A DNA stretch of 64,000 bases from Octadecabacter antarcticus 307 (GTDB taxonomy: Bacteria; Pseudomonadota; Alphaproteobacteria; Rhodobacterales; Rhodobacteraceae): positions 1,788,501-1,852,500 of the forward strand of contig NC_020911.1 of NCBI RefSeq assembly GCF_000155675.2. The letters are read 5' to 3'. Positions 1 to 64,000 of this stretch are shown here, piece by piece; position 1 is the first letter of the stretch; every line of letters begins with the position of its first letter. Under the pieces are notes generated by a model. It was not told the origin of the DNA, searched no databases, and worked only from the letters and a program-made list of their open reading frames with translations. A program made the translations under genes and the position numbers.

Positions 1-199
1 TTATATAAAAAACAGCAGCGACTGAGGCAATCCCAAGGAAAATTGAGAAGGCCAAGCGAACAAGGGACAACTCGCCCATTCGCAATCTAAGCGAGTCATT
101 GTAGATAGTTAATATTGCCATAATGCAAAATAAAATAGGATAAATTAGGTTCCAAAAGCGTTCTATGTAAGCTAAATCTTCCAAATAATCTAATCCCAA
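1..199 (-). CDS. partial hydrophobic ORF running off the left edge
   Basis: An open frame reads leftwards off the window for at least 66 codons from a TTG at 199; an in-frame TAA lies two codons upstream of it. The translation has two hydrophobic stretches, one around the window-internal part (IYPILFCIMAILTIY) and one near the edge (FSIFLGIASVAAVFYI), separated by a charged stretch, as in a small membrane protein. No Shine-Dalgarno sequence is visible before the TTG, so the start is doubtful and the frame may be a fragment. No family is recognised. Confidence 0.25.
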   Translation of the reverse strand, partial: MGLDYLEDLAYIERFWNLIYPILFCIMAILTIYNDSLRLRMGELSLVRLAFSIFLGIASVAAVFYI

Positions 200-1136
200 T
201 AATTATAGTATCTTACTATTAAGCTTCAGTGGACTGTTTATACAGTAAAATTATTGTACACTAGCAAACAATCAGTCCCTGATTGCGTTTGGGCTTCATG
301 CAGTGGCCTCTGGCCGGCAAGAAACACCTGCAAGCTGGCCCAGACGTCGCGCATCATTTGAAATCACGGGTGTAGTCAATGCTAAACATATGATGGCTGT
401 GATTGCCGGTAACCTCATGAGGTAGTCCTTTTAACTTATAACTGTAATGGACAGGCTTTACTTAGATATTAGCGCCATTTACCCACCATGAGATGTTTAG
501 AGTTATCCATGATCACAACAAAAGATTCTACATGTAGTGCTTGATAGTTAGCTAGATGGCTACATGTAGTATAAATTAGCTTTGAATCCGATGCATTAAC
601 CTAAGTTCTCAACTGCAAATTGGAGCTTTTAAATGGGTATCCCACACTTTAATGATCGCTGTGTTTTTGCAACACTTCACTTTTGATTTTTTTAATTTTG
701 ATCGTCAGTCGGTCAAAGCTGACTAATCATAATGGAGAACTCTAATTTATTTACCGGATTATTACGCTTCCACTGTAGATGTACAATTGTGGTTTAGCTG
801 TGTGAATTACTAATCTGTTGGTAGTTCGGTATTTCACGATCACTACTTTACGGCAAACCTCATGAGTCTCAATACGATTATTCGCGCTTTAGAGGGGGCG
901 GATGCTAAACTAGGTAAAGTTAAGTTTTCACGTGCGGTGCATACTGACGTGACACTAATTTCCTAGTCCACACCACGTTCAAAATCGATGGATCAACCTC
1001 TCGGGGAAAATCCGTCTTCAAACTGCTGTTCAGCGGTCGTGTTTCCTATGCGCCTACCCTTTTGGTGTCGTTCGTTCGTGTCCGCTGCTTGGCAAATACC
1101 TGTGCGCTTTTGCACGACAAACCAAAGGAAATACGA
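200..1136. other. gene-poor AT-rich stretch
   Basis: About 0.9 kb with no convincing gene. It is visibly richer in A and T than the later genes. A 34-codon ATG frame at 862-966 is too short and unsupported to call. I see no tRNA, no insertion sequence ends and no clear hairpin terminator. It may be decayed island DNA. Confidence 0.5.
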
Positions 1137-1691
1137 ATGAATACCCATGAGAAATCACAAGAACAACTGTTCGAAACAAATCTCGAACTATCCAAACCTC
1201 TTGGTGACTACGGTGATCAAATCATCGAGCACGACGTTGCGGTCTACTTAGCAACACCCAATGGGAAGGAACCAAAGATCGGAACGACGTTTAACCCAGC
1301 CGCTCGCAAACGTGCGCAGTCCCTTAAGGATGACGAGTTTGAGGTTCTTTGGTGGATTGTAGGTGGGTATATGACGTCCAATCACATCCACAGAACAGAG
1401 CAGATAGAAGCCAGAAAGTTTGGTCTGAAAGACGAACACGAGGGTCACCGCCACGCCGTCAATCGTGCCCGTCTAGGCACATTCGGACAGTCTGGAACCT
1501 ACGACATCAAAAACATTGTCACTGGTGAAATAATAGTCGTGTCCGATGCGGGGGCACTAGAAAGAAAGCACAAGCTCGTACCGAAGAGTCTGTCTAGGGC
1601 AGCCAATCCGAAACAAAACCACAAACACGTCAAGATTAATGGCGTCAAACATACCGTGTCCTACGCTGAAAATAAGAAAGGGGGTGAATAA
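1137..1691 (+). CDS. GIY-YIG/T5orf172-like protein
   Basis: Hypothetical protein of 184 residues. The ATG at 1137 is chosen because AAAGGAAA lies about 6 bases upstream; the frame is open for 25 more codons upstream but without such a site. A central block reads VYLATP..KIGTT...ARKRAQSL....FEVLWW and then a TEQIEARKF stretch, which resembles the T5orf172/MUG113 branch of the GIY-YIG fold (hydrophobic Y-L strand, KIG turn, Arg on the helix, Glu on the next helix). If that is right it could be a nuclease-like or DNA-binding protein of phage or mobile origin. The C-terminus is rich in Lys and His (KQNHKHVKINGVKH). It is followed 3 bases later by a ribbon-helix-helix gene, so the two are probably cotranscribed. 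Family call is by eye and tentative. Confidence 0.6.
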   Translation: MNTHEKSQEQLFETNLELSKPLGDYGDQIIEHDVAVYLATPNGKEPKIGTTFNPAARKRAQSLKDDEFEVLWWIVGGYMTSNHIHRTEQIEARKFGLKDEHEGHRHAVNRARLGTFGQSGTYDIKNIVTGEIIVVSDAGALERKHKLVPKSLSRAANPKQNHKHVKINGVKHTVSYAENKKGGE

Positions 1692-1694
1692 ATC

Positions 1695-1862
1695 ATGGGG
1701 AAACACGCCATAACTTTGCGTCTGAAAATACGGCCAGAATTGGTCACAGGTTTGGACAAAATCAGGAAGGCAAACGGTCTCAGTATGAACGCAGTCGTCA
1801 ATGAAGCTATAACCATCGCCCTAGCGGCAAAAGGAAATATGAATGACCTCACAGACCAGTAA
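1695..1862 (+). CDS. Arc-type ribbon-helix-helix protein
   Basis: Small protein of 55 residues beginning MGKHAITLRLKIRPEL. The pattern of one short alternating strand (ITLRLKI), a helix (PELVTGLDKIRKANG) and a second helix after an S-M-N-A turn (LSMNAVVNEAITIAL) is that of an Arc/MetJ ribbon-helix-helix DNA-binding domain, which works as a dimer with the strand in the major groove. It sits 3 bases after the GIY-YIG-like gene and overlaps the next ORF by 20 bases, so it may be the local regulator or the antitoxin-like partner of one of them; the sequence does not decide which. Confidence 0.65.
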   Translation: MGKHAITLRLKIRPELVTGLDKIRKANGLSMNAVVNEAITIALAAKGNMNDLTDQ

Positions 1863-2265
1863 AACCAAACTGCCAGCAGGATTCATGGACATTACACCAC
1901 GTGTTCGTTCAACCATTTGCAAAAGGGCCAAGCACCTGAAGATCGAAAACGACGATGGAGACGTCGAATATCAGGAGCTAACTTACACCAAAGATCAAGA
2001 CAAAGCGGTGAATTACATCCTATATGGGGTGGCCAAATACAAAGGGGAATATCTCACTTGCTTCACCGACAATAAACCAGTTCTGGGTAACGATCTGAAC
2101 ACGACTGTTGATGCCTGTAAGATGAACACCAAGGCGCTATCACGTGAGTTGATTAAGCATATTATAGAATGCACGGTCAACTTTCAGCGTTATGCTTATT
2201 ATCCAGGTGTAAAACGCACAGCAATAATGGGCCACAGAAACGGCTGCGACATAGCGCAGTTGTAG
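1843..2265 (+). pseudogene. hypothetical ORF truncated by IS21
   Basis: The frame encodes 140 residues, but only the first 121 or so are its own: from 2208 onward the DNA is the left end of the IS21 element, also found at 56384-56470, and the last 18 residues come from it. The native part (MTSQTSKTKLPAGFMDITPRV...) has no signal peptide, membrane segment or motif I recognise. It overlaps the ribbon-helix-helix gene upstream by 20 bases and so belonged to the same small operon. The original C-terminus is lost. Confidence 0.6.
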
Positions 2266-2316
2266 CGGAGTAAAATTCCGCCAGTTTGTGCCCTTCGTTT
2301 ATTCGGAGGGCGGGAG

Positions 2317-3816
2317 ATGTATTCTGTGGATATTTATAATCGTGTGCGCCGCGCTTGTTTGAAGGACGGTATGTCAGCCCGAGAAGCGGCTCGATATTTT
2401 AACAAGGACCGTAAGACGATCGCGAAGATGCTGCGTCATGCACTGCCACCTGGTTACCGCCGTTCAGAAGCGCCACGTCGCCCAACGCTTGATGATTATG
2501 TCGGTGTTATCGACAAGATCCTGCGCACAGATAAGGCCCTGATCAAAAAGCAGCGGCATACAGCGAAGCGTATTTTTGAACGCCTGCGCGACGAACATCG
2601 GTATGCTGGCAGCCTGACGACGGTGACTTATTACGTTCGGGAGCAAAAGCGGCGCACCAAAGAGGTGTTTGTGCCACTGTCGCATCGTCCGGGCCATGCA
2701 CAGGTCGATTTTGGCGAGACCCTTGGCGTGATTGGCGGCGTAGAATGTAAGATCCACTTCTTCGTGATGAGCCTGCCGCATTCTGATGCTGTATTTGTGA
2801 AGGGGTATCCAGCTGAGACAACCGAGGCGTTTTGTGATGGCCATGTCTCGGCCTTTGCTTTCTTTGGCGGCATTCCGCAATCCATTCTCTACGACAATAC
2901 CAAGATCGCCGTGGCTCGGATACTCGGGGACAGAACGCGCATCCGCACACGTCGGTTTACGGAGCTGCAGTCGCATTACTTGTTTGATGACAAGTTTGGC
3001 AGACCCGCGCGAGGGAACGATAAAGGCAACGTTGAGGGCATGGTTGGATACACCCGCCGCAACTTCATGGTTCCCGCACCTCGTTATGACAGCTTTGATG
3101 ATCTGAACACACATTTGGAAGAGAAGTGTTTAGCACGTCAGGGCGATACGTTGCGGGGTCACACCCAAACTATAGGCGCACGCCTGATGTCGGATTTGGA
3201 TGCTCTGATGGGATTGCCCATCGCAGAATATGAAGCCTGCGATCACGTCAGCACGCGGGCCACGTCAATCTCAATGGTGCGCTATCGCAGCAATGATTAC
3301 TCGGTGCCAGTAGCCTATGCGCACCACGACGTTCACGTGCGTGGGTTTGTGCATGAGGTTATCATCGGCTGCGGCAACGAGATTATTGCGCGGCACAAAC
3401 GATCCTACACATCAGCGGATATGATCTTTGACCCGTTGCACTTTTTGCCCCTGCTTGAACAAAAGGTGGGTGCCTTGGATCAGGCCGCGCCTTTGCAGGG
3501 TTGGAATTTGCCAGATGTATTTGCCACGCTGCACCGGCTGCTTGAAGCCAGAATGGGTAAGCCGGGCAAGCGGGAATATGTTCAGGTCCTTCGTCTGTTG
3601 GAGACGTTCGAAATGGATGTTGTGCAGGGTGCGATCCAGCATGCCATTGATCTGGGCGCGATTGGGTATGACGCTGTAAAACATCTTGTGCTGTGCAGAG
3701 TTGAGAAGCGGCCACCGCGATTGGATTTGGACTTCTATCCCTACTTGCCCAAGGCCAATGTCGGCACAACACGCCCGTCCAGTTACATGAGCCTGATGGG
3801 GAGGACGGCGGCATGA
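2317..3816 (+). CDS. istA: IS21 family transposase IstA
   Basis: DDE transposase of 499 residues, usual length for the family. The N-terminus has a helix-turn-helix (MSAREAARYFNKDRKTIAKML). The RNase H-like catalytic core shows the three acids: Asp in HAQVDFGE, Asp in ILYDNTK about 60 residues later, and Glu in KGNVEGMVGYTRR. It inserts the element together with the IstB ATPase. The start ATG at 2317 follows GGAGGGCGGGAG. The 3' end overlaps istB by 4 bases (GCATGA), the normal translational coupling in this family. Nothing suggests that it is inactive. Confidence 0.92.
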   Translation: MYSVDIYNRVRRACLKDGMSAREAARYFNKDRKTIAKMLRHALPPGYRRSEAPRRPTLDDYVGVIDKILRTDKALIKKQRHTAKRIFERLRDEHRYAGSLTTVTYYVREQKRRTKEVFVPLSHRPGHAQVDFGETLGVIGGVECKIHFFVMSLPHSDAVFVKGYPAETTEAFCDGHVSAFAFFGGIPQSILYDNTKIAVARILGDRTRIRTRRFTELQSHYLFDDKFGRPARGNDKGNVEGMVGYTRRNFMVPAPRYDSFDDLNTHLEEKCLARQGDTLRGHTQTIGARLMSDLDALMGLPIAEYEACDHVSTRATSISMVRYRSNDYSVPVAYAHHDVHVRGFVHEVIIGCGNEIIARHKRSYTSADMIFDPLHFLPLLEQKVGALDQAAPLQGWNLPDVFATLHRLLEARMGKPGKREYVQVLRLLETFEMDVVQGAIQHAIDLGAIGYDAVKHLVLCRVEKRPPRLDLDFYPYLPKANVGTTRPSSYMSLMGRTAA

Positions 3817-4565
3817 CTGAAGCCCCTCAGATCCTTCTGCGGCATCATCTTAAACAACTGCGACTGCCAACGTTCCAAGGCGAGTATGCCAAACAGGCGC
3901 AGCTCTGTGCTGCAGAGAACAAAGACCACATCCACTACTTGGCGCGCTTGTGTGAGATGGAGTTGATCGACCGTGAACGGCGGATGATTGAACGTCGGAT
4001 CAAAGCGGCGAAGTTCCCCAGCACCAAAAGCTTGGACAGCTTTGACTTCAAGATCATGCCCAGCTTGAACAAGCCGCTGACGATGGATCTGGCGCGTTGC
4101 GACTACGTGGATCGCAGGGAGAATATCATCGCCCTTGGCCCCTCAGGCACGGGCAAGACGCACATCGCTTTGGGACTTGGGTTGGCTGCGTGTCAGAGGG
4201 GACTGAAGGTTCGCTTCACAACGGCGGCAGCATTGGTCCATGACCTGATTGAAGCCCAAGATGAGCGGAGATTGCAGCGCCTTCAAAAACATCTGACAAG
4301 CCAGAACCTGTTGATCATTGACGAACTGGGCTTTGTGCCCCTCAGCAAATCGGGCGCGGAATTGCTCTTTGAAGTCATATCCCAATGCTACGAACGCGGG
4401 TCCATCATCATAACCTCGAACCTGCCCTTCGATGAATGGACCGAGGTCTTTGGCTCTGAGCGCCTGACAGGCGCGTTACTGGACCGTTTGACCCACCACG
4501 TCCACATTCTTGAGATGAACGGCGAAAGCTACAGGCTCAAACACAGCCGTAACAAACAAAAGTAA
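3813..4565 (+). CDS. istB: IS21 helper ATPase IstB
   Basis: ATP-binding helper of IstA, 250 residues. It is a DnaC-like AAA+ protein: Walker A GPSGTGKTH near residue 110, Walker B LLIIDELGF near residue 170, and sensor ITSNLPFDEW near residue 205. In this family IstB binds DNA as an oligomer, chooses the target and activates the transposase. The gene overlaps istA by 4 bases. It is full length and looks intact. Confidence 0.92.
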   Translation: MTEAPQILLRHHLKQLRLPTFQGEYAKQAQLCAAENKDHIHYLARLCEMELIDRERRMIERRIKAAKFPSTKSLDSFDFKIMPSLNKPLTMDLARCDYVDRRENIIALGPSGTGKTHIALGLGLAACQRGLKVRFTTAAALVHDLIEAQDERRLQRLQKHLTSQNLLIIDELGFVPLSKSGAELLFEVISQCYERGSIIITSNLPFDEWTEVFGSERLTGALLDRLTHHVHILEMNGESYRLKHSRNKQK

Positions 4566-4726
4566 GCCCCATCCAGATCAGAACAATGGTGGCCCTAGGG
4601 CCAACATGCGCTTTGGCGCGCGTTAGCTATATGACAAGCACGCCCACCAAAGCGCCACACAAACATCACCCGAAATGGCCCCTTCTTACCCCGCGACAGA
4701 GGTCCCATTTTACTCTGCGATTGACA

Positions 4727-4986
4727 GCCCTGTGTGGCGGAATTACTTGTGGCCCACCTAAGGAAATCTCTGCTGTTAGCTGTGCTGCCATGTAACGTTC
4801 ATTTTCTGCCACCCACTTTCTAAGGGCTTCAGCTTCATTGGTGGTGTTGAGCGACTGTTTCCACTCCGTCATCAGCTTTCCACGCCTGTTATTAGGGAAG
4901 TGGGGCTGCAAACGTTTGGGGATTCGGCGGCGATACTCAAACCAGCCCGTAGGCGACCTAAATAGATAAGATATCTTAGACGCCAT
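4727..4986 (-). pseudogene. 5' fragment of a tyrosine recombinase gene
   Basis: About 86 codons from the ATG at 4986 to the IS21 right end. The protein start, MASKISYLFRSPTGWFEYRRRIPKRLQPHF, is the conserved N-terminal domain (DUF6538 type) of a class of phage-like integrases whose first strands read YL..R...Y..R..IP..L. The catalytic domain is gone, replaced by IS21 sequence. A TTG two codons upstream (4992) is an alternative start. The gene lies about 100 bases from the tRNA-Asn attachment scar at 5082 and faces away from it, so it probably served a second island that used the same tRNA site. Confidence 0.75.
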
Positions 4987-5081
4987 AAGCAAACCTGTGT
5001 GCCGAGTGTGTACCGATCTTGTGTACCGAATACGACAGTTAAACCTTATGGGTCAACGTTTTATGGTCACTATGTGAAGAA

Positions 5082-5127
5082 TTGGCTCCGGCGGTAGGGA
5101 TCGAACCTACGACAAATTGATTAACAG
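5082..5127 (-). repeat. tRNA-Asn 3' part, left attachment scar
   Basis: Read on the minus strand this is the 3' portion of tRNA-Asn: anticodon loop CTGTTAA (GTT anticodon), TCAAT stem strand, variable loop, T arm GTAGG-TTCGATC-CCTAC, acceptor CGCCGGA, discriminator G and CCA. The 5' half is absent. The same 46 bases occur at 39326-39371 in the same orientation. Tyrosine recombinases commonly use tRNA 3' ends, so the pair is read as attL and attR of the island between them. Confidence 0.88.
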
Positions 5128-5243
5128 TCAGTTACTGAAGCGGTTTTAATACTTTGTTCTAGTGACTAATTTCATTAAATTATTTAATAAGTCCATGTAA
5201 ACAAGCGTAATTAGTGTACTTTTAATTGACTGTCGCCGACATG

Positions 5244-5316
5244 AGGTGACAAGCAATACAGTTTCAAGTAGTGACAAATCAAGTGACAAATTTAGTAGCA
5301 TATCCAGTGATAAGGG
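5244..5316 (+). promoter_or_regulatory. GTGACAA repeats, possible integrase arm sites
   Basis: Copies of a GTGACAA-type word lie at 5244-5253, 5270-5279 and 5282-5291 (the last two identical AGTGACAAAT) and a variant CAGTGATAAG at 5307-5316. They sit between the attachment scar and the integrase start. A pair of the same words lies inside the other island end at 39241-39261. Repeated arm-type sites inside both att ends are typical for lambda-like integrases. The stretch could alternatively be read as a low-complexity N-terminal extension of the integrase, so the role is inferred. Confidence 0.45.
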
Positions 5317-5323
5317 CTCAGAG

Positions 5324-6625
5324 ATGGCAAAGCTTACCAGCGGGCGAGGCGGCACAATTGAAAAGGCGGAGGCGCCTGAGAAAGGGCAGCGTTTTGTTTT
5401 TGATGATCACAGGGATGCACCGCGAGGTTTCGGGCTGCGGATAACCTCAGCGGGGGGGAAAGCCTTTGTGCTGGCCTATGCGGTTGAGGGTAAGCAACGG
5501 CGGGCGACTATTGGGAGTTGGCCTACTTGGACCCTTGAAGCTGCAAGGGCAGAGGCCAGCCAGATGCGCCGCAATATCGACGCCGGTAGTGACCCTCTAG
5601 AAGAAAAAAGGACGCGCAAGATTGAGCCGACGGTCGCAGACCTTGCATCAGATTGGCTCGACGTTCACGCAACTGGCCTGAAGAGTGAGCAAGCCATTCG
5701 TTCGCTGATCGGTGGCGATCTTGTCAAAGCCCTTGGAAAAATGAAAGTTACCGACGTGCGCAGGCGTGATGTGATTGAGGCGGTAGAAGCTAAAGCTGCG
5801 ACCGCACCGCGTCAGGCCGCTCTTATGCTGTCTTACGCGCGTATGCTGCTAGACTATGCAACAGACCGTGACATCGTCCGAGCTAACCCTGTTGCTGGAT
5901 TAAAGCCGGGTTCAATTAAGGTGGCAGGCAAGCGTGATCCGCTTAAGCCCGTCGTACGCTTACGGGTGTTGGATGCTGAGGAAATTAAAAGCATGTGGGC
6001 GAACGTTGAATCCTGCGGATTACATTTGCTGACGGGCCTCGCGCTCAAATTAGTTTTGGTAACAGGCCAGCGGCCGGGTGAGGTTGCGGGGATGCACGAG
6101 AAAGAAATAAGTGGCCGGTTGTGGACTATTCCCGCAAGTCGCAGGGGCAAAACAAGCACCGCACAGACAGTATATCTGACAGACACTGCCTTGGATATCA
6201 TCGCCGTTGCAAAGGCTGAACTTCAACGCTTGCAGGGCCGCAGAAAGGGCGCGCCGAGTGGCTATATATTCGAGTCCAGTTATGGCTTACCAATCACCAA
6301 TGCGGCCCTTCCTAGGGGCGTCCAACGCTCTCATGAGGCACTGGGAGCAAAGGATGATGAAGCGTGGGGGCGATGGACGCCGCACGATTTGCGTCGCACC
6401 ATGCGGACAGGACTTTCAGCATCTAAGGTTGCCCCGCACATTGCCGAATTGACCATCGGCCATACCAAGCGTGGAATTGTTGCGACATACGATCAGCACA
6501 CTTTTGATAGTGAGCGCCGCGATGCGATGATGGCGTGGGAAGCGCGATTGCTGGCAATCGTCGCGGGGCGTGACCCTGACGTGAAAGTTCCTAACGTCTT
6601 TAAGCTGGAAAGGGCCGGGGTGTGA
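5324..6625 (+). CDS. tyrosine recombinase (P4-type island integrase)
   Basis: Integrase of 433 residues from the ATG at 5324 (MAKLTSGRGG); a GTG at 5246 would add 26 residues of Ser-Asp-Lys repeats and is less likely. The N-terminal part (GFGLRITSAGGKAFVLAYAVEGKQRRATIGSW) is the arm-binding domain of the P4 integrase group. Catalytic residues are visible: Arg in TGQRPGEVAG, His-x-x-Arg in PHDLRRT, His in IGHTKRG and the nucleophile Tyr in ATYDQHTF. It would excise and insert the island at tRNA-Asn. The next gene overlaps its stop by 4 bases. Confidence 0.93.
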   Translation: MAKLTSGRGGTIEKAEAPEKGQRFVFDDHRDAPRGFGLRITSAGGKAFVLAYAVEGKQRRATIGSWPTWTLEAARAEASQMRRNIDAGSDPLEEKRTRKIEPTVADLASDWLDVHATGLKSEQAIRSLIGGDLVKALGKMKVTDVRRRDVIEAVEAKAATAPRQAALMLSYARMLLDYATDRDIVRANPVAGLKPGSIKVAGKRDPLKPVVRLRVLDAEEIKSMWANVESCGLHLLTGLALKLVLVTGQRPGEVAGMHEKEISGRLWTIPASRRGKTSTAQTVYLTDTALDIIAVAKAELQRLQGRRKGAPSGYIFESSYGLPITNAALPRGVQRSHEALGAKDDEAWGRWTPHDLRRTMRTGLSASKVAPHIAELTIGHTKRGIVATYDQHTFDSERRDAMMAWEARLLAIVAGRDPDVKVPNVFKLERAGV

Positions 6626-7317
6626 CGCGAACTACGACATCACGGGCCGGGCTGCCCAGCGGATCTATGGTCAGTGAGCCGCCCATTGGGCGGGATGAGG
6701 CATCGGCGATCGTGGGGCACACAATTGACACCGCAACATGGATCAAAATTCGAGTTGCATTTCATAAACACGGGCGTGAAGCGCGGAGATTGCAAGGTTC
6801 AAAAACAAGCCGTAAAAAGGATGACCCACAAGGTTGGTTGGTACGTCAAACTGCTGCTTCGAAAGCGTTAGAAACTGCTCTGAAAAAGATCAATGACGTT
6901 CGGACAAAACACGGTGAGTTTCTGTTTGAAGCTAGTGAGAATTACTCCCTTAAGGAGTTCGGGGTAAGCGCATCACTAGAGTTTAACGCCCGTGCTAAAC
7001 TGGATCGTGCATTTGCGGAGGGAAATAGGGCACTTTTAATAATTGAACGCGCAACAGAGCGCAAAATTGAGGTTTTGACTGCTGCATCCGCGCGAGATGT
7101 GCTCTTGTGCGATATCGCAGATGCACTCGATGAGGTGGACATCCCAACTGGAACGACTTCCGGTTGGGCTTTGGATAGTATTGATGGCCAGCCGGGAATT
7201 AGTGATCTAACTCCGTTTGAAAATTTGATCGATGCTCTGGCAATAATGAATGACAAAGACATTAAGTCGTTTTCCGCGCAGATCCGTGCAGCACTTAGTG
7301 GGAGATTACATAATTAA
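6622..7317 (+). CDS. hypothetical island protein
   Basis: Protein of 231 residues starting at a GTG that overlaps the integrase stop (GTGTGA), so translation is probably coupled. It is rich in Lys, Ala and Asp, has no signal peptide or membrane segment, and has a predicted helical middle (TAASKALETALKKINDVRTKHGEFLFEASENYS). I recognise no family. Its place between integrase and excisionase-like regulator suggests a role in island maintenance; that is inference from position only. Confidence 0.65.
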   Translation: MTRTTTSRAGLPSGSMVSEPPIGRDEASAIVGHTIDTATWIKIRVAFHKHGREARRLQGSKTSRKKDDPQGWLVRQTAASKALETALKKINDVRTKHGEFLFEASENYSLKEFGVSASLEFNARAKLDRAFAEGNRALLIIERATERKIEVLTAASARDVLLCDIADALDEVDIPTGTTSGWALDSIDGQPGISDLTPFENLIDALAIMNDKDIKSFSAQIRAALSGRLHN

Positions 7318-7437
7318 ATCATAGCTCTAGATTGATGGAATAAAACAGGGGTGACGCTTACCCCATTTCCCTGCCGCGACTGCAATGCGTCAACAAGCGA
7401 CATCTATCCAAGACATAAACAATCAACGACAGGGTTA

Positions 7438-7641
7438 ATGATGCTTGGTATGTTACTTTCTGAAAAAGACTATGCGACCGCTCGTGGAATTTGCGTTCGG
7501 ACTGCCCAACGCGAACGAGCACAGCGTTTGGGCCCTCCCTACATTCAGCTGGGGCGAAAAATATTCTACCGTCCTGCCTCAATAGAAGCTTGGTTACTTG
7601 CACAAGAACAAGTTCAGCCAAGGTCAGTGGGGGCGCGGTAA
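7438..7641 (+). CDS. AlpA-like helix-turn-helix protein
   Basis: Small DNA-binding protein of about 67 residues. MLLSEKDYATARGICVRTAQRERAQRLGP is a winged-helix start (a helix, a short turn, then the recognition helix), followed by PYIQLGRKIFYRPASIEAWL, the beta-hairpin and final helix typical of the AlpA/MerR-like excisionase group. ATGs at 7438 and 7441 both follow an AGGG; a longer frame upstream to 7351 lacks a good site. In satellite phages and islands such proteins activate the integrase or act as excisionases. The stop overlaps the next start (TAATG). Confidence 0.75.
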   Translation: MMLGMLLSEKDYATARGICVRTAQRERAQRLGPPYIQLGRKIFYRPASIEAWLLAQEQVQPRSVGAR

Positions 7642-8144
7642 TGCATCAGGCAAAACAAAATTCTGGTGCAGCCAGAACTGCAACTGGGGCTGATCATGCA
7701 AAAGCGGCTGGCTTTAGCAGGCAAGAAAAACTGGAAAGCAAGCGCAATGTAGTTGCAGGATTCATTGACAGCTTGCCAGCCTCTGCTCGTTACCGCCACG
7801 AAAAGCGCGTCACCGCAGTTATCGGGTTGGATAATTTGGGGCTCGATGATGCGCTCGTAATCTGCGCAACATACATAGACCAGCATTGCGCAGGTGACCC
7901 GCCTTATGACGCCTTTGGAAACATTCGGGAATCTGCGGCTTGGTGGGCAGACCTCGCGAACCCAGTGGAGTTGCAATGCTACTTCGCCGCAGCACTGAAG
8001 CGGCTTGAATATCAGGCCTTGGGGATCAAGGCACGAAAGCGCATGTTCACGGTTCTTTGGCTGGCCTTCACTAATACAGATAGACAGGCTTTTTTGGCCC
8101 GCGTTGACGTCAAAGGTAACTTTTATCGTAAAGGTGCGGCATGA
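7641..8144 (+). CDS. hypothetical protein of the island replication module
   Basis: Protein of 167 residues starting at the ATG inside TAATG at 7641, so it is coupled to the AlpA-like gene. The middle is acidic and Trp-containing (IRESAAWWADLANPVELQCYFAAALKRLEYQALG), and the end is basic (KARKRMF...DVKGNFYRKGAA). No motif is recognised. It overlaps the helicase-like gene by 4 bases (ATGA), which ties it to the replication or mobilisation module. Confidence 0.7.
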   Translation: MHQAKQNSGAARTATGADHAKAAGFSRQEKLESKRNVVAGFIDSLPASARYRHEKRVTAVIGLDNLGLDDALVICATYIDQHCAGDPPYDAFGNIRESAAWWADLANPVELQCYFAAALKRLEYQALGIKARKRMFTVLWLAFTNTDRQAFLARVDVKGNFYRKGAA

Positions 8145-9334
8145 TGGATGATTTTCATGATTTGCCACCAATGCCGCCGGTTGAGGCTTACCTGGAATGC
8201 AAATCGAATGTGACGATACCGTTGCAGTTTCCTACACCTTTTGTTTGGCAAGACCCGGCAACATTGCCGCGGCGTCCATGGCTCTATGGGCGTCACCTGT
8301 TGCGTCGCCAAGTCTCTGTCACTGTCGCACCGGGCGGTGTTGGTAAGTCGTCATTGACGATCTGTGAAGGGCTGGCGATGGCATCGGGTCGCAATTTGAT
8401 GGGCGAATGGGTTGCGGATGATTTGTCTGTCTGGATATTCAACCTAGAAGATCCACGCGACGAATTACAACTGAGGATCACGGCGGCGATGCAACATCAC
8501 AAGGTGACGCCGGAGGAGATCGCAGGCCGTTTCTATGTGGATACTGGGCGTGAACGCGAACTCTGCACGGCTGTCGCTGGCCGTGATGGTGCGATGATCG
8601 TTAAGCCCGTGATGGATGCACTGGCCAAAGAAATCGCCTTTCGTAATATCGACGTTCTGGTGATCGACCCCTTTGTGTCGTCACACCGCGCAGGCGAGAA
8701 TGACAACAACGCTATTGATATGATTGCAAAGGAATGGGCGCGACTAGCCGATAGGTGCAATTGCGCAATCGAGTTGGTTCACCACACACGCAAAACCAAT
8801 GGTGCTGAAGCGACAACGGAAGATGGGCGTGGAGGGTCTGCCTTGTTGGCCGCTGCACGTTCGGGCCGTGTCCTCAATAAAATGGCCGATAATATTAAGG
8901 AGGACGCTGGCATCCCCGCCACGGACCCGCGTACCTATTTTGCAGTTACACGCGATAAGGCCAACTTAGCACCTGCGGGCAAACGCCAATGGCGTCGTAT
9001 GGATACTTTTGAGTTGGCCAATGGTGAAGACGTTGGCGTCTGTGAGGTCTGGGAATGGCCCGACACGTTTGACGGCATGACTGCCAAAGACCTGTTGGCT
9101 GTCCAGAACGCAATCGAAGGCAAGACTGCAAGGTTCTCTGATCAGGCTGGTGACCAATGGGCTGGCTGCATTGTGGCAGTTGTGCTTGGCATGGATGCAA
9201 CGATAGATCGCAGGCGGATCAAGCGGATCATAGCAGGATGGTTAAAATCTGGGGCGCTGGTTAAGGGTGAGGCCTATGGCCCGCACCGCCGCAAAGTACC
9301 GGTTCTGGAGGTGGGCGAATGGGCAACCGAATGA
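8141..9334 (+). CDS. RepA-like hexameric helicase ATPase (AAA_25)
   Basis: RecA-fold ATPase of 397 residues. Walker A APGGVGKSS spans residues 63-71 and Walker B DVLVIDPF ends near Asp176. A following Gly-rich H-H-T-R-K stretch (VHHTRKTNGAEATTEDGRGGSALL) matches the L1/L2 region of the RSF1010 RepA group of replicative helicases. The C-terminal 70 residues look like a small winged-helix domain (IDRRRIKRIIAGWLKSGALV). Proteins of this group support replication of plasmids and excised islands. It is the last gene of a four-gene overlapping run after the integrase. A broken second copy lies at 14797-15478 and a 58-bp scrap at 39148. Confidence 0.85.
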   Translation: MMDDFHDLPPMPPVEAYLECKSNVTIPLQFPTPFVWQDPATLPRRPWLYGRHLLRRQVSVTVAPGGVGKSSLTICEGLAMASGRNLMGEWVADDLSVWIFNLEDPRDELQLRITAAMQHHKVTPEEIAGRFYVDTGRERELCTAVAGRDGAMIVKPVMDALAKEIAFRNIDVLVIDPFVSSHRAGENDNNAIDMIAKEWARLADRCNCAIELVHHTRKTNGAEATTEDGRGGSALLAAARSGRVLNKMADNIKEDAGIPATDPRTYFAVTRDKANLAPAGKRQWRRMDTFELANGEDVGVCEVWEWPDTFDGMTAKDLLAVQNAIEGKTARFSDQAGDQWAGCIVAVVLGMDATIDRRRIKRIIAGWLKSGALVKGEAYGPHRRKVPVLEVGEWATE

Positions 9335-9767
9335 TGTGCGTGACCACCTCAAGAATTCTGGTAGCGCCGTGTCGCGCAGACCATTGCAAATCAGGTGCGC
9401 CTCTACCAACACTCCCAACGGGTGTGGGATAAACAACGCCGGATGGGTCTTATCCGCGCGAACGCGGTGATCAGCCCGATGGGGACCCTTAGGTTGTCGC
9501 TGATAATACGTTAGACTGTCAATTCGACGTTGATGTTCCCAATAGGGTTTGGGTCACAGACATCAGGAGTAAACTCGTGAAGCACGCGTTGATTTGAGAC
9601 GGTCATCTAACTGGAGTGACCATTTTTATGCGGGCTGTAGAAAAGTGTTCGCATTTTGTTCTTCCGCAATATAGTCTAACAATCAGAGCCTTTTGCAGAC
9701 GTATGTTGAGCTTCGGCTCGTACGACGCGGGTGCGTGACTTCATGTTTGGAAAACTGAGTTCTTAAA
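9335..9767. other. noncoding gap after the helicase gene
   Basis: No supported gene. The first 100 bases resemble the DNA that follows the decayed helicase copy (15479-15570), so this flank was duplicated with the gene. It includes CTACCAACACTCCCAACGGG, the weaker counterpart of the strong hairpin at 15543. A 33-codon frame at 9331-9432 is not kept in the second copy, which has a stop at codon 7. The rest shows nothing. Confidence 0.5.
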
Positions 9768-9971
9768 ATGACGAATGCTTCAATGATCCAAAAACCTTTG
9801 ATGTCTGGGCTGAGCGGCAGGCAATGCCAATCTAAAACCTTCGTTGTTGCAAAGAAATTTTGTCTTCCAACAGACTGGACAACCGAGGCGCTACCAACTG
9901 TGCGCGTGGCGTGGAAGCCCGAGACCTTCCAGGCTTTTCTGGTTACTGCAAACTATGCGGGGCGGTGCTGA
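9768..9971 (+). CDS. small hypothetical ORF before topoisomerase
   Basis: A 67-residue frame that ends 3 bases before the topoisomerase start, suggesting that it is a leader gene of the same transcript. The sequence MTNASMIQKPLMSGLSGRQCQSKTFVVAKKF... shows no motif, signal peptide or membrane segment. Upstream spacing to a ribosome site is unclear. It could be real or a remnant. Confidence 0.35.
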   Translation: MTNASMIQKPLMSGLSGRQCQSKTFVVAKKFCLPTDWTTEALPTVRVAWKPETFQAFLVTANYAGRC

Positions 9972-9974
9972 GAT

Positions 9975-12086
9975 ATGGGCGGCTCGCTTGTCATTGCAGA
10001 AAAACCCTCACAGGCGCGCAATCTTCGTGAGGCATTGGGAAACCGCTATGGCAGAATATTGTCTGCACGCGGGCACATCTTCAAGCTGGCGGAGCCCGCT
10101 GAAGTTAACGAGGCTTGGAAAAAGTGGTCCTATGAGGTGTTGCGCCCTGAATCTGGATTCTACCCGCTGCGCCCGGATAACAGTCATGGCAAAGATAAGC
10201 TGATTTCAGAAATCAAAGTAGCCCTGAAAGAGGCTGACCGCGTGATTATTGCAACCGACTGTGACCGTGAGGGTCAGGCCATCGGCGAAAATATCCTGCG
10301 CTACTTTAAATTCAAGGGCGAGGTGCTGCGGGCAATGTTCTCTGCGGAAGATCCCGTCTCCCTGCGACAATCATTCGAGGCCTTAAAGCCCAATGAGCAC
10401 TACAGGCCGCTTTATGCTGCTGCTGTGGCACGCGCGCAAAGTGACCAGATTGCCAATCTGACGGCCACACGGGCGGTTACAATTGCCCTCAAACCGCATG
10501 GGATGAAGGGTGCGATTGGCATAGGCCGGGTCAAAACTCCAACCATGGGAATTGTTTGCGCAAGAGAGCGTGAAATCCAGGGTTTTGAGGCAAGACCCTA
10601 TTTTGATCTTTGGGTTGATGTCAGTGACGGCAAAGACGTCCTGCGTCTAAAGCATTTCCCGGCTCACGAGGCGCGGGTTTTTGATGGGGGTTTGGCGCAA
10701 AAGATCACCGCATCCTTTGATCCTTGGAAAGGCCCTTTGCAGGTCACCTTTGAGAAGAAGAAGCAACCGCCGCCACGCCTAATGGATTTGCCGCTCTTGC
10801 AGCAACGTGCAGCGCGCTGGGGCTGGTCTGCACAAAAGACGCTTGATGTGGCTCAGAGGCTCTATGAGACCCATAAGCTTACGACATACCCTAGGGCCGA
10901 GACAAAATACTTGCCGGAGGTGGAAAAACAAAATGCACAAGCGATGCTCGATGGCTTGCGTAAACTGCCCTTTGTCAAAGTGGCCTACGAGACGCCAACG
11001 TATCGCATGGGGAAGCGGGGCTGCTTTTCTGACGAAGGGCTCGCCGGTGCGTCGCATCATGCGATCATTCCAAACTTTAAGACCCGTGATAAATGGGCTC
11101 GTGTTCTCGGGGCATTGTCCGTCGATGAGCGCCGTCTTTTTGAACTGATTGCATTGAGCTATACCGCTGCCATTGGCCCGGACCGGCTCTATGATCGCAC
11201 AGAAATCTCCTTGATGGCTGAACAGCGCAAGTTTGCCGCAAGTGGCATTGTCGAACAGCAGCCAGGCTGGCGAGAAGCCTTGGGGGCTGATCCTGATGCA
11301 AGCAAGAAGAGCGATGCTGAAGCTGCGGCCATCCTGCCGCCCTGGAAGGATCACCAGGTGGTCGATGCCGTAAAAGCTGGGGCAGATCAAAAGACGACCA
11401 AGCCGCCAGCCCGTTTCAATGAAGGCACCTTGATCAAAGCAATGCAGGAAGCTTGGAAGTATGCCCGAGATCCAAAGACAGCGGAGCGCTTAAAAGGTGC
11501 TGCTGGGATTGGGACGCCAGCGACGCGCGCCTCCATTCTTGAGGGGCTAAAAACCCAGAACCTGTTTGAGATTATTGATAAGCATCTAGCGCCAAGCGCC
11601 CTTGCACTTGCAATTTATGACGTTCTTCTGAAAGAAGCCCCTGAAATCCTCGATCCGGCTGCGACAGCTGAAATGGAGATGGCCCTTGATGGTATTCTCA
11701 AAGGGGAACAGGATCCACGCACCGTGGTCGATACCATTGTGGCACGCGCGGCGGCGTTGGCGGCGAAGATGGAGCAGCGCGGTCAGTCGGGCGCTAAACT
11801 CGATATTGATTTTACCGCCAAACCTAGCCCAAAGATGCTTCAGGCCGCGCGAGCCAAAGCTAAGCGTATGGGTTCGCGCCTTCCAAAAGGCGCAACAACT
11901 GATCGAAACGCCTGTTCTGAATTTTTAGGTCCGCGACCAAAAGGGAACGGTCCAAGTGATGCACAGATATCTTTTGCGCGTAAGATTGCTCATGATGCGA
12001 ATGTGGACCTGCCGGCAGCGACCCTCGGGGATCGCGCTGCGCTTTCTGCTTTCATCAAAAAGAACAAAGGGAAGTTGTCAACCTGA
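9975..12086 (+). CDS. topB: type IA DNA topoisomerase (topoisomerase III)
   Basis: Type IA topoisomerase of 703 residues. The N-terminal Toprim domain begins SLVIAEKPSQARNLREALG and has its acidic motif IIATDCDREGQAIGENI near residue 95. The nucleophile is Tyr305 in TTYPRAETKYLP; the usual form is YPRTDSRYLP, so the neighbours Thr, Asp and Ser are Ala, Glu and Thr here. GRVKTPTMGIV near residue 185 matches the family. No C-terminal zinc-finger cluster is seen; the end is a Lys-rich tail. Such enzymes relax and decatenate DNA, and plasmid or ICE copies assist their replication or transfer. Next to a RepA-like helicase it fits that role. Confidence 0.9.
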   Translation: MGGSLVIAEKPSQARNLREALGNRYGRILSARGHIFKLAEPAEVNEAWKKWSYEVLRPESGFYPLRPDNSHGKDKLISEIKVALKEADRVIIATDCDREGQAIGENILRYFKFKGEVLRAMFSAEDPVSLRQSFEALKPNEHYRPLYAAAVARAQSDQIANLTATRAVTIALKPHGMKGAIGIGRVKTPTMGIVCAREREIQGFEARPYFDLWVDVSDGKDVLRLKHFPAHEARVFDGGLAQKITASFDPWKGPLQVTFEKKKQPPPRLMDLPLLQQRAARWGWSAQKTLDVAQRLYETHKLTTYPRAETKYLPEVEKQNAQAMLDGLRKLPFVKVAYETPTYRMGKRGCFSDEGLAGASHHAIIPNFKTRDKWARVLGALSVDERRLFELIALSYTAAIGPDRLYDRTEISLMAEQRKFAASGIVEQQPGWREALGADPDASKKSDAEAAAILPPWKDHQVVDAVKAGADQKTTKPPARFNEGTLIKAMQEAWKYARDPKTAERLKGAAGIGTPATRASILEGLKTQNLFEIIDKHLAPSALALAIYDVLLKEAPEILDPAATAEMEMALDGILKGEQDPRTVVDTIVARAAALAAKMEQRGQSGAKLDIDFTAKPSPKMLQAARAKAKRMGSRLPKGATTDRNACSEFLGPRPKGNGPSDAQISFARKIAHDANVDLPAATLGDRAALSAFIKKNKGKLST

Positions 12087-12260
12087 CCTTCACCGCATTC
12101 GCGACGTGCCAGTGACAGACCAACGCTGTCATCTGATTGTCTGCAGCCATGGTCTGCCCGATGCTAAAATCAGTAAGGACGTAGCAATTGTCTAGTAACG
12201 TTGATTTGTTGGTATTCTACTTGGTGCGTGGCTGTCGTTTTCGGGGCGTAGAAATAGCTC

Positions 12261-14369
12261 CTAGTCGGTCATGAAAGCAGTATCGGTGACTTTAAACGCA
12301 AAGGCATAAGATCGCGCGGCATCCTCCAGCGCTGCAAAGCGGCCTGATTTACCGAAGTGGCCGGAGGACATGTTGGTGCGCAACATCAGCATATTATCGT
12401 CCGTTTTGGTCGCGCGCAAACGGGCCACCCATTTGGCGGGTTCCCAATACGTCACGCGTGGATCTGACACGCCTGCAGTGACAAGGATTGGCGGGTAATC
12501 CTGTGGTGTGACGTTATCATAAGGCGAATAGGCGCGGATATCTTCAAAGGCTTGCTGACTCGCGATCGGGTTGCCCCATTGAGACCACTCGCCGGGGGTT
12601 AGGGGCAGGGTGTCGTCAAGGATGGTCGTTAGAACATCAACGAAGGGTACATCCGCAATGGCGCCAGCCCACAAGTCAGGCCGCATGTTTAAGGCAGCAC
12701 CCACCAACAATCCACCAGCTGAACCACCCTGAATGACGATACGTGCAGGTGCGGTATAGCGTTCGGTGATCAAATGCTGCGCAACTGCAATGAAGTCATA
12801 AAAGGTATTGGGTTTGCCGCTAAACTTTGAGGTCTCATACCAGTTACGGCCCATCTCCTCGCCGCCGCGCACGTGGGCAATGACGTAGATAAAGCCACGA
12901 TTGACCAGTGACAGGCGGCCGCTTGAGAACGAGGCAGGCATGCTCATCCCATAAGATCCGTAGCCGTAAAGCAGGCAGGGTGCTGTCCCGTCCAACGGGG
13001 TGTCTGTATGATACAGGACCGTTACTGGAACCTGAGTGCCATCATGGGATGGGGCCATCGTTCGCACCGTGACATAATCCAGCGGATTGTGGCCGGACGG
13101 AATTTCCTGCGTCTTGCGCAAAACCCGCTGGGCGCTGGACAAATCGAAGTCAAATACCTGTGACGGTGTGGTTGGAGAAGTATACGTGAACCGGAACATA
13201 TCGGTGTCGTATTCAAGGCCGGGGTCGCCGCCAAGGCCGTAAGCCTGTTCATCAAACGCGATGACTTGTGCGGCCGCGATCGGCTGGTCCTTGCCGACGT
13301 AACAGATGCGGGGCAGGGCATTGCGGCGCTCGATCCAGATCAACCAATCTTTATGGACCATAGTGGAAACAATCCTGCGCCCGTCTTCATGGGCGATCAG
13401 ATCAACCCAATTGGCACGGGACGGGGCCGCGACAGAAACCGTCATGACCTTGAAATCGATGGCGTCGTCGGCGTTTGTGTGGATGATAAACGCATCACCT
13501 TGATGGTCGATGTCATACTCCAAACCTTGGGTGCGCGGTTCGATAAGCATGGGGGCGGCAGCGGGATCAGACGTGGGAATAACGCTGACTTCGTTTTCAT
13601 CGTTCATGCCTGTTAGAATTGTAATGAACGCCCCGGACCGCTGGCGATAGACATCGACGTCATAGCGCGGATCATCTTCGCTAAAGACCAGCACGTCGTC
13701 TGCGGGATCGCTGCCCAATGTATGGCGGAACACCTTGTTATACTTATGGTTTGCATTGGCGCGCACGTAAAACAGCGTTTGCCCGTCGGCCCACGCGACA
13801 GATCCCACGTCGGAGATATGGTAGTCCAGATCAGTGCCGTTTTCGATATTTCGAAAGCTCAGGCGATAGAATTCAGAGCCGTTCACGTCCGCCGCCCAAG
13901 CCAGAACCTTTTGGTCTGGTGATGTCGCCGTCTGACCCAGGTCAAAATAGTCGTGGGCTGCGGCCTGCGTGTTGACGTTAAGTACGACATGGTCTTCGCC
14001 TCCGGCTCGCGGCGTACGGATGAACAAGGGGTATTCGGCTCCACCATCGAAACGGGTGCTATAGGCAAAGGGACCGTTTTTGTGTGCAACGCTGCTGTCA
14101 TCTTCTTTGATACGGCCGCGCATTTCTTTGACCAGTTGATCCTGAAGATCGGTCGTGTCCGCCATTGCCGCGTCATAATAGGCATTCTCGGCATTTAAAT
14201 ATGCGGCAATGTCGACGGGGAGTTTGTCGGGTTCCCGCATCGCCTCTTGCCAATTGGGCGCGCGGAGCCAGCCGTAATCATCGTGCAGATCGACGCCGTG
14301 AACCTGTGTTGTCAACGGGCGGCAGTCTGCAACAGGGAAGTCTGGCAAGGCTTTAAATGAGCGGCGCAT
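12261..14369 (-). CDS. ptrB: oligopeptidase B (S9A serine peptidase)
   Basis: Cytoplasmic serine oligopeptidase of 702 residues, full length for the family. The N-terminal two thirds are the beta-propeller (DDYGWLR near residue 30 is the conserved entry), and the C-terminal third is the alpha/beta hydrolase domain. The catalytic triad is Ser550 in GGSAGG, Asp636 in GVSDPRV and His671 in SSGHFG. GRNWYE and RGGEEMGR are further family blocks. It cleaves short peptides after basic residues. There is no signal peptide. It is a single-gene unit inside the island, convergent with topB, and is probably cargo rather than part of the mobility machinery. Confidence 0.93.
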   Translation of the reverse strand: MRRSFKALPDFPVADCRPLTTQVHGVDLHDDYGWLRAPNWQEAMREPDKLPVDIAAYLNAENAYYDAAMADTTDLQDQLVKEMRGRIKEDDSSVAHKNGPFAYSTRFDGGAEYPLFIRTPRAGGEDHVVLNVNTQAAAHDYFDLGQTATSPDQKVLAWAADVNGSEFYRLSFRNIENGTDLDYHISDVGSVAWADGQTLFYVRANANHKYNKVFRHTLGSDPADDVLVFSEDDPRYDVDVYRQRSGAFITILTGMNDENEVSVIPTSDPAAAPMLIEPRTQGLEYDIDHQGDAFIIHTNADDAIDFKVMTVSVAAPSRANWVDLIAHEDGRRIVSTMVHKDWLIWIERRNALPRICYVGKDQPIAAAQVIAFDEQAYGLGGDPGLEYDTDMFRFTYTSPTTPSQVFDFDLSSAQRVLRKTQEIPSGHNPLDYVTVRTMAPSHDGTQVPVTVLYHTDTPLDGTAPCLLYGYGSYGMSMPASFSSGRLSLVNRGFIYVIAHVRGGEEMGRNWYETSKFSGKPNTFYDFIAVAQHLITERYTAPARIVIQGGSAGGLLVGAALNMRPDLWAGAIADVPFVDVLTTILDDTLPLTPGEWSQWGNPIASQQAFEDIRAYSPYDNVTPQDYPPILVTAGVSDPRVTYWEPAKWVARLRATKTDDNMLMLRTNMSSGHFGKSGRFAALEDAARSYAFAFKVTDTAFMTD

Positions 14370-14796
14370 ATCGATCCTTTTAGGTTGGTCTATATAAGTC
14401 TGTCGTCGACGTTCAAAAATGACAATGGCAGCCTAAGCGATTGGATGAATCTTAGCCCATATCAGAGGTAGTTGGCGTTCGGTTTTGTGCGGTGTGGGTA
14501 CTATAAAATTTAGTTATGGTCCGCACCTTGGGACGTTCAGGTACAGCTTTCAAATTAATTCCATTCATGAACCACGCAGCATATTTTCGACTAAAACCAC
14601 TGCCGTATTAGCAAACGTAATCTATGCGGTCACAGATCCAATAGCCAGTAGCAGTTTACTCGCCAACCAATGCCTTGGTCGCCCTGTTTATGACCATTAT
14701 AGTTGATTTTAAACCTTTTAGCGCATCCTTGATGCTGCGAAGGAATGAGGATCGCGTTGCTGTATCAGGGTGCAGCCGTTCAATATTTTGCTTGAT
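14370..14796. other. intergenic gap upstream of ptrB
   Basis: The promoter of ptrB should lie just right of 14369. Short frames here overlap one another and have no ribosome sites. No repeat or tRNA is seen. Confidence 0.45.
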
Positions 14797-15478
14797 TATA
14801 GGCGTCACAAGTTGCGCGGCCAAGTCACTGTCACTGTCACTGTCGCACAGGGCGGGTTCGATCAGTCGTCATTGACGATCTGTGAAGTGCTGACGATGGC
14901 ATCGGGTCGCGATTGGGTGGGTGAATGGGTCGCTGATGATTTGTCTGACAGGACATTCAACTTGGAAAATCCTCCCGATGAATTGCAACTGCGAATCACG
15001 GCGGTGATGCAACAACACAAGATTGCGCCAGAAGAGATCGAAGGCAATTAATATGTGCACACTGGGTGTGAACGCGGGCTCTGCACGGCTGTCGTCGGCC
15101 GTGATGGTGCGATGATCGCTAAACCATGGATGCACTGGCCGAAGAAGTCGTCTATCGCAATATCGACGTCCTTGTGATCGACCCCTTTGTGTTGTCACAC
15201 CGCGCAGGAGAGAATGACAACAATGCGGTTGAAATAATTGCAAAGGAATGTGCGCGTCTGGCCGATAGATGCAATTGCGTAATCGAGTTGGTTCACTACA
15301 TGCGCAAAACCAACTGTGCTGAAGTGCTTGGCATGGATGCCACTATAGATCGCAAGCGGATCACGCGGATCATAGAAGATTGGTTACAATCTGGTGCGCT
15401 AGTGAAGGGTGAGGCCTATGGCCCGCAACGTCGCAAAGTGCCGGGTCTGGAGGTGGCCGAATGGGCAACCCAATGATG
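14797..15478 (+). pseudogene. decayed second copy of the RepA-like helicase
   Basis: Clear DNA-level similarity to 8285-9334. Damage is visible: the Walker A lysine region GGVGKSS has become GGFDQSS; a stop replaces the Arg-Phe codons in EIAGRFYVDT (GGCAATTAA near 15050); a few bases are lost before the MDALA block, shifting the frame; and about 370 bases between GAE and VLGMD are deleted. Two open pieces remain (to 15051 and 15126-15476). Similarity continues past the stop to about 15570. It shows that the replication module was once present twice in this region. Confidence 0.88.
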
Positions 15479-16074
15479 TGCGTGACCACCTAAAGAACCG
15501 TGGTACCGCAGGGTCGCGCATACTATTGCCAATGAGGTGCGCCACTACCACCACCCCCTACGGGGGTGGGTGGTGGTGGTAGTGCTGTACACCTTCGCGG
15601 TTGTGTAGTGGCGCAAGCTGGCTTTGATGAGGTCACAAAGCTTAGGGCCGTGGGCGCAGGTTGTTGTAATTCGTTCTCGCTGTGTGGCCTGCCGCAGCTT
15701 TTCGAGATAAATCTACTAACATCCAGTCGAGTTGGAATCTAGCTCCACCGCTTATATGGGGGAGGGGTGGGTCAAATCGCTCCAGACTCTTCATGGCGCA
15801 GACCCACTAACACCCTCACGCGCAGATTTTATTTCCCAGCGCGAGGTAGTATTTGGTGAATGATGACCATTCAAACTTCGTAAAGAAGAGGATTGAGGGG
15901 TTATGATAATAATAGATTTTAAACTGTTTAAATTCAATGCTTTAACATAATTCTTCCAGGGCGTTTTTAGCAGTGATGGCGTTTTCGCCAGAGTTCAAAT
16001 CATTTTTCCCGAAACGTGCACCCATGGGTGGAAAAGCTGTCGTTCAAAAGAAATTCATAAGGCTGCTTCCGGCC
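15479..16074. other. gap after helicase relic
   Basis: Apart from the hairpin at 15543-15584 no gene or RNA is supported here. The first 90 bases are homologous to the flank of the intact helicase gene. The frame that starts at 15973 runs into the MITE and is not a real gene. Confidence 0.5.
15543..15584. repeat. large GC-rich hairpin downstream of helicase relic
   Basis: The left arm CACTACCACCACCCCC and the right arm, which ends GGTGGTGGTAGTG, are complementary over the outer 13 bases, with a further G/C-rich match near the loop after a small bulge. There is no T-run on either side, so it is not a standard terminator. The corresponding place after the intact helicase gene (9400-9430) has a weaker inverted repeat. 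It may be a remnant of an origin or a strand-processing site of the mobile module. Confidence 0.55.
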
Positions 16075-16292
16075 TATTCTGTTGAAAAACTCCGATTTTG
16101 GCTGAAATTCGAAAATAATTCTCCACACAGCGCAACTATGATACTTCGGCGAGGGGTTCGGCAAAAAAGAGGGCTCAAAGCGCTGTTGCGTCTCTTTGGA
16201 GCCATTCGGGGCAATCTTCTTGGAGTATTCGCAAGGGCGTGCTTTTGGCGGGAATTTTCGAAATCCTATTTTTCGAGTTTTTCAACAGAATA
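16075..16292. mobile_element. MITE, copy 1
   Basis: A 218-bp nonautonomous element with perfect 18-bp terminal inverted repeats (TATTCTGTTGAAAAACTC inward at both ends). It is flanked by a 4-bp target duplication GGCC at 16071-16074 and 16293-16296. It contains no transposase. An almost identical copy at 29770-29987 has its own duplication CGCC. The size of the duplication would suit an IS5-like or IS1182-like mobiliser, but no such transposase is in the window. Confidence 0.9.
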
Positions 16293-16323
16293 GGCCCATT
16301 ACTGCCGTTCGTCGTCCTTGGGT

Positions 16324-16361
16324 CATGCTGCGGCGCGGCCCGTCAGACCGGACTTTCGCTG
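16324..16361 (+). repeat. dispersed intergenic repeat, motif 2 copy
   Basis: A 38-bp block starting CATGCTGCGGCGCGGCCCGT and ending CGGACTTTCGCTG. Related blocks occur at 31942-31979, 32353-32390, 33339-33376 and, on the other strand, 49801-49839. All copies are between genes. Confidence 0.75.
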
Positions 16362-16469
16362 TAAGTGCAAAATCTGCGACGAGCGAATTCACACTCTGCG
16401 GGACAAAATGTGCATTCGCTGCAGGCGATCCAATGTCTGCTTCTCGGGGCATAGCCCTTAATCACAATG

Positions 16470-17420
16470 CTAAGGCACCATAACACAAAGGAGTTCGAAC
16501 ATAATTGAGGCTCCCAAAAATGCCGTACCGCCGCTTTGATCAAAGGGGGGAGACACTTCGACCAAGTCCGCACCAATGATGTTTACTTTGTCTAACGCTC
16601 GGACAACCTGAACTGCTTGATACGAATTGGGCCCACCAATTTCCGGCGTGCCGGTCCCGGGCGCAAAGGCGGGGTCAACAAAGTCGATATCGTACGAAAT
16701 ATATGTGTCAGACTGGCCTACAATCTCACAGGCCTCTTCCATTACGTCGTCAACACCACGTGCGTGAAACTCCTCTATGGAGATGACCCGAATGCCGACA
16801 GAATTCGCAAAATCCCGATCTTCGTCGTCATAGGTCGTTCCGCGAATGCCAATCTGAACGATTTTTTTAGGATCAAGCAGACCCTCTTCAACCGCCCGTC
16901 TGAACGGTGTGCCATGCGTGTACTTTGTCCCGCCGAAATAGCTATCAAACAGATCGGTGTGACTGTCGAAATGGATCATCGACATCGGCGCATCTTTTGC
17001 CAAAGCCCGCAATACCGGCAAGGAGGTCAAATGATCCCCTCCTGCGGTCAGCGGGCGAACGCCAGCGGCCTTAACCTCTTCATAGAACGCCGTAACTCGC
17101 GACATCGTATCCATAAGATCTGCGGGGTTGGGCGCGACATCCCCAAGATCAGCGCAATTTGCGCGCTCAAACGGGCGAACGCCGGTCGCTCCGTTTTGCG
17201 CCCGCATCATGGTCGACATATCACGCAGTTGGCGCGGCCCGTGGCGCGGGCCGGCGCGATTGGTGGTGCCGCTATCCCAAGGCACCCCGATCAGGCCAAT
17301 TTCAACATCCTTTAGTTTTGGATCATCCAGCGTGACATGGGGCAAACGCATGAAGGTCGGCACGCCCGCAAAACGGGGGAGATCAAAACCGGAAACCGGT
17401 TGGAAAAACTTATCGCTCAT
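16470..17420 (-). CDS. agmatinase/ureohydrolase family protein
   Basis: Manganese-dependent ureohydrolase of about 316 residues; the family hydrolyses a guanidino group to urea plus amine (agmatinase, guanidinobutyrase, guanidinopropionase, guanidinase). In numbering from the ATG at 17426 the metal ligands are His132 in GGDH, Asp154, His156 and Asp158 in DSHTD, and Asp246 and Asp248 in SYDIDFVDP, followed by PGTGTPEIGG. The ATG at 17420 is preferred, since GGAGA is 8 bases upstream of it and only about 2 from the first ATG. It is the last gene of an ABC/SDR operon. The exact substrate is not determined. Confidence 0.88.
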   Translation of the reverse strand: MSDKFFQPVSGFDLPRFAGVPTFMRLPHVTLDDPKLKDVEIGLIGVPWDSGTTNRAGPRHGPRQLRDMSTMMRAQNGATGVRPFERANCADLGDVAPNPADLMDTMSRVTAFYEEVKAAGVRPLTAGGDHLTSLPVLRALAKDAPMSMIHFDSHTDLFDSYFGGTKYTHGTPFRRAVEEGLLDPKKIVQIGIRGTTYDDEDRDFANSVGIRVISIEEFHARGVDDVMEEACEIVGQSDTYISYDIDFVDPAFAPGTGTPEIGGPNSYQAVQVVRALDKVNIIGADLVEVSPPFDQSGGTAFLGASIMFELLCVMVP

Positions 17421-17432
17421 TGTCATTCTCCA

Positions 17433-18164
17433 TTAATGCATCACACTTCCACCGTTCACGCCAAAGCACTGGCCTGTGATGAATTTACTGTCAGGGCCTG
17501 CCAAATAGCTGACCATAGATGCGATTTCTTCTGGTTCACCAAAGCGCGCCAAAGGTGTGGCCAAGTCTTTGGCCAGCGCTTCCGGGCTCATGGATTCGGG
17601 TTTGGTCATGTCTGTGGCAACTGATCCCGGCGCGACTGCGTTGACCAAAATATCAGGCGAAAATTCGTGCGCCATACTGCGCGTCATGCTGATGATGGCA
17701 CCTTTTGAGGCGCAATACGCCACCATGTGTTCACGACCCAACACGCCAAGATCACTCGCGATGCAAATGATCCGGCCCGATGTTGTGCGCCGCACAAACG
17801 CCCGTGATGCAAGGAACGCCCCACGTAAATTGACAGCGATGACACGATCAAAATCCTGCACAGCGGTTTGCGCAAGCGGTGCTTCTTTAAGGATACCAGC
17901 GTTGTTCACGAGGATTGTCGCCACCCCCAGTGCCTGTTCCGACTTAACAAAAAACGCTTCAACATCATCTTCATTGGAAACATCACATGCAAAACTATAA
18001 CCCTCGGTCAGAGCGTTAATCTCGGCCAAGGTCTCTACAGCTTGCGGATCGTCAGCATGACAGAACGCAACACCTGCGCCTTGTTCGGCCAGAGCGATGC
18101 AAATTGCACGTCCAATCCCGCGTGACCCACCAGTGACGAACGCAGTTTGCCCTGCAAGGCTCAT
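17433..18164 (-). CDS. SDR family oxidoreductase 1
   Basis: Classical short-chain dehydrogenase of 243 residues. The Rossmann glycine motif is TGGSRGIG near residues 11-18, NNAG is near residue 87, and the catalytic Ser and YxxxK are seen in IASDLGVLGREHMVAYCASKG. It reduces or oxidises a carbonyl or hydroxyl with NAD(P). FabG-like in sequence, but its place between another SDR (4-base overlap) and a ureohydrolase points to a catabolic role. The ureohydrolase start is 12 bases after its stop. Confidence 0.88.
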   Translation of the reverse strand: MSLAGQTAFVTGGSRGIGRAICIALAEQGAGVAFCHADDPQAVETLAEINALTEGYSFACDVSNEDDVEAFFVKSEQALGVATILVNNAGILKEAPLAQTAVQDFDRVIAVNLRGAFLASRAFVRRTTSGRIICIASDLGVLGREHMVAYCASKGAIISMTRSMAHEFSPDILVNAVAPGSVATDMTKPESMSPEALAKDLATPLARFGEPEEIASMVSYLAGPDSKFITGQCFGVNGGSVMH

Positions 18165-18928
18165 GACATCACCTCGCCGCGATCGACGTTAATCGCTTGT
18201 CCTGTGATGTTGCGGCCACCCTCGCTGGCAAGGAACATATAGGTATGGGCCATGTCATCTGGCGTCATCAATCCATCAATGGCTTGAGCTGACATAATTT
18301 CAGCCAGTAGCGCTTCCTCACTGGTATCGCTGGCTTTTGCCAATTCACCCAACGACGCCATTGCCGGACCTGTTTTAACCCAGCCCGGGCAGATCGCATT
18401 CACGCGAATACCGCGTGGCCCCAGTTCTTGGGCCCAAGTGCGCATGAGGCCAACATTTGCGTGCTTGGAGGCTACATAAGCAGAAAAGCCACCAACCGCA
18501 GTTTTCGCCCAAATTGACGACGTGATAATGATGCGCCCCCCATCAGGGATGCGGTTGATCAATGTGTCAGTGACGTTTCGCGTTCCATTCACATTGATCG
18601 CAATGACACGCTCAAAAGTCGCATCGCCCGTTGGGTTGGTTCCGCTTAAAGGGGTCGGTTTTTCCAAGCCTGCGTTGTTGACCAGCACATCTACGCGCTC
18701 AATTCCGGCAAGTGCGGCAGTCACTGCAGATGCATCGGATATATCACATTTGATCGCCTTAACATTGCCGCGCATCGTGGCGGCGGCCTCGTGGATACTA
18801 TCCGTCGAAGACAAGATCGTAAGGTCCGCGCCTGCCTTTGCGAAGGCGGCCGCAACGCCTCGCCCAATGCCGCTGCTGGCCCCCGTGACAAGCACAGATT
18901 TTCTTGTAAAATCGAATGAAATGGACAT
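18161..18928 (-). CDS. SDR family oxidoreductase 2
   Basis: Second short-chain dehydrogenase, 255 residues. TGASSGIG near residues 15-22, NNAG near residue 85, Ser and YxxxK in TSSIWAKTAVGGFSAYVASKH, and PGWVKTGPA after the catalytic region. It overlaps the following SDR gene by 4 bases, so the two are translated together and may act on successive steps or as partners. A Shine-Dalgarno-like AAGAAGGATC lies just upstream of the ATG. The substrate is unknown. Confidence 0.88.
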   Translation of the reverse strand: MSISFDFTRKSVLVTGASSGIGRGVAAAFAKAGADLTILSSTDSIHEAAATMRGNVKAIKCDISDASAVTAALAGIERVDVLVNNAGLEKPTPLSGTNPTGDATFERVIAINVNGTRNVTDTLINRIPDGGRIIITSSIWAKTAVGGFSAYVASKHANVGLMRTWAQELGPRGIRVNAICPGWVKTGPAMASLGELAKASDTSEEALLAEIMSAQAIDGLMTPDDMAHTYMFLASEGGRNITGQAINVDRGEVMS

Positions 18929-18941
18929 TATATGATCCTTC

Positions 18942-19733
18942 TTAAGTCTCGCGGTGGCCTTCTTCGCGCATTAAACGCATCAGCTTTTCTTCAAGCTCGG
19001 AATACCCATCCATTCGAATGATGCGTTCTTTGTCACCGATCCGCTTTCCTGCTTTGAACTCAGGGATGATCTCTTCTTTCAAGCGGCCAGGGTGGCTGGA
19101 CAAAAAGATGATCTTGTCCGCAAGGAAAATTGCTTCTTCCAAATCATGGGTCACAATAACCATTGTCGTATTGGTCTCTTCTGCGATGTCGATCATAAGT
19201 TCCTGCATCAACCAGCGGGTCTCGGCATCCAGCGCGCCGAATGGCTCGTCCATCAACAAAACCTCTGGTCCGTTGGCCAGCGTGCGTGCAATAGCAACGC
19301 GTTGCCGCATGCCGCCAGAGAGCTGCGAAGGATAGGCGTCTGCAAACTTGGATAAACCGACAAGGTCTAAGAAGTGATCAGCGCGTTCTCTCCGTTTTGC
19401 AGCGTCAACGTTGTTGACCTTCATCCCGAATTCGACATTCTTCCGCACTGAAAGCCAATCAAATGACGTGTAGGCCTGAAACACCATACCGCGGTCTTGG
19501 CCCGGACCAGTGACAGTCTTATCGCCAATAGTTACTTCACCTTCTGTTGGGTCTTCTAGACCCGCCATCATACGAAGAACGGTTGATTTTCCACATCCGG
19601 AAGGCCCTAAAAGAACACAAATTGAGTTCTGCTCGACGGCAAAGCTAACGTCCTCAACCGCTTTCAGGGACCGTCCTCCACCAAGGCTGAATGTCTTTGA
19701 AACTGCGCGTACATTGAGCTGTGCATCAGACAT
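18942..19733 (-). CDS. ABC transporter ATPase (SsuB/TauB/NrtD type)
   Basis: Cytoplasmic ATPase of 263 residues energising the import system of this operon. Walker A GPSGCGKST near residues 39-47, signature LSGGMRQRVAIAR near residue 140, Walker B VLLMDEPFGALDAETR near residue 160, switch His in VTHDLEEA. The family carries sulfonates, nitrate, taurine, pyrimidines or related small molecules. It overlaps the permease gene by 1 base. Confidence 0.92.
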   Translation of the reverse strand: MSDAQLNVRAVSKTFSLGGGRSLKAVEDVSFAVEQNSICVLLGPSGCGKSTVLRMMAGLEDPTEGEVTIGDKTVTGPGQDRGMVFQAYTSFDWLSVRKNVEFGMKVNNVDAAKRRERADHFLDLVGLSKFADAYPSQLSGGMRQRVAIARTLANGPEVLLMDEPFGALDAETRWLMQELMIDIAEETNTTMVIVTHDLEEAIFLADKIIFLSSHPGRLKEEIIPEFKAGKRIGDKERIIRMDGYSELEEKLMRLMREEGHRET

Positions 19734-20542
19734 CAGTGCTTTACCTCCAGATAAGGGAACATTCGGCGGTGCAGCACTCGGAACAGCAAATCAGTTAACA
19801 AACCCAAGACGCCAATAACAATGATACCAGATAGAATTTCGTCGGTTTTCAAGAACCTACGTGCCCGCATCATCATCGCACCAATTCCGGTTGTTGATGC
19901 AACGATCTCCGCGATGACCAAATAGGTCCAAGCCATTGCTAGCATCTGGCGCATCGCAGTCACAATGTCAGGTAATGCGGCAGGAAACACGATCTTTAGA
20001 ACCACCACATATCGGCTGGCCCCCAAAGTCAGAGCTGTCTCGACAAGTTCTTTGCGAACGTTTTTCGTATGGTCCATCACCAGAGTGATCAGAAAAAAGA
20101 TGACCCCTATGAACAAGAGAGCAAGCTTTGGTGCCTCGCCAGTACCAAACCACATCAACAGAATTGGGATGAAAGATGGCGCTGGCAAATAACGCCATGC
20201 AGATACAAACGGTGCAAAGATGGCCGCAATCGAGGGGAATGTCCCCATTGCGACACCCAAGGGAATAGCCACGGCACACGCCATGGCAAAGGAGATAAAT
20301 ACGCGCCAAACTGAAATCAGAACATCACTCGAAAAACCGCGATTGACGAACAAATCGAACGTAGCAGCCAAGACTTTTTGAGGAGAGGGAACCAAAAGAT
20401 CGTTCACCCAACCCAAACTGGTCGCCAGAATCCAAAAGCCGAAAAAGACGGCCCAGATACCTATTGCGGATATAATGCCTTGGACCCGTCCGACCGGAGA
20501 TCTTACAGCGAAGAAATTCCTAGATGGCTTACTGCGTTGCAT
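19733..20542 (-). CDS. ABC transporter permease (SsuC/TauC type)
   Basis: Inner membrane permease of about 269 residues with five to six hydrophobic segments, beginning with IISAIGIWAVFFGFWILATSL and ending with IIVIGVLGLLTDLLFRVLHRR. The EAA loop that contacts the ATPase is ELVETALTLGASRYVVVLKIVFPAALP. The frame is open upstream to 20647, overlapping the binding protein gene; the ATG at 20542 is preferred because GGAGA is about 6 bases upstream (MQRSKPSRNFF). Part of the same operon as the ATPase. Confidence 0.9.
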   Translation of the reverse strand: MQRSKPSRNFFAVRSPVGRVQGIISAIGIWAVFFGFWILATSLGWVNDLLVPSPQKVLAATFDLFVNRGFSSDVLISVWRVFISFAMACAVAIPLGVAMGTFPSIAAIFAPFVSAWRYLPAPSFIPILLMWFGTGEAPKLALLFIGVIFFLITLVMDHTKNVRKELVETALTLGASRYVVVLKIVFPAALPDIVTAMRQMLAMAWTYLVIAEIVASTTGIGAMMMRARRFLKTDEILSGIIVIGVLGLLTDLLFRVLHRRMFPYLEVKH

Positions 20543-20600
20543 TACTTTCTCCATGAAGCGGTTAACCCTGAGCGAACCTCGAGCACGCTCAGGGCTTGTA

Positions 20601-21659
20601 TCAATTTGGTTGCAGGTCTTGGCGGTAGCCAGCGGCGACAAGATCACCCATCAAGCTACAATCGATACCCGCAGCAGCATCAATCGTGTTTTCCATAAGG
20701 CCCAGTTTGATCCACCATTCGTTGATCGTTTGGATCGTTCCGGTCATGGCTCCGTTTGCCATGCCGAAAGGTGGTTCACCTTCCAGTACACCACAAATCC
20801 GAGCCGATTCGTCAAAGTCGAGCATGTAAATGCCTCCTTCTAAACTTTTGCCGTCTGTCCCAACCACATAACCGATGTCTTCTTCAGGCCACTGAAGAAA
20901 TGCTGCTATCTCTTTATTGGCCACCTCGACGTTTTGGTTCCAATACGCCAACCCGTCCCAACGCGCCTGAAGCACGGCGAGCGCAGCTTCACGGTTTTCC
21001 GCGATGAAGTTCGTGTTCATATACATGGTATCCATGTATATGCCCGACTTCAAAAGATCGGCGTCAGCGGTGTTGATTACGCTGCGTGCGCCAGGACTTG
21101 CCTCAAGAACGTTTGAAATCCACGGCTCGTACATGTATCCGGCGGCTAGATCACCTGAAAGCATCGGGCCTACCGCTTCATCGGCATTCAAGTTGACCCA
21201 TTCAACCGCGTCAAGATCGACACCGTCGCGGTCCAACCACATTCCCATTAACAGGTGGCCGATGTAGGCTTGGGGTGCGGATACTTTTGTACCGGCGAGC
21301 GTGTCTACCTGAACGTCTGGCGCCAGAATAATATGGTCAACGCCAAATGACGGGTTCAAAAAGGCGACGTTCACAACATCAAAGCCCTGATCAACAATAA
21401 TCGGCGTATACTCGGCGGTGCATCCGTAAACATCGAGCTGCCCCGCAGCCAAGGCCGAATGGCCCCCAATTGGGTCCTCAAAAATCGTAATTGAAAGGTC
21501 ATGCTCTGGCAGAAGGTTTTGTTGGCGGGCAAGCTCAAGCATCGCGTATCCTGGCCAAGAGACACAGACTCCAACTTTGATTTCGTCAGCGGCAGCAGCG
21601 CCTGCGCCAAGGCCGGCAGACATCACGACAGCTACACCGAGTGCTTTGAAAACTTGCAT
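20601..21659 (-). CDS. periplasmic binding protein (NMT1/SsuA-like)
   Basis: Solute-binding protein of 352 residues. An N-terminal signal peptide is clear (MQVFKALGVAVVMSAGLGAGAAA, cleavage likely after AAA before DEIKVGV). The mature protein begins KVGVCVSWPGYAMLELARQQNLL and has GGHSALAAGQLDVYGC, the pattern of the SsuA/TauA/NrtA cluster that binds small anions or nitrogen compounds. It is the first gene of the transporter operon and is divergent from a TetR gene with 99 bases between them. Confidence 0.9.
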   Translation of the reverse strand: MQVFKALGVAVVMSAGLGAGAAAADEIKVGVCVSWPGYAMLELARQQNLLPEHDLSITIFEDPIGGHSALAAGQLDVYGCTAEYTPIIVDQGFDVVNVAFLNPSFGVDHIILAPDVQVDTLAGTKVSAPQAYIGHLLMGMWLDRDGVDLDAVEWVNLNADEAVGPMLSGDLAAGYMYEPWISNVLEASPGARSVINTADADLLKSGIYMDTMYMNTNFIAENREAALAVLQARWDGLAYWNQNVEVANKEIAAFLQWPEEDIGYVVGTDGKSLEGGIYMLDFDESARICGVLEGEPPFGMANGAMTGTIQTINEWWIKLGLMENTIDAAAGIDCSLMGDLVAAGYRQDLQPN

Positions 21660-21716
21660 TGCTTATCCTTACTAGGGTTTGATTCTCATAAAACTTTACT
21701 CAGCAAAATATTTTAT

Positions 21717-21746
21717 GCAACTAAATTTTTTATTTGATTAAGTTGC
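21717..21746. promoter_or_regulatory. candidate TetR operator
   Basis: Inverted repeat GCAACTAAAT ... ATTAAGTTGC, 9 of 10 positions complementary, centred on an AT-only core in the 99-base space between the binding protein and TetR genes. Its position lets a bound regulator cover both divergent promoters. TetR family members usually bind such palindromes; the match to this protein is inferred from location. Confidence 0.6.
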
Positions 21747-21758
21747 GGACCTTCCCTT

Positions 21759-22415
21759 ATGGTTGAGGCATGTAAGCTAGAGGAGGATTTTGTGGCTGGT
21801 TTAAGGGAGCGCCAAAAGGACGACCGTCAGGCCAGAATTGCGCGTGCCGCAAAGGCCATGTTTCTCGAACATGGATTCGAAAAGGCCACTATTGAGGGCA
21901 TCGCTCAGGCGTCGGGCGTGTCCGGCGTGACGGTCCACAATTATTACGGAACGAAGTCCGGCATTCTGTTGGCCTTGGTCGCAGAGAATGACCGCGGATT
22001 GATTGCGAAGTTGGAGAATAAACTTACATCCTGTCCGCTAGATGTGACCGAGGTCACAATTGCGTTCGCAAAAACAATCATGGAACACGCGCTTCAAAAC
22101 CTTCAAAAAGTGATTTGGCGTCAGGTGATCGCAACGGTTACTGCGAACTCAGACAGTTCAATAAGCAAACCTTACTTTAATCTGGACCGACAACTTGCCC
22201 AAGTGCTCGTCCTTAAAATGTCGCGCATGCAAGACGCGGGTGCTTTACCAGAATCAATTGCGCCAGACAATCTAGGCAGAGCGCTGTTCCACCTCCAAAA
22301 CGCGCGCTTCATTGAATTCGTGTGCTCGGAACAGCTGCAAATTGACGACGTTTTGCAGCGCATCCGAAACGACCTTGGGGCCTTATTTGCCGTTCAGGCT
22401 GTTACTTCAACGTAG
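21759..22415 (+). CDS. TetR family transcriptional regulator
   Basis: Regulator of 218 residues. The helix-turn-helix is ATIEGIAQASGVSGVTVHNYYGTKSGIL near residues 45-72, preceded by RIARAAKAMFLEHGFEKA; this is the TetR signature with HNYYGTK in place of the usual F.YF.SK. The C-terminal ligand domain is unassigned. It is divergent from the ABC/SDR/ureohydrolase operon and 32 bases upstream of the deacetylase gene, so it probably controls both transcripts, likely as a repressor released by the transported compound or a product of it. Confidence 0.9.
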   Translation: MVEACKLEEDFVAGLRERQKDDRQARIARAAKAMFLEHGFEKATIEGIAQASGVSGVTVHNYYGTKSGILLALVAENDRGLIAKLENKLTSCPLDVTEVTIAFAKTIMEHALQNLQKVIWRQVIATVTANSDSSISKPYFNLDRQLAQVLVLKMSRMQDAGALPESIAPDNLGRALFHLQNARFIEFVCSEQLQIDDVLQRIRNDLGALFAVQAVTST

Positions 22416-22447
22416 CCGCCACAAGCAAATCTTCAGAAAGGAAATCA

Positions 22448-23305
22448 ATGTTTCTTCATCCTATTTCATGGCCGAATGGCAAAAAATGCGCAGCATCTGT
22501 CACATTTGACATCGATGCGGACTCACTTGTTCGCGTTGGCAAACCGAAAGACGCTGAACTGCGGCTTCAACCAATTTCGATGGGTCGGTATGGTCCAACA
22601 GTTGCAGTTCCCCGCATTCTGGACACATACCGTCGCCTTGAGTTGACGCAGACGTTTTTCATGCCCGGATGGGTGATGGAGCAGTATCCCGAAACCGTTG
22701 AGGCCATCCTCAAAGATGGTCATGAGATTGGCCATCATTCTTGGGCCCACGAAGACCCTTTGGAACACTCAGACGAAATCGAAGCTGAGCTTTTTGGCCG
22801 AGCCCTAGACACCCATGTCAAGATGACAGGCCGCAAACCACGCGGATACCGTGCGCCCGTCTACAGCATAACACCCGCCATCGTTAACCGGTTAATCGAA
22901 CATGGTTTCCTGTATGATAGTTCCATGATGGCGGACGACCTGCCCTACGAGGTTGTCACCAACAGAGGCTCGATCATCGAAATCCCGCCACACTGGGGCA
23001 CTGACGATTGGCCACCGTTCGCGCATATGGGCGAGCTTGACTATATCATGCCAGTGCGTGGACCTTCGGACGGAATAAAAGCTTTCATCGAAGAATTTGA
23101 TGCGATGTATGAAGCTGGCGGTTTCTACATGCCCGTGCTTCACCCATTCCTGACAGGACGACTAGCCCGTTGGCGGGAAATGGAACATCATCTTGAGCGG
23201 ATTGTTGAACAAGGCGATGTTTGGCTCACATCAATGCAAGAAATTGCTGAACATTCAAAAGCGCAAGCTTCCAACTTACGGCAAGAAACCTTAGATATTG
23301 GCTAG
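22448..23305 (+). CDS. NodB-type polysaccharide deacetylase family amidohydrolase
   Basis: Protein of 285 residues with no signal peptide. The NodB motifs are SVTFDIDADS near residue 20 (the first Asp being the usual TFDD position), HEIGHHSWAHEDP near residues 96-108 (His-Ser-x-x-His metal pair) and RGYRAPVYS near residue 135. The cytoplasmic HpPgdA/PuuE-like branch acts on small cyclic amides or imides rather than on polysaccharide, which fits a gene beside a ureohydrolase and ABC importer. AAAGGAAATCA gives a good ribosome site for the ATG at 22448. Confidence 0.88.
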   Translation: MFLHPISWPNGKKCAASVTFDIDADSLVRVGKPKDAELRLQPISMGRYGPTVAVPRILDTYRRLELTQTFFMPGWVMEQYPETVEAILKDGHEIGHHSWAHEDPLEHSDEIEAELFGRALDTHVKMTGRKPRGYRAPVYSITPAIVNRLIEHGFLYDSSMMADDLPYEVVTNRGSIIEIPPHWGTDDWPPFAHMGELDYIMPVRGPSDGIKAFIEEFDAMYEAGGFYMPVLHPFLTGRLARWREMEHHLERIVEQGDVWLTSMQEIAEHSKAQASNLRQETLDIG

Positions 23306-23973
23306 GCTCCTTAATAGATAAGCGAGCCCGCTCGTAGCGTTAGTTTTGCCAAGTGGACCCGGCAGAACTTCCGCCGCGTCTACTTCAATTGTCATTCGTC
23401 TCTATCGCAATAGCAGACCTTCGCTGCATAGCAGAAAATCGGAAGTAGTGGCTCTAAGCAGACTTGCGGCAGCGCAGCACCAAGCGCAGTTTGGAGTTGC
23501 CTGAATGTCGGCTTTCACCCACGCGGGATAGATGGTTTGCGCTTGCAGCGAATGGCTGGTTTCCGCCCTTCATGTCGAAATGTGCATGGTGCAGCATTCG
23601 GGAATACTTCCCCGTTCATCACTGACACAAACGGCCCTTAGCCGACCTTGGTGCTTCCTGCAGCGAATGGCGGCAAGGAGCCCAGTGTGTGAATTCGAAT
23701 TTCACGCTGCGTGCGCTCGCAGCGAGAAAATTGCTGCACCTGCTAAGATTCTGGTGTCGCACTGCGGCGTGAAAACCAGTCATTCATGCCCACCGCAGCG
23801 TGAGCGAAAGGCTGAAGGATCAAGTTGCGGACGAAGTTAGCTTTCGCTGCGTGCGCGCCAATGGCTGGTGTTGTTCAACCGCTTAAAAAAGGCCATTATC
23901 TTTGGCACTGTCCAATGGGCTAAAATAGATAGGGGCAGACCCTTCGGTTGGATTTCACTGATTGGATACATCG
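23306..23973. other. intergenic region of degenerate repeats
   Basis: About 670 bases without a supported gene. It holds several degenerate intergenic repeat blocks full of GCAGCG and TTCGCTGC words, including the motif 1 copy at 23558-23597 and the phrase GGCAAGGAGCCCA at 23675, which returns near 24688. The frame 23532-23840 runs across these repeats and is not considered a gene. Confidence 0.6.
23558..23597 (+). repeat. dispersed intergenic repeat, motif 1 copy
   Basis: Block with TTTCCGCCCTTCATGTCGAA followed by ATGTGC and a GCAGCAT end. Similar blocks are at 29988-30026 (degenerate), 32244-32284, 38741-38781 (degenerate) and on the other strand at 43875-43915. In the 32244 copy it is followed 70 bases later by motif 2, so both belong to one composite unit. 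Confidence 0.7.
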
Positions 23974-24471
23974 ATGAAGAACTTTACGTACAAGACAGTT
24001 ACTTGTGACTATGCTTCAGACTGGAGAAATCTAAGGCTTGAAGGAGCACGGGATTTTCCATTGGGATTTTTAGTAACGCTGGACGAGACGGCTGCAGCGG
24101 ACATAGCCCGTTGCAGTGATATCTTGAGAGGAGGCCACATCCGAGGTGTCTATGATGTTGAAAAGCTAGTTGGGTTTTGCGGATATCGCCCTCAACAGCT
24201 CGAACGGACCAAGCATCGAAGCGAGATTGGTCCGTTCTTTGTGACGCGAAGATACCACGGTAGTCCCGCAGCTACAGTGATGATGACTGGGGTGATCGGG
24301 GAAGCCAAAGAAAATGGTTTGGAACAACTCGAACTCTTCGTCGATACTGAAAACTCAAGAGCAATAGCATTTTACGAGCGATTTGGTTTTGAACGAATTG
24401 CGACCCATATAGATGGTGTGCGGATCGAAGGACGGTCCAGGGACGACTTTTTCTATACGCTTCGGATGTGA
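23974..24471 (+). CDS. GNAT family N-acetyltransferase
   Basis: Acyl-CoA dependent N-acetyltransferase of 165 residues. The core shows strand 4 (RSEIGPFFVTRRYHGSPAA, where R-x-x-G is a weak form of the acetyl-CoA pyrophosphate loop), LEQLELFVDTENSRAIAFYERFGFE (the classic motif B with N-x-x-A-x-x-F-Y-x-x-x-G-F) and a C-terminal strand. A TTG 4 codons upstream is an alternative start. Single-gene unit; the substrate cannot be told. Confidence 0.85.
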   Translation: MKNFTYKTVTCDYASDWRNLRLEGARDFPLGFLVTLDETAAADIARCSDILRGGHIRGVYDVEKLVGFCGYRPQQLERTKHRSEIGPFFVTRRYHGSPAATVMMTGVIGEAKENGLEQLELFVDTENSRAIAFYERFGFERIATHIDGVRIEGRSRDDFFYTLRM

Positions 24472-24937
24472 CGTCGAAGTAGCATAGCCGTCATTCATAG
24501 ATTTTGCAGCATCGGTGAGTCGGGCTCGAAGCCGCCTAATGCTAGTGCAGCACCGTGATCTGTTGAGTGCCCCTTGAACCCGCCGTTCGTCAAAATTGGA
24601 AATCTGTTGCTTTCCAGCCTGTTGTCGGCTTTCGCTGGCATTGGCGTTTTGGGTGCAGTCGTTGCAATTTGTAGGCGTAACGTCGGCAAGGAGCCCAATC
24701 TGACCAATGCTGCGCGTTGCACGAGTGTCCGCTATCATGAGAGCGACCAAAAGCCTTCAACAACTACTTGGGTTTTGAACGGGTTTTTTGGCGGCGTCAA
24801 ACGGGACGGTTTGAGCATGTGCCAAAAAGGAGCGTTTTTAGCATACTTCTGGATGGTGATTAGCTTTGGTACGTCTTGTTACGCAAACGGGCCGCCCGAA
24901 TAGGCGACCCGCAGCAGGGAGAATGTAAATCTAAGAT
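24472..24937. other. intergenic gap with repeat fragments
   Basis: Contains fragments of the dispersed repeat family (TGCAGCATCGGTGAGTCGGG at 24505; GGCAAGGAGCCCA near 24688). A 109-codon frame at 24574-24903 has one hydrophobic segment but no ribosome site and overlaps the repeats and the duplicated block, so it is not called. Confidence 0.5.
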
Positions 24938-25370
24938 TTAGTTGAAATCGACTTCCTGTGTATCGACCACTTGGCCGTTCACTTTGAGAAACACGATTGC
25001 GTCTGTTTCTTGACGGGGGATGTTGACGTCAACATCAAGGTTTGCACCAGCTTTGACCATTTCTGACCCGATCAATGCACCGACTACGCCTTTGTGGAAG
25101 CTGTAAACTTCTACAACACCATCACCAGTTGCTGTGACTGTTCCAAGTTCAACTTGGCCGCCACGGTCCTGCTCCATCACGAAGTTGGAAATGTTGTCGA
25201 TGCTTGCAGATGCGATGGAAGCGGAAGCTGCGATTGCGGCGAATGCGAGAGTGGCTGTCTTAAACATGGTATGTTCCTTTTCTGCCCGTTTGGGCTGGTA
25301 GGTTGTGCCCCTATTCGTCTGGGGCGTTTGAATGTCTGCAGCGGGTTGCTGCGTTTCGATGAGTTGCATT
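24885..25370. repeat. 486-bp tandem duplication, unit copy 1
   Basis: Nearly identical to 25678-26163 with a constant offset of 793 bases and no gaps seen. It covers a complete small secreted-protein gene, its upstream leader and a downstream hairpin (GGGCCGCC...GGCGACCC at 24889-24911) that may end transcription on the minus strand. Confidence 0.85.
24938..25267 (-). CDS. small secreted protein, duplicate A
   Basis: Protein of 109 residues from the ATG at 25267, which follows AAAGGAAC; the frame is open for another 48 codons upstream but without a better site. A signal peptide is clear (MFKTATLAFAAIAASASIASA). The mature domain of about 88 residues (VELGTVTATGDGVVEVYSFHKG..., VVGALIGSEMVKAGANLDVDVNI..., AIVFLKVNGQVVDTQEVDFN) is an all-beta pattern that resembles the DUF7282 type, tentatively. 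It is nearly identical to duplicate B downstream of the FAH-family gene. Probably periplasmic. Confidence 0.8.
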   Translation of the reverse strand: MFKTATLAFAAIAASASIASASIDNISNFVMEQDRGGQVELGTVTATGDGVVEVYSFHKGVVGALIGSEMVKAGANLDVDVNIPRQETDAIVFLKVNGQVVDTQEVDFN

Positions 25371-25677
25371 TGGGTCGAAAAACGTCGTTTGAAAGCCCCA
25401 CTTACGGTCACAAAAAAAATGATGGCCTGCGACGAATTTAAGTTCTTGAAAAAACATCAGGCTAATCAATTTGGTACTTCTGTGCGATTGTGAACATAAG
25501 TTTAATTCCGGTGGTGCAGTATGGCACAAACGAATATTCCCAAGCCTCACAGCCACAGTGTGAACACAAAAATGTGAGCCGGTAATATTCGAGTCCTAAA
25601 GCCAAAGGATGATAATTTTGTCAAAAAATCAGAGGGTTCTGTCACAAACCAGATGTGGCCGTTTTAGAAATTACACC

Positions 25678-26163
25678 AAACGGGCCGCCCGAATAGGCGA
25701 CCCGCAGCAGGGAGAATGTAAATCTAAGATTTAGTTGAAATCGATTTCCTGTGTGTCGACCACTTGGCCGTTCACTTTGAGAAGCACGATTGCGTCTGTT
25801 TCTTGACGGGGGATGTTGACGTCAACATCGAGGTTTGCACCCGCTTTGACCATTTCTGACCCGACCAATGCACCCACTACGCCTTTGTGGAAGCTGTAAA
25901 CTTCTACAACGCCATCGCCAGTTGCTGTGACTGTTCCAAGTTCAACTTGGCCGCCACGGTCCTGCTTCATCACGAAGTTGGAGATGTTGTCGATGCTTGC
26001 AGATGCGATGGAAGCGGAAGCTGCGATTGTGGCGAAGGCGAGAGTTACTGTCTTAAACATGGTATATTCCTTTTCTGCCCGCTTGGGCTGGTAGGTTGTG
26101 CCCCTGTTCGTCTGAGGCGTTTGTGTGTCTGCAGCGGGTTGCTGCGTTTCGATGAGTTGCATT
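25678..26163. repeat. 486-bp tandem duplication, unit copy 2
   Basis: Second copy of the block at 24885-25370. It ends 6 bases before the stop codon of the FAH-family gene, so the duplication boundary falls right at an operon junction. The unique spacer 25371-25677 between the copies has no supported gene and probably holds the promoter of duplicate A. Confidence 0.85.
25731..26060 (-). CDS. small secreted protein, duplicate B
   Basis: Sister of the protein at 24938-25267, also 109 residues with signal peptide MFKTVTLAFATIAASASIASA. It differs by only a few residues (for example MKQDRGG for MEQDRGG, GALVG for GALIG, IVLLK for IVFLK), mostly conservative, so both copies look to be under selection. 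It lies about 110 bases after the FAH-family gene on the same strand and could be the end of the MipA operon. Confidence 0.8.
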   Translation of the reverse strand: MFKTVTLAFATIAASASIASASIDNISNFVMKQDRGGQVELGTVTATGDGVVEVYSFHKGVVGALVGSEMVKAGANLDVDVNIPRQETDAIVLLKVNGQVVDTQEIDFN

Positions 26164-26169
26164 AACCAG

Positions 26170-27381
26170 TTAGCTTTCAGCCCGTTGCACTACGACAGTA
26201 ATAGTCCCCATGTTTGAAGAGTCGTGGGTCACAAGGTGTCCGGGTTGCAGAAACCGGAGTGATGCGCGCTCTTCGTCCAGAAAGTTTTCGAGCACTGCGT
26301 CATACGGAGCCTGCCCCGTCAGAAACGTGCCTTTTACTATGTAAAGCATAGCACCTCTGACGATTTGCTTCATGTTAGGCGGCATAAAGATGACGCCTTC
26401 GGCGGTGCCCGACATCAGAACTTGATCGCGTGCGATCATGCCGTTCTCTACAAGCTGAAATTGTTTGTCGTCGTACAGAAATCGGGTGGACTCCGTATCG
26501 GCCAGAGCTTTTTCTACCAGCGATCGGAAAGACAAGATCATTTCGCCTGCACGGGCGTCTTGGCGTATCTCGTCATTGACCTGCGTGACAAGACGCTCGT
26601 TTTTTACAAAGCTCTCCCAGTCAAGTGGAACCACGAACAGCCCGCCCGAGGGGAAGCGCTCCGGTCCGCTTTTGGCATCGCTGAAACCTGTGCCGGAATC
26701 GAAATTGTCGGGATCAATCAGCCGCGTCAGCACACTCCTGTTGCTGAAATCTCCGCACAAGAAAAAACCTTTTTGCGCAGCATCAAAATCCTCGATATGC
26801 TCAATGTCGCGATCAAATCTTGTGCAGATCTCGACCTCGTAATCGAGCAGTTCGTCTGCATCCGTTGAAACCGTTGTTACAGGTGGCGTGGCGACCCCGA
26901 ATTTCGGAAAGTTGAAGACAGACTCCGAGCCTGTCTCCTCCTGATGCTCAGGGAAATTGGTGCCACTTGCCACGTGTCGTGCGGCCGTACCGGCGGCAGG
27001 CAAGAGATCACCAAAACTGCGCTGTACTACCGGGAACTGGTCACTGGCATCGGCCTGCGCAACATCGACAAGTGTTTCGATTCCAACGTCCGTCAGAACA
27101 TCGAAGAAGTCAGTCTTGGTGGTTAGCCCTGCGGCAGTCAGATCAACTGCCGAAATCTGGTCCCCTTGCAGTTCGGTGACCAGCAATACATGGGGGGGGC
27201 CGTCTGGCGTGCGCCGTTCAAGCGCAAGGGTCAAACCCTCTCGCGGTGAAAGGATGCCCGTGGAAAGCGGCTGTGCTTCCCCGTCAAACGGGTTTGTACG
27301 TTCAGGGTCTTCGGGCTGCATCAACCAGATGCCGGCAGCAAGCACAACGGCAGCGGTTGTGGCCAGTTTCAAGTGTTTCAT
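26170..27381 (-). CDS. fumarylacetoacetate hydrolase-family protein
   Basis: Protein of 403 residues with an N-terminal hydrophobic segment (KLATTAAVVLAAGIWLM) that could be a signal anchor, unusual for this mostly cytoplasmic family. FAH blocks are visible: SGTNFPEHQEE (residues about 138-148), FNFPKFG, LLDYEVEICTRFDRDI where the two Glu of the metal site sit, and a C-terminal GTAEGVIFMPP. Activity could be hydrolysis or decarboxylation of a beta-diketo acid. It follows the MipA gene by 39 bases on the same strand. Confidence 0.75.
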   Translation of the reverse strand: MKHLKLATTAAVVLAAGIWLMQPEDPERTNPFDGEAQPLSTGILSPREGLTLALERRTPDGPPHVLLVTELQGDQISAVDLTAAGLTTKTDFFDVLTDVGIETLVDVAQADASDQFPVVQRSFGDLLPAAGTAARHVASGTNFPEHQEETGSESVFNFPKFGVATPPVTTVSTDADELLDYEVEICTRFDRDIEHIEDFDAAQKGFFLCGDFSNRSVLTRLIDPDNFDSGTGFSDAKSGPERFPSGGLFVVPLDWESFVKNERLVTQVNDEIRQDARAGEMILSFRSLVEKALADTESTRFLYDDKQFQLVENGMIARDQVLMSGTAEGVIFMPPNMKQIVRGAMLYIVKGTFLTGQAPYDAVLENFLDEERASLRFLQPGHLVTHDSSNMGTITVVVQRAES

Positions 27382-27420
27382 ATCTATACCTATTGTTGTT
27401 TTGTTACGGGAACGTCCGGC

Positions 27421-28206
27421 TTAGAGCCGGAACAGAACGCCGGTGGAAATACTGACCTGCGTGTCCTCAAAGCTGACGCTGCTATCCTTGGCGTCCCCAG
27501 CCAGAGTCGATAGATCAAGGCTCGTGAACAGTATCGTGCGTTCAGTCAGCGCGTAGCTACCGGTTAATGTGACACCAGCCTGGGCCAAGCCTGCCCCCGG
27601 ATCAAAAGCTGCAAGACCGGATGCCAAAGCCTGATCCCCGGTAATGCCAAAAAAGGCATCCATCCAAGCATCGTCGGCTAATGCCAGATAAGGCGTTGCA
27701 GATACCTGTACCCGATTACTGTTACCGAATTGACTGCGATAGGTGCCATAAAGCTTGGCGCGTGTGCCTTCTGGGCCATCGTCAGACAGACCACGTTGCA
27801 CTTCAAATCCATAGGTGAGGCGACCAACATCATACTCCATGAACAACGTTGCAAGCGCGCCAGCTTTTACATCTGGCAGACCGTTCAGGCGGGCATCATC
27901 TTTTGAAATACGTTCTTCAAAATCATATCCAATCCCCAGCCCATAGCTTAGCTCTCCGTTTTGCAGAGTGGTGGAGTTTTGCAGACCAATGCCGCGTTGG
28001 TTCAAAAAGCCGTAACGCCCGATTTCGAGATCGATAAGTGGGATGAAGCCCACTTCACTTTCGTCCGAGCCGAGAAAGGTGGAGCCATAAGACAGGCCGC
28101 CGCCAACCATACCGGATATCAGCTGGTCTTCTGCAAGTGCTGGTGCGCTTGTGGCTGCCAGGAGCATCAACACGATTGGCCCCGCGAGCATTTGATCAAT
28201 TTTCAT
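27421..28206 (-). CDS. MipA/OmpV family outer membrane protein
   Basis: Outer membrane beta-barrel of 261 residues. Signal peptide MKIDQMLAGPIVLMLLAATSAPALA then mature EDQLISGMVGGGLSYGSTFLGSDESEVGFIPLIDLEIGRYGFLNQRGIGLQ, which is the MipA start (a short Y-x-G-S-D motif and P..D). Alternating strands continue to a terminal aromatic-less but correct amphipathic end VSISTGVLFRL. The family includes MltA-interacting and osmotic or antibiotic-response proteins. It is the first gene left of the LytTR gene and likely under its control. Confidence 0.85.
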   Translation of the reverse strand: MKIDQMLAGPIVLMLLAATSAPALAEDQLISGMVGGGLSYGSTFLGSDESEVGFIPLIDLEIGRYGFLNQRGIGLQNSTTLQNGELSYGLGIGYDFEERISKDDARLNGLPDVKAGALATLFMEYDVGRLTYGFEVQRGLSDDGPEGTRAKLYGTYRSQFGNSNRVQVSATPYLALADDAWMDAFFGITGDQALASGLAAFDPGAGLAQAGVTLTGSYALTERTILFTSLDLSTLAGDAKDSSVSFEDTQVSISTGVLFRL

Positions 28207-28368
28207 TTTTTAGACCTTTCAATTCAGTTTTTAAGGCGCGCATGCTGACTGGAAAACACTCCATCACGATCAGCGTGGCGTTGACTGGGGAATGCGCGGA
28301 CAGCTCACGCTAAGAAAGGCAAGTTACTTGAAATCGCTGGAATTTTTCGCGAATGGATTCGCAACCAA

Positions 28369-28396
28369 CGCGAACGGTTGAATCCTACCGTTCGCG
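28369..28396. promoter_or_regulatory. 28-bp palindrome, candidate LytTR operator
   Basis: Perfect 10-base arms CGCGAACGGT and ACCGTTCGCG around an 8-base spacer TGAATCCT, in the 287-base space between mipA and the LytTR gene. Each arm contains ACCGTTCG, close to the half-site consensus known for LytTR domains. Known LytTR sites are usually direct repeats, whereas this is inverted. A related TTCGCGAATGGATTCGC lies just left of it (28346-28362). Confidence 0.6.
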
Positions 28397-28493
28397 AAGC
28401 TATGCTGAAAATAAGATATTCTACTACACAGGAGGTGTAGCGCCGCGTATCGTAGAATCACCGAAAAGAACCTGCTCAGGACCAGATTTATAA

Positions 28494-29315
28494 ATGGCGC
28501 AACCCGATCTTCAGACTTCCAGACTTTGGGCCTACCTTCGTGAAGAGCCAGAAAGCATGCCACGGCTCCTTCTTTCCTTTTGCGCAGCAGCGCTTTTTTG
28601 CAGTGTCATTATTGCTGGATTTCAACCTGCCGCAACGGCGGAGCTGCCTTTTATCCTGGCGGTCGCACACTGGGTTCTGCATATCGTGTTCGCCATGCTC
28701 ATCGTGACGGGCATAGCTTCGGCAGCCGTGCTGTTAGGGATGCGGCTGATCTGGGCCGTGGTTCTGGCCATACTTTTTATGCCTGTCGCGCTAACCCCTC
28801 TATCGCTAGCGATAGAGGCTGGTATGGCCTACATTTTAGGCTCTCAAGACCAGGAACCTGACAGTTTTCTGGAAGAGTTGGAGCGCCTTGCGGTGCCCGC
28901 GATCGGGTTGTCATCACTTTTGGCCTTGTTTGCGTTCAAGGCGGCTGCCTATGTCGCCAATCAGCGCGCAAGCATTTTGGCGCGTTTCGCCGTCGAGCCA
29001 GAACTGCGCAGCGTATTTCCGGATATTCCACACAATCTAGGCGATGACCTCCTGAGCGTCAGCGCCAATGACCACTATGTCCATGTCCGGACAGCCCATG
29101 GAACAGTGATGCTGAGCAGGAATTTCTCCGATTGCCTAGAGAAGTTGAAACCCTTTAGCGGGCTGCAGGTACACCGTTCACATTGGGTCCGTAGCAAACA
29201 CGTTGACCAAATCAAAGCAAAAGGCAGCAGCTATCTTTGCATCCTAAGCGACGGAAATTCTATCCCGGTAAGTCGTCGACGGCATGCAGAGCTCAGATTA
29301 ATTTTGCGCGGATAA
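28494..29315 (+). CDS. membrane-bound LytTR transcriptional regulator
   Basis: Protein of 273 residues with two parts. The first 160 residues hold about four hydrophobic segments (LLLSFCAAALFCSVIIAGF; FILAVAHWVLHIVFAMLIVTGI; AVVLAILFMPVALTPLSLAI; AIGLSSLLALFAFKAAAYVA). The last 100 residues are a LytTR domain: LLSVSANDHYVHVRTAHGTVML, then LQVHRSHWVRSKHVDQIK and GNSIPVSRRRHAELRLIL. It is a one-component membrane sensor with a DNA-binding tail. It is divergent from mipA with a palindrome between them, so autoregulation and control of the mipA operon are likely. Confidence 0.88.
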   Translation: MAQPDLQTSRLWAYLREEPESMPRLLLSFCAAALFCSVIIAGFQPAATAELPFILAVAHWVLHIVFAMLIVTGIASAAVLLGMRLIWAVVLAILFMPVALTPLSLAIEAGMAYILGSQDQEPDSFLEELERLAVPAIGLSSLLALFAFKAAAYVANQRASILARFAVEPELRSVFPDIPHNLGDDLLSVSANDHYVHVRTAHGTVMLSRNFSDCLEKLKPFSGLQVHRSHWVRSKHVDQIKAKGSSYLCILSDGNSIPVSRRRHAELRLILRG

Positions 29316-30383
29316 CGCGAAGAGACCGAGCGCTTCCTGGTACAGCTGCGGACCACAGGTCATTATATGTATCAAACCACAACCTTGATGCCGCTGTTTT
29401 ATGTCACGTACTCCGACGATACGTCACGGACCTATACCGACAGCTCGGGCAATGTGATCCCAGGCACGAAAGCGTCAAAAAGGACCGTTTGTTGAACGGT
29501 CCGCCAAAGCAGACCTTGACGCACTTGCAGCGAAGGTCGGTTGTGTCCGCGACTCGATTATTGGTGCCACGCGCAGCGAAAGGGTAGTTTGGGATCGCAC
29601 AATTTTTCGCATCTGAATGGCCGCATCGGTGAAGTCTGCTGCACTGCCAAAAGATTGCTGCTGCATGTGCGAAGGAATGCTGCGCTAGCAATAACCGCAC
29701 CTGCAAAAGGCGGGTTTGTCCCGCGTAGCAGACCTCCATGCATACCGCAGCGAAAGTCGGCTTCCCGCCTATTCTGTTGAAAAACTCCGATTTTGGCTGA
29801 AATTCGAAAATAATTCTCCACACAGCGCAACTATGATACTTCGGCGAGGGGTTCGGCAAAAAAGAGGGCTCAAAGCGCTGTTGCGTCTCTTTGGAGCCAT
29901 TCGGGGCAATCTTCTTGGAGTATTCGCAAGGGCGTGCTTTTGGCGGGAATTTTCGAAATCCTATTTTTCGAGTTTTTCAACAGAATACGCCCTTCAAGTC
30001 GAAATGTGCCCACCGCAGAATTCGTCACTGACGGTCCAAACCTGCCATTCATCGTCGATCCTAAACACCGCAGTTCAGCACATCAAACCGGACTTTCGCT
30101 ACAATTGCGAAGCCTCATACACTTGGTCGCCACCATATAATATCGGTGCCGCAAAGATTGGCTTGCAGTTGGCAGTGATGGCCGGTTGCGCCGGTGAATT
30201 TCCGTCAAATCAATTGCGCAAGGACAGATGGCGCGACGCTATGAACATGATCGTCAACGACCAGCCATCGCCTCTTGCTCATCCGGCTATGCCAATAGGT
30301 CTATGTCAGTTAGATTGGTCCTTGTTTTGTTACGAATCGAGTTTTGTGAGCTTGCGATTCCAAATAGTAGCAGTGAGGATTGT
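29316..30383. other. gap with MITE copy 2 and repeats
   Basis: No gene is supported. The block has degenerate intergenic repeats (GCAGCGAAGGTCGG at 29527; GCAGCGAAAGTCGG at 29748), the MITE at 29770-29987 and further motif 1 and motif 2 fragments (29988-30115). The frame open from 30228 into the DUF2235 gene starts without a ribosome site. Confidence 0.6.
29770..29987. mobile_element. MITE, copy 2
   Basis: Same 218-bp element and orientation as 16075-16292, virtually identical. The 4-bp target duplication is CGCC (29766-29769 and 29988-29991). It sits inside a dispersed intergenic repeat, whose two halves flank it (GCAGCGAAAGTCGGCTTCC on the left, CGCCCTTCAAGTCGAAATG on the right). Confidence 0.9.
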
Positions 30384-31844
30384 ATGTCGAAGCACATTTT
30401 AATTTTTTCAGATGGTACCGGACAAGTCGGCGGGATTCGCCCTGATCAAAGACTATCCAATGTCTACAAGATGTATCGGGCGATGCGCCCAGGTCCAGAC
30501 TCGCCAATCCGTGTTGACGATCAGGTGGCATTCTACGACGCTGGCCTAGGCGCAGGCGAAACAGGTGGCCTCACTTTCAAGCGTATGCGAAACTTTTTCG
30601 CAGCTACGGTCGGCAATGGAATAGATGAGAATATTGTCGATTGTTACGAAGCCATTATAGCGGCCTACGAACCTGGCGATCAAATCTCACTGATAGGCTT
30701 TAGCCGCGGAGCTTACACAGTACGTTGTGTGACCAATGTGCTAAATCACTGCGGAATTCCAACGCGAATGCCTGGCAACACCCCTGTTCCAAAACATGGC
30801 CCCAAACTTCGCAAAATTGCCTCTGATGCAGTTCGCTATGTTTATAATCATGGGGCAGGTAAAAACCGCAAGGACTATGATGGTGAGCGACTTAGGAAGG
30901 CAAAACACTTCCGTGACAAATATTCCTGCAACGACAAGGACGGTAAAGATCAAGGCAACGTACAGCCAAACTTTGTGGGGGTCTTTGATACTGTAGCGGC
31001 TCTGGGTTCGCGTAAAATGCAATGGATCGTTTTTGCAGGTTTGGCATTGGCCTTAGGGACTACATTTTGGGCGATTTTTTATGACTGGTCGCTTTGGTGG
31101 CAGCTTCCGTTGGTTATGTTAACTCTGGTAATTCTTCACTGGTTCCGAGAGGCTGTCACTTCTCAATTCAAGTACATCAAAAAAGCCGGCACCACAAAAC
31201 CGCGCTGGTGGAAACCGACTTCATGGGCGTCGATTGAGAATTGGCATTTCGCGTCTTGGAATCTCAAATATTACGACACGTATCTTGATCCTGACGTGCG
31301 TTTTGCACGACACGCCATTTCCATAGATGAGGCCCGAAAGAGTTTTCCGCGTGTTGGCTGGGGTAAACGAAAAGACTATACCGCTAATTCTGCTTTGGAT
31401 CCGGCCTGGATGAAGCAAGTCTGGTTTGCAGGTAATCACTCAGATATTGGCGGCTCATATCCTGAAAGTGAATCTCGCTTGTCAGACATTGCATTGAAAT
31501 GGATGGTCGATGAAATGCACGAGTGCCTTAAGGATTTAAAAGATCTTACTGATATACAAATCAGAGACGATCTGCTGGTCACATCGCCAGATCCGTTGGG
31601 TTTACAGCATGACGAAATTGTAAGAACGCGTGATATTTGGCCAAGCTTTGTACCAGACTTTTTACGTGAGCATATGACTTGGTCTACGAAGCAGCGTGAA
31701 AAAAAGGGCGCTGCTCTGCACCCGACGGTAGTAGAGCGCTTGAAAGCAGATAGCGTGAGGCAGATGGGTGACGTGGCACCCTATCGTCCGACGACGCTTG
31801 TTGATCATCCTGATTGCGCGGAGTTCTATAAAGACAAAAGCTAA
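30384..31844 (+). CDS. DUF2235 (Tle1-like) alpha/beta hydrolase with membrane segment
   Basis: Protein of 486 residues from the ATG at 30384, with GAGGA 6 bases upstream; the frame is open 52 codons further without support. It begins HILIFSDGTG, the DUF2235 start. The nucleophile is Ser107 in GFSRGAY, the acid is Asp in GVFDTVAALG near residue 202 and the His is in GNHSDIGGSYP near residue 350. Between them two hydrophobic segments occur (WIVFAGLALALGTTFWAIFY and WWQLPLVMLTLVILHWF), so the hydrolase is membrane attached. Some relatives are type VI phospholipase effectors (Tle1), but no VgrG, PAAR or immunity gene is here. It lies 1.7 kb upstream of CBASS. Confidence 0.85.
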   Translation: MSKHILIFSDGTGQVGGIRPDQRLSNVYKMYRAMRPGPDSPIRVDDQVAFYDAGLGAGETGGLTFKRMRNFFAATVGNGIDENIVDCYEAIIAAYEPGDQISLIGFSRGAYTVRCVTNVLNHCGIPTRMPGNTPVPKHGPKLRKIASDAVRYVYNHGAGKNRKDYDGERLRKAKHFRDKYSCNDKDGKDQGNVQPNFVGVFDTVAALGSRKMQWIVFAGLALALGTTFWAIFYDWSLWWQLPLVMLTLVILHWFREAVTSQFKYIKKAGTTKPRWWKPTSWASIENWHFASWNLKYYDTYLDPDVRFARHAISIDEARKSFPRVGWGKRKDYTANSALDPAWMKQVWFAGNHSDIGGSYPESESRLSDIALKWMVDEMHECLKDLKDLTDIQIRDDLLVTSPDPLGLQHDEIVRTRDIWPSFVPDFLREHMTWSTKQREKKGAALHPTVVERLKADSVRQMGDVAPYRPTTLVDHPDCAEFYKDKS

Positions 31845-31941
31845 GGCTTCATCGGAATTTCAGCGGTAACACTGCCATCATTTCTGAAATTCTAAATGCG
31901 CAGTGGGCTGGTAGCAATGTCGGCCCAAAGCGGTTGTTCAA

Positions 31942-31979
31942 GATGCTGCAGCGCGGCCCGTCATTGCGGATTTTCGCCG
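31942..31979 (+). repeat. dispersed intergenic repeat, motif 2 copy
   Basis: Starts GATGCTGCAGCGCGGCCCGT and ends GGATTTTCGCCG; about 80 percent like the copy at 16324 by eye. Confidence 0.7.
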
Positions 31980-32055
31980 CACCCGCGAAATCTTGTAATG
32001 TTTGAATTCACGCTGTGTGAGACAAGTAGCTGATACCTTACACATAGAACGTCAT

Positions 32056-32412
32056 ATGGACAATCTGGTGGATCTAAATGGACTTGATCGTGCGGATGAC
32101 GCAGAGGTTGAAGCAGTAAAATGGCTTGTTGCTGGGCTGTTCGGCGACTTCGACCCAAACGTCGAAATTGAGGGAGTCTACTTCGGAAAGCTTCGGTATC
32201 CTCACACAGTCTACCTGTCGGCAACCGATCGCTTTCTTGTAGCCATTTCCCGCCCTTCATGTCGAAATGTGCGCAACGCAGCATTTGTCGGAAACGGCCT
32301 AAACTGTCCGCCGTCGCTTCCGGCCCATTGCCGACATTGGCCGATGGTTCGGGATGCCGCAGTGCGGCCCGTCGAAGGGGACATTCGCCGCGAGCACAAA
32401 ATCTTGAGCTGA
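32056..32412 (+). pseudogene. possible gene fragment fused to a repeat
   Basis: The frame from ATG 32056 begins MDNLVDLNGLDRADDAEVEAVKWLVAGLF and looks protein-like for about 60 residues (acidic start, hydrophobic W-L-V-A-G-L-F-G-D-F, then YFGKLRYPHTVYLS). From 32244 the DNA is the dispersed repeat, so the C-terminal 55 residues are repeat-derived. I read this as a truncated gene. No family is recognised. Confidence 0.35.
32244..32390 (+). repeat. dispersed intergenic repeat, most complete unit
   Basis: About 147 bases holding motif 1 (32244-32284) and motif 2 (32353-32390) in one unit. It is the best template for the family in this window. Between the motifs are CCGGCCCATTGCCGACATTG-type words also seen in part near other copies. 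Confidence 0.65.
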
Positions 32413-32499
32413 CCGAACTCGCAGTCTCCGGACGTTGCAGACATCGCTAAGGCAATGGCATATACTTTCTGAGTGGTATTTGAGAATTGAGACTTGTTT

Positions 32500-33219
32500 A
32501 TGTTGGAAGTTATAAAAAATATCGACCCAACCGTCCTTGTCGCGCTTGTCGGTGTTCTATCTATTGTTGTCAGTGCCGGAATTGGGGCTTTTGTATCCAG
32601 ATGGCATACGCAGTCAAAGTTCCAAGACGAACTTCATAAGCTGAGGTTGGAACGACGAAATGAGCAAAGTGACTCCTATCTAGAGAACGCGCGAAAACAG
32701 ATTGGTACTGTTTATGTTCCTTTGAGCGCCGAGTTGGCGGCCTTAAAGGCGGTTTTTCAGAACTATTTGTATCAGGATAAGACTGCCGAAATGCTCACGG
32801 AATTTGAGGTCCAAGTTGAGCAGTTCATTGCTAGATTACAAGAGCTCGAATTGAGAGGCGCTACAGCCTATGTCACGACCGAATTGGAAGACGTGCTAAT
32901 CAAGTTTGTCGTCTTCTTACGTGCGTCGAAAAGCGCATCTGAGACGGTGGTTGATGTCACCTACGACTTCAGCGCTGAGGTTCTGGGTTTTGGCTTTAGC
33001 AGGGCGGGCTCTCAAAAGACAAAGGTCTCCAGCGCGACTTCAAAGGGCTTCTCTGCATCGATTTCAGCAGCAGGCATTAGTGCTGATGTGCGAATTTCGG
33101 ACATCATTTCAGCACCAATCAACTCAGAAGACTTCCAAGCTCGTTTCGAGAGAGATTCGCATCGGCTGAGTTTGTTGATAAAAGAAGTGACGCTTGGCAG
33201 TGCAGCTCGGGTTCGCTGA
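32500..33219 (+). CDS. membrane-anchored coiled-coil protein
   Basis: Protein of about 239 residues from the ATG at 32500. One N-terminal membrane segment (VLVALVGVLSIVVSAGIGAFV) is followed by a long charged helix (SRWHTQSKFQDELHKLRLERRNEQSDSYLENARKQI) and more helical sequence (AELAALKAVFQNYL...LTEFEVQVEQFIARLQELELRG). The C-terminal quarter is Ser-rich and beta-like (SKGFSASISAAGISADVRISDIISAP). No family is recognised. It lies 303 bases before the CBASS cyclase on the same strand with a repeat between, so it is probably not part of that operon. Confidence 0.7.
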   Translation: MLEVIKNIDPTVLVALVGVLSIVVSAGIGAFVSRWHTQSKFQDELHKLRLERRNEQSDSYLENARKQIGTVYVPLSAELAALKAVFQNYLYQDKTAEMLTEFEVQVEQFIARLQELELRGATAYVTTELEDVLIKFVVFLRASKSASETVVDVTYDFSAEVLGFGFSRAGSQKTKVSSATSKGFSASISAAGISADVRISDIISAPINSEDFQARFERDSHRLSLLIKEVTLGSAARVR

Positions 33220-33522
33220 CTTCTCTTGAAGTGGTCATCCGTCAAAGTGGGCTCTCACCTGCCATTCTCCGCCGCGCAGCATCGCCGGGCCAAACGTCGA
33301 TTGGAGCGGCCCAAACCGGACCTTGACAGGAAGAACGGGATGCTGCGGCGCAGCCCACCATTCCGGACTTTCGCTGAGAAAATTTTACAAGACGAAATAC
33401 GAGATACTGAAACGGAAGAAGTTCCTCCCTGAACTCTGTATCGATAAAGCGAGTTACCGGTTGAATACCTGCTATCAAATACACACTTAAAAGTTGAGGG
33501 TAATTCGAGGTGAGATTTTTTT
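33220..33522. other. gap before CBASS operon
   Basis: Has a motif 2 repeat at 33339-33376. The CBASS promoter should lie between about 33400 and 33500; no palindrome or clear sigma-70 boxes stand out. GAGGTGAGA at 33508 is the ribosome site of the cyclase. Confidence 0.5.
33339..33376 (+). repeat. dispersed intergenic repeat, motif 2 copy
   Basis: Starts GATGCTGCGGCGCAGCCCAC and ends CGGACTTTCGCTG, one of the best preserved copies. Confidence 0.75.
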
Positions 33523-34764
33523 ATGACTGATATGAATGTTGGCATCGGATATGGTTACAACTTAGCGGTAGAAAAATTAGCGGAAGAGTTGGCAGTACCA
33601 CCGGATCGCTTCGATCAGGCTGAACGGCGATACAAGGATCTCGGCGAATTTCTGCATCGTGACGAGTCAAAAGTCCGCGATTTTGACCCTGATGTTTACA
33701 TCCAAGGTTCCTTCGCGCTCGGAACACCTATCAAGCCGGCATCGACAGATGAAGATTACGATCTCGACATCGTGGTAGCTTTTAAGGCTCTCTCTAAAAG
33801 GCATATGTGCCAAGCCGACCTTCGTCGTCTGTTGAAAGATGAGCTGAAGGCCTATCGAAAAGCCCGAGGTATTCAGAATGCAGTTGGCGAGTCTAGAAGG
33901 TGTTGTACCTTGATCTACGCGGATGGTGCGCAATTCCATATGGACGTTTTACCTGCCGTTCCGAATGAGGCAAACATGCGTGCGGTGCTCTCATCGTACC
34001 GTGCGGATGAAGCCCTTGCAGACGGTGCGATCGCGATCACCGATAGCGAGGAGATTGCCACATATCACGTCATCACCGACGACTGGCCAGGCAGCAACCC
34101 TCGGGGCTTCGCCGCATGGTTCAAGTCAAGGCAGCTTGAGCAGTTGAACGAACGTCGTAGGGCGTTCCTAGATGCACGGGGTAAAGTGACGGCCAGCGTT
34201 GAGGATGTCCCTGTGTTCCGGGTCCGAACACCCCTACAGTCTGCCATTATGATTTTGAAAAGGCACCGCGACGAGTGGTTCGCAGAACAAGACGATCCAG
34301 ATCTAAAGGTGATCAGCATCATCCTGACAACTTTGTCGACCCACGCATACGCAGGCGAAGCTCGCGTGTCTGATGCAATTGCAAAGATACTAAGAGATCT
34401 GCACGTCAAGATTGAGGAGCTGCACGGCGTCTACTGGATAGCCAATCCGACGGACCCCTCCGAAAACTTTGCCGATCGCTGGGAGACCCACCCAGAACGA
34501 GGAGAGGCATTCTTCGAGTGGCTTGAGGCTGCCCGCAGACACTTCGGAGCAGTTCAAGGGTTCAGTGACGCAAGCATCGTCTTAAATGAACTTTCACAGA
34601 GTCTTGGCGATCCTATTGTCGAGGCGGCCCGATTACGCGTCTCGACAAACACAGGATCACGTGCAGCATCTGTCGCACCCGCGGCCGCGGCAGGTGCATC
34701 ATCGCCTGGCCTCGTGTTTGGTGATGAGCAACGGAGACCTACGGAGCCAAAGGGTTTCGGTTGA
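33523..34764 (+). CDS. CBASS cyclic-oligonucleotide synthase (CD-NTase)
   Basis: cGAS/DncV-like nucleotidyltransferase of 413 residues that makes a cyclic nucleotide signal when phage is sensed. Active-site residues are Gly62-Ser63 in QGSFALGT, Asp80 and Asp82 in DYDLDIVV and the third acid Asp141 in FHMDVLP. The last 45 residues are a flexible Ala/Pro-rich tail (RAASVAPAAAAGASS...) ending PTEPKGFG. In type II CBASS, Cap2 joins the C-terminal residue of the cyclase to targets; a free terminal Gly fits that. The ATG at 33523 follows GAGGTGAGA. The stop overlaps the Cap2 start (TGATG). The clade (CdnD, CdnG or other) is not assigned. Confidence 0.92.
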   Translation: MTDMNVGIGYGYNLAVEKLAEELAVPPDRFDQAERRYKDLGEFLHRDESKVRDFDPDVYIQGSFALGTPIKPASTDEDYDLDIVVAFKALSKRHMCQADLRRLLKDELKAYRKARGIQNAVGESRRCCTLIYADGAQFHMDVLPAVPNEANMRAVLSSYRADEALADGAIAITDSEEIATYHVITDDWPGSNPRGFAAWFKSRQLEQLNERRRAFLDARGKVTASVEDVPVFRVRTPLQSAIMILKRHRDEWFAEQDDPDLKVISIILTTLSTHAYAGEARVSDAIAKILRDLHVKIEELHGVYWIANPTDPSENFADRWETHPERGEAFFEWLEAARRHFGAVQGFSDASIVLNELSQSLGDPIVEAARLRVSTNTGSRAASVAPAAAAGASSPGLVFGDEQRRPTEPKGFG

Positions 34765-36482
34765 TGGCCGACACGCCCAAAGAAGGGCGGTTGATACAAG
34801 AGTGCGGTGAACTAACCGAGCTGGCTTCGAGCTCGGTTTGGATTCAGGATGCTTATTTCAGTCGGAACAGTAGTGGCCTTCTGACTTGGTCTTTTATGTT
34901 GGTGAGCGAGGACAGGCGCATACCTCTACACCTGATTTTTCCGGCCCTCTTCCCGGACTTACCACCCTTCGTGCTTCCGGCAGATGACACCGCTCGGCTT
35001 TCCCAGCACCAGTATGGTGAGGGTGGTGAGCTTTGCCTCCAGTATAGGCCTGACAACTGGCATCCGGATTGCAAGAGTACGGATGTGGTTCAAAGTGCCA
35101 AGGCGCTTCTGGATGCAACGCCTGCAGATGATTTTCTATCTGAAGTAAAAAGTGACCATCCGTCGGACCTGCCCTCAATGCTTGCGCGATATCCACGTCG
35201 GTTCATGTTGACTCCCGAAACCGCCAGTCTTTTGAGGAGACGCTTGGCTGGGCATGTCACTGAGCTCCGTCTGACTCTTGAGCACCGGATTGGATCAACC
35301 GAAGCTCAAGTCGCTCGCGTTGCGTCCATTGGCTACGATGCCGGGCTAACAGTCCCATCGGATGGTCCTGGATTCGGTGGCAAAGTGGTCCAAGGTGTGT
35401 TGTATCGCCTACGCAGCATTCAAACGCTTCCAGATCTTACCACAGAGGACGTAAGAGAACAGTTGTATATGTTCTTGCCACGCTGGTTAAGAGGCATGAT
35501 TGCTAAGACCGAAGACATGCTGGTCGTCCTGTCGAACGGCCAACAAGAGGTATTGTTTCGTGTTCAGCATCAGGCCACAGAAAGGAATATGGACCTTTTC
35601 CATACTTTCGAACCGCCACACGCGAAAGAACGCAGGGTCCACGGTCAGATGTTTCAAAAATCCAGCGTCTGCATTATCGGCGCTGGTTCTCTTGGTTCGA
35701 AGGTCGCTGCAAGCCTAACACGCGAGGGAGTTGGTCACTTCATGTTGCTCGACAATGATGTCCTATGGTCCGACAACTTAGTACGCAACGAACTCGACGA
35801 GATGGATGTCGGACATCACAAGGCGACTTCGCTCAAGCACAGGCTACTTCGAATTAAGCCTGGTTTACGAGTATCCGCCCTAAGCATCAGCCTGACTTCA
35901 CAATCGACAGTCCAGAGCATTGCAAAGCTTGGTGAGATCATTAGCTCCTGTGATCTTGTGATCGATACCACAGCCGACAGCGGGGTGTTTCGCATGGCTG
36001 CAGCCATCTGCACACAAAAGAAGAGGCCTATTGTCTGGGCACGCGTTTACGCCGGTGGAATTGGCGGGCTTGTGGCGCGAAGTGTTCCATATGAAGATCC
36101 ACCTCCGATGGTAGCTGCCTTGCAGCTGCAAGCGTGGTGCGACGCCAAGGGCAAAATGCCCCCAGAGGGTCATGAGCGAGATTACGGGGTGCAAGGTGAT
36201 GGTCAAGACGAACCTCTGTTCGCCTCCGACGGTGACGTGGGAGCAATTTCTAACCGGCTGGCTCGCCATGCCTTAGACGTGCTTTCACCCTCTGAGATGA
36301 GAGTACACCCGGAGCCCGCATATTACATCGGACTGCGGAAAGGCTGGATCTTTGACCACCCGTTTGACACTCACCCTGTTGTCTACAGCTTACATGGCGG
36401 ATGGGGCGATAGAGGTACCGAGGAAGGAGGCCTCAATGTCGAGAAGGTTCTAAATTCTCTTGGTGTCAAGCATGACTCTTAG
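34764..36482 (+). CDS. cap2: Cap2, E2-E1 fusion protein of type II CBASS
   Basis: Ubiquitin-machinery-like protein of 572 residues. The N-terminal E2-like domain has IPLHLIFPALFPDLPPFV and the probable catalytic Cys91 in GELCLQYRPDNWHPD. The C-terminal E1-like (ThiF) domain starts near residue 298 with CIIGAGSLGSKVAASL, then LLDNDVLWSDNLVRNE and CDLVIDTTADSG, the ATP site of adenylating enzymes. Cap2 activates the C-terminus of the cyclase and conjugates it, raising its activity. Starts at the ATG overlapping the cyclase stop and overlaps cap3 by 11 bases. The E1 catalytic Cys is not assigned with certainty. Confidence 0.92.
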   Translation: MADTPKEGRLIQECGELTELASSSVWIQDAYFSRNSSGLLTWSFMLVSEDRRIPLHLIFPALFPDLPPFVLPADDTARLSQHQYGEGGELCLQYRPDNWHPDCKSTDVVQSAKALLDATPADDFLSEVKSDHPSDLPSMLARYPRRFMLTPETASLLRRRLAGHVTELRLTLEHRIGSTEAQVARVASIGYDAGLTVPSDGPGFGGKVVQGVLYRLRSIQTLPDLTTEDVREQLYMFLPRWLRGMIAKTEDMLVVLSNGQQEVLFRVQHQATERNMDLFHTFEPPHAKERRVHGQMFQKSSVCIIGAGSLGSKVAASLTREGVGHFMLLDNDVLWSDNLVRNELDEMDVGHHKATSLKHRLLRIKPGLRVSALSISLTSQSTVQSIAKLGEIISSCDLVIDTTADSGVFRMAAAICTQKKRPIVWARVYAGGIGGLVARSVPYEDPPPMVAALQLQAWCDAKGKMPPEGHERDYGVQGDGQDEPLFASDGDVGAISNRLARHALDVLSPSEMRVHPEPAYYIGLRKGWIFDHPFDTHPVVYSLHGGWGDRGTEEGGLNVEKVLNSLGVKHDS

Positions 36483-36996
36483 TCTCAGGATTCCTCCGTC
36501 ACATTGGACAGCAATGCGGGCTTGCCTGCAAAGAGGTGGTATTCGAGAGATCGGCGGATGGTTGGCCGCAGAACAGCTCGCGCCGGGGGTTTTCGAGTTA
36601 ATCGGTTTCACGGTAGACTTCGAGGTCGGAACGCACAATCGCTTTGCCAGCCTGCCAGCTACGCATAGCGAACAGCTCGATAAAATTCTGAACGAGAACG
36701 CGGGCCGAAAAGGGCGCATCGATTATCTAGGTGAGTGGCATTCTCATCCAACATTCCCACCGGTCCCGAGCGACATTGACGTGGCTGCAATGACGAAGAT
36801 GGTCGAAGACAGCGGGCCGTCTTTCGCCACATTGCTCATTGTTCGGATGTTGGGTGCGGCAGTGCTCGAAGCGACGATTACGACTTTCCAACGTGATATG
36901 CCATCTGAACATAGTCAATTGATCATCGACCACGACCACCAGTCCGGATTTCTTCTTGGGATGGATTCAACAAACAAAAATGAGGGGCAGAATTGA
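36472..36996 (+). CDS. cap3: Cap3, JAMM/MPN protease of type II CBASS
   Basis: Deubiquitinase-like metalloprotease of 174 residues from the ATG at 36472 (a TTG 4 codons earlier is possible). The JAMM zinc motif is complete: Glu26 in REIGGW, then His90-x-His92 in EWHSHPTFPPVPSDID with Ser100 and Asp103. Cap3 removes the cyclase from its conjugates and so limits the signal. The gene overlaps cap2 by 11 bases and its stop overlaps the effector start (TGATG). Length is as usual for the family. Confidence 0.92.
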   Translation: MTLSLRIPPSHWTAMRACLQRGGIREIGGWLAAEQLAPGVFELIGFTVDFEVGTHNRFASLPATHSEQLDKILNENAGRKGRIDYLGEWHSHPTFPPVPSDIDVAAMTKMVEDSGPSFATLLIVRMLGAAVLEATITTFQRDMPSEHSQLIIDHDHQSGFLLGMDSTNKNEGQN

Positions 36997-38138
36997 TGTC
37001 GAATAGAGGGAAGCAACCGCGCGAAATCACAAAGCTTCTGGTTTGGGCTCGCGCAGCCGGGCGGTGCCAATTCAAGAATTGCCAAAAGGCTCTCGATCAC
37101 GATCTGATTGCCGGAAAAGCAGAAGTCAATGCTGCATATCTGGCCCACATCGTCGCCTCATCGCCCAACGGTAAGAGGGGACACCCAAAACGGTCTCACG
37201 TGCTGTCTGATGACGCATCAAACATTATGCTGATGTGTGATGTCCATCATCGGATTATCGACGGCGAGGAAACTTGGGAGGATTATCGAGAAGAGCTCTT
37301 GTTGCAATGGAAGAAAGAGCATGAGGAGTGGGTGGAACTGGCGCTGTCCTCCGGGCCCGACAGTCGTTCCCACATTCTGCAGTTTTCGGCACCGATTGGC
37401 CCAAACGAAACGGCCGTTCCCTTTGATGACTGTGTTGACGCTATCATGCCAGAAAGGACCCCAGCCGAACGGAGACCGACGGAGATCAAGGTAAGGGGGA
37501 TGTATTTTCAGGACAGCGAGGAAACTTACTGGAGCATACAGCCACAAACACTTCGAAATGGTGTTATACAGAACGTCCGGGGTCGGTTCGAGACAGGCGA
37601 CATTCGCCACCTTTCCATTTTCGGCCTTGCTCCTATACCGCTCCTGATGGAACTTGGTCGCCTTATCTCAGACATCTCGGATGTCGATATATACGAACGT
37701 CATCGTGAACCTTCTCAGTGGAGATGGCCCGAAGACGGGCCTGAGGTAAATTTCTTACGCTCCAAAGGTCGGAAAGGTCCAAAACACGTGGCTCTGAAGC
37801 TCTCGGTGACATCTCACATAACAGATGAGCGAATAACGGATGCGGTCGGCGATGACGTGTCGATATGGGAAATATCGAGCGATCCACAAACTCAGGGTGT
37901 TATCCGGCACAAAAGTGATCTCAGCCGATACAGATCAATCGTTCGAACGACTTTGGATGAGATCAAGAATACCCATGGAATGGACGTCAGGCTTTCCGTT
38001 TTTCCTGCTGTACCAGTATCCTGCGCAATCGAGTTTGGCAGGGTATGGCAGCCAAAAGTCCATCCGGTTGTCGAAATATTTGACCAGGTGAGAGACAGAG
38101 GTTTTGTTTCCCGCTTGTCGTTTGATGACAAGTCGTAG
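36996..38138 (+). CDS. HNH-SAVED effector nuclease (Cap5-type)
   Basis: CBASS effector of 380 residues from the ATG at 36996. The N-terminal HNH nuclease has Cys24 and Cys29 in GRCQFKNC, His51 in YLAHIVASS, Asn76 in SNIMLMC and Cys81/His84/His85 in CDVHHRIID. The C-terminal half (from about residue 150; IKVRGMYFQDSEETYWSIQP..., LSIFGLAPIPLLMELGRLISDISDVDIYERHREP, KLSVTSHI, AVPVSCAIEFGRVWQPKVHP) is a SAVED domain, which binds the cyclic nucleotide and drives assembly so that the nuclease cuts DNA. The SAVED start ALAPIP.L and the FAVPVS.A.E.GR block are typical. Last gene of the four-gene operon. Confidence 0.9.
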   Translation: MSNRGKQPREITKLLVWARAAGRCQFKNCQKALDHDLIAGKAEVNAAYLAHIVASSPNGKRGHPKRSHVLSDDASNIMLMCDVHHRIIDGEETWEDYREELLLQWKKEHEEWVELALSSGPDSRSHILQFSAPIGPNETAVPFDDCVDAIMPERTPAERRPTEIKVRGMYFQDSEETYWSIQPQTLRNGVIQNVRGRFETGDIRHLSIFGLAPIPLLMELGRLISDISDVDIYERHREPSQWRWPEDGPEVNFLRSKGRKGPKHVALKLSVTSHITDERITDAVGDDVSIWEISSDPQTQGVIRHKSDLSRYRSIVRTTLDEIKNTHGMDVRLSVFPAVPVSCAIEFGRVWQPKVHPVVEIFDQVRDRGFVSRLSFDDKS

Positions 38139-38159
38139 GCCCAAAGCCTTTCAGACAAT

Positions 38160-38588
38160 TTGCGATTGAAAAAGGCTCGGAAAACGGAATCTAATACAAT
38201 CAGGCGTGGTGACCTTTCGTGCGAAATTGCGATTAACCAATCAGAAGCATTAGTCTCAGGTACTGTGAAATACCGAGCCTATGAGGTTGGCACAGTATCT
38301 GGAGCGACAACCGAAGCGATCGCTGGCCAATTTCTGTCGATCTGCGAATTGGTTAATGACGGATCCATGGTCCGTGACGGCACCATAATGACCGGCTACC
38401 ACAATGAAATCTCTGGTGGCGATGTGCTTTTATTAGACGGCGAAATTGTTGGCCAATGGAGATCTGACGAAGAGGGATGGTGTCACTTCGTCGCCTACAG
38501 TGCGACTGAAATCACCTGTAGTGCGCCATCACCATGGCTTTTGCAGGACACTATTTTTGAATGGCTTTCCGATGGGAAAACAGATTAG
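38160..38588 (+). CDS. hypothetical protein after CBASS
   Basis: Frame of 142 codons that starts 21 bases after the effector stop on the same strand. Only TTG starts (38160 or 38166) are available near the beginning, with no clear ribosome site. The sequence looks real (SCEIAINQSEALVSGTVKYRAYEVGTVSGATTEAIAGQFLSICELV...), with beta-like N-terminal half and Trp-rich end (GQWRSDEEGWCHFVAY). No family is recognised. It may be a fifth operon gene or a fragment of a longer one. Confidence 0.5.
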   Translation: MRLKKARKTESNTIRRGDLSCEIAINQSEALVSGTVKYRAYEVGTVSGATTEAIAGQFLSICELVNDGSMVRDGTIMTGYHNEISGGDVLLLDGEIVGQWRSDEEGWCHFVAYSATEITCSAPSPWLLQDTIFEWLSDGKTD

Positions 38589-38983
38589 GGGGCTAACTTA
38601 GCACCGGTTTAATATGATGTTAGAACTTCCGATTCGACTCGAAGACCAGGACCACCTCGAACTCAGACAGCCTGAGTGCACAACGAACTTCCGCTTTGCC
38701 AAATGTAATTGCCGCACTTTGCATTCGCAGCAAAGGTCCGGTTTCCGCCCTCAGTGTAAAAGTGTGCATGGTGGAGCATCAATCACTCTTGGCTCATGGC
38801 TGATGTTCGCGGCATTGCGATCACCGGTCCGCTCGAGGTCTTATTAGAACACAGTGACATGTCTGTGTTCGTTTCGCTTCCGCCACAGTCACTTATGTCT
38901 CCCGCGTTCTTCCACGTATAAATCACCAACGCCGAAAGCCACCCTGAGGTGGCTGTTAGCGCATTGATATAATTAGATTATAT
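38589..38983. other. gap at the right end of the CBASS segment
   Basis: No gene supported. It has a degenerate motif 1 repeat at 38741-38781 (GGTTTCCGCCCTCAGTG...) and otherwise nothing clear. Confidence 0.5.
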
Positions 38984-39033
38984 TGGTTTTGGGAGTCAGA
39001 TTTGAACTGACGACCTTCAGGTTATGAGCCTGT
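38984..39033 (-). repeat. 3' half of an initiator-like tRNA-Met, attachment scar
   Basis: Read on the minus strand: CAGG stem, loop CTCATAA (CAT anticodon), CCTG stem, variable AAGGTC, T arm GTCAG-TTCAAAT-CTGAC, acceptor TCCCAAA, A and CCA. The part around the anticodon matches alphaproteobacterial initiator tRNA. The 5' half is missing; the sequence upstream does not fold as a D arm. Like the Asn scar, this is best read as a recombination end of another island. Confidence 0.75.
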
Positions 39034-39147
39034 AGTCGGCTTCGGAGCCAAGTTGATGCTGTCTGTTCGCAAGTCGTATCTGATCCAGCATCGGGTAGTA
39101 ACGGCGCCGCTCTATGTAAAGGCAAGGGGCACTGACAGCAGATCAGG

Positions 39148-39205
39148 TGCAATTGCGCAATCGAGTTGGTCCACCACACATGCAAAACTAGAGATGCTAA
39201 GTGTC
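39148..39205 (+). pseudogene. 58-bp scrap of the RepA-like helicase gene
   Basis: Begins CAGGTGCAATTGCGCAATCG and matches 8754-8811 of the intact helicase gene with few changes (it encodes the CNCAIELVHHTCKT block). It is the third trace of this gene and lies just inside the right island end. Confidence 0.75.
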
Positions 39206-39240
39206 TAGAATTATACAGCTTTATGGAACGAGGCCTTGCC

Positions 39241-39261
39241 GGTGACAAATCCAGTGACAAG
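39241..39261 (+). promoter_or_regulatory. GTGACAA repeat pair near right att
   Basis: GGTGACAAAT and CAGTGACAAG, spaced by one base, 65 bases inside the right tRNA-Asn scar. They match the words at 5270-5291 near the left scar and may be integrase arm sites. Confidence 0.45.
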
Positions 39262-39325
39262 CCTTATATCAAAAGATTTACCAATAACCTAGATGACTGC
39301 CAAATAACTGATCTTGTTGGTTTAT

Positions 39326-39371
39326 TTGGCTCCGGCGGTAGGGATCGAACCTACGACAAATTGATTAACAG
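39326..39371 (-). repeat. tRNA-Asn 3' part, right attachment scar
   Basis: Identical over 46 bases to 5082-5127. To its right, where the tRNA 5' half should be, the sequence does not form the D arm and acceptor strand, so the gene is not intact here either. A later insertion or exchange has probably replaced it. Confidence 0.88.
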
Positions 39372-39504
39372 ACAACTGCTCAGTTAGACTGCATGATATA
39401 TCCTTATATTCAGTCTGGGGCAGGGCCTACAGTGGCCTCTCTCGCAGCGCTGGCGATAGTCATCTTGACGCCCTCAAGCCTATGAAATAGTAACTGATTA
39501 TTGA

Positions 39505-39544
39505 GCGGGCGTTGTGTAATGGTTAAGACCCCAGTTTTCCAAAC
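39505..39544 (+). repeat. 5' half of a tRNA-Gly (TCC) gene
   Basis: GCGGGCG acceptor strand, TT, D arm with AATGG, and anticodon stem-loop start CCAGT-TTTCCAA-AC give tRNA-Gly with anticodon TCC. After about position 40 the sequence leaves the tRNA: the 3' stem should be ACTGG but reads ACAAG, and no T arm follows. An integrase gene starts 128 bases downstream, so this is an island junction in which the tRNA 3' half has been separated. Confidence 0.75.
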
Positions 39545-39672
39545 AAGTGTTCTGAGTTTCGTACAGTAGCACTGTGCACCTTACTGTTTCTTTTTGTTGA
39601 CTTTTATCTTGCATCAGGTTGCATGTAGTAGCGCAGAGTAGCGTGGCGTTACCTACAAAAGGCCGACAGAAT

Positions 39673-40752
39673 ATGCCAAAGCTTACAGAGACGTTTTCTA
39701 ACAAATTGCCACATGCGAAAGCAGGGACGGATAAGTACTGGGACGCTGAGATCAAAGGGCTGGTGCTCTTTGTGGGGAAGCGCTCGAAGACCTGGTACTT
39801 TCAGAAGGACGTTGGCGGCCAGACCAAGCGTATTCTGATTGGTCGGTTTCCAATCATCTCAGCGCAGGCCGCACGCCAAACGGCGCTTGGGTTTGCCTTG
39901 GAGATGGGCCGAGGGGCAGGGAAGGCGGCTCAGATTGGCGCGCCCACGTTGGAGGCCGCAATGGAAGTGTATCTGGCACGTCCAAAGCTGCGTTCTGAGA
40001 CTAACAAGATCGGGATGCGCGCCCAGCTTACGCTTCATCTGAAAGACTGGATGCGCCTGCCTCTCGGCGAGATCAGCAAGACGATGACAGTGCGCCGTCA
40101 TCACGATATGGCGGGATCGTCGTCGGCAGCTAATCATGTTCTTCGCAGCTTTCGCGCCATCTATAATCATGCCCGCCGGACTTGTGACTTACCAGAATGT
40201 CCAACGATGGCGATTGAATGGTTTGAAGATAAGCCGGACGGGCGGATTATTGAGGACCTGAAGCACTGGCGGCAGACGATTGATGATCTGCCCAACCCAA
40301 TCCATCGCGTATTCTACGAGCTGCTTTTGTTTACCGGCCTTCGCAAAACTGAAGTGTTCACCTTGAAGTGGGAGCAGATACAGGAAGACCACATTCATCT
40401 GCCAATGACGAAGAACGGGCGGAGTTTTGATCTTCCAATTTTGCAATTGCACCATGAGATCTTGGCACCACTTCGCCCTCTCAGCAGAGACTGGGTCTTT
40501 CCGTCACCAAAGTCAGAGTCCGGCCACATCACAAGGCCGGAACGGCTCAAGTATAATCCGCATATGCATCGCCGGACATTCGCGACGGTTGCAATGGAAG
40601 CAGGCGTTCTGGAAGAAATCGTTGGACGACTGCTCAATCATACGCCGCTGTCGATCACTGGGCAGAGATATACTCGTCCGTCGTTGGATGCATTGCGGCC
40701 TTCGATGGAGATTGCGTGCGCCGAAATATCTAAAAGGTTAGTAGTTGGATAA
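39673..40752 (+). CDS. tyrosine recombinase at tRNA-Gly
   Basis: Integrase of 359 residues from the ATG at 39673 (MPKLTETFSNKL); the frame is open 18 codons further upstream. The N-terminal arm-binding part is IKGLVLFVGKRSKTWYFQKDVGGQTKRILIGRFP. Catalytic residues: Arg in TGLRKTEV, His-x-x-Arg in MHRRTFATVA, His in LLNHTPLS and Tyr in GQRYTRPS. It probably acts at the neighbouring tRNA-Gly site. Its last 270 bases are repeated at 43423-43689. Confidence 0.92.
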   Translation: MPKLTETFSNKLPHAKAGTDKYWDAEIKGLVLFVGKRSKTWYFQKDVGGQTKRILIGRFPIISAQAARQTALGFALEMGRGAGKAAQIGAPTLEAAMEVYLARPKLRSETNKIGMRAQLTLHLKDWMRLPLGEISKTMTVRRHHDMAGSSSAANHVLRSFRAIYNHARRTCDLPECPTMAIEWFEDKPDGRIIEDLKHWRQTIDDLPNPIHRVFYELLLFTGLRKTEVFTLKWEQIQEDHIHLPMTKNGRSFDLPILQLHHEILAPLRPLSRDWVFPSPKSESGHITRPERLKYNPHMHRRTFATVAMEAGVLEEIVGRLLNHTPLSITGQRYTRPSLDALRPSMEIACAEISKRLVVG

Positions 40753-40953
40753 GGCTGACCTTTATCATTGAATGCCAGAGGTCAATCTTATCCTGGACAG
40801 CTGCCTAATCCACTGGGCTCATGATACTAATTGACCTCTGCGACTGTGTCGATGAGCGCAGTCACGCTGTCGGAATTCCTGTCAAACAAGTCTTGCAGGG
40901 GTAGGGGAAGGGTGAGTTCCGCCCAATAGCTGATTTGTGTAACATGGGCCAAC

Positions 40954-41763
40954 TTAGCCCTCAAAGACGGTGCGAATTGGATCCCGTGGAATAGGAACGA
41001 TACCGATCTGTTCCATTGCGATGCGGGCATAGGTTCCATCGGTAACCATTTCACTAAGCGCTCCATTGATCGCACGCACAAGATTGGGTCGTGCCTTTGT
41101 CACCGCCCAGCCCATCTGATAGCTATCAAGAAAGCCGTCCACTAGCTTTAGCGGTAAATTTCCAGTCTTAATCGCGTAGGCCCCGCCAATGCCATCGACG
41201 ATGGCTCCATCGATATTACCGTTGATTAGATCCTGAAGGGCTTCGGGGTCTGATCCATACAGCTTCACATCGTCTGTCAGTGCCTCAGCCAAAGGTACAA
41301 AGGTTGAGGCAACGATTGTACCAATTTTACGGCCCTTCAAATCATCGGTGATGGCGGCGGCATCATCGTTCCGCACTGCGATACGTGCGCCACTTTCAAC
41401 CCACGCATCACAGAAAAAGACAGATTTTTGGCGTTCTTCTGTAATGCCCATGGGGTTCGAGATCATGTCATAACGGTTCGACATTAAGCCAACCAAGATT
41501 GAGTCCCAAGAAATTATGACTGGTTTATGCTCTAAGTCCAAGCGTGCAGCTATCTCACGAATAATGGACAATTCGAAACCTTGCAACTCACTGCCGTTTG
41601 AATAGCTAAATGGCGGAAAAGTACCTTCTGTAGCACTCGATAAAGTGCCTGGTTCTAGTAATCCCAGGTCTTCTGCTGCAGACGCAGTGCGCAGCCCCCC
41701 AAATGTCGTGGTGAGCGCTGCTGCGAGAGTGAATTGGCCGAAACGGCGTCTGTCTAAAGTCAT
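40954..41763 (-). CDS. polar amino acid ABC binding protein
   Basis: Periplasmic binding protein of 269 residues from the ATG at 41763 (ribosome site AAAGGAAAG). An ATG at 41808 overlapping the permease stop would add 15 residues. The N-terminus MTLDRRRFGQFTLAAALTTTFGG has a twin-arginine-like signal. The mature part (GTLSSATEGTFPPFSYSNGSELQGFELSIIREIAARLDLEHKPV, later NRYDMISNPMGITEERQK) is the family-3 amino acid binding fold. Between permease and this gene lies a small hairpin (CCCGGC ATC GCCGGG). No ATPase gene is nearby. Confidence 0.88.
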   Translation of the reverse strand: MTLDRRRFGQFTLAAALTTTFGGLRTASAAEDLGLLEPGTLSSATEGTFPPFSYSNGSELQGFELSIIREIAARLDLEHKPVIISWDSILVGLMSNRYDMISNPMGITEERQKSVFFCDAWVESGARIAVRNDDAAAITDDLKGRKIGTIVASTFVPLAEALTDDVKLYGSDPEALQDLINGNIDGAIVDGIGGAYAIKTGNLPLKLVDGFLDSYQMGWAVTKARPNLVRAINGALSEMVTDGTYARIAMEQIGIVPIPRDPIRTVFEG

Positions 41764-41804
41764 GTCTTCTTTCCTTTCAGGTGGTTTACCCGGCGATGCC
41801 GGGC

Positions 41805-42473
41805 TCATTTACTTAGGGCGGGGTAGCGACGCTCATGCCAACGAGCGAACTGGTTTAGAGCTTCAGCTAAAATCAAGTAGAATATGGCCGCAAGAATGTA
41901 GTAGTCAAACGGGCGGAAGGTGCTTGCGATCTGCTGCTTTGCATACAAAGTAATTTCGACGATCGTGATAGCAGACAATAGTGAGGTGTTTTTAAGGGTG
42001 TTCATCGCTTCGTTGGTTAGCGCTGGTACAACAATCCTTAGAAGTTGGGGTAGCACCACAAACCATAAGATAGCCCATGTTGGTAGGCCCAAGCTGCGCC
42101 CTGCTTCAAACTGACCATTGGGAATCGCGTTAAATCCAGATCGCAAAATTTCCGCCACATAAGCGCCACCGGACAGCCCCAGCGCGAGAATCCCAGCAAC
42201 GTATGGATTAAGGCCCAGCCCAAGCTGAGGCAGCCCAAAATAAATCATGAAAATCTGAATTAGTGTCGGAGTGCCGCGAATAAACCAGATGAAAATCGTC
42301 GCCGGTGTACGCAAAATCCTGAGTTTTGAACGCCCAGCCAGAACAACGCCCAAACCGATTATCCAACTCAGGATAATAGCTGCAACGGCGATGATCAACG
42401 CAATCCAGGCTGCCTCTATAAAACCAGGAATCCGGCTTATGGCCGCCGTAAGCGTCTCAGGTGTCCAGCCCAT
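41805..42473 (-). CDS. amino acid ABC transporter permease (HisM/GlnP type)
   Basis: Inner membrane permease of 222 residues. Hydrophobic segments include AAWIALIIAVAAIILSWIIGLGVVL and PYVAGILALGLSGGAYVAEILRSG; the coupling loop is GQFEAGRSLGLPTWAILWFVVLPQLLR, followed by NTSLLSAI, typical of the His/Glu/Gln group. It works with the binding protein downstream. The matching ATPase is missing from the cassette, so the system either borrows one or is incomplete. Confidence 0.9.
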   Translation of the reverse strand: MGWTPETLTAAISRIPGFIEAAWIALIIAVAAIILSWIIGLGVVLAGRSKLRILRTPATIFIWFIRGTPTLIQIFMIYFGLPQLGLGLNPYVAGILALGLSGGAYVAEILRSGFNAIPNGQFEAGRSLGLPTWAILWFVVLPQLLRIVVPALTNEAMNTLKNTSLLSAITIVEITLYAKQQIASTFRPFDYYILAAIFYLILAEALNQFARWHERRYPALSK

Positions 42474-42481
42474 TACAGAGT

Positions 42482-43282
42482 TCAGCCTAGGCCAGAAGGG
42501 CGGCGAATTGCGTCTTTAAAAGCAGCAATCGCATCGGATGCAAAGTGGCTTGTGGGAATTGGTTCATGATCGAAATGATTGAACGCGTCAACACCGGCAA
42601 CAAGCGTTGCGCTGTCGCGCGCCTTGGTTTGACGCACAGACGGATGGATGAAGCGTAAGACCATGCCAATTCGCGGCCCATCCGAACGGTTTGGCTCAGA
42701 TCCGTGCACTATCCGCATTGAATGCAAGGAAGCCTCTCCGGCTTCAAGCGGCAGTGCGACACTGTCACTCTCTACATCAACTGTCTGACCAAAGAATAGC
42801 ATGTTGTCGGCGTCTTCTTTGTTTGTATGAGTAAGTTGCCCGGCATCATGGGTACCAGCAATAACTCGCAAACATCCGCTCGCCGATTTGCTTGGCGTCA
42901 AGGCAAGCCAGAGGTTTACGATGTCGTCGGTCGGATCTAGCCCAGCATGTGTGCTGTCTTGGTGCCAAGACACGTACCCTGTAGATCCGCCGGGCTTTAC
43001 GAAAAAATCTGACGACCAAAGGAGCACATCAGGCCCAAGGATGGCAGTGGCAACGGCAAGCACCCGAGGGTGCGTGGCGATCCGGGCAAGATCGGGACTA
43101 AGCAGATGGGCCTTGAACCGATGGACTTTGCCAAGATGGGCCAAACTATCGAGCTCAAACTGTTGGAATGCATTAACTACCTCAGTCGCCTCTTCTTGGG
43201 TGAGAATGGGAACTGGGGCGTAGAAGCGATGCGCGAGAAAATTTTCGGCGACATGGGGCGCATCAAGGTTGCTCAATGACAT
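42482..43282 (-). CDS. phytanoyl-CoA dioxygenase (PhyH) family protein
   Basis: Non-heme iron, 2-oxoglutarate-dependent oxygenase of 266 residues. The iron triad is His-x-Asp in SWHQDSTHAG near residue 106 and a distal His in MRIVHGSEPNRS near residue 194, with Arg in RIGMVLRFIHPS for 2-oxoglutarate. Relatives hydroxylate small amino acids such as ectoine or proline as well as lipids, and the neighbouring amino acid importer suggests such a substrate. First gene of the three-gene minus-strand cassette. Confidence 0.87.
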   Translation of the reverse strand: MSLSNLDAPHVAENFLAHRFYAPVPILTQEEATEVVNAFQQFELDSLAHLGKVHRFKAHLLSPDLARIATHPRVLAVATAILGPDVLLWSSDFFVKPGGSTGYVSWHQDSTHAGLDPTDDIVNLWLALTPSKSASGCLRVIAGTHDAGQLTHTNKEDADNMLFFGQTVDVESDSVALPLEAGEASLHSMRIVHGSEPNRSDGPRIGMVLRFIHPSVRQTKARDSATLVAGVDAFNHFDHEPIPTSHFASDAIAAFKDAIRRPSGLG

Positions 43283-43422
43283 AACTTTTCTCCAAGCTTA
43301 GATAATCAATTGTAGATGCCACTTTACGTAGGGCAAACCTATAATTTGTCGGAGTTTTTTTTAGTTGACGGTTAATCGCAGAGTAAAAAGGGACCAGATC
43401 ACGGCGTAAAACTGGTCCCCTG

Positions 43423-43689
43423 AGCAGAGACTGGGTCTTTCCGTCACCAAAGTCAGAGTCCGGCCACATCACAAGGCCGGAACGGCTCAAGTATAATCCG
43501 CATATGCATCGCCGGACATTTGCGACAGTTGCGATGGAAGCAGGTGTGCTGGAAGAAATTGTAGGACGACTGCTCAGTCATACGCCGCTGTCGATCACGG
43601 GGCAGCGATATACGCGGCCGTCGTTGGATGCATTGCGTCCATCGATGGAGATTGCGTGCGCCGAAATTTTGGGTCGCATCGACAACTGA
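43423..43689 (+). pseudogene. 3' fragment of the tRNA-Gly integrase gene
   Basis: Matches 40483-40749 at a constant offset of 2940 bases with scattered silent changes (TTTGCGACAGTTGCG for TTCGCGACGGTTGCA). It encodes the last 85 or so residues including HRRTF and the catalytic GQRYTRPS, ending differently (EILGRIDN). It has no promoter or 5' part, so it is a relic. Together with the intact gene it brackets the PhyH/transporter cassette. Confidence 0.85.
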
Positions 43690-44091
43690 GACGGTCAGAA
43701 ACGAACGGCACTAGCGTCAAACAACTGGGCACATCAAAATGCGGCATGCGTAGCAATTGATAGTTTGGGATCACAGCCGCCGTTCGCTGTGCATTATCCA
43801 GATGCCCGCTGTGCGGACCTAAGTGGACCCTTGTGCCCAATGCAGCGAAGGTCGACTTCGAGACTGGAATGACTGATGCTGCGACATTCATATTTTGTCA
43901 TGAAGGGCGGAGAGCTGCCGTTAGCTGCAGGCGCGAACCAGATGGGGGGATACACCGAAAGCGGCCCCTCAGAAGGAAGCAAAAACACGCTGCGGTTCTG
44001 CACTGCGGCGGTCTGGTCAGAGCCCAAATTGCATGATGCTGCGGAGCGCACCAAAGGCAGCTTTCCCAAAATGTGCAGAGTGTTTCGTAAC
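43690..44091. other. repeat-rich gap
   Basis: Degenerate dispersed repeats including motif 1 on the minus strand at 43875-43915 and a weak motif 2 (GATGCTGCGGAGCG) at 44036. The frame over this region is repeat-derived. Confidence 0.5.
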
Positions 44092-45354
44092 CTAACGCTC
44101 TGGGTCGGACCACTCGGAAGGGGGGACCTCGCGGCGGAACATCCGCAAAGCAAGGCCCAATGCCACACCGACCCCGATCGCGACGGTCAAATCGGCCAAA
44201 ACCGTCAGAAGCAGAGTTAACATCAAAAGAAACACGTCGGATTTACGCTCAGCCGCATAGCTTCCCCACTTGTGCGGCTCGCTCATATTCCAGGCGGTCA
44301 AGATCAGCAGCCCCGCCAAGGCGGGCATAGCCAGATATCCGACAAGCTTTGATGCCAAAAGCATGACGATCAAAATTGTCAGCGCATGGATCAATCCAGC
44401 CACCGGCGTTTTGCCACCGGCCCGGATGTTGGTCGCAGTGCGGGCAATCGCCCCTGTTGCAGGCATCCCACCGAACAGGGACGACCCGATATTTGCGACT
44501 CCCTGCGCCAAGAGCTCGGCATTTGGGCGATGCTTGCCATTGATCATCCGGTCGGACACCATCGCAGACAGCAAGGATTCGACACCGGCAAGAAACGCGA
44601 TGATCAACGCGGACGGCAACAATTCAACGATTCTGTCGAAACCTATCTCGGGAATCGCGGGCCAAGGCAGGGTGTTGGGAAGATCACCGAACCGCGATTG
44701 GATTGTGTCAACCGGCAGATCCGCCAATGAGACGATCGCTGACGTGGCGGCGACTGCAACGATTAGCCCAGGTAGTTTTGGCGCAGCGCGGCGAAACAGC
44801 ACGATCAAGATCATAGTAGCAGAGCCGATCAGCACTGACGCTGCCGAAAAAGTGGGCCGCGCGGCCCAAAGCACTTCAATCTTTGCAATAAACTCCACTG
44901 GGACCACATCAACCGTGAGACCAAGTAGGTCTTTGATCTGGCTTGTCGCGATGATGATAGCGATCCCGATTGTGAAGCCATTTATGACCGCTTCTGGTAT
45001 CAGTCGAATAAGGTTTCCCGCTCGGAAATATCCTGCAACAAGCAAAATGAGGCCTGCCATGAATGTGGCTAAAACCAATCCGTCATAACCGTGTTCAGCA
45101 ACCACTCCAAAGACAACGACAATGAAGGCACCCGTCGGGCCGCCAATCTGCACTCGACTGCCCCCAAAGAGCGAGATCAGAAAGCCAGCAACAATGGCTG
45201 TTATGAGGCCTTTTGAAGGATCAGCTCCGGAAGCAATGGCAATAGCAAGACTAAGTGGCAAGGCAACCATGGCGACCGTCACGCCCGCTATTGCGTCTTG
45301 AACCAATAGCGCCCTTGTGTAGCTGGGTAAGGTTGTGAGGATTTTAGGTTTCAT
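44092..45354 (-). CDS. SulP family anion transporter lacking STAS domain
   Basis: Membrane transporter of 420 residues. The N-terminal signature DAIAGVTVAMVALPLSLAIAIASG and GGSRVQIGGPTGAFIVVVFGVV are SulP blocks, followed by about ten more hydrophobic segments and GVESLLSAMVSDRMINGKHRPNAELLAQGVANIGSSLFGGMPATGAIARTATN. It stops right after the last membrane segment (GVALGLALRMFRRE), where a cytoplasmic STAS domain normally follows. The DNA after the stop is intergenic repeat, so the STAS part may have been lost. Possible substrates: sulfate, bicarbonate or dicarboxylate. Confidence 0.9.
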   Translation of the reverse strand: MKPKILTTLPSYTRALLVQDAIAGVTVAMVALPLSLAIAIASGADPSKGLITAIVAGFLISLFGGSRVQIGGPTGAFIVVVFGVVAEHGYDGLVLATFMAGLILLVAGYFRAGNLIRLIPEAVINGFTIGIAIIIATSQIKDLLGLTVDVVPVEFIAKIEVLWAARPTFSAASVLIGSATMILIVLFRRAAPKLPGLIVAVAATSAIVSLADLPVDTIQSRFGDLPNTLPWPAIPEIGFDRIVELLPSALIIAFLAGVESLLSAMVSDRMINGKHRPNAELLAQGVANIGSSLFGGMPATGAIARTATNIRAGGKTPVAGLIHALTILIVMLLASKLVGYLAMPALAGLLILTAWNMSEPHKWGSYAAERKSDVFLLMLTLLLTVLADLTVAIGVGVALGLALRMFRREVPPSEWSDPER

Positions 45355-45599
45355 GCACAGACGCTAGGTCGTTGTTGGTTCGTTGTCATCGCCAAAGCTG
45401 ACAATCGAATGGGTGAAGCAAACGGCAGCAAAGTCCGGCACATCGACGATGAAGCCTCGAAATTGCTGCGAGATGCACGGATGGCTGGGCTGGTGCAGCT
45501 GCGGCGCGGCATTGGACACATCGGTGAGTGGCAGCTTTGGGCCGATAGCAACAATACTACGCGACGATGTAGGTGCTTCCTGCGCAGCACATGAAAATC
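45355..45599. other. gap upstream of the SulP gene
   Basis: Contains GCAGCAAAGTCCGG and other worn repeat pieces; no gene supported. Confidence 0.4.
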
Positions 45600-46256
45600 A
45601 CGCCGCATCGCATCCCTCAAAATGCCAAAATCGCCAGCTACGACCTCCTCCCCCGCCTCGTAAAAACTCTGCGTGCAGGCGCTTGTGGCTGCGGCATTTG
45701 CGGCATTTGCGGCAAAGACCCTCGCAAGGGTCCTTGCGAAGATGCACGACCGCTTTCAGGCACGACAATCAGGAGGATTTCCATCGCGTTTTCAAAGCAT
45801 ACCCAGACACCTGCAGTAGCAGCCCCATTCATGCTATCACCCCCGGACGCACGACACGCCAAAACGTCTGACTATTGGACCCACCGATCACCTGTATCCC
45901 AGTCCCACGCACTAGCCAGCCATGCTCCACTAGCTTTTTGGTACAGATATCTAAAGGTTCCCATCACGCAGATGACTTGGGCCCCTTGTCATCATGGTGC
46001 GCTTGTTGATGAACTCTCCTGTCCATCGGTTGTCGCCAACAGCAATCCTGCGCGTTCCCGGAAGAACTACACGCCAGAATGTCATGCTGTTGACCCCATT
46101 CACGATCTGCCGCCCAGTCCCGCGAACCAGCCAGCCGTGCTCCACAAGCTTTTTGATGCAGATGCCTAACTGGTCTTCTAATTTTTCCATCCACAAGCGG
46201 CTCTCTATACGCAGTTGCACGGCCCGCACACTGCATGTTAGCCCGGCCATAGCCAT
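45600..46256 (-). pseudogene. tandem relics of a DUF3987 C-terminus
   Basis: On the minus strand, pieces of the protein tail seen at 57666-57946 recur. The 5' piece (46200-46050) reads KKLVEHGWLVRGTGRQIVNGVNSMTFWRVV; then NRWTGEFINKRTMMTRGPSHLRDGN (46020-45960); a one-base frameshift follows and a second, more diverged KLVEHGWLVRGTG...SQTFWRVVRPG appears (45940-45850), then a CFENAMEIL remnant near 45800. So the tail was duplicated in tandem and then decayed. A hairpin-like GACCCTCGCAAGGGTC at 45718 recalls the hairpin after the gene at 57968. Confidence 0.7.
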
Positions 46257-46582
46257 TCCTGGGTATGCTGCTCAGGTGTCGGTTAGGGCTGGCTCGGTGA
46301 TTGCACACCTTGCCAGCCTGAACAGAGACGGCCCATATCGGAGGCTTGAAGCTTCATTTCGTAATTAACAAAAAGGGATGTCGATTTATCCCAGTACACA
46401 CGAAAATTTTTCGTGGAAGGATTGCTTGTCAGGTCCAGACCTTTAGTGTCAGATACATACAGCCCACACGTCCACTACAGACTCTAGATAAGGCTGATAA
46501 TAGGCTGCTAAGTACACCCAGATTAGTCAATCGTTTGCATCACGCCGCACATGCAACTTGATTGATAACAAGGAGATACAAA
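46257..46582. other. gap before small membrane protein
   Basis: No gene or repeat recognised. The promoter for 46583 should lie here. Confidence 0.4.
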
Positions 46583-46879
46583 ATGAGACAGCAAGTCGTT
46601 TACGGATGGAACTTCATATTTAATGCTGAAGTAAGTCCACTTCGTCACATTCCAGATGTTGCTGTGCGGCATTATGTTTTGCAGGCACTTGCGCTCATGT
46701 GGGCTGTTACTTTTGCCGTTGCAATCGGAAGCTATACCATGCTGGCAGCAAGTATAATTGGTCATGCGGTCTTAATAGCCGCAGCGGCAATCACGGTAGC
46801 AACTTATACTACTGCCGCGAAAAAACCGACGTTGTTTGCGCGTGGATCAGGTCGCCGTGGTGATGGGGAGCACGATTAG
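46583..46879 (+). CDS. small two-segment membrane protein
   Basis: Protein of 98 residues with an excellent ribosome site (AAGGAGATACAAA before the ATG at 46583). Two hydrophobic segments are clear: ALALMWAVTFAVAIGSYTMLA and IIGHAVLIAAAAITVATYTT. The end is basic (AAKKPTLFARGSGRRGDG). No family is recognised. It overlaps the next small gene by 17 bases, suggesting an operon. Confidence 0.7.
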   Translation: MRQQVVYGWNFIFNAEVSPLRHIPDVAVRHYVLQALALMWAVTFAVAIGSYTMLAASIIGHAVLIAAAAITVATYTTAAKKPTLFARGSGRRGDGEHD

Positions 46880-47084
46880 ACCCTCAAATATGACCACAAT
46901 ACTAAGAAACATACCCCGTAAAAAAATCAGTATTACCTGCGCCTTGTGTAAGCATGTAGTCATTCATGAGGTCGCAAATCTCATACTTGTGGTAGATGAA
47001 GATATGACAACTCATGAGATACGACAGCGGGCCACCTGTCCAAAGTGTAAGGCTGTGGGTGACAACACTTATACAGTGGGATGA
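46863..47084 (+). CDS. small zinc-ribbon protein
   Basis: Protein of 73 residues from the ATG at 46863 (a later ATG at 46890 is possible). Two Cys pairs, Cys26-x-x-Cys29 (CALC) and Cys59-x-x-Cys62 (CPKC), are spaced by about 30 residues, as in a zinc ribbon. The part between is acidic (LVVDEDMTTHEIRQ). Possible nucleic-acid or protein binding. It overlaps the membrane protein gene. Confidence 0.5.
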   Translation: MGSTIRPSNMTTILRNIPRKKISITCALCKHVVIHEVANLILVVDEDMTTHEIRQRATCPKCKAVGDNTYTVG

Positions 47085-47469
47085 CTGCTTGTCGTTTTAG
47101 CCCTTAGTGCTGTTGATCTCAGTAAAATCTATTCGCTTAGAGAGACCCGCCGACCCTACTCCTGCGACATAGGAAGTGTCATTATTCGGTACACAAATCA
47201 TACAAGCCTACATCTAAAATATTGATTTATATCTACTTTAACATCCAATCAATCCCCACCGCCGGAGCCAAATTAATACATAACTTCATTCGCGGGCCTG
47301 TTTGTGTTTTACGGCATCGTTCGCTTTGGAAACATATTGGTCATGCCACCGTAGATTGGGTTTGTTGTTATCGTTAGTGTTGCATATATTGGCTTGTCCA
47401 TAAGCGCGCACACGAGATGCCTAATCACAGCAGGCGGTTGGCTGAGTATATATAGACTTGGAGGTTCTA
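47085..47469. other. gap with partial tRNA-Asn scar
   Basis: No gene. Contains the 20-base tRNA-Asn 3'-end scrap at 47254-47273. Confidence 0.5.
47254..47273 (+). repeat. 20-bp tRNA-Asn 3'-end scrap, inverted
   Basis: CCCCACCGCCGGAGCCAAAT differs at one position from the end of the 46-bp scars at 5082 and 39326, but lies on the opposite strand. It extends past CCA into the same AAAT. It may be a trace of a third recombination event or of an inversion. Confidence 0.5.
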
Positions 47470-47982
47470 ATGTTTTCAGTAAAAGCTGCGGCAATACCGG
47501 ATGGTGGATTGATTAATTCCTACGAAATACAAGCGGGGTGCTATACGGATTGTTTCGTTGCAGAGATATCGCAGGACGTTACACTGTCTGATTTCATTCT
47601 AGCTTTTTTCAATACTCCCGTTTTTCGGTTGGAGAGATTACTATTGGGCCTATTCGCATCACGGCCTTCGACAGATGATGACGTTGCAAACTTGGCATCA
47701 GGGTCAGGCAACAGTCTGGCCTTATGGAAAGTTGACGCACGTGACGACAACCAACTGATAATGTCAGTAGGCAGTGGCCCAATACGTAGCTGGCTTATGG
47801 TTGTGTCTGACCAAACCGTTGCCCATACATCCAAGCTTTATTTCGGATCTGCGGTGTTGCCTGTTGAAACAGGACAAAATGGAAAGCCTAAAATGGGTAG
47901 GTCGTTTCGCATATTTCACGGCGTTCACAAATTTTACGCGCGTCTACTCCTGTGGTCAACCGTGCGGCGGCTAAAACGATAG
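47470..47982 (+). CDS. DUF2867-like protein
   Basis: Protein of 170 residues from the ATG at 47470, with GGAGG 8 bases upstream. The arrangement (DCFVAEISQDVTLSDFILAFFNTPVFRLERLLLGLF, then WKVDARDDNQLIMSVGSGPIRSWLMVV, then RSFRIFHGVHKFYARLLLWSTVRRL) resembles DUF2867 proteins, which end in a pFH...i.R..l block. The function of that family is unknown. It is followed 6 bases later by a membrane protein gene, so the two form a pair. Confidence 0.6.
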   Translation: MFSVKAAAIPDGGLINSYEIQAGCYTDCFVAEISQDVTLSDFILAFFNTPVFRLERLLLGLFASRPSTDDDVANLASGSGNSLALWKVDARDDNQLIMSVGSGPIRSWLMVVSDQTVAHTSKLYFGSAVLPVETGQNGKPKMGRSFRIFHGVHKFYARLLLWSTVRRLKR

Positions 47983-47988
47983 GGAACC

Positions 47989-48381
47989 ATGGGTATGTCT
48001 ATATTTGAATTATTGGCTGTAGGAAGCGCTTTGATGCTGATTATTACGGGGATCATTCATTCAATCGCAGGAGAAGTCTATTTGCTTCGCCCGATGTTTG
48101 AACAACGCGGCAATCGGATTTTGGAGCATAAATTCGGGCGGAGCGTTCTTCGTGCTGCATGGCATCTGACATCTGTAATGTGGGTAATTCTGGCGATAAT
48201 TCTCTACGCAGCCACTTTTCAGCCCACTAATCTTGCTAAAGTTGTCTTCTTGAGCGTTGGCATTAGCTTCACTGCAATTGGTGTGTTCGATCTGGTTGCC
48301 AGCAAAGGAAAACATATTGGCTGGCCATCCTTGCTTCTGACAGGTATTTTCTCGCTCGCAGCATTAATGTGGAACACCTGA
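47989..48381 (+). CDS. four-segment membrane protein
   Basis: Protein of 130 residues with about four hydrophobic segments: LLAVGSALMLIITGIIHSIAG, WHLTSVMWVILAIILYAAT, LAKVVFLSVGISFTAIGVFDLV and WPSLLLTGIFSLAALMW. A conserved-looking H-S-x-x-G-E motif (IIHSIAGEVYLLRP) lies after the first. AGGGA precedes the ATG. Function unknown; paired with the DUF2867-like gene. Confidence 0.7.
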   Translation: MGMSIFELLAVGSALMLIITGIIHSIAGEVYLLRPMFEQRGNRILEHKFGRSVLRAAWHLTSVMWVILAIILYAATFQPTNLAKVVFLSVGISFTAIGVFDLVASKGKHIGWPSLLLTGIFSLAALMWNT

Positions 48382-48522
48382 GGGTAAGGCCAATGGGCCG
48401 CCATGAACCGCAATGAGATTGTTGCAGAACAGCGAATGTCTCCAATGAGGAAGCTACGCTGCAGGAATTTGAAAGTCACTGAACGGCAGGTGTGGGCCGT
48501 TCTTGTCGAATGTCCCTAACAT

Positions 48523-49155
48523 TTAGATTTCAATAGCTTCCGCAATTGCCAACGCATCTTCAAGTTCAACACCCAAGTATCTTACCGTGCTGTCCATCTT
48601 CGCATGCCCCAGCAAAAGCTGCACGGCGCGCAGGTTGCCCGTCTTCTGATAAATCTGAGTGACCTTCGTGCGTCGCATTGAATGGGTCCCATAGGCGGTC
48701 ACCTCCAACCCGATGGACGAAATCCAATCCCGCACGATACGGGCATACTGGCGCGTTGAGATATGAAGGCGCTCGTGAAAACGTCCAGGCCAGAGATACT
48801 CGGACCCAACCATCAGCGGATCCTTCATCCACTTCGCTATGGAGGCGCGCGTTCCCTCGGAAATTTCAAACTGGACCGGCTTTTGGGTTTTGCTTTGCAG
48901 CACCGATGCTCGTTCTTTGATCTGTCCGGACGCCATGACATCGACGACTTTCATCCGCACAAGGTCACAGCCGCGCAATTTGCTATCGATGGCCATATTG
49001 AACAGAGCCAGATCGCGATGGTTCCCGGCCAGTTCCAGCCTGACACGGATCGCCCAGACATGTTTGGGCTTCAGCGGCCGTTTCTGGCCAACGATGCGAC
49101 CCTTGTTCCAAGCGGGGCGAAGTGCGCGAATGGCCGGTAAGTTTGGTGTTTGCAT
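48523..49155 (-). CDS. short tyrosine recombinase
   Basis: Recombinase of 210 residues from the ATG at 49155 (MQTPNLPAIRAL); the frame is open 18 codons upstream. It has the catalytic fold only: Arg in SKLRGCDLVRM, His-x-x-Arg in GTHSMRRTKVT, His in LLGHAKMDST and Tyr in VRYLGVELED. There is no arm- or core-binding N-terminal domain of normal size. Such short integrase-like genes are common in alphaproteobacterial mobile regions and many have no known site. Confidence 0.88.
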   Translation of the reverse strand: MQTPNLPAIRALRPAWNKGRIVGQKRPLKPKHVWAIRVRLELAGNHRDLALFNMAIDSKLRGCDLVRMKVVDVMASGQIKERASVLQSKTQKPVQFEISEGTRASIAKWMKDPLMVGSEYLWPGRFHERLHISTRQYARIVRDWISSIGLEVTAYGTHSMRRTKVTQIYQKTGNLRAVQLLLGHAKMDSTVRYLGVELEDALAIAEAIEI

Positions 49156-49312
49156 GACAGTTCCTACGATCCGCCATGCCCTCCCATATCGACAACCCGA
49201 CGTTGACACTGCATCATATCATGAAATGCTGCACTGCATCTGAGGTCGGCTTCGGGCCCATTTCACACTGTTTGGACAGTTGGCTGGAACTGGGAAAAGA
49301 GGTTTTATTGAC

Positions 49313-49735
49313 ATGGAAAAAAGAACTAAAAATCACTTAGCATCCTGCCACTGTGGGTCAGTAGAATTTGAGGTTCAGCTTACTGATGAACTGAATACAA
49401 TTCGCCGTTGTTCATGTTCCTATTGTAGCATGAGAGGAGCAATCGCGGCCTCTGCCCAACTGGACGGAATCCACTTTTTGAAAGGGGAAAGCGACCTAAC
49501 CCTCTACCAATTTAACACAAAAACGGCAAAACACTTCTTCTGCTCAGTCTGCGGAATTTACACACATCATCAACGCCGTTCTAACCCGAACCAGTTTGGT
49601 ATCAATGTCTCTTGCCTTGAAGGCGTAAGCCCGTTCGACTTCAAGGAAGTTGTGGTGAATGACGGCATCAACCATCCGTCAGACGCCGCCTCGGGGCCGC
49701 TCATAGCTGGCTTCCTGTGCTTTAGAAAATCATAA
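49313..49735 (+). CDS. GFA (CENP-V) family zinc protein
   Basis: Protein of 140 residues from the ATG at 49313. Zinc ligands: Cys12 and Cys14 in SCHCGSVEFE, Cys33, Cys35 and Cys38 in RCSCSYCS, and a later pair in HFFCSVCGIYTHH. This is the glutathione-dependent formaldehyde-activating (GFA) fold; members bind glutathione adducts, but most have no proven activity. Stands alone between an integrase and lrgAB. Confidence 0.87.
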   Translation: MEKRTKNHLASCHCGSVEFEVQLTDELNTIRRCSCSYCSMRGAIAASAQLDGIHFLKGESDLTLYQFNTKTAKHFFCSVCGIYTHHQRRSNPNQFGINVSCLEGVSPFDFKEVVVNDGINHPSDAASGPLIAGFLCFRKS

Positions 49736-49800
49736 ATGACAGTAGGTTCGGTCGCTAAGTCCGCACACCGACGTTGCAGTCAGAAATAATGCTGCAAAAT

Positions 49801-49839
49801 GCATGAAAGTCCGGTTCGACGGGCCGCACCGCAGCATCC
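49801..49839 (-). repeat. dispersed intergenic repeat, motif 2 copy, reversed
   Basis: On the minus strand it begins GGATGCTGCGGTGCGGCCCG and ends CGGACTTTCATGC. It lies between the GFA and lrgB genes and ends a local region with further worn repeat words. Confidence 0.7.
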
Positions 49840-49955
49840 TGAGGTGGACGTGAACGGCAGCTCTGGGCCGTTCACGTCGATCTGGCAGTAGGGGCTTCCG
49901 GCAAGATTATGCTGCGTCGCCGCATGTCCTGTTCGAGTACTGAGTTGTAAGGCTT

Positions 49956-50672
49956 TCAAACCAGCCAGCGCACCAACAGTGGTACGATCAGGCTTGTCAG
50001 CAGAGCGTTCAGTGCCATGGCGATGCCAGCATAGGCCCCTGCCAGAGGGTTTACCTGAAATGCGCGGGCCGTCCCAATTCCATGTGCGGCAACACCGACG
50101 GCAAAACCTCGCGCCCGCCAGTCGGTTATCCGCAGTAAATTCATCAAAGGTGTGACCGTCACAGCCCCGATGATCCCCGTCATAATGACCAACACTGCTG
50201 TCAGCGCCGGAATCCCTCCAATTGCTTCAGAGATGCCGAGAGCCACGGGCGCAGTAGTAGATTTTGGCGCCAATGACAGCAGGACCTCCATCGGCAGACC
50301 AAAGGCACGCGCCAGTATAATGGCCGAGCCTGCCGCGACGATCGAGCCTGTGAGCAAAGCCAGCACGATCGGCGCTACCGAGGTCCGGATTGTGTCTCGA
50401 TTATCCCAAAGCGGTAAAGCCAACGCCACCGTCGCAGGACCAAGCAGGAAGTGGACGAATTGGGCACCCTCGAAATAGGTCGTGTAGTCTGTCTGTGTCA
50501 GCCAGAGCACTGGTGCAATCAAGAGGACCGACAGAAGCACGGGATTGGCCCAGGGTGGGTTGCCCAACTGCCGCGCCACCCCATCTGCGACCAGATAGGC
50601 GAGGATCGTAGTGGTGAGCCAAATCAGCGGTGAGGTTGCCAGGTAGCTCCAAAGGCTTGCGACGTCTGTCAT
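49956..50672 (-). CDS. lrgB: LrgB family membrane protein
   Basis: Membrane protein of 238 residues with about seven hydrophobic segments. Family blocks: NPVLLSVLLIAPVLWLTQTDYTTYFEGAQFVHFLLGPATVALALPLW, LSLAPKSTTAPVALGISEAIGGIPALTAV and AHGIGTARAFQ. LrgB works with LrgA in holin-like or glycolate/lactate-type transport and cell lysis control; in plants and some bacteria the fused form carries glycolate. It overlaps lrgA by 4 bases. Confidence 0.92.
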   Translation of the reverse strand: MTDVASLWSYLATSPLIWLTTTILAYLVADGVARQLGNPPWANPVLLSVLLIAPVLWLTQTDYTTYFEGAQFVHFLLGPATVALALPLWDNRDTIRTSVAPIVLALLTGSIVAAGSAIILARAFGLPMEVLLSLAPKSTTAPVALGISEAIGGIPALTAVLVIMTGIIGAVTVTPLMNLLRITDWRARGFAVGVAAHGIGTARAFQVNPLAGAYAGIAMALNALLTSLIVPLLVRWLV

Positions 50673-51022
50673 GGGGCCCAGCTTTCGGTTGCGTGCCGAA
50701 CGCCAATGAACGTTCCAACAGCAGCCAGCATGGAGAGCACCGTCGAAAGGGTCAGGATAGCCAGCAGTGCAATCCCGTCTGCCGACAAAACCTCGAAGTT
50801 GCCAATCACTCCGACACCCGCAGGCACGAATAGGAAAGACAGGTTCGCCAAGATGACTGTGGTGGTCGGCCTTAGCCGTTTTGCGAGTGTGGGCATTGTG
50901 GCGAGTATCAGCACGAGCAGGGCAAGACCCAGAACCGGGCCTGGCATTGGGAGGCCAAAGCCCCGCGCAGTCACTTCTCCCAAAAGCTGACAGCCCAAGA
51001 GCAGTCCGAGTGTATGGAGCAT
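50669..51022 (-). CDS. lrgA: LrgA/CidA family holin-like protein
   Basis: Small membrane protein of 117 residues with four hydrophobic segments. The family block is GLLLGCQLLGEVTARGFGLPMPGPVLGLALLVLIL and later LSFLFVPAGVGVIGN. It forms the pair with LrgB. The ribosome site GGAGAG stands about 8 bases before the ATG at 51022. The promoter lies in the short gap to 51084. Confidence 0.92.
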   Translation of the reverse strand: MLHTLGLLLGCQLLGEVTARGFGLPMPGPVLGLALLVLILATMPTLAKRLRPTTTVILANLSFLFVPAGVGVIGNFEVLSADGIALLAILTLSTVLSMLAAVGTFIGVRHATESWAP

Positions 51023-51454
51023 TCGTTTTCTCTCCTTAAGTAATAATCTAAATCATTCTGACGCCAAACACTTTTCAGAACCAATGGAAAAATTTCGCTC
51101 TGAGGCTGCACGAGATCGGCGCGCCTGTGCAAGAGTTGTCCAGCACCATCAGTCCAACAGTGGCAGTGGCCTCAAACTACCCAATACGCCAAACAGATCG
51201 TGTCGCTGTAACTTAAGAAGAGATACGCTGAGTGGCCTGAGCAGATCGTGGAGGATTTTTGACCATAAGGTTCCACCATCCGCTAGGGATTTGGCCAACT
51301 GGCACGATTTATGCGATCTCCTTGAACCGTTCTGAAATTTTACGCTTTTCAAGCGGCTCTTTGAAACGGGACAGCGCTTAATTTGACCGGCACTTGATGC
51401 GTTGCGGCCAGCCATGCAGGATGTTTGCAACGAGTTTGACAAAAGGTTGTGCCG
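51023..51454. other. gap upstream of the replication module
   Basis: Two overlapping frames on opposite strands (51084-51335 and 51149-51442) have no ribosome site or recognisable domain. No tRNA or attachment sequence is found, although one would be expected near a D5-type island. Confidence 0.4.
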
Positions 51455-52471
51455 ATGATCCTAATTAGACTAGAGGGAGTGCTTGAGGAAACGGAAGATG
51501 ACGTCGCACTGGTCCAGATTAAAAAAGGTAGCGCTGAGCTAGTTTTGGACCAGCCCTCACCACCATTTGCGATCATCAAATTGATTGAATATCTGGCAGG
51601 CGACATTGACCGCCTCGGTCCATCTCGGACGGCACCCGATAAATTGAATAAAGTTCAAGAAGGACTGTTTAAAGGTCAGATTAAGCAGAACCTCGTGGCT
51701 GGCCGAACGGTATCTTGGCGGCCCCATGCTAAGCTTGAACAGGAGCTGCTTGATCGGCTCTTCCGTACGAATGACGGCACCAAAAATGTTTACGCCCAAG
51801 TAGAAGGAATTTGGAAGCACCGCTTGGATGCAATCAATCATACTGAAGTGCACCAGCCCCCTCTTTCGGAGGAAGAGCGAGCGGCACGTGGGCTCGCTGA
51901 GGTTCGACAGGGAAGGCTGCCCAAGGCGAACAAGCCAAATGCTTGGAGTCGACGCTCAGAGTTCCCAGATCCGGGAGAACCATGGCAATACAAGAATGTG
52001 GGTCCAGAGTGGGTCAGGTTCCAGCTCCGATTTAGAAAGGTTCTTGAAATTGTTGAGGACACAAAGCGATCGGCGTTCAAACAGTCACGTATTTTGGTCT
52101 CAGAGTTGCACAATGGAATCGAACGTCTTGTTGAGCCAGAAAGAGCATTTGAAGCACTCAATAAGCGCAGCAGAAAGCCGGAATTTGTCTTTTCTGCCGA
52201 CCTCTCACTGATGTTTAACGATCACCGGGACAAAGGTGCGTTGATCACTAACGCCCGTTTGTGGATGGAGCGAGTTTCTGAGGCCCTGGAAAAGGAGGAC
52301 AAGCTCGCTCGCACGGATGATATGGTCGCCGTAGCAGTCGAGCGCTCTGGAATGTCGAAAACCGCTGCAGGCAAGGCATATGTAGGCAGCAATGTGCGCA
52401 ACAGGGGCGCAAAACGGAAATCTGGAGAGAGATATATCAGCATCGAAAGGTTGAGAGGACTGATCCCCTAG
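51455..52471 (+). CDS. hypothetical protein of replication module
   Basis: Protein of 338 residues from the ATG at 51455 (a GTG two codons upstream is also possible). The N-terminal 70 residues look like a small beta domain (ILIRLEGVLEETEDDVALVQIKKGSAELVL), and the rest is charged and helical, ending in a possible helix-turn-helix (DDMVAVAVERSGMSKTAAGKAYVGSNVR). No family is recognised. It lies 96 bases before the AlpA-like gene, on the same strand. Confidence 0.7.
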   Translation: MILIRLEGVLEETEDDVALVQIKKGSAELVLDQPSPPFAIIKLIEYLAGDIDRLGPSRTAPDKLNKVQEGLFKGQIKQNLVAGRTVSWRPHAKLEQELLDRLFRTNDGTKNVYAQVEGIWKHRLDAINHTEVHQPPLSEEERAARGLAEVRQGRLPKANKPNAWSRRSEFPDPGEPWQYKNVGPEWVRFQLRFRKVLEIVEDTKRSAFKQSRILVSELHNGIERLVEPERAFEALNKRSRKPEFVFSADLSLMFNDHRDKGALITNARLWMERVSEALEKEDKLARTDDMVAVAVERSGMSKTAAGKAYVGSNVRNRGAKRKSGERYISIERLRGLIP

Positions 52472-52566
52472 CCGAAACAGGAAGGGGGTATCTGTTCCCG
52501 TAGGTATTATCCGACTCGCCGAAATGCTGAACTTGGTCTGCATGCTATTACATGTGGAGTTCAAAA

Positions 52567-52770
52567 ATGAGCAGCAAAAACAGAGATGATGAACGGCTTC
52601 TGAGCCGTGACGAGGTCGAAGAGCGCTTTGGCGTAACAAAGCGGTTTCTCGAGTTATGCGTGATCGATGGGAAGGGCCCCAAGCTGATCAAGATTGGTCG
52701 GTGTGCCCGCTATCGTCCGTCCGACGTCAGGGCCTGGATCGTAGCCCAAGAAGTGGGGAAATCGTCATGA
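52567..52770 (+). CDS. AlpA-like helix-turn-helix protein
   Basis: Protein of 67 residues from the ATG at 52567, with GGAG 7 bases upstream; an ATG at 52552 lacks this. RLLSRDEVEERFGVTKRFLELCVIDGKGPKLIKIGRCARYRPSDVRAWI is a complete winged helix of the excisionase/AlpA group. It overlaps the ATPase gene by 4 bases (ATGA). The role is probably regulatory or excision-directing for this second island module. Confidence 0.8.
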   Translation: MSSKNRDDERLLSRDEVEERFGVTKRFLELCVIDGKGPKLIKIGRCARYRPSDVRAWIVAQEVGKSS

Positions 52771-54527
52771 GTAACCAAAGCGAGTCCCTAGCGAACAACG
52801 GTGTTCGCACTACAATTGACAACCCGCGCTCCAATACCGTGCCTACTGACGTTGTTATGGAATTGGCGATTTGCCCCATTACCCCACTTGGTCAAAAAGG
52901 GGGGGAGTACTTCTTCATTTCAGCCAGCGGCGAGTTGCGCCGTATGAAGGCTGAGGCTTTAGAGACAGGGCGAGGCGTTCGGGCTCTGCTGAGTGGCTTC
53001 AGCACAGCGATCGATGCGTGGTGCGTCAAAAACTTTCCACAGCAAGATGGCGGATGGTCACCACGTGAGGCCGGTCGATGGATAATAGATCAATGCAATG
53101 GAAGAGGTGTTTTTGATCCAGATTCCGCAGATGTTCGGGCTGTAGGTGTCTGGAGAGACGACGAAGGGAAAGCGATCGCACATTGTGGGAACCATCTTGT
53201 TCAACCTCAAGGACGGTCCCTTGCTCCATCGGAGCACAGAGGAAAGTGTATAATGATCGGCGCGGCGCCGATTACCCCACCTGACATCAGCTTGATTGAT
53301 CCAGAGGAAGTTGAGTTTCTTCTTTCGGAGCTGAAGGCACTCTGGGGATGGAAACGGGATGTTGATGCAGACATCTTCTTCGGATGGGTCGCGGCAGCGA
53401 GCCTTGGCGGGTTTCCTGCTTGGCGGTCTCATCTGTACGTCTATGGCAGCCGCGGAAGTGGAAAGTCGAAGCTGATAGAGCTTGTCGCAGGATTATTAGG
53501 AGAGTTTGGGGGCAATGTCCTAAACGATGCGACAGAAGCCGGGATTAGACAGTCTCGTAATAATCAAGCCCGTCCAATTCTAATTGATGAATTTGAGCCA
53601 GACCAAGGCACGCGCAATGGGTCCAAGCAAGACAAAATGTTTGCGCTGTTTCGCCGAATGTCTGGGGGAGAAGGCGGTCGAGTTTCGCGCGGCGGCGCTG
53701 ATCATTCCGCAGTCTCATTCCGGACTCTCGGGGCAGCATATGTGACTTCGATAAATCACATTCAGCTTGAACCACAAGACCGATCGCGGTTTGTGATGAT
53801 AGACTTGGGGCACTTGCCAACCACGTCAGATCCCCTTCAAACGATGTCAAGGTTGGCGGCATTTGAGAAATCTGTCCGCGCACTCTCTTCTCGGCTGAGA
53901 GGCTGTATTCTCGCCAAGAGTGGGCGTTGGGACAAGACCCACTCAGTCATTGCTGCAGCAGCCCGTGCGCAAGGAGCAGATGCGAGGCAAGCTGACACCG
54001 CTGCAACGATCCTTGCTGGACGTGACTTGGCCCTATTCGGGGGCGATGTTGACCAGGGGAGATTGCGTGACTTGCTGCCGATCTTGAAGGAGTTAATGCG
54101 CGATGCTGAGGATTCTGGAGTGAGCTCAGAGGGAGATGACGCGTTAGATTTCTTGCTCAGTACCTCATTAAATTTGGATCACGGGTTAAAGCGGACGATT
54201 GGCGAACTCTTAATGTCTGCAATTGATCAGGGCACGGTCACAGAAGTTGAAGATGCGGGCGCGGCCCTTAGTCGAGTTGGTGTGTATGTTTTGCCCAAGA
54301 AGAGGAACGTTGGAGTTCGATTGGGACGAACAACGCCCGTCGCCACGCTCTATGTCGGTACGAAGTGGCAAAATGGAGCACACGTATCTGCTCTATTGAA
54401 AATTGAGGGTGTTTTCCGCCCCAAAGATTCAATTCGTGTTGGGAAAAACCAACAGCACCGATTGGTCCTCATCCCGTATGATCTGATACTAAACACTTCC
54501 GGCGAAGGTGACGACGAATTCTATTGA
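52767..54527 (+). CDS. D5/primase-helicase-like AAA+ ATPase
   Basis: Protein of 586 residues from the ATG at 52767. Walker A GSRGSGKS is at residues 227-234, Walker B PILIDEFE at 270-277, and a sensor-like TSINHIQLEPQDRSRFVMIDL lies near residue 345, with Arg finger candidates there. This resembles the superfamily-3-like helicase part of phage and satellite replication proteins (D5/VapE-like). The N-terminal 180 residues have no clear primase motif. Cotranslated with the AlpA-like gene; together they look like the core of a phage satellite or integrated plasmid. The frame is open further upstream but the overlap start is preferred. Confidence 0.8.
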   Translation: MSNQSESLANNGVRTTIDNPRSNTVPTDVVMELAICPITPLGQKGGEYFFISASGELRRMKAEALETGRGVRALLSGFSTAIDAWCVKNFPQQDGGWSPREAGRWIIDQCNGRGVFDPDSADVRAVGVWRDDEGKAIAHCGNHLVQPQGRSLAPSEHRGKCIMIGAAPITPPDISLIDPEEVEFLLSELKALWGWKRDVDADIFFGWVAAASLGGFPAWRSHLYVYGSRGSGKSKLIELVAGLLGEFGGNVLNDATEAGIRQSRNNQARPILIDEFEPDQGTRNGSKQDKMFALFRRMSGGEGGRVSRGGADHSAVSFRTLGAAYVTSINHIQLEPQDRSRFVMIDLGHLPTTSDPLQTMSRLAAFEKSVRALSSRLRGCILAKSGRWDKTHSVIAAAARAQGADARQADTAATILAGRDLALFGGDVDQGRLRDLLPILKELMRDAEDSGVSSEGDDALDFLLSTSLNLDHGLKRTIGELLMSAIDQGTVTEVEDAGAALSRVGVYVLPKKRNVGVRLGRTTPVATLYVGTKWQNGAHVSALLKIEGVFRPKDSIRVGKNQQHRLVLIPYDLILNTSGEGDDEFY

Positions 54528-55014
54528 ATGTCACAACACATGTCCCAAGTAACGGGCTGATTATTATAGGAAGTTTTGTAATGGGACAGATGGGACCGTT
54601 CTTAGACTTATGCAAACCCCTATGATCTTTTCTCTCCCCTCCACCAATACTCCCCTTCTATTGGTAGTAAGTGTAGAGGTAGAGATTAAGTGAACATTTT
54701 CAGGGACGTAGTTGGGACATTCAGCTGTCCCACCTGCGTCCCAAAGTCCCAACGCAGTTGGATGTCCAATAGGGTGATCGCCCCTAGCGTTAGGATCACG
54801 TGATGCCAATTGTGATCAAGATGACTGATGCGGTTTCCCATTTGGGTCCTTCCTGGGCTCTTTCTACACAGGGGGAATTCGCATCCCGTTACGTACGACA
54901 AACGGAAATTTCGTTGGCTTGTGGTTAGGGTTGTTGTTGTTTTTGGTTGCTGCGGCGATGATGCGTGTGCTGCTTTGCTGACAACGAAGATGGCATCAGC
55001 GCATGACGACTTAC
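54528..55014. other. gap after the D5-like gene
   Basis: AT-rich, with no supported gene. No attachment sequence is recognised. Confidence 0.4.
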
Positions 55015-55171
55015 TTAGATACCGATCACGTGGGTGCCCTTCTTCCGCAAAAGATGGAGCATGAGCAGAGCTGAATATCCTGTTGCGCAAGGTGAGATGG
55101 CGAAGCTGAAACGGCTGAAGTACAGGGTCAGCTGTTTTCGAGGTCGTGAGCTCGCTTGGCGGTGTCCTCAT
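55015..55171 (-). pseudogene. N-terminal fragment of an NADH:flavin oxidoreductase
   Basis: On the minus strand the frame reads LQPFQLRHLTLRNRIFSSAHAPSFAEEGHPRDRYL, which is the start of the Old Yellow Enzyme-like family close to dimethylamine dehydrogenase and stachydrine-demethylase proteins (RNRI.S..HAP..AE.G.P..RY). After about 50 residues the similarity stops. Only the 5' end of the gene is left. It starts 2 bases after the neighbouring hydrolase gene, so both may once have been one operon. Confidence 0.65.
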
Positions 55172-55172
55172 C

Positions 55173-55985
55173 TCAGTCACGACGATCAAGCATTGCAGCA
55201 ACGATTGCCTCTGGTGCGTCTTCCTGCACGAGGTGCCCGGCGTCAGGAATGCGCGTTATCTTACCACCTGCGATGAGGTTTGCGAACTCTTGACCACGCT
55301 CAAACGGGATCCAGTCATCTTTGTCGCCCCAAAGCACGCGGACGTCGCAATCCATTGGGCCATAGCCATCTTGCACTTCATCCGTCTGGACCTGATCCAT
55401 TTGAGCGATCTGACGATAAAACGCAGGTTGGCCAATGTCTCCAAGCCAAGGTTTCATATATACCCTAAGCGCTTCTTCGGAGAGGGGCCGGTGGGCTGCT
55501 GTCTGAAGATACGCGCGTAGAAGAGCATCGTGCATGTAGGCGGGCATTCCAGCGAAGGCAACCTCGTGTTCGCGCACATGGGCAACAAAGGGTGATCCCC
55601 ACGGGCGTACAACGACCGCATCGAAAATCGTTAGGCGAGAGTATCTCAGGCCATCGATGTGCCAGGCCCGCATTGCTGTCGCACCGCCGAAATCATGTGC
55701 CAATACTTCTGGCCGCTCCAAGTTCCAATGTTTAAACAGCGCTGAGAGTAGCCCGTTTTGGACGTTCAAGGAGACGTTTTGATCATCTCGCTTTTCCGAT
55801 TCTCCATAACCAATCAAGTCGAAAAAATACAACGTAAATCGGGAGCTCAGTAGGGGGGCGATGCGTCGCCAGACTTGCGAGGAGAAAGGCGTGCCGTGCA
55901 AGAGAACGAGTGGTGGGCCGCGGCCAGTTTTCCCCCATGCCACTTGGTTCCCATTTTGAGTGAAGGTGTTTTGGAGCTGTAACAT
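55173..55985 (-). CDS. alpha/beta hydrolase (epoxide hydrolase/dehalogenase type)
   Basis: Hydrolase of 270 residues. The oxyanion motif is HGTPFSS at residues 30-36, the nucleophile is Asp98 in AHDFGG (Asp rather than Ser, as in epoxide hydrolases and haloacetate/haloalkane dehalogenases) and the His lies in DAGHLVQEDAPE near residue 248. No signal peptide. It is divergent from an ArsR-type regulator with 66 bases between starts, which probably controls it. The substrate is unknown. Confidence 0.88.
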   Translation of the reverse strand: MLQLQNTFTQNGNQVAWGKTGRGPPLVLLHGTPFSSQVWRRIAPLLSSRFTLYFFDLIGYGESEKRDDQNVSLNVQNGLLSALFKHWNLERPEVLAHDFGGATAMRAWHIDGLRYSRLTIFDAVVVRPWGSPFVAHVREHEVAFAGMPAYMHDALLRAYLQTAAHRPLSEEALRVYMKPWLGDIGQPAFYRQIAQMDQVQTDEVQDGYGPMDCDVRVLWGDKDDWIPFERGQEFANLIAGGKITRIPDAGHLVQEDAPEAIVAAMLDRRD

Positions 55986-56051
55986 TCCGGCCTCTTGATC
56001 TGTTGATACACAGTTTATATAATAGGATTTATGCTATATAGGAGTCAAGCT

Positions 56052-56351
56052 ATGAACGAGATCACAAAAGCGCTTTCAAGTCAGAGGCGGCAGCAAGTTC
56101 TCAAATGGCTTTTGGACCCCGTTACAAATTTTCCAGCTCAGCATACTGGCGATCTCGAAAAAGACGGTGTTTGCGTTGGTTTCATCGCAGACAAACTTGG
56201 CATAGCGCAGCCTTCAGCGACCTCCCATATGAAAATTCTGCAAGAAGCAGGCCTTGTTATGCCTACCCGCATTGCACAATGGACCTTCTACAGGCGGGAC
56301 GAAGTCGGGATCGAACATGCGCGGTCTGTTCTAGGCAGTATTTTGTCTTGA
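56052..56351 (+). CDS. ArsR-type winged-helix regulator
   Basis: Regulator of 99 residues from the ATG at 56052, with AGGAG 9 bases upstream. The winged helix is GVCVGFIADKLGIAQPSATSHMKILQEAGLV, followed by the wing RIAQWTFYRRDE. The N-terminus ITKALSSQRRQQVLKWLLDP is the usual first helix. No metal-binding Cys pair, so it is probably a metal-independent member. Divergent from the hydrolase gene. Its 3' end is 32 bases from the IS21 scrap. Confidence 0.88.
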   Translation: MNEITKALSSQRRQQVLKWLLDPVTNFPAQHTGDLEKDGVCVGFIADKLGIAQPSATSHMKILQEAGLVMPTRIAQWTFYRRDEVGIEHARSVLGSILS

Positions 56352-56383
56352 CGAAGTGGTAACATGAGTGTGGTGCTCTAAAC

Positions 56384-56470
56384 CGTAAACGCACAGCAAT
56401 AATGGGCCACAGAAACGGCTGCGACATAGCGCAGTTGTAGCGGAGTAAAATTCCGCCAGTTTGTGTCCTT
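56384..56470 (+). mobile_element. orphan left end of the IS21 element
   Basis: Identical except for one base to 2212-2298 in the complete element, including GTAGCGGAGTAAAATTCCGC. The outermost bases (TGTA) are changed or lost. It is cut on the right by the IS6 element at 56471, and no istA sequence follows. Confidence 0.85.
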
Positions 56471-57288
56471 GGTACTGTCAGAGCAAAATCGGTTGAGGCG
56501 GGCAGGGTGAGCAATTAGCGTTTCTAGATGACAAAACGCAGCCCTTTTCGCTACTTCAAGACGAGCCCCGAGATCATCCGTCTGGCCGTGATGATGTATG
56601 TCCGTTTCCCGTTATCGCTTCGGAATGTGGAGGATCTGTTGCACGAACGCGGGATCGATATCAGCTATGAGACGGTTCGATTTTGGTGGAACAGATTTGG
56701 CCCGCTGTTTGCCGCTGAGATCCGTAAAAATAGGGTCAGCCAGATGCGCGCATATTCAAATTGGCAGTGGCACTTGGATGAGGTGTTCGTGAAGATCAAC
56801 GGCGAGACGCACTATCTTTGGCGGGCTGTGGATCACGAAGGGGAAGTCCTGGAAAGCTTTGTCACTAAGCGCCGTGATCGCAAAGCAGCCTTCAAATTTC
56901 TCAGGAAAACCATGATACGCCATGGTAGCGCAGATGTCTTCGTTACCGAGAAGCTACGTTCCTACGGCGCGGCGATGAAGGTGATTGGCAATGTGGACAA
57001 ACAGGAAACCGGCCGCTGGCTCAACAATCGAGCCGAGAATTCACACCAGCCATTTAGGCGAAGAGAGCGAGCCATGCTTCGATTTAGGCGGATACGAAGT
57101 TTGCAGAAATTCGTATCCGTCCACGCTTCTGTTCACAACCATTTCAACCAAGAGCGCCATCTCTACAACCGATCAAATTTCAAGCTGAACCGCGCCGCTG
57201 CTCTTACCGAGTGGCGCAGTCTTGGCGTATCCTAACGAATTAAGATTGCTGGAAAAATGAGACTGGCTCGCTTTTGTCTGACAGTACC
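56471..57288 (+). mobile_element. IS6-family insertion sequence
   Basis: An 818-bp element with terminal inverted repeats GGTACTGTCAGA at both ends and one transposase gene. The 8 bases outside (GTGTCCTT and CATTAAAG) do not match, so no target duplication exists. Replicative IS6 elements cause adjacent deletions, which would explain why the left flank is an IS21 end and the right flank is a headless DUF3987 gene. Confidence 0.9.
56528..57235 (+). CDS. IS6-family transposase
   Basis: DDE transposase of 235 residues, full length. N-terminal FKTSPEIIRLAVMMYVRFPLSLRNVEDLLHERGI and the first catalytic acid in NWQWHLDEVFVKI match the family, and the third acid is Glu in NRAENSHQPFRRRE. The second catalytic position, normally Asp in TDKLRSY, is Glu141 (TEKLRSYGAAMK, codon GAG at 56948). 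Such a change usually stops activity in DDE enzymes, so this copy may be inactive. No other damage is seen. Confidence 0.92.
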   Translation: MTKRSPFRYFKTSPEIIRLAVMMYVRFPLSLRNVEDLLHERGIDISYETVRFWWNRFGPLFAAEIRKNRVSQMRAYSNWQWHLDEVFVKINGETHYLWRAVDHEGEVLESFVTKRRDRKAAFKFLRKTMIRHGSADVFVTEKLRSYGAAMKVIGNVDKQETGRWLNNRAENSHQPFRRRERAMLRFRRIRSLQKFVSVHASVHNHFNQERHLYNRSNFKLNRAAALTEWRSLGVS

Positions 57289-57946
57289 CATTAAAGAGCT
57301 TCTCAACCTCGAATTGCGCATTCATCCGGAGACACGGGCGGATCTTGACCCTCGCCAGTTGAAACTGTCTGAACACGCGCGCTCAAAACTTGAAGAGTTC
57401 TATGATCGTGTTGAGCACGCCTCAAATATCGGCGAGGCATTTGAGTACATGACTGGGTTTGCGGCAAAGGCCCCTGAAATGGCTGTGAGGATCGCTGGCG
57501 TGCAGACGCTTTATGCAGACGAGCATGCGACTGAGATTACTGAAGAGTTGATGTCAAATGGGATCGCTATGATGGATTGGTATCTGTCAGAGACGCGACG
57601 TATTTCAGATACTGGCCGTCCAAACGATGAACTCTGTGCGGCCGAAGAATTAAGGCTGTGGTTGGTTAACAGATGGACTGAAGAGTTCATCGACAAGCGC
57701 ACCATGATGAAGAATGGCCCCGGTCATCTACGTGATGGCAACACACTGAGCATCTGCATCATAAAGCTTGTGGAGCACGGCTGGCTAGTTTGCGGGACTG
57801 GGCGGCAGATCGTGAATGGGGTCAATAGCATGACATTCTGGCGTGTAGTTTGTCCGGGTAGTGGCGGTATGAACGCCGCTGGTATCGCACGCGTTCGAGC
57901 GTGCTTTGAAAACGCAGAAGAACTCTTGCCGATTGGCCATGGCTGA
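57289..57946 (+). pseudogene. C-terminal part of a DUF3987 protein cut by IS6
   Basis: The frame continues from inside the IS6 right end (ATG 57257), but the native protein begins at 57289. It encodes about 218 residues: LNLELRIHPETRADLDPRQLKLSEHARSKLEEFYDRVEHA... then AAKAPEMAVRIAGVQTLY... and ...IDKRTMMKNGPGHLRDGNTLSICIIKLVEHGWLV..., the C-terminal half of DUF3987 (YfjI-like) helicase/primase-like proteins of islands. The ATPase half is lost. Decayed tandem pieces of the same tail are at 45600-46256. Confidence 0.7.
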
Positions 57947-57967
57947 AAGCTGCCTTGTATCTTTGGC

Positions 57968-57987
57968 ACGATCCTCGCGAGGATCGT
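57968..57987. terminator. 20-bp perfect palindrome after DUF3987 fragment
   Basis: ACGATCCTCGCGAGGATCGT is a perfect palindrome 21 bases after the stop codon. TTAT follows, but there is no long T-run, so it is a weak terminator candidate or a bidirectional one shared with the Rid-family gene on the other strand. Confidence 0.5.
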
Positions 57988-58073
57988 TATTGCAGTTGCC
58001 GCAGCCGTACTTAGCGACCATTCCCATAAGGCTGTTCCATGTCTTTTTTCCAGCTCGGCAAATGCTTTTTTGA

Positions 58074-58466
58074 TCAATTTGGAATAGCTGCAGTAGCCTC
58101 AACTTCAACGAGAAATGCGGGATGCGTAAATCCGACGACAATGACCAAGGTGGAAGCTGGCAGGGCAGGAACCGCAGCCAACCACCGGTCTCGGACAGCC
58201 ATATAGGCAGGAAAGTCATCACGCGTGGTCACAAAGGCATTCAGTCGAACAACATTCTCTGGGCCAGCGTTTGCCACCTTTAAAATGGCCGTGATGTTGG
58301 CAAAACAGATCTCAGCCTGTGCTTCAGCATCTTTTGGGATGGAACCATCTGCCGCCATACCCAATTGACCAGAGGTGACCAGCAGCTGCCAATTCGGATT
58401 AACAAGACATCCATGTGAATATTCCCCAAAAGGCTTTGCGATCTTGTTTGGTGTCAGTGCGTGCAT
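58074..58466 (-). CDS. Rid-family (RidA/YjgF-like) protein
   Basis: Protein of 130 residues of the Rid superfamily, which hydrolyses reactive enamines or imines. Fold signatures: YSHGCLVNPNWQLLVTSGQLGM, then AQAEICFANITAILKVANAGPENVVRLNAFVTTRDDFPAYMAVRDRW and LVEVEATAAI. The archetypal Arg in the P-x-R-(S/T) loop is missing: here PALPASTLVIV. That places it with the Rid4-7 groups rather than with true RidA. Divergent from the binding protein gene with 200 bases between, and likely part of the same catabolic locus. Confidence 0.88.
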   Translation of the reverse strand: MHALTPNKIAKPFGEYSHGCLVNPNWQLLVTSGQLGMAADGSIPKDAEAQAEICFANITAILKVANAGPENVVRLNAFVTTRDDFPAYMAVRDRWLAAVPALPASTLVIVVGFTHPAFLVEVEATAAIPN

Positions 58467-58498
58467 TGTTTACCCCATATTTTATAATAATTTGCCAT
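58454..58498 (-). CDS. possible 14-residue leader peptide overlapping the Rid gene start
   Basis: On the minus strand AGGAGG stands 5 bases before an ATG (58498) that opens a 14-codon frame, MANYYKIWGKQCTH, ending inside the Rid gene 8 bases past its ATG. The Rid ATG has its own weaker GGGGT. The strong site suggests that the short frame is translated and may couple or attenuate translation of the Rid gene. It could be chance. Confidence 0.35.
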   Translation of the reverse strand: MANYYKIWGKQCTH

Positions 58499-58666
58499 TG
58501 AAACCTCCTGAAATAAAGAAAAAGTGCGTAGGACGGAGGCATAAAACTTTTTTTCGGTCATTTTTTAGGCAATGGATGTCACTTCGCCTACACCACGACC
58601 CAATCTAGGTTGAAATTCTATTTAATCTTCGAAAAGCTTGAGGAAATTAAACACCAGGAGCTTCCG

Positions 58667-59668
58667 ATGAAATTGAAATTATTTGCGGCCATGACAATAA
58701 ATATGGTTGCTACAACAACGCTCGCTGACAGCCACACAGAAACAGTGGTCTTTGGAACAAACTGGTTAGCACAGGCCGAGCACGGTGGTTTTTATCAATC
58801 TGTTGCGGACGGCACCTATGCTGCATGCGGGTTGGACGTCGAAATTTTACCTGGTGGACCACAGGTTAATAATCGCGCGCTGATGCTTGCCGGCAAAATG
58901 GATTTTCATATGGGGGGTGATATGCTTCAAGCCTTCAATGCGGTTCAGCAGGGTATTCCTGTCGTGGTGGTTGGGGCCACGTTCCAAAAACATCCACAGG
59001 TTATAATTGCACATCCTGGTAAGGCGGAAACATTCGAAGACCTTAAAAATTTAACCCTTTTGATTGGGGATAATGGATTCACAAGTTATTATCAGTGGAT
59101 GATAAATGAATATGGGTTTACCGCCGAACAGCGTGAGCCTTACACGTTTAACGCAGCACCCTTTCTTGCAGATGAAACAAAGGGGATGCAGGGTTTTCTT
59201 TCGTCTGAACCCTACGCGATTGAAAAAACAACAGGTATGAAGCCGGATGTCTTCTTGATCGCCGACGCGGGCTTTTCATCTTACGCCACTACAATTGAAA
59301 CAATGGCTGACACTATCGCCACGCGCCCAGATGCGGTGTCTTGCTTTGTCGAAGGCTCTGCGAAGGGATGGTACAATTTCCTGTACGGTGAGAACGCTGG
59401 AGCGAGACAGCTTATTCTTGAGGCCAACCCCGATATGACCGCCGACAAAATTGACTTTGCCATCATGATGATGACCGAAAATGGCATTGTGGACTCCGGT
59501 GACGCGCTTGAAACAGGTATCATGACAATCAATCCAGACGTCATTTCCGACTTCTATGACAAGATGGTTGAGGCTGGAGTGATCGAAAGCGGGATCGATA
59601 TTTTGACAGCCTACACAACTGATTTTGTTAATAATGGTGTTGGCATGGATCTCAAACCAACGAACTAA
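58667..59668 (+). CDS. periplasmic binding protein (NMT1/THI5-like)
   Basis: Solute-binding protein of 333 residues from the ATG at 58667 (AGGAG 6 bases upstream). Signal peptide MKLKLFAAMTINMVATTTLA then DSHTETVVFGTNWLAQAEHGGFYQSVADGTYAACGLDVEILPGGPQ, the NMT1/THI5 start that in relatives binds pyrimidine precursors or other heterocycles. MLAGKMDFHMGGDM is another family block. First gene of an operon with ATPase, permease, amidohydrolase and oxidase. Confidence 0.9.
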   Translation: MKLKLFAAMTINMVATTTLADSHTETVVFGTNWLAQAEHGGFYQSVADGTYAACGLDVEILPGGPQVNNRALMLAGKMDFHMGGDMLQAFNAVQQGIPVVVVGATFQKHPQVIIAHPGKAETFEDLKNLTLLIGDNGFTSYYQWMINEYGFTAEQREPYTFNAAPFLADETKGMQGFLSSEPYAIEKTTGMKPDVFLIADAGFSSYATTIETMADTIATRPDAVSCFVEGSAKGWYNFLYGENAGARQLILEANPDMTADKIDFAIMMMTENGIVDSGDALETGIMTINPDVISDFYDKMVEAGVIESGIDILTAYTTDFVNNGVGMDLKPTN

Positions 59669-59723
59669 AGTAATTTGCACCTAAGAGCGTGCTTGCTGTC
59701 AGGCTAAGATTGGAGTTTTTCAC

Positions 59724-60497
59724 TTGCTAGATATGTCAGAACGTCCAGACGTGTTGCGCGTTGAAGGAGTCAGTAAATCGTTTCACAGTGGCGTCGTCGC
59801 ACTTGAGGGGCTGTCACTCGATGTGCGGGGTGGGGACTTCATTTCTTTGTTGGGCCCATCTGGCTGCGGTAAATCCACCGCACTTCGTTTGATAGCTGAT
59901 CTACTTAAGCCGACGCGCGGACGGATCACTTGGGCGGGGAAGCAGGCGGCGGGCGACTTGGGTGTTGTGTTTCAAGAGGCCACACTAATGCCTTGGGCTA
60001 CGGTGAAACACAATGTTTGGCTGCCGTTTAGATTGCGCGGTAAGACTTACGAAGAGGTGAAGGATGAAGTGCTGGAGGCTCTGAAACTGGTGGGTCTTGA
60101 AAAGTTTCAAGATTCCTACCCACGTGAGTTATCCGGTGGCATGAAAATGCGGGTCTCAATTGCACGCGCAATGGTAACACGGCCTCGGCTTATCCTTATG
60201 GACGAACCTTTTGCGGCATTGGATGAAATCACGCGGTTTCGCCTCAACAACGATCTGTTAATGCTGAAAGAAAAGATTGGCTGTACAGTGGTCTTTGTCA
60301 CACACTCAGTTTTTGAATCCGTTTTCCTATCAGATCGTATCGTGGTTATGGCCGCACGACCGGGACGTATTATTCAGGAATTGATCGTCAACGCACCCTA
60401 TCCGCGTGATGAAGCATTTCGCACATCTGCCGAATATGCAGCCCACTGCCGCGAAGCATCAGATGCGTTGCACTTAGCGATGGAAGAACCTGCATGA
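59724..60497 (+). CDS. ABC transporter ATPase
   Basis: ATPase of 257 residues. Walker A GPSGCGKST near residues 45-53, signature LSGGMKMRVSIAR near residue 138, Walker B LILMDEPFAALDEITR near residue 157, switch His in VTHSVFESV. The TTG at 59724 has GGAG 8 bases upstream; an ATG three codons later is too far from it. Energises import of the ligand of the neighbouring binding protein. It overlaps the permease gene by 4 bases. Confidence 0.92.
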   Translation: MLDMSERPDVLRVEGVSKSFHSGVVALEGLSLDVRGGDFISLLGPSGCGKSTALRLIADLLKPTRGRITWAGKQAAGDLGVVFQEATLMPWATVKHNVWLPFRLRGKTYEEVKDEVLEALKLVGLEKFQDSYPRELSGGMKMRVSIARAMVTRPRLILMDEPFAALDEITRFRLNNDLLMLKEKIGCTVVFVTHSVFESVFLSDRIVVMAARPGRIIQELIVNAPYPRDEAFRTSAEYAAHCREASDALHLAMEEPA

Positions 60498-61363
60498 CCG
60501 TTGTTGACGATGCCAAATTAGACCTTAAACTAAATCCCCTTGACGATGCCGAGGAAGTGGCTCGTTTACGAGCCGCCAAATTGGACCACATCGGCAAATG
60601 GGTTTTGCCTGTTGTAATGATGATCTTGGGTCTAATGTTGTGGGACCGTGTGGTCGTTTGGAATGAAATCCCACACTATATTCTACCCGGCCCTGCTCTT
60701 GTGTTTGAAACTTTAATAAAAGACTGGGCGATGTTGTTTGCCGCGCTGTTGGTAACCCTTCAGATCACTCTGATGGCTTTGGCAGTGGCGGTGCTGGGTG
60801 GTGTTGGTCTAGCGGTTCTGTTCACCCAATCACGTTGGATGGAGATGTCATTTTATCCGATTGCCGTTATTCTTCAGGTCACCCCGATCGTCGCGATTGC
60901 TCCACTGATCTTTATATATGTAGACAGCCGGATGGCAGGCTTGTTGCTGTGTGCGTGGTTAGTTGCATTCTTCCCAGTGTTGTCAAACACCACACTGGGT
61001 TTGAACTCAGCTGACCACGGTTTGCGGGATCTATTTCGTATTTATGGAGCGACACGGTGGCAAAAGCTGCGGTTTTTGCAACTGCCTTCTGCCCTACCTT
61101 ATTTCCTTGGTGGATTGCGTATTGCTGGTGGGCTGTCCTTGATCGGCGCAGTTGTGGCAGAATATGTGGCAGGAACTGGTGGCATTGGGTCGGGCCTCGC
61201 GTTTCGTATCCTAGAGGCAGGCTATCGCCTCAACATACCGCGCATGTTCGCAGCCCTGATATTAATTGCTGTAAGTGGTGTAGTGATCTTTGCGGGTCTT
61301 TCTTACCTCAGCCATCTTCTACTCCACAAATGGCATGAAAGTGCCCTGAAACGGGACAGATAA
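60494..61363 (+). CDS. ABC transporter permease
   Basis: Permease of 289 residues with about six hydrophobic segments (first WVLPVVMMILGLMLWDRVVVW, last MFAALILIAVSGVVIFAGLSYLSHLLL). The coupling loop is GLRDLFRIYGATRWQKLRFLQLPSALPYFLGGLRIAGGLSLIGAVVAEYVAG, typical of SsuC/ThiX types. The start overlaps the ATPase stop (ATGA), and its stop overlaps the amidohydrolase start (TAATG). Confidence 0.9.
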   Translation: MTVVDDAKLDLKLNPLDDAEEVARLRAAKLDHIGKWVLPVVMMILGLMLWDRVVVWNEIPHYILPGPALVFETLIKDWAMLFAALLVTLQITLMALAVAVLGGVGLAVLFTQSRWMEMSFYPIAVILQVTPIVAIAPLIFIYVDSRMAGLLLCAWLVAFFPVLSNTTLGLNSADHGLRDLFRIYGATRWQKLRFLQLPSALPYFLGGLRIAGGLSLIGAVVAEYVAGTGGIGSGLAFRILEAGYRLNIPRMFAALILIAVSGVVIFAGLSYLSHLLLHKWHESALKRDR

Positions 61364-62628
61364 TGGATTTCAAGTCTTTCCCTGCTGGGCCGCTTAGGTT
61401 GCACAATGTAAATGTGCCCGGATGGTTGGTTGGCACAGATCAAGATTTAACTACCACAAGCCTGTCGATCGCAGATGGACAGATAGTTGAGGGCGGCGGA
61501 CACCCTGTGGACATGGAACAGGCCATAGCTTTTCCGTGCTTTACCGACATGCACACCCACCTTGATAAGGGGCACATTTGGGGCCGGGCACCCAACCCTG
61601 ACGGCACTTTCATGGGCGCACTTTCGGCTGTGCGGGCTGACAGTGCCGCCAATTGGTCGTCAGTCGACTTAAGAACGCGCATGGAATTTTCACTGCGCTG
61701 TGCCTTCGCTCACGGGACCCGCGCCATCCGCACACACCTTGACTCCGTCACCCCGCAAGACGACATTTCGTGGCCTGTTTTCTGTGAAATAGCTCAGGAT
61801 TGGGCGGACAAGGTCACCCTGCAAGCTGCATGCCTGATCGGGTGCGACAAGATGGAAGTCGACGGTGCGTTTCGACACACAGCAGATTTAGTGCATCAAG
61901 CCGGTGGCGTACTTGGGATGGTGACCTATCCGATCCCGGACCTTGCCGAGCGTATCAGAGGGTTTCTTCGCCTAGCATTGGATCGTGAATTAGAGGTGGA
62001 TTTTCACGTTGATGAAACGATGGATCCCTCATCGGAAACGCTGCGGCTGATCGCCCAAACTGTGATTAAAACTGGCTTCGATGCACCTGTGACCGTGGGC
62101 CATTGTTGTTCGCTATCGACCCAAAGTGAAGCGCGTGCATTGGATACACTCGATCTGGTCGCAAAAGCAGGCCTGAATGTTGTTTCACTGCCAATGTGTA
62201 ACCTGTACCTTCAGGACCGGCAGCCAGGAAAAACGCCACGCAGACGCGCGATTACCCTTGTCCACGAAATGAAGGCACGCGGTATCAATGTGTCCTTTGC
62301 AAGCGACAATACGCGCGATCCATTTTATGCCTATGGTGATTTAGATATGCTAGAAGTGATGCGCGAAGCTACACGCATTGGGCACTTGGATCACGCTGAC
62401 CCAGATTGGTCCAAAGCGTTTCTTTCAAATCCGGCTGCCGCCTGCGGCTTTGATGCGCCCAGCCTTGCCCTCAGCGCCCCGGCAGATTTGATCATTTTTA
62501 AAGCCCGGAGCTGGACAGAGTTAATAGCCCGTCCGCAAACCGACAGGATTGTGCTGCGGGCCGGCCACGCAATCGACCGAACCTTGCCTGATTATGCTGA
62601 ACTCGACCATCTGATGGAGCCCTCATGA
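61363..62628 (+). CDS. cytosine deaminase-like amidohydrolase
   Basis: Metal-dependent amidohydrolase of 421 residues. His64 and His66 in MHTHLDKGHIWGR are the first metal ligands. Later come THLDSV, DFHVDETMDP with a His, VGHCCSLS with a His and SDNTRDPFYAYGDLDML with the catalytic Asp. The LDKGH and SDNTRDP.Y.YGD blocks are those of cytosine deaminase and related aminohydrolases. It would deaminate or open an imported N-heterocycle. The start overlaps the permease stop, and its stop overlaps the oxidase start. Confidence 0.9.
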   Translation: MDFKSFPAGPLRLHNVNVPGWLVGTDQDLTTTSLSIADGQIVEGGGHPVDMEQAIAFPCFTDMHTHLDKGHIWGRAPNPDGTFMGALSAVRADSAANWSSVDLRTRMEFSLRCAFAHGTRAIRTHLDSVTPQDDISWPVFCEIAQDWADKVTLQAACLIGCDKMEVDGAFRHTADLVHQAGGVLGMVTYPIPDLAERIRGFLRLALDRELEVDFHVDETMDPSSETLRLIAQTVIKTGFDAPVTVGHCCSLSTQSEARALDTLDLVAKAGLNVVSLPMCNLYLQDRQPGKTPRRRAITLVHEMKARGINVSFASDNTRDPFYAYGDLDMLEVMREATRIGHLDHADPDWSKAFLSNPAAACGFDAPSLALSAPADLIIFKARSWTELIARPQTDRIVLRAGHAIDRTLPDYAELDHLMEPS

Positions 62629-64000
62629 CCAATATCTCCGCTGCCCGTCAAGCACTGTCCCATTTGGACATTGAAAAGTCACAGGCAAATATCCGTGCCT
62701 CCTCGCGTGACTTTTTTTGGTATTCTCCCGTGCTGAAACCCCGGTTGGATCATGTCGTTGCGGACTTCGTCGTACGTCCAAGGACGCAAGACGAGGTGAT
62801 CGAAGTTTTGAAAGTTTGTTATGCACATAACGTTCCGGTAACTACACGTGGGGCTGGCACAGGAAACTATGGTCAAGCTATGCCTCTGGCGGGTGGTTGC
62901 GTAATGCACCTTATTCATATGAACGCTGTGAAAGAGGTGAAACTAGGTCGTGTGACTTGCGAACCGGGGGTTCTGCTGAAGGATCTTGATGCACATTGCA
63001 TTGCTCATTCAGGCCAAGAAATCCGTATGTTTTCGTCGACATGGGCGACAGCAACGATCGGGGGATTTATTGCGGGCGGATCTGGTGGGGTTGGATCATG
63101 CACATGGGGATCGCTACGCGACCTAGGCAACATCGTTAGACTACGTGTTGTTACGATGGAACAAGAGCCACGCGTGCTGGAATTTACTGGCGAAGAACTG
63201 GCGCGTGTTAGCCATGCCTATGGTACCAACGGAATCATTACTGAAATCGAAATCCCACTTGCACCAGCTTACGACTGGGTGGAAATGTTTGTCACTTCCG
63301 AGGACTTTGGCCAAGCTATGGCCTTTGCTGATGATGTTGCCAATTCTGACGGTATCCTCATCAAGCTGGCCAGTGTCTATGAGGCACCGATTGCCCATGA
63401 CTACTTTCAGCGGTTCAAACCATATGTGACGCAAAAAGATAATCTGATTGGGCTGATGGTTGCACCGCATTCCATGGATGGCTTCAAAACGTTGTTAAAA
63501 CGCAATCTGGGGCTGACGCTGATCTACCGTTCTGATGAAAATGATTGGGAACGCGGGCCAGGCCGTGTTTTTGAATATGGCTGGAACCATACAACACTGC
63601 GGGCACTCAAAGTCGATCCATCAGTAACTTACTTACAAGTTCGATATGGCTTTCCCGAACATAGGGCACTGGTTGAAAAGATGCGCACTGAATTTGCACC
63701 AGAGGTGCTTCAGCATCTGGAAGCCATTCGTATGGACGGAAAATTAGGTTTCGCGGGGCTGTCTTTGGTAAAATTCACAAGCGAAAAACGGCTGGATGAA
63801 ATCGTGCGGCTACATGAAGAGGCTGGTGCCATTATCTTTAATCCACATCGTTACACGCTTGAGGAAGGCGGGCGGCAAAGTGTGGATGACCGCCAATTGC
63901 GCTTCAAACAGGAAGCCGATCCCAAAGGATTGCTGAATCCTGGCAAGATGATTGCATGGGACGATCCTGATTTTGGCTATGACAGCATGTATGTTTATCC
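62625..64000 (+). CDS. FAD-linked oxidase, partial at right edge
   Basis: Frame of at least 458 codons that stays open to the window end. The FAD-binding PCMH domain is plain: VVADFVVRPRTQDEVIEVLKVCYAHNVPVTTRGAGTGNYGQAMPLAGG, then TCEPGVLLKDLDAHC and ATIGGFIAGGSGGVGSCTWGSLRDLG. This is the GlcD/D-lactate dehydrogenase type that oxidises 2-hydroxy acids or heterocycle-derived alcohols. It begins at the ATG overlapping the amidohydrolase stop, so it is the fifth cotranslated gene. The C-terminal end (LNPGKMIAWDDPDFGYDSMY) is close to a normal stop, so little is missing. Confidence 0.88.
   Translation, partial: MTNISAARQALSHLDIEKSQANIRASSRDFFWYSPVLKPRLDHVVADFVVRPRTQDEVIEVLKVCYAHNVPVTTRGAGTGNYGQAMPLAGGCVMHLIHMNAVKEVKLGRVTCEPGVLLKDLDAHCIAHSGQEIRMFSSTWATATIGGFIAGGSGGVGSCTWGSLRDLGNIVRLRVVTMEQEPRVLEFTGEELARVSHAYGTNGIITEIEIPLAPAYDWVEMFVTSEDFGQAMAFADDVANSDGILIKLASVYEAPIAHDYFQRFKPYVTQKDNLIGLMVAPHSMDGFKTLLKRNLGLTLIYRSDENDWERGPGRVFEYGWNHTTLRALKVDPSVTYLQVRYGFPEHRALVEKMRTEFAPEVLQHLEAIRMDGKLGFAGLSLVKFTSEKRLDEIVRLHEEAGAIIFNPHRYTLEEGGRQSVDDRQLRFKQEADPKGLLNPGKMIAWDDPDFGYDSMYVY

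Follow-up and report, generated by a model that had tools for sequence, protein, structure and literature searches.

A CdnG-Cap5-like type II (long) CBASS operon in a probable mobile island of Octadecabacter antarcticus 307, and its relatives

CBASS operons that pair a clade G cyclase with an HNH nuclease fused to a SAVED domain have been described from Asticcacaulis sp. and Lactococcus lactis (PMC8568899) as well as from Vibrio cholerae (PMC12804361), and activation of the effector Cap5 is reported to proceed through tetramers (PMC12804361, PMC13253105). The Asticcacaulis and Lactococcus operons were classed as type II (short), their one third gene having no known function (PMC8568899). The operon considered here lies in a window of 64,000 nucleotides (the whole stretch of DNA that was analysed; contig NC_020911.1 of Octadecabacter antarcticus 307, positions 1,788,501 to 1,852,500). 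It likewise combines an apparently clade-G-like cyclase with an HNH-SAVED effector, and most of the substrate- and ligand-binding residues reported for these three systems are kept. In contrast to the two short operons, it encodes a full Cap2 together with Cap3, and it departs from the characterised group by a phenylalanine instead of tyrosine at lid2 of the cyclase and by a histidine at the position of AsCap5 D349.

The Cap2 systems of E. coli, V. cholerae, P. aeruginosa, E. cloacae and B. cereus belong to other cyclase clades. As described for the first four (PMC10097602) and for B. cereus (PMC11153139), these type II CBASS have in common with the present operon a cyclase ending in glycine or alanine, Cap2, Cap3 and an effector, all encoded in a single operon, the effector being CapV or Cap4 in the published systems and Cap5 here. 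Furthermore, the E1 cysteine of their Cap2 enzymes was mutagenised (PMC10097602, PMC11153139), whereas its counterpart is not identifiable in this Cap2.

The operon and its genomic setting

Four contiguous genes on the forward strand span positions 33523-38138, all with ATG starts and frames open throughout, and overlap by 1, 11 and 1 nt. They encode the putatively clade-G-like CD-NTase (CdnG; 33523..34764, 413 aa), the E2-E1 fusion Cap2 (34764..36482, 572 aa), the JAMM/JAB isopeptidase Cap3 (36472..36996, 174 aa) and Cap5, an HNH domain fused to SAVED (36996..38138, 380 aa). The family matches of the four proteins are far beyond chance in Pfam (SMODS 1.1e-9, DncV-like NTFase 4.2e-10, ThiF 4.9e-22, Prok-JAB 3.3e-13, SAVED 6.4e-45) and in PADLOC (Cyclase 1.6e-122, E1-E2 1.9e-168, JAB 1.5e-72 and, for Cap5, Endonuclease effector 3.6e-146 and SAVED_HNH 1.3e-137), supplemented by the alignment to 9WOO for the cyclase, further alignments for Cap2 and the matches to 9ILD and 7RWK for Cap3 and Cap5. 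The Pfam scan of the four proteins reported neither an HNH nor an E2 domain; the former was called from PADLOC and alignments to Cap5 structures, the latter from PADLOC and the weak similarity of Cap2 residues 35-135 to human E2s of the UBE2L3 type (best 6e-4). In NCBIfam, the SAVED domain exceeds its cut-off and the remaining three proteins fall under theirs. At E <= 0.001 the effector matches once in its own genome, namely the operon's own copy, and in 25 of 394 family-level genomes, O. antarcticus 307 included.

The initial annotation had proposed a complete type II CBASS operon with an HNH-SAVED effector at this place. Its coordinates hold, and the Pfam, PADLOC, structure-match and residue evidence agrees on a type II (long) CBASS with Cap5 as effector. 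The residues that it had named are all present (cyclase Asp80/Asp82, Cap2 E2 Cys91, Cap3 His90/His92 and HNH His51). Its broader statement that all catalytic residues are visible goes too far, as the E1 thioester cysteine of Cap2 is not identifiable.

The operon is located close to the right end of a segment of about 34 kb bounded by att-like 46-nt repeats in the same orientation (5082..5127 and 39326..39371), which are identical to each other and to the native locus. The repeat covers the 3' end of the native tRNA-Asn(GTT) gene together with its border, this gene being found in L038. A gene for a tyrosine integrase (Arm-DNA-bind_3 and Phage_integrase; 5246..6625, forward strand) lies just inside the left repeat, and a second one (39619..40752, forward strand) just outside the right repeat probably belongs to the beginning of an adjoining element. 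Direct repeats of a tRNA-Asn end together with an integrase support the mobile island postulated earlier, and the 34-kb segment may be able to excise or transfer.

Upstream of the operon, a DUF2235 / Tle1-like hydrolase is encoded on the forward strand (30384..31844; PF09994 3.7e-64); its homologues adjoin the operon in four relatives with 51-52% identity (L004, L012, L054, L063) and in L065 with a weak match (30-48%). For the ORF at 32494-33219, none of the remaining 393 genomes in the family sample of 394 has a homologue. Downstream, an ORF of 142 aa (38160..38588, forward strand) begins with TTG 21 nt after the Cap5 stop in the same frame and may be co-transcribed with the CBASS genes. It has no Pfam, PADLOC or NCBIfam match. 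Besides this genome, five among the remaining 393 of the family sample contain homologues (three strong, 44-52%; two weak), as do eight plasmid records; with its own genome counted, the ORF is present in 6 of 394 family genomes and 1 of 385 class-sample genomes, the latter being its own. Searches for relatives returned none in phages and, by a pattern-based search, none in viral_contigs. In the three Rhodobacteraceae-group loci with a strong match that were opened, its homologues recur next to other defence genes, namely an OLD-like ATPase in L049, a SIR2-like gene in L076 and a cytosine methyltransferase in L077, and six of seven Rhizobium plasmid records were opened and feature no constant partner. 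A role as CBASS component is not supported, and the ORF is not a conserved part of this CBASS: in 81 loci searched by tblastn, no Cap2 gene other than the window's own copies has it as a neighbour, with L002 (ending 447 nt after Cap5) and L013 (ending inside cap2) being uninformative. A fusion with or read-through from Cap5 is an unnecessary assumption, since homologues of 137-147 aa stand alone.

Cyclase, effector and the predicted signal

Only three solved structures match the cyclase, namely VcCdnG 9WOO (1.4e-70), SmCdnG (4.1e-29) and the CD-NTase 7LJN (1.6e-12). Judged by these closest matches, the enzyme appears to be clade-G-like, with a lid of the N/F rather than the N/Y type. The active-site residues of the GS...DxD...D motif are present (G62-S63, D80, D82, D141), and 134 of 339 aligned positions are identical to 9WOO. 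Among 17 VcCdnG residues to which PMC12804361 assigns roles in the active site, pocket or lid, 14 are identical here, the exceptions being K118 (Ser124), K119 (Arg125) and Y198 (Phe196). The pocket residues Lys246, Arg249, Ser265, Glu314 and Phe316 are kept, and the lid is formed by Asn192 (lid1) and Phe196 (lid2). A lid2 tyrosine is said to predominate in clade G (PMC12804361); the phenylalanine is common to all 13 aligned cyclases, that of the window included. The same 13 share the C-terminal tail EPKGFG. In operons with full Cap2 and Cap3, a C-terminal glycine or alanine of the cyclase is described as highly conserved, and the terminal glycine fits this rule for Cap2 substrates (PMC10097602).

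Cap5 matches the solved structures AsCap5 7RWK (4.4e-85), 8YSQ (6.1e-49), LlCap5 7RWM (1.8e-30) and 8FM1 (1.7e-28). Its HNH residues His51, Asn76 and His85 align with AsCap5 H46, N71 and H80. In LlCap5, Arg234 is reported to contact the adenine and the 2'-5' phosphate, Arg281 the guanine, and Thr344 to make a main-chain contact (PMC8568899). Loss of SAVED ligand-binding residues had been named beforehand by the initial annotation as a finding against its reading; both arginines are kept (as Arg237 and Arg279), and Phe304 and Thr344 are substituted by Gln300 and Val339, with Ser274 and Ile208 further replaced by Thr272 and Leu211. Of five AsCap5 residues checked, D220, R231, R310 and K347 are retained, the fifth, Asp349, being His356; the back side of the SAVED domain here carries Asp226, Arg317 and Lys354 next to this His356. 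Compared with Nereida sp. MMG025, Cap5 is under strong purifying selection (dN/dS 0.049) and Cap3 is under purifying selection, too (0.251); the ratio was estimable for these two genes only, as dS was not estimable for the cyclase and Cap2. Since most of the key residues reported for VcCdnG, AsCap5 and LlCap5 are matched in these proteins, 3',2'-cGAMP would be the best-supported signal, activating DNA degradation.

Relatives and exchange of effectors

A scan of genomes revealed 14 loci, 13 of them real, as L015 was dropped for a match of 25 residues. A relative in Nereida sp. MMG025 (L002) resembles the operon in cyclase (81%), Cap2 (73%) and the same effector (85%), while Roseobacteraceae plasmid loci such as that of Phaeobacter sp. 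G2 (L054) reach 69-70% in Cap2. Twelve of the 13 real loci extend beyond cap3, and the effector type of the window was found in two of these, L002 and L003, the effector gene of the latter ending after about 155 codons. Nine others carry a different HNH-SAVED protein (40-41% identity), and L005 features a 2TM-SAVED protein in its place. The cap3 match is of full length in L002 and L003 and stops at residue 152-163 of 174 in these nine loci and L005. Thus, one cyclase-Cap2-Cap3 core is combined with three different SAVED effectors, and the change falls near the 3' end of cap3. Due to this exchange, the relatives represent natural swap experiments on the constancy of the signal.

In five of the 12 loci, a second cyclase gene comes next (L004, L006, L008, L011, L012), whose AGS_C domain was tested in L004, the others aligning along it. 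It is followed by a 2TM-SAVED gene in L004, L008 and L012 (again tested in L004 and aligned in the others); in L006 this gene is split in two frames, and in L011 the contig ends there. Some relatives accordingly have two CBASS in tandem, the second being type-I-like, for which L002, with its 447 nt past Cap5, ends too soon to be informative. No paper on tandem or effector-swapped CBASS was found by title or abstract in the open-licence literature.

The same Cap2 (60-80% identity) was further found in 12 plasmid records, and a pattern-based search of viral_contigs returned no Cap2 relatives. Nine of the plasmid records were opened, four of them with the second cyclase (H1, H6, H9, H12); according to PLSDB typing, four of the nine plasmids are conjugative, three mobilizable and the remaining two non-mobilizable. 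In seven of the nine, the operon is located between virB-type genes of type IV secretion and a type IV coupling-protein gene (H1, H2, H3, H5, H7, H8, H12). The suggestion that the island explains the spread of the operon therefore needs to be narrowed: the island is real, but several relatives are carried by Roseobacteraceae plasmids, which are another route.

Cap2, Cap3 and alternative readings

In the E1 half of Cap2, with 7TSQ (1.6e-14) and 7TO3 (9.2e-14) as closest solved structures, the adenylation motif GAGSLG occupies positions 306-311, and both this motif and E2 Cys91 are invariant in ten of ten aligned Cap2 proteins (window and nine relatives). A profile search to extend the E1 alignment to Cys548 of 7TO3 ended at position 421; therefore, the Cap2 of Enterobacter hormaechei (L061, 600 aa), with cysteines at 109 and 548, was aligned as outgroup instead. 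These are presumably the published E2 and E1 catalytic cysteines. In this sequence alignment to one distant outgroup, Cys91 corresponds to Cys109 and Gln481 to Cys548, and the surroundings of Gln481 align plausibly, with P-x-F and DV in common. The sole cysteine between 417 and 515 is Cys459, a candidate that could be the E1 thioester residue. A multiple alignment of 26 distinct Cap2 proteins contains no cysteine in the Cys548 column (0/26), and Cys459 occurs in 21 of them, being absent in L059, L060, L069, L070 and L071. This set was chosen by a filter on the E2 and adenylation motifs and is hence no evidence for those motifs; it leaves out the outgroup, the IS-interrupted L068, the window's own copy L073, five proteins whose last 400 residues are identical to another (L009, L062, L064, L066, L072) and three not passed by the filter (L013, L014, L058). 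As the filter itself demanded these motifs, a recount was made by tblastn over all loci without it, counting duplicates as well as the window's own copies (L001, L073). It revealed cysteine at 91 in every one of the 34 loci reaching this position, GxGSxG in 40 of 40, cysteine at 481 in none of 39 and cysteine at 459 in 33 of these 39.

Cap3 matches a single solved structure at E <= 0.1 (9ILD, 9e-4) and features the JAMM motif His90-x-His92-x7-Ser100-x2-Asp103; Glu26 is probably catalytic. With high confidence, the operon can be regarded as a CBASS of the CdnG-Cap5 kind, type II (long) and complete, with the following proposed working. Cap2 would use ATP to activate the C-terminal glycine of the cyclase and, via E2 Cys91, link it to cell proteins and thereby prime it, a linkage that Cap3 would undo. 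Upon phage infection, the primed CdnG would join ATP and GTP into 3',2'-cGAMP, to be bound by the SAVED domain of Cap5 through Arg237 and Arg279. Ligand-bound Cap5 dimers would then form tetramers, whose HNH domains would cut DNA irrespective of its sequence and thereby stop the phage at the expense of the cell. By analogy with published relatives, phage defence by nucleotide signalling would be expected (PMC8568899, PMC12804361, PMC10097602).

One step of this scheme, and not the CBASS reading as a whole, is met by a rival that is doubtful. Cap2 might do without an obligatory E1 thioester, its E1 half only adenylating and the cyclase adenylate passing straight to E2 Cys91. The empty Cys548 position in all loci recounted and all distinct proteins is consistent with such a route, as are the conservation of Cys91 without any motif filter and two of the 26 distinct Cap2 proteins (L060, L070) without any cysteine between positions 417 and 505. 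Nevertheless, Cys459 is a possible thioester residue in most loci including this one, the loop alignment hangs on one distant outgroup, and a thioester cysteine could stand elsewhere. Moreover, mutating the E1 cysteine is reported to abolish immunity in B. cereus (PMC11153139) and, in E. coli, immunity to T4, T6 and lambda, although not to P1, T2 and T5 (PMC10097602). If true, the direct route would be an abbreviated ubiquitin-like cascade, setting this Cap2 subfamily apart from the enzymes published so far.

The signal, too, might not be exactly 3',2'-cGAMP, given lid2 Phe in the cyclase and His356, Leu211, Gln300 and Val339 in Cap5. A type II CBASS that signals by another cyclic nucleotide seems unlikely: the lid2 Phe of all aligned cyclases, the exchanges D349H and F304Q and the pairing of one core with three SAVED effectors point to it, but lid1 Asn192, all five pocket residues and both SAVED arginines are kept, and AsCap5 and LlCap5 answer to the same ligand with SAVED domains just 23% identical (PMC8568899). 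That the operon is a decayed or silenced island remnant, no longer working, is highly improbable. Its surroundings include att-like repeats, integrase genes and a fragment of an integrase, Cap5 of the sister locus L003 is truncated, and a promoter scan that knows only the sigma-70 type returned no match in 33150-38750, with 4.1 expected in shuffles; against decay stand the four open frames with their active sites kept and the strong purifying selection on Cap5.

On the preferred reading, the operon is an intact and complete representative of a familiar class of bacterial immune operons, which upon phage infection probably produces a small cyclic nucleotide as alarm and then cuts the DNA of the cell; it is a good example of an essentially ordinary system that is not in itself new. 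It adds an intact, well-conserved member with full Cap2/Cap3 control to the CdnG-Cap5 group. The features that would raise its interest, i.e., the E1 cysteine, the effector exchange and the tandem CBASS, mostly belong to the wider relatives, and the set of relatives is thus more useful than the single locus. In particular, the absence of a cysteine at the usual E1 position offers a simple and direct test of the need for an E1 thioester in a ubiquitin-like cascade.

Tandem operons and plasmid-borne relatives

Some relatives of the type II CBASS operon at window positions 33523-38138 are followed by a second system. The order is cyclase, Cap2, Cap3 and HNH-SAVED effector, then another cyclase, which carries AGS_C, and a 2TM-SAVED effector in those loci where the arrangement is complete. 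This tandem occurs in five of the 12 genome loci reaching past cap3 (L004, L006, L008, L011, and L012) as well as on plasmids (four of nine opened loci: L054, L062, L063, and L065). No paper describing it was found by title or abstract in the open-licence literature. In the Nereida-type operon of locus L003 (10212-10682), the HNH-SAVED gene ends at about 155 codons and only the HNH part remains.

On Roseobacteraceae plasmids, the CBASS operon occupies a fixed slot, with virB-type genes on one side and a type IV coupling-protein gene on the other, in 7/9 opened records (L053, L054, L063, L064, L066, L067, and L068). Homologues of the DUF2235/Tle1-like hydrolase of the window (30384-31844) with 51-52% identity adjoin related CBASS in the genome loci L004 and L012 and the plasmid loci L054 and L063, and a weaker homologue lies near CBASS in plasmid locus L065.

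Repeats and integration sites

On the source contig (G000:C2), a search allowing three mismatches located the 21-nt tRNA-Asn 3'-end motif at seven sites, each with at most two mismatches, and ARAGORN placed a tRNA gene at only one of these copies. Given seven motif copies with a single tRNA gene, the tRNA-Asn 3' end is a putative integration target which is used repeatedly.

The window further features two direct repeats. One of 300 nt (24884-25183 and 25677-25976) is 97% identical, its copies being 793 nt apart; the other, of 251 nt and 94% identity (40477-40727 and 43417-43667), corresponds to the 3' part of the second tyrosine integrase (39619-40752, + strand). Between the 251-nt copies lies a cassette which, judged by eye only, resembles ABC-transporter and dioxygenase genes.

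A small ORF family beside defence genes

The unnamed family of the 142-aa ORF 3' of Cap5 (38160-38588) adjoins this CBASS in the window. Elsewhere its members lie beside an OLD-like ATPase in L049, a SIR2-like gene in L076 and a cytosine methyltransferase in L077. Across six opened Rhizobium loci no constant partner was seen; in one Rhizobium locus, L079, a weak homologue of the DUF2235/Tle1-like hydrolase lies near the family member. VirB-type genes also adjoin an Octadecabacter homologue of the ORF. The family is possibly a small accessory of defence genes.
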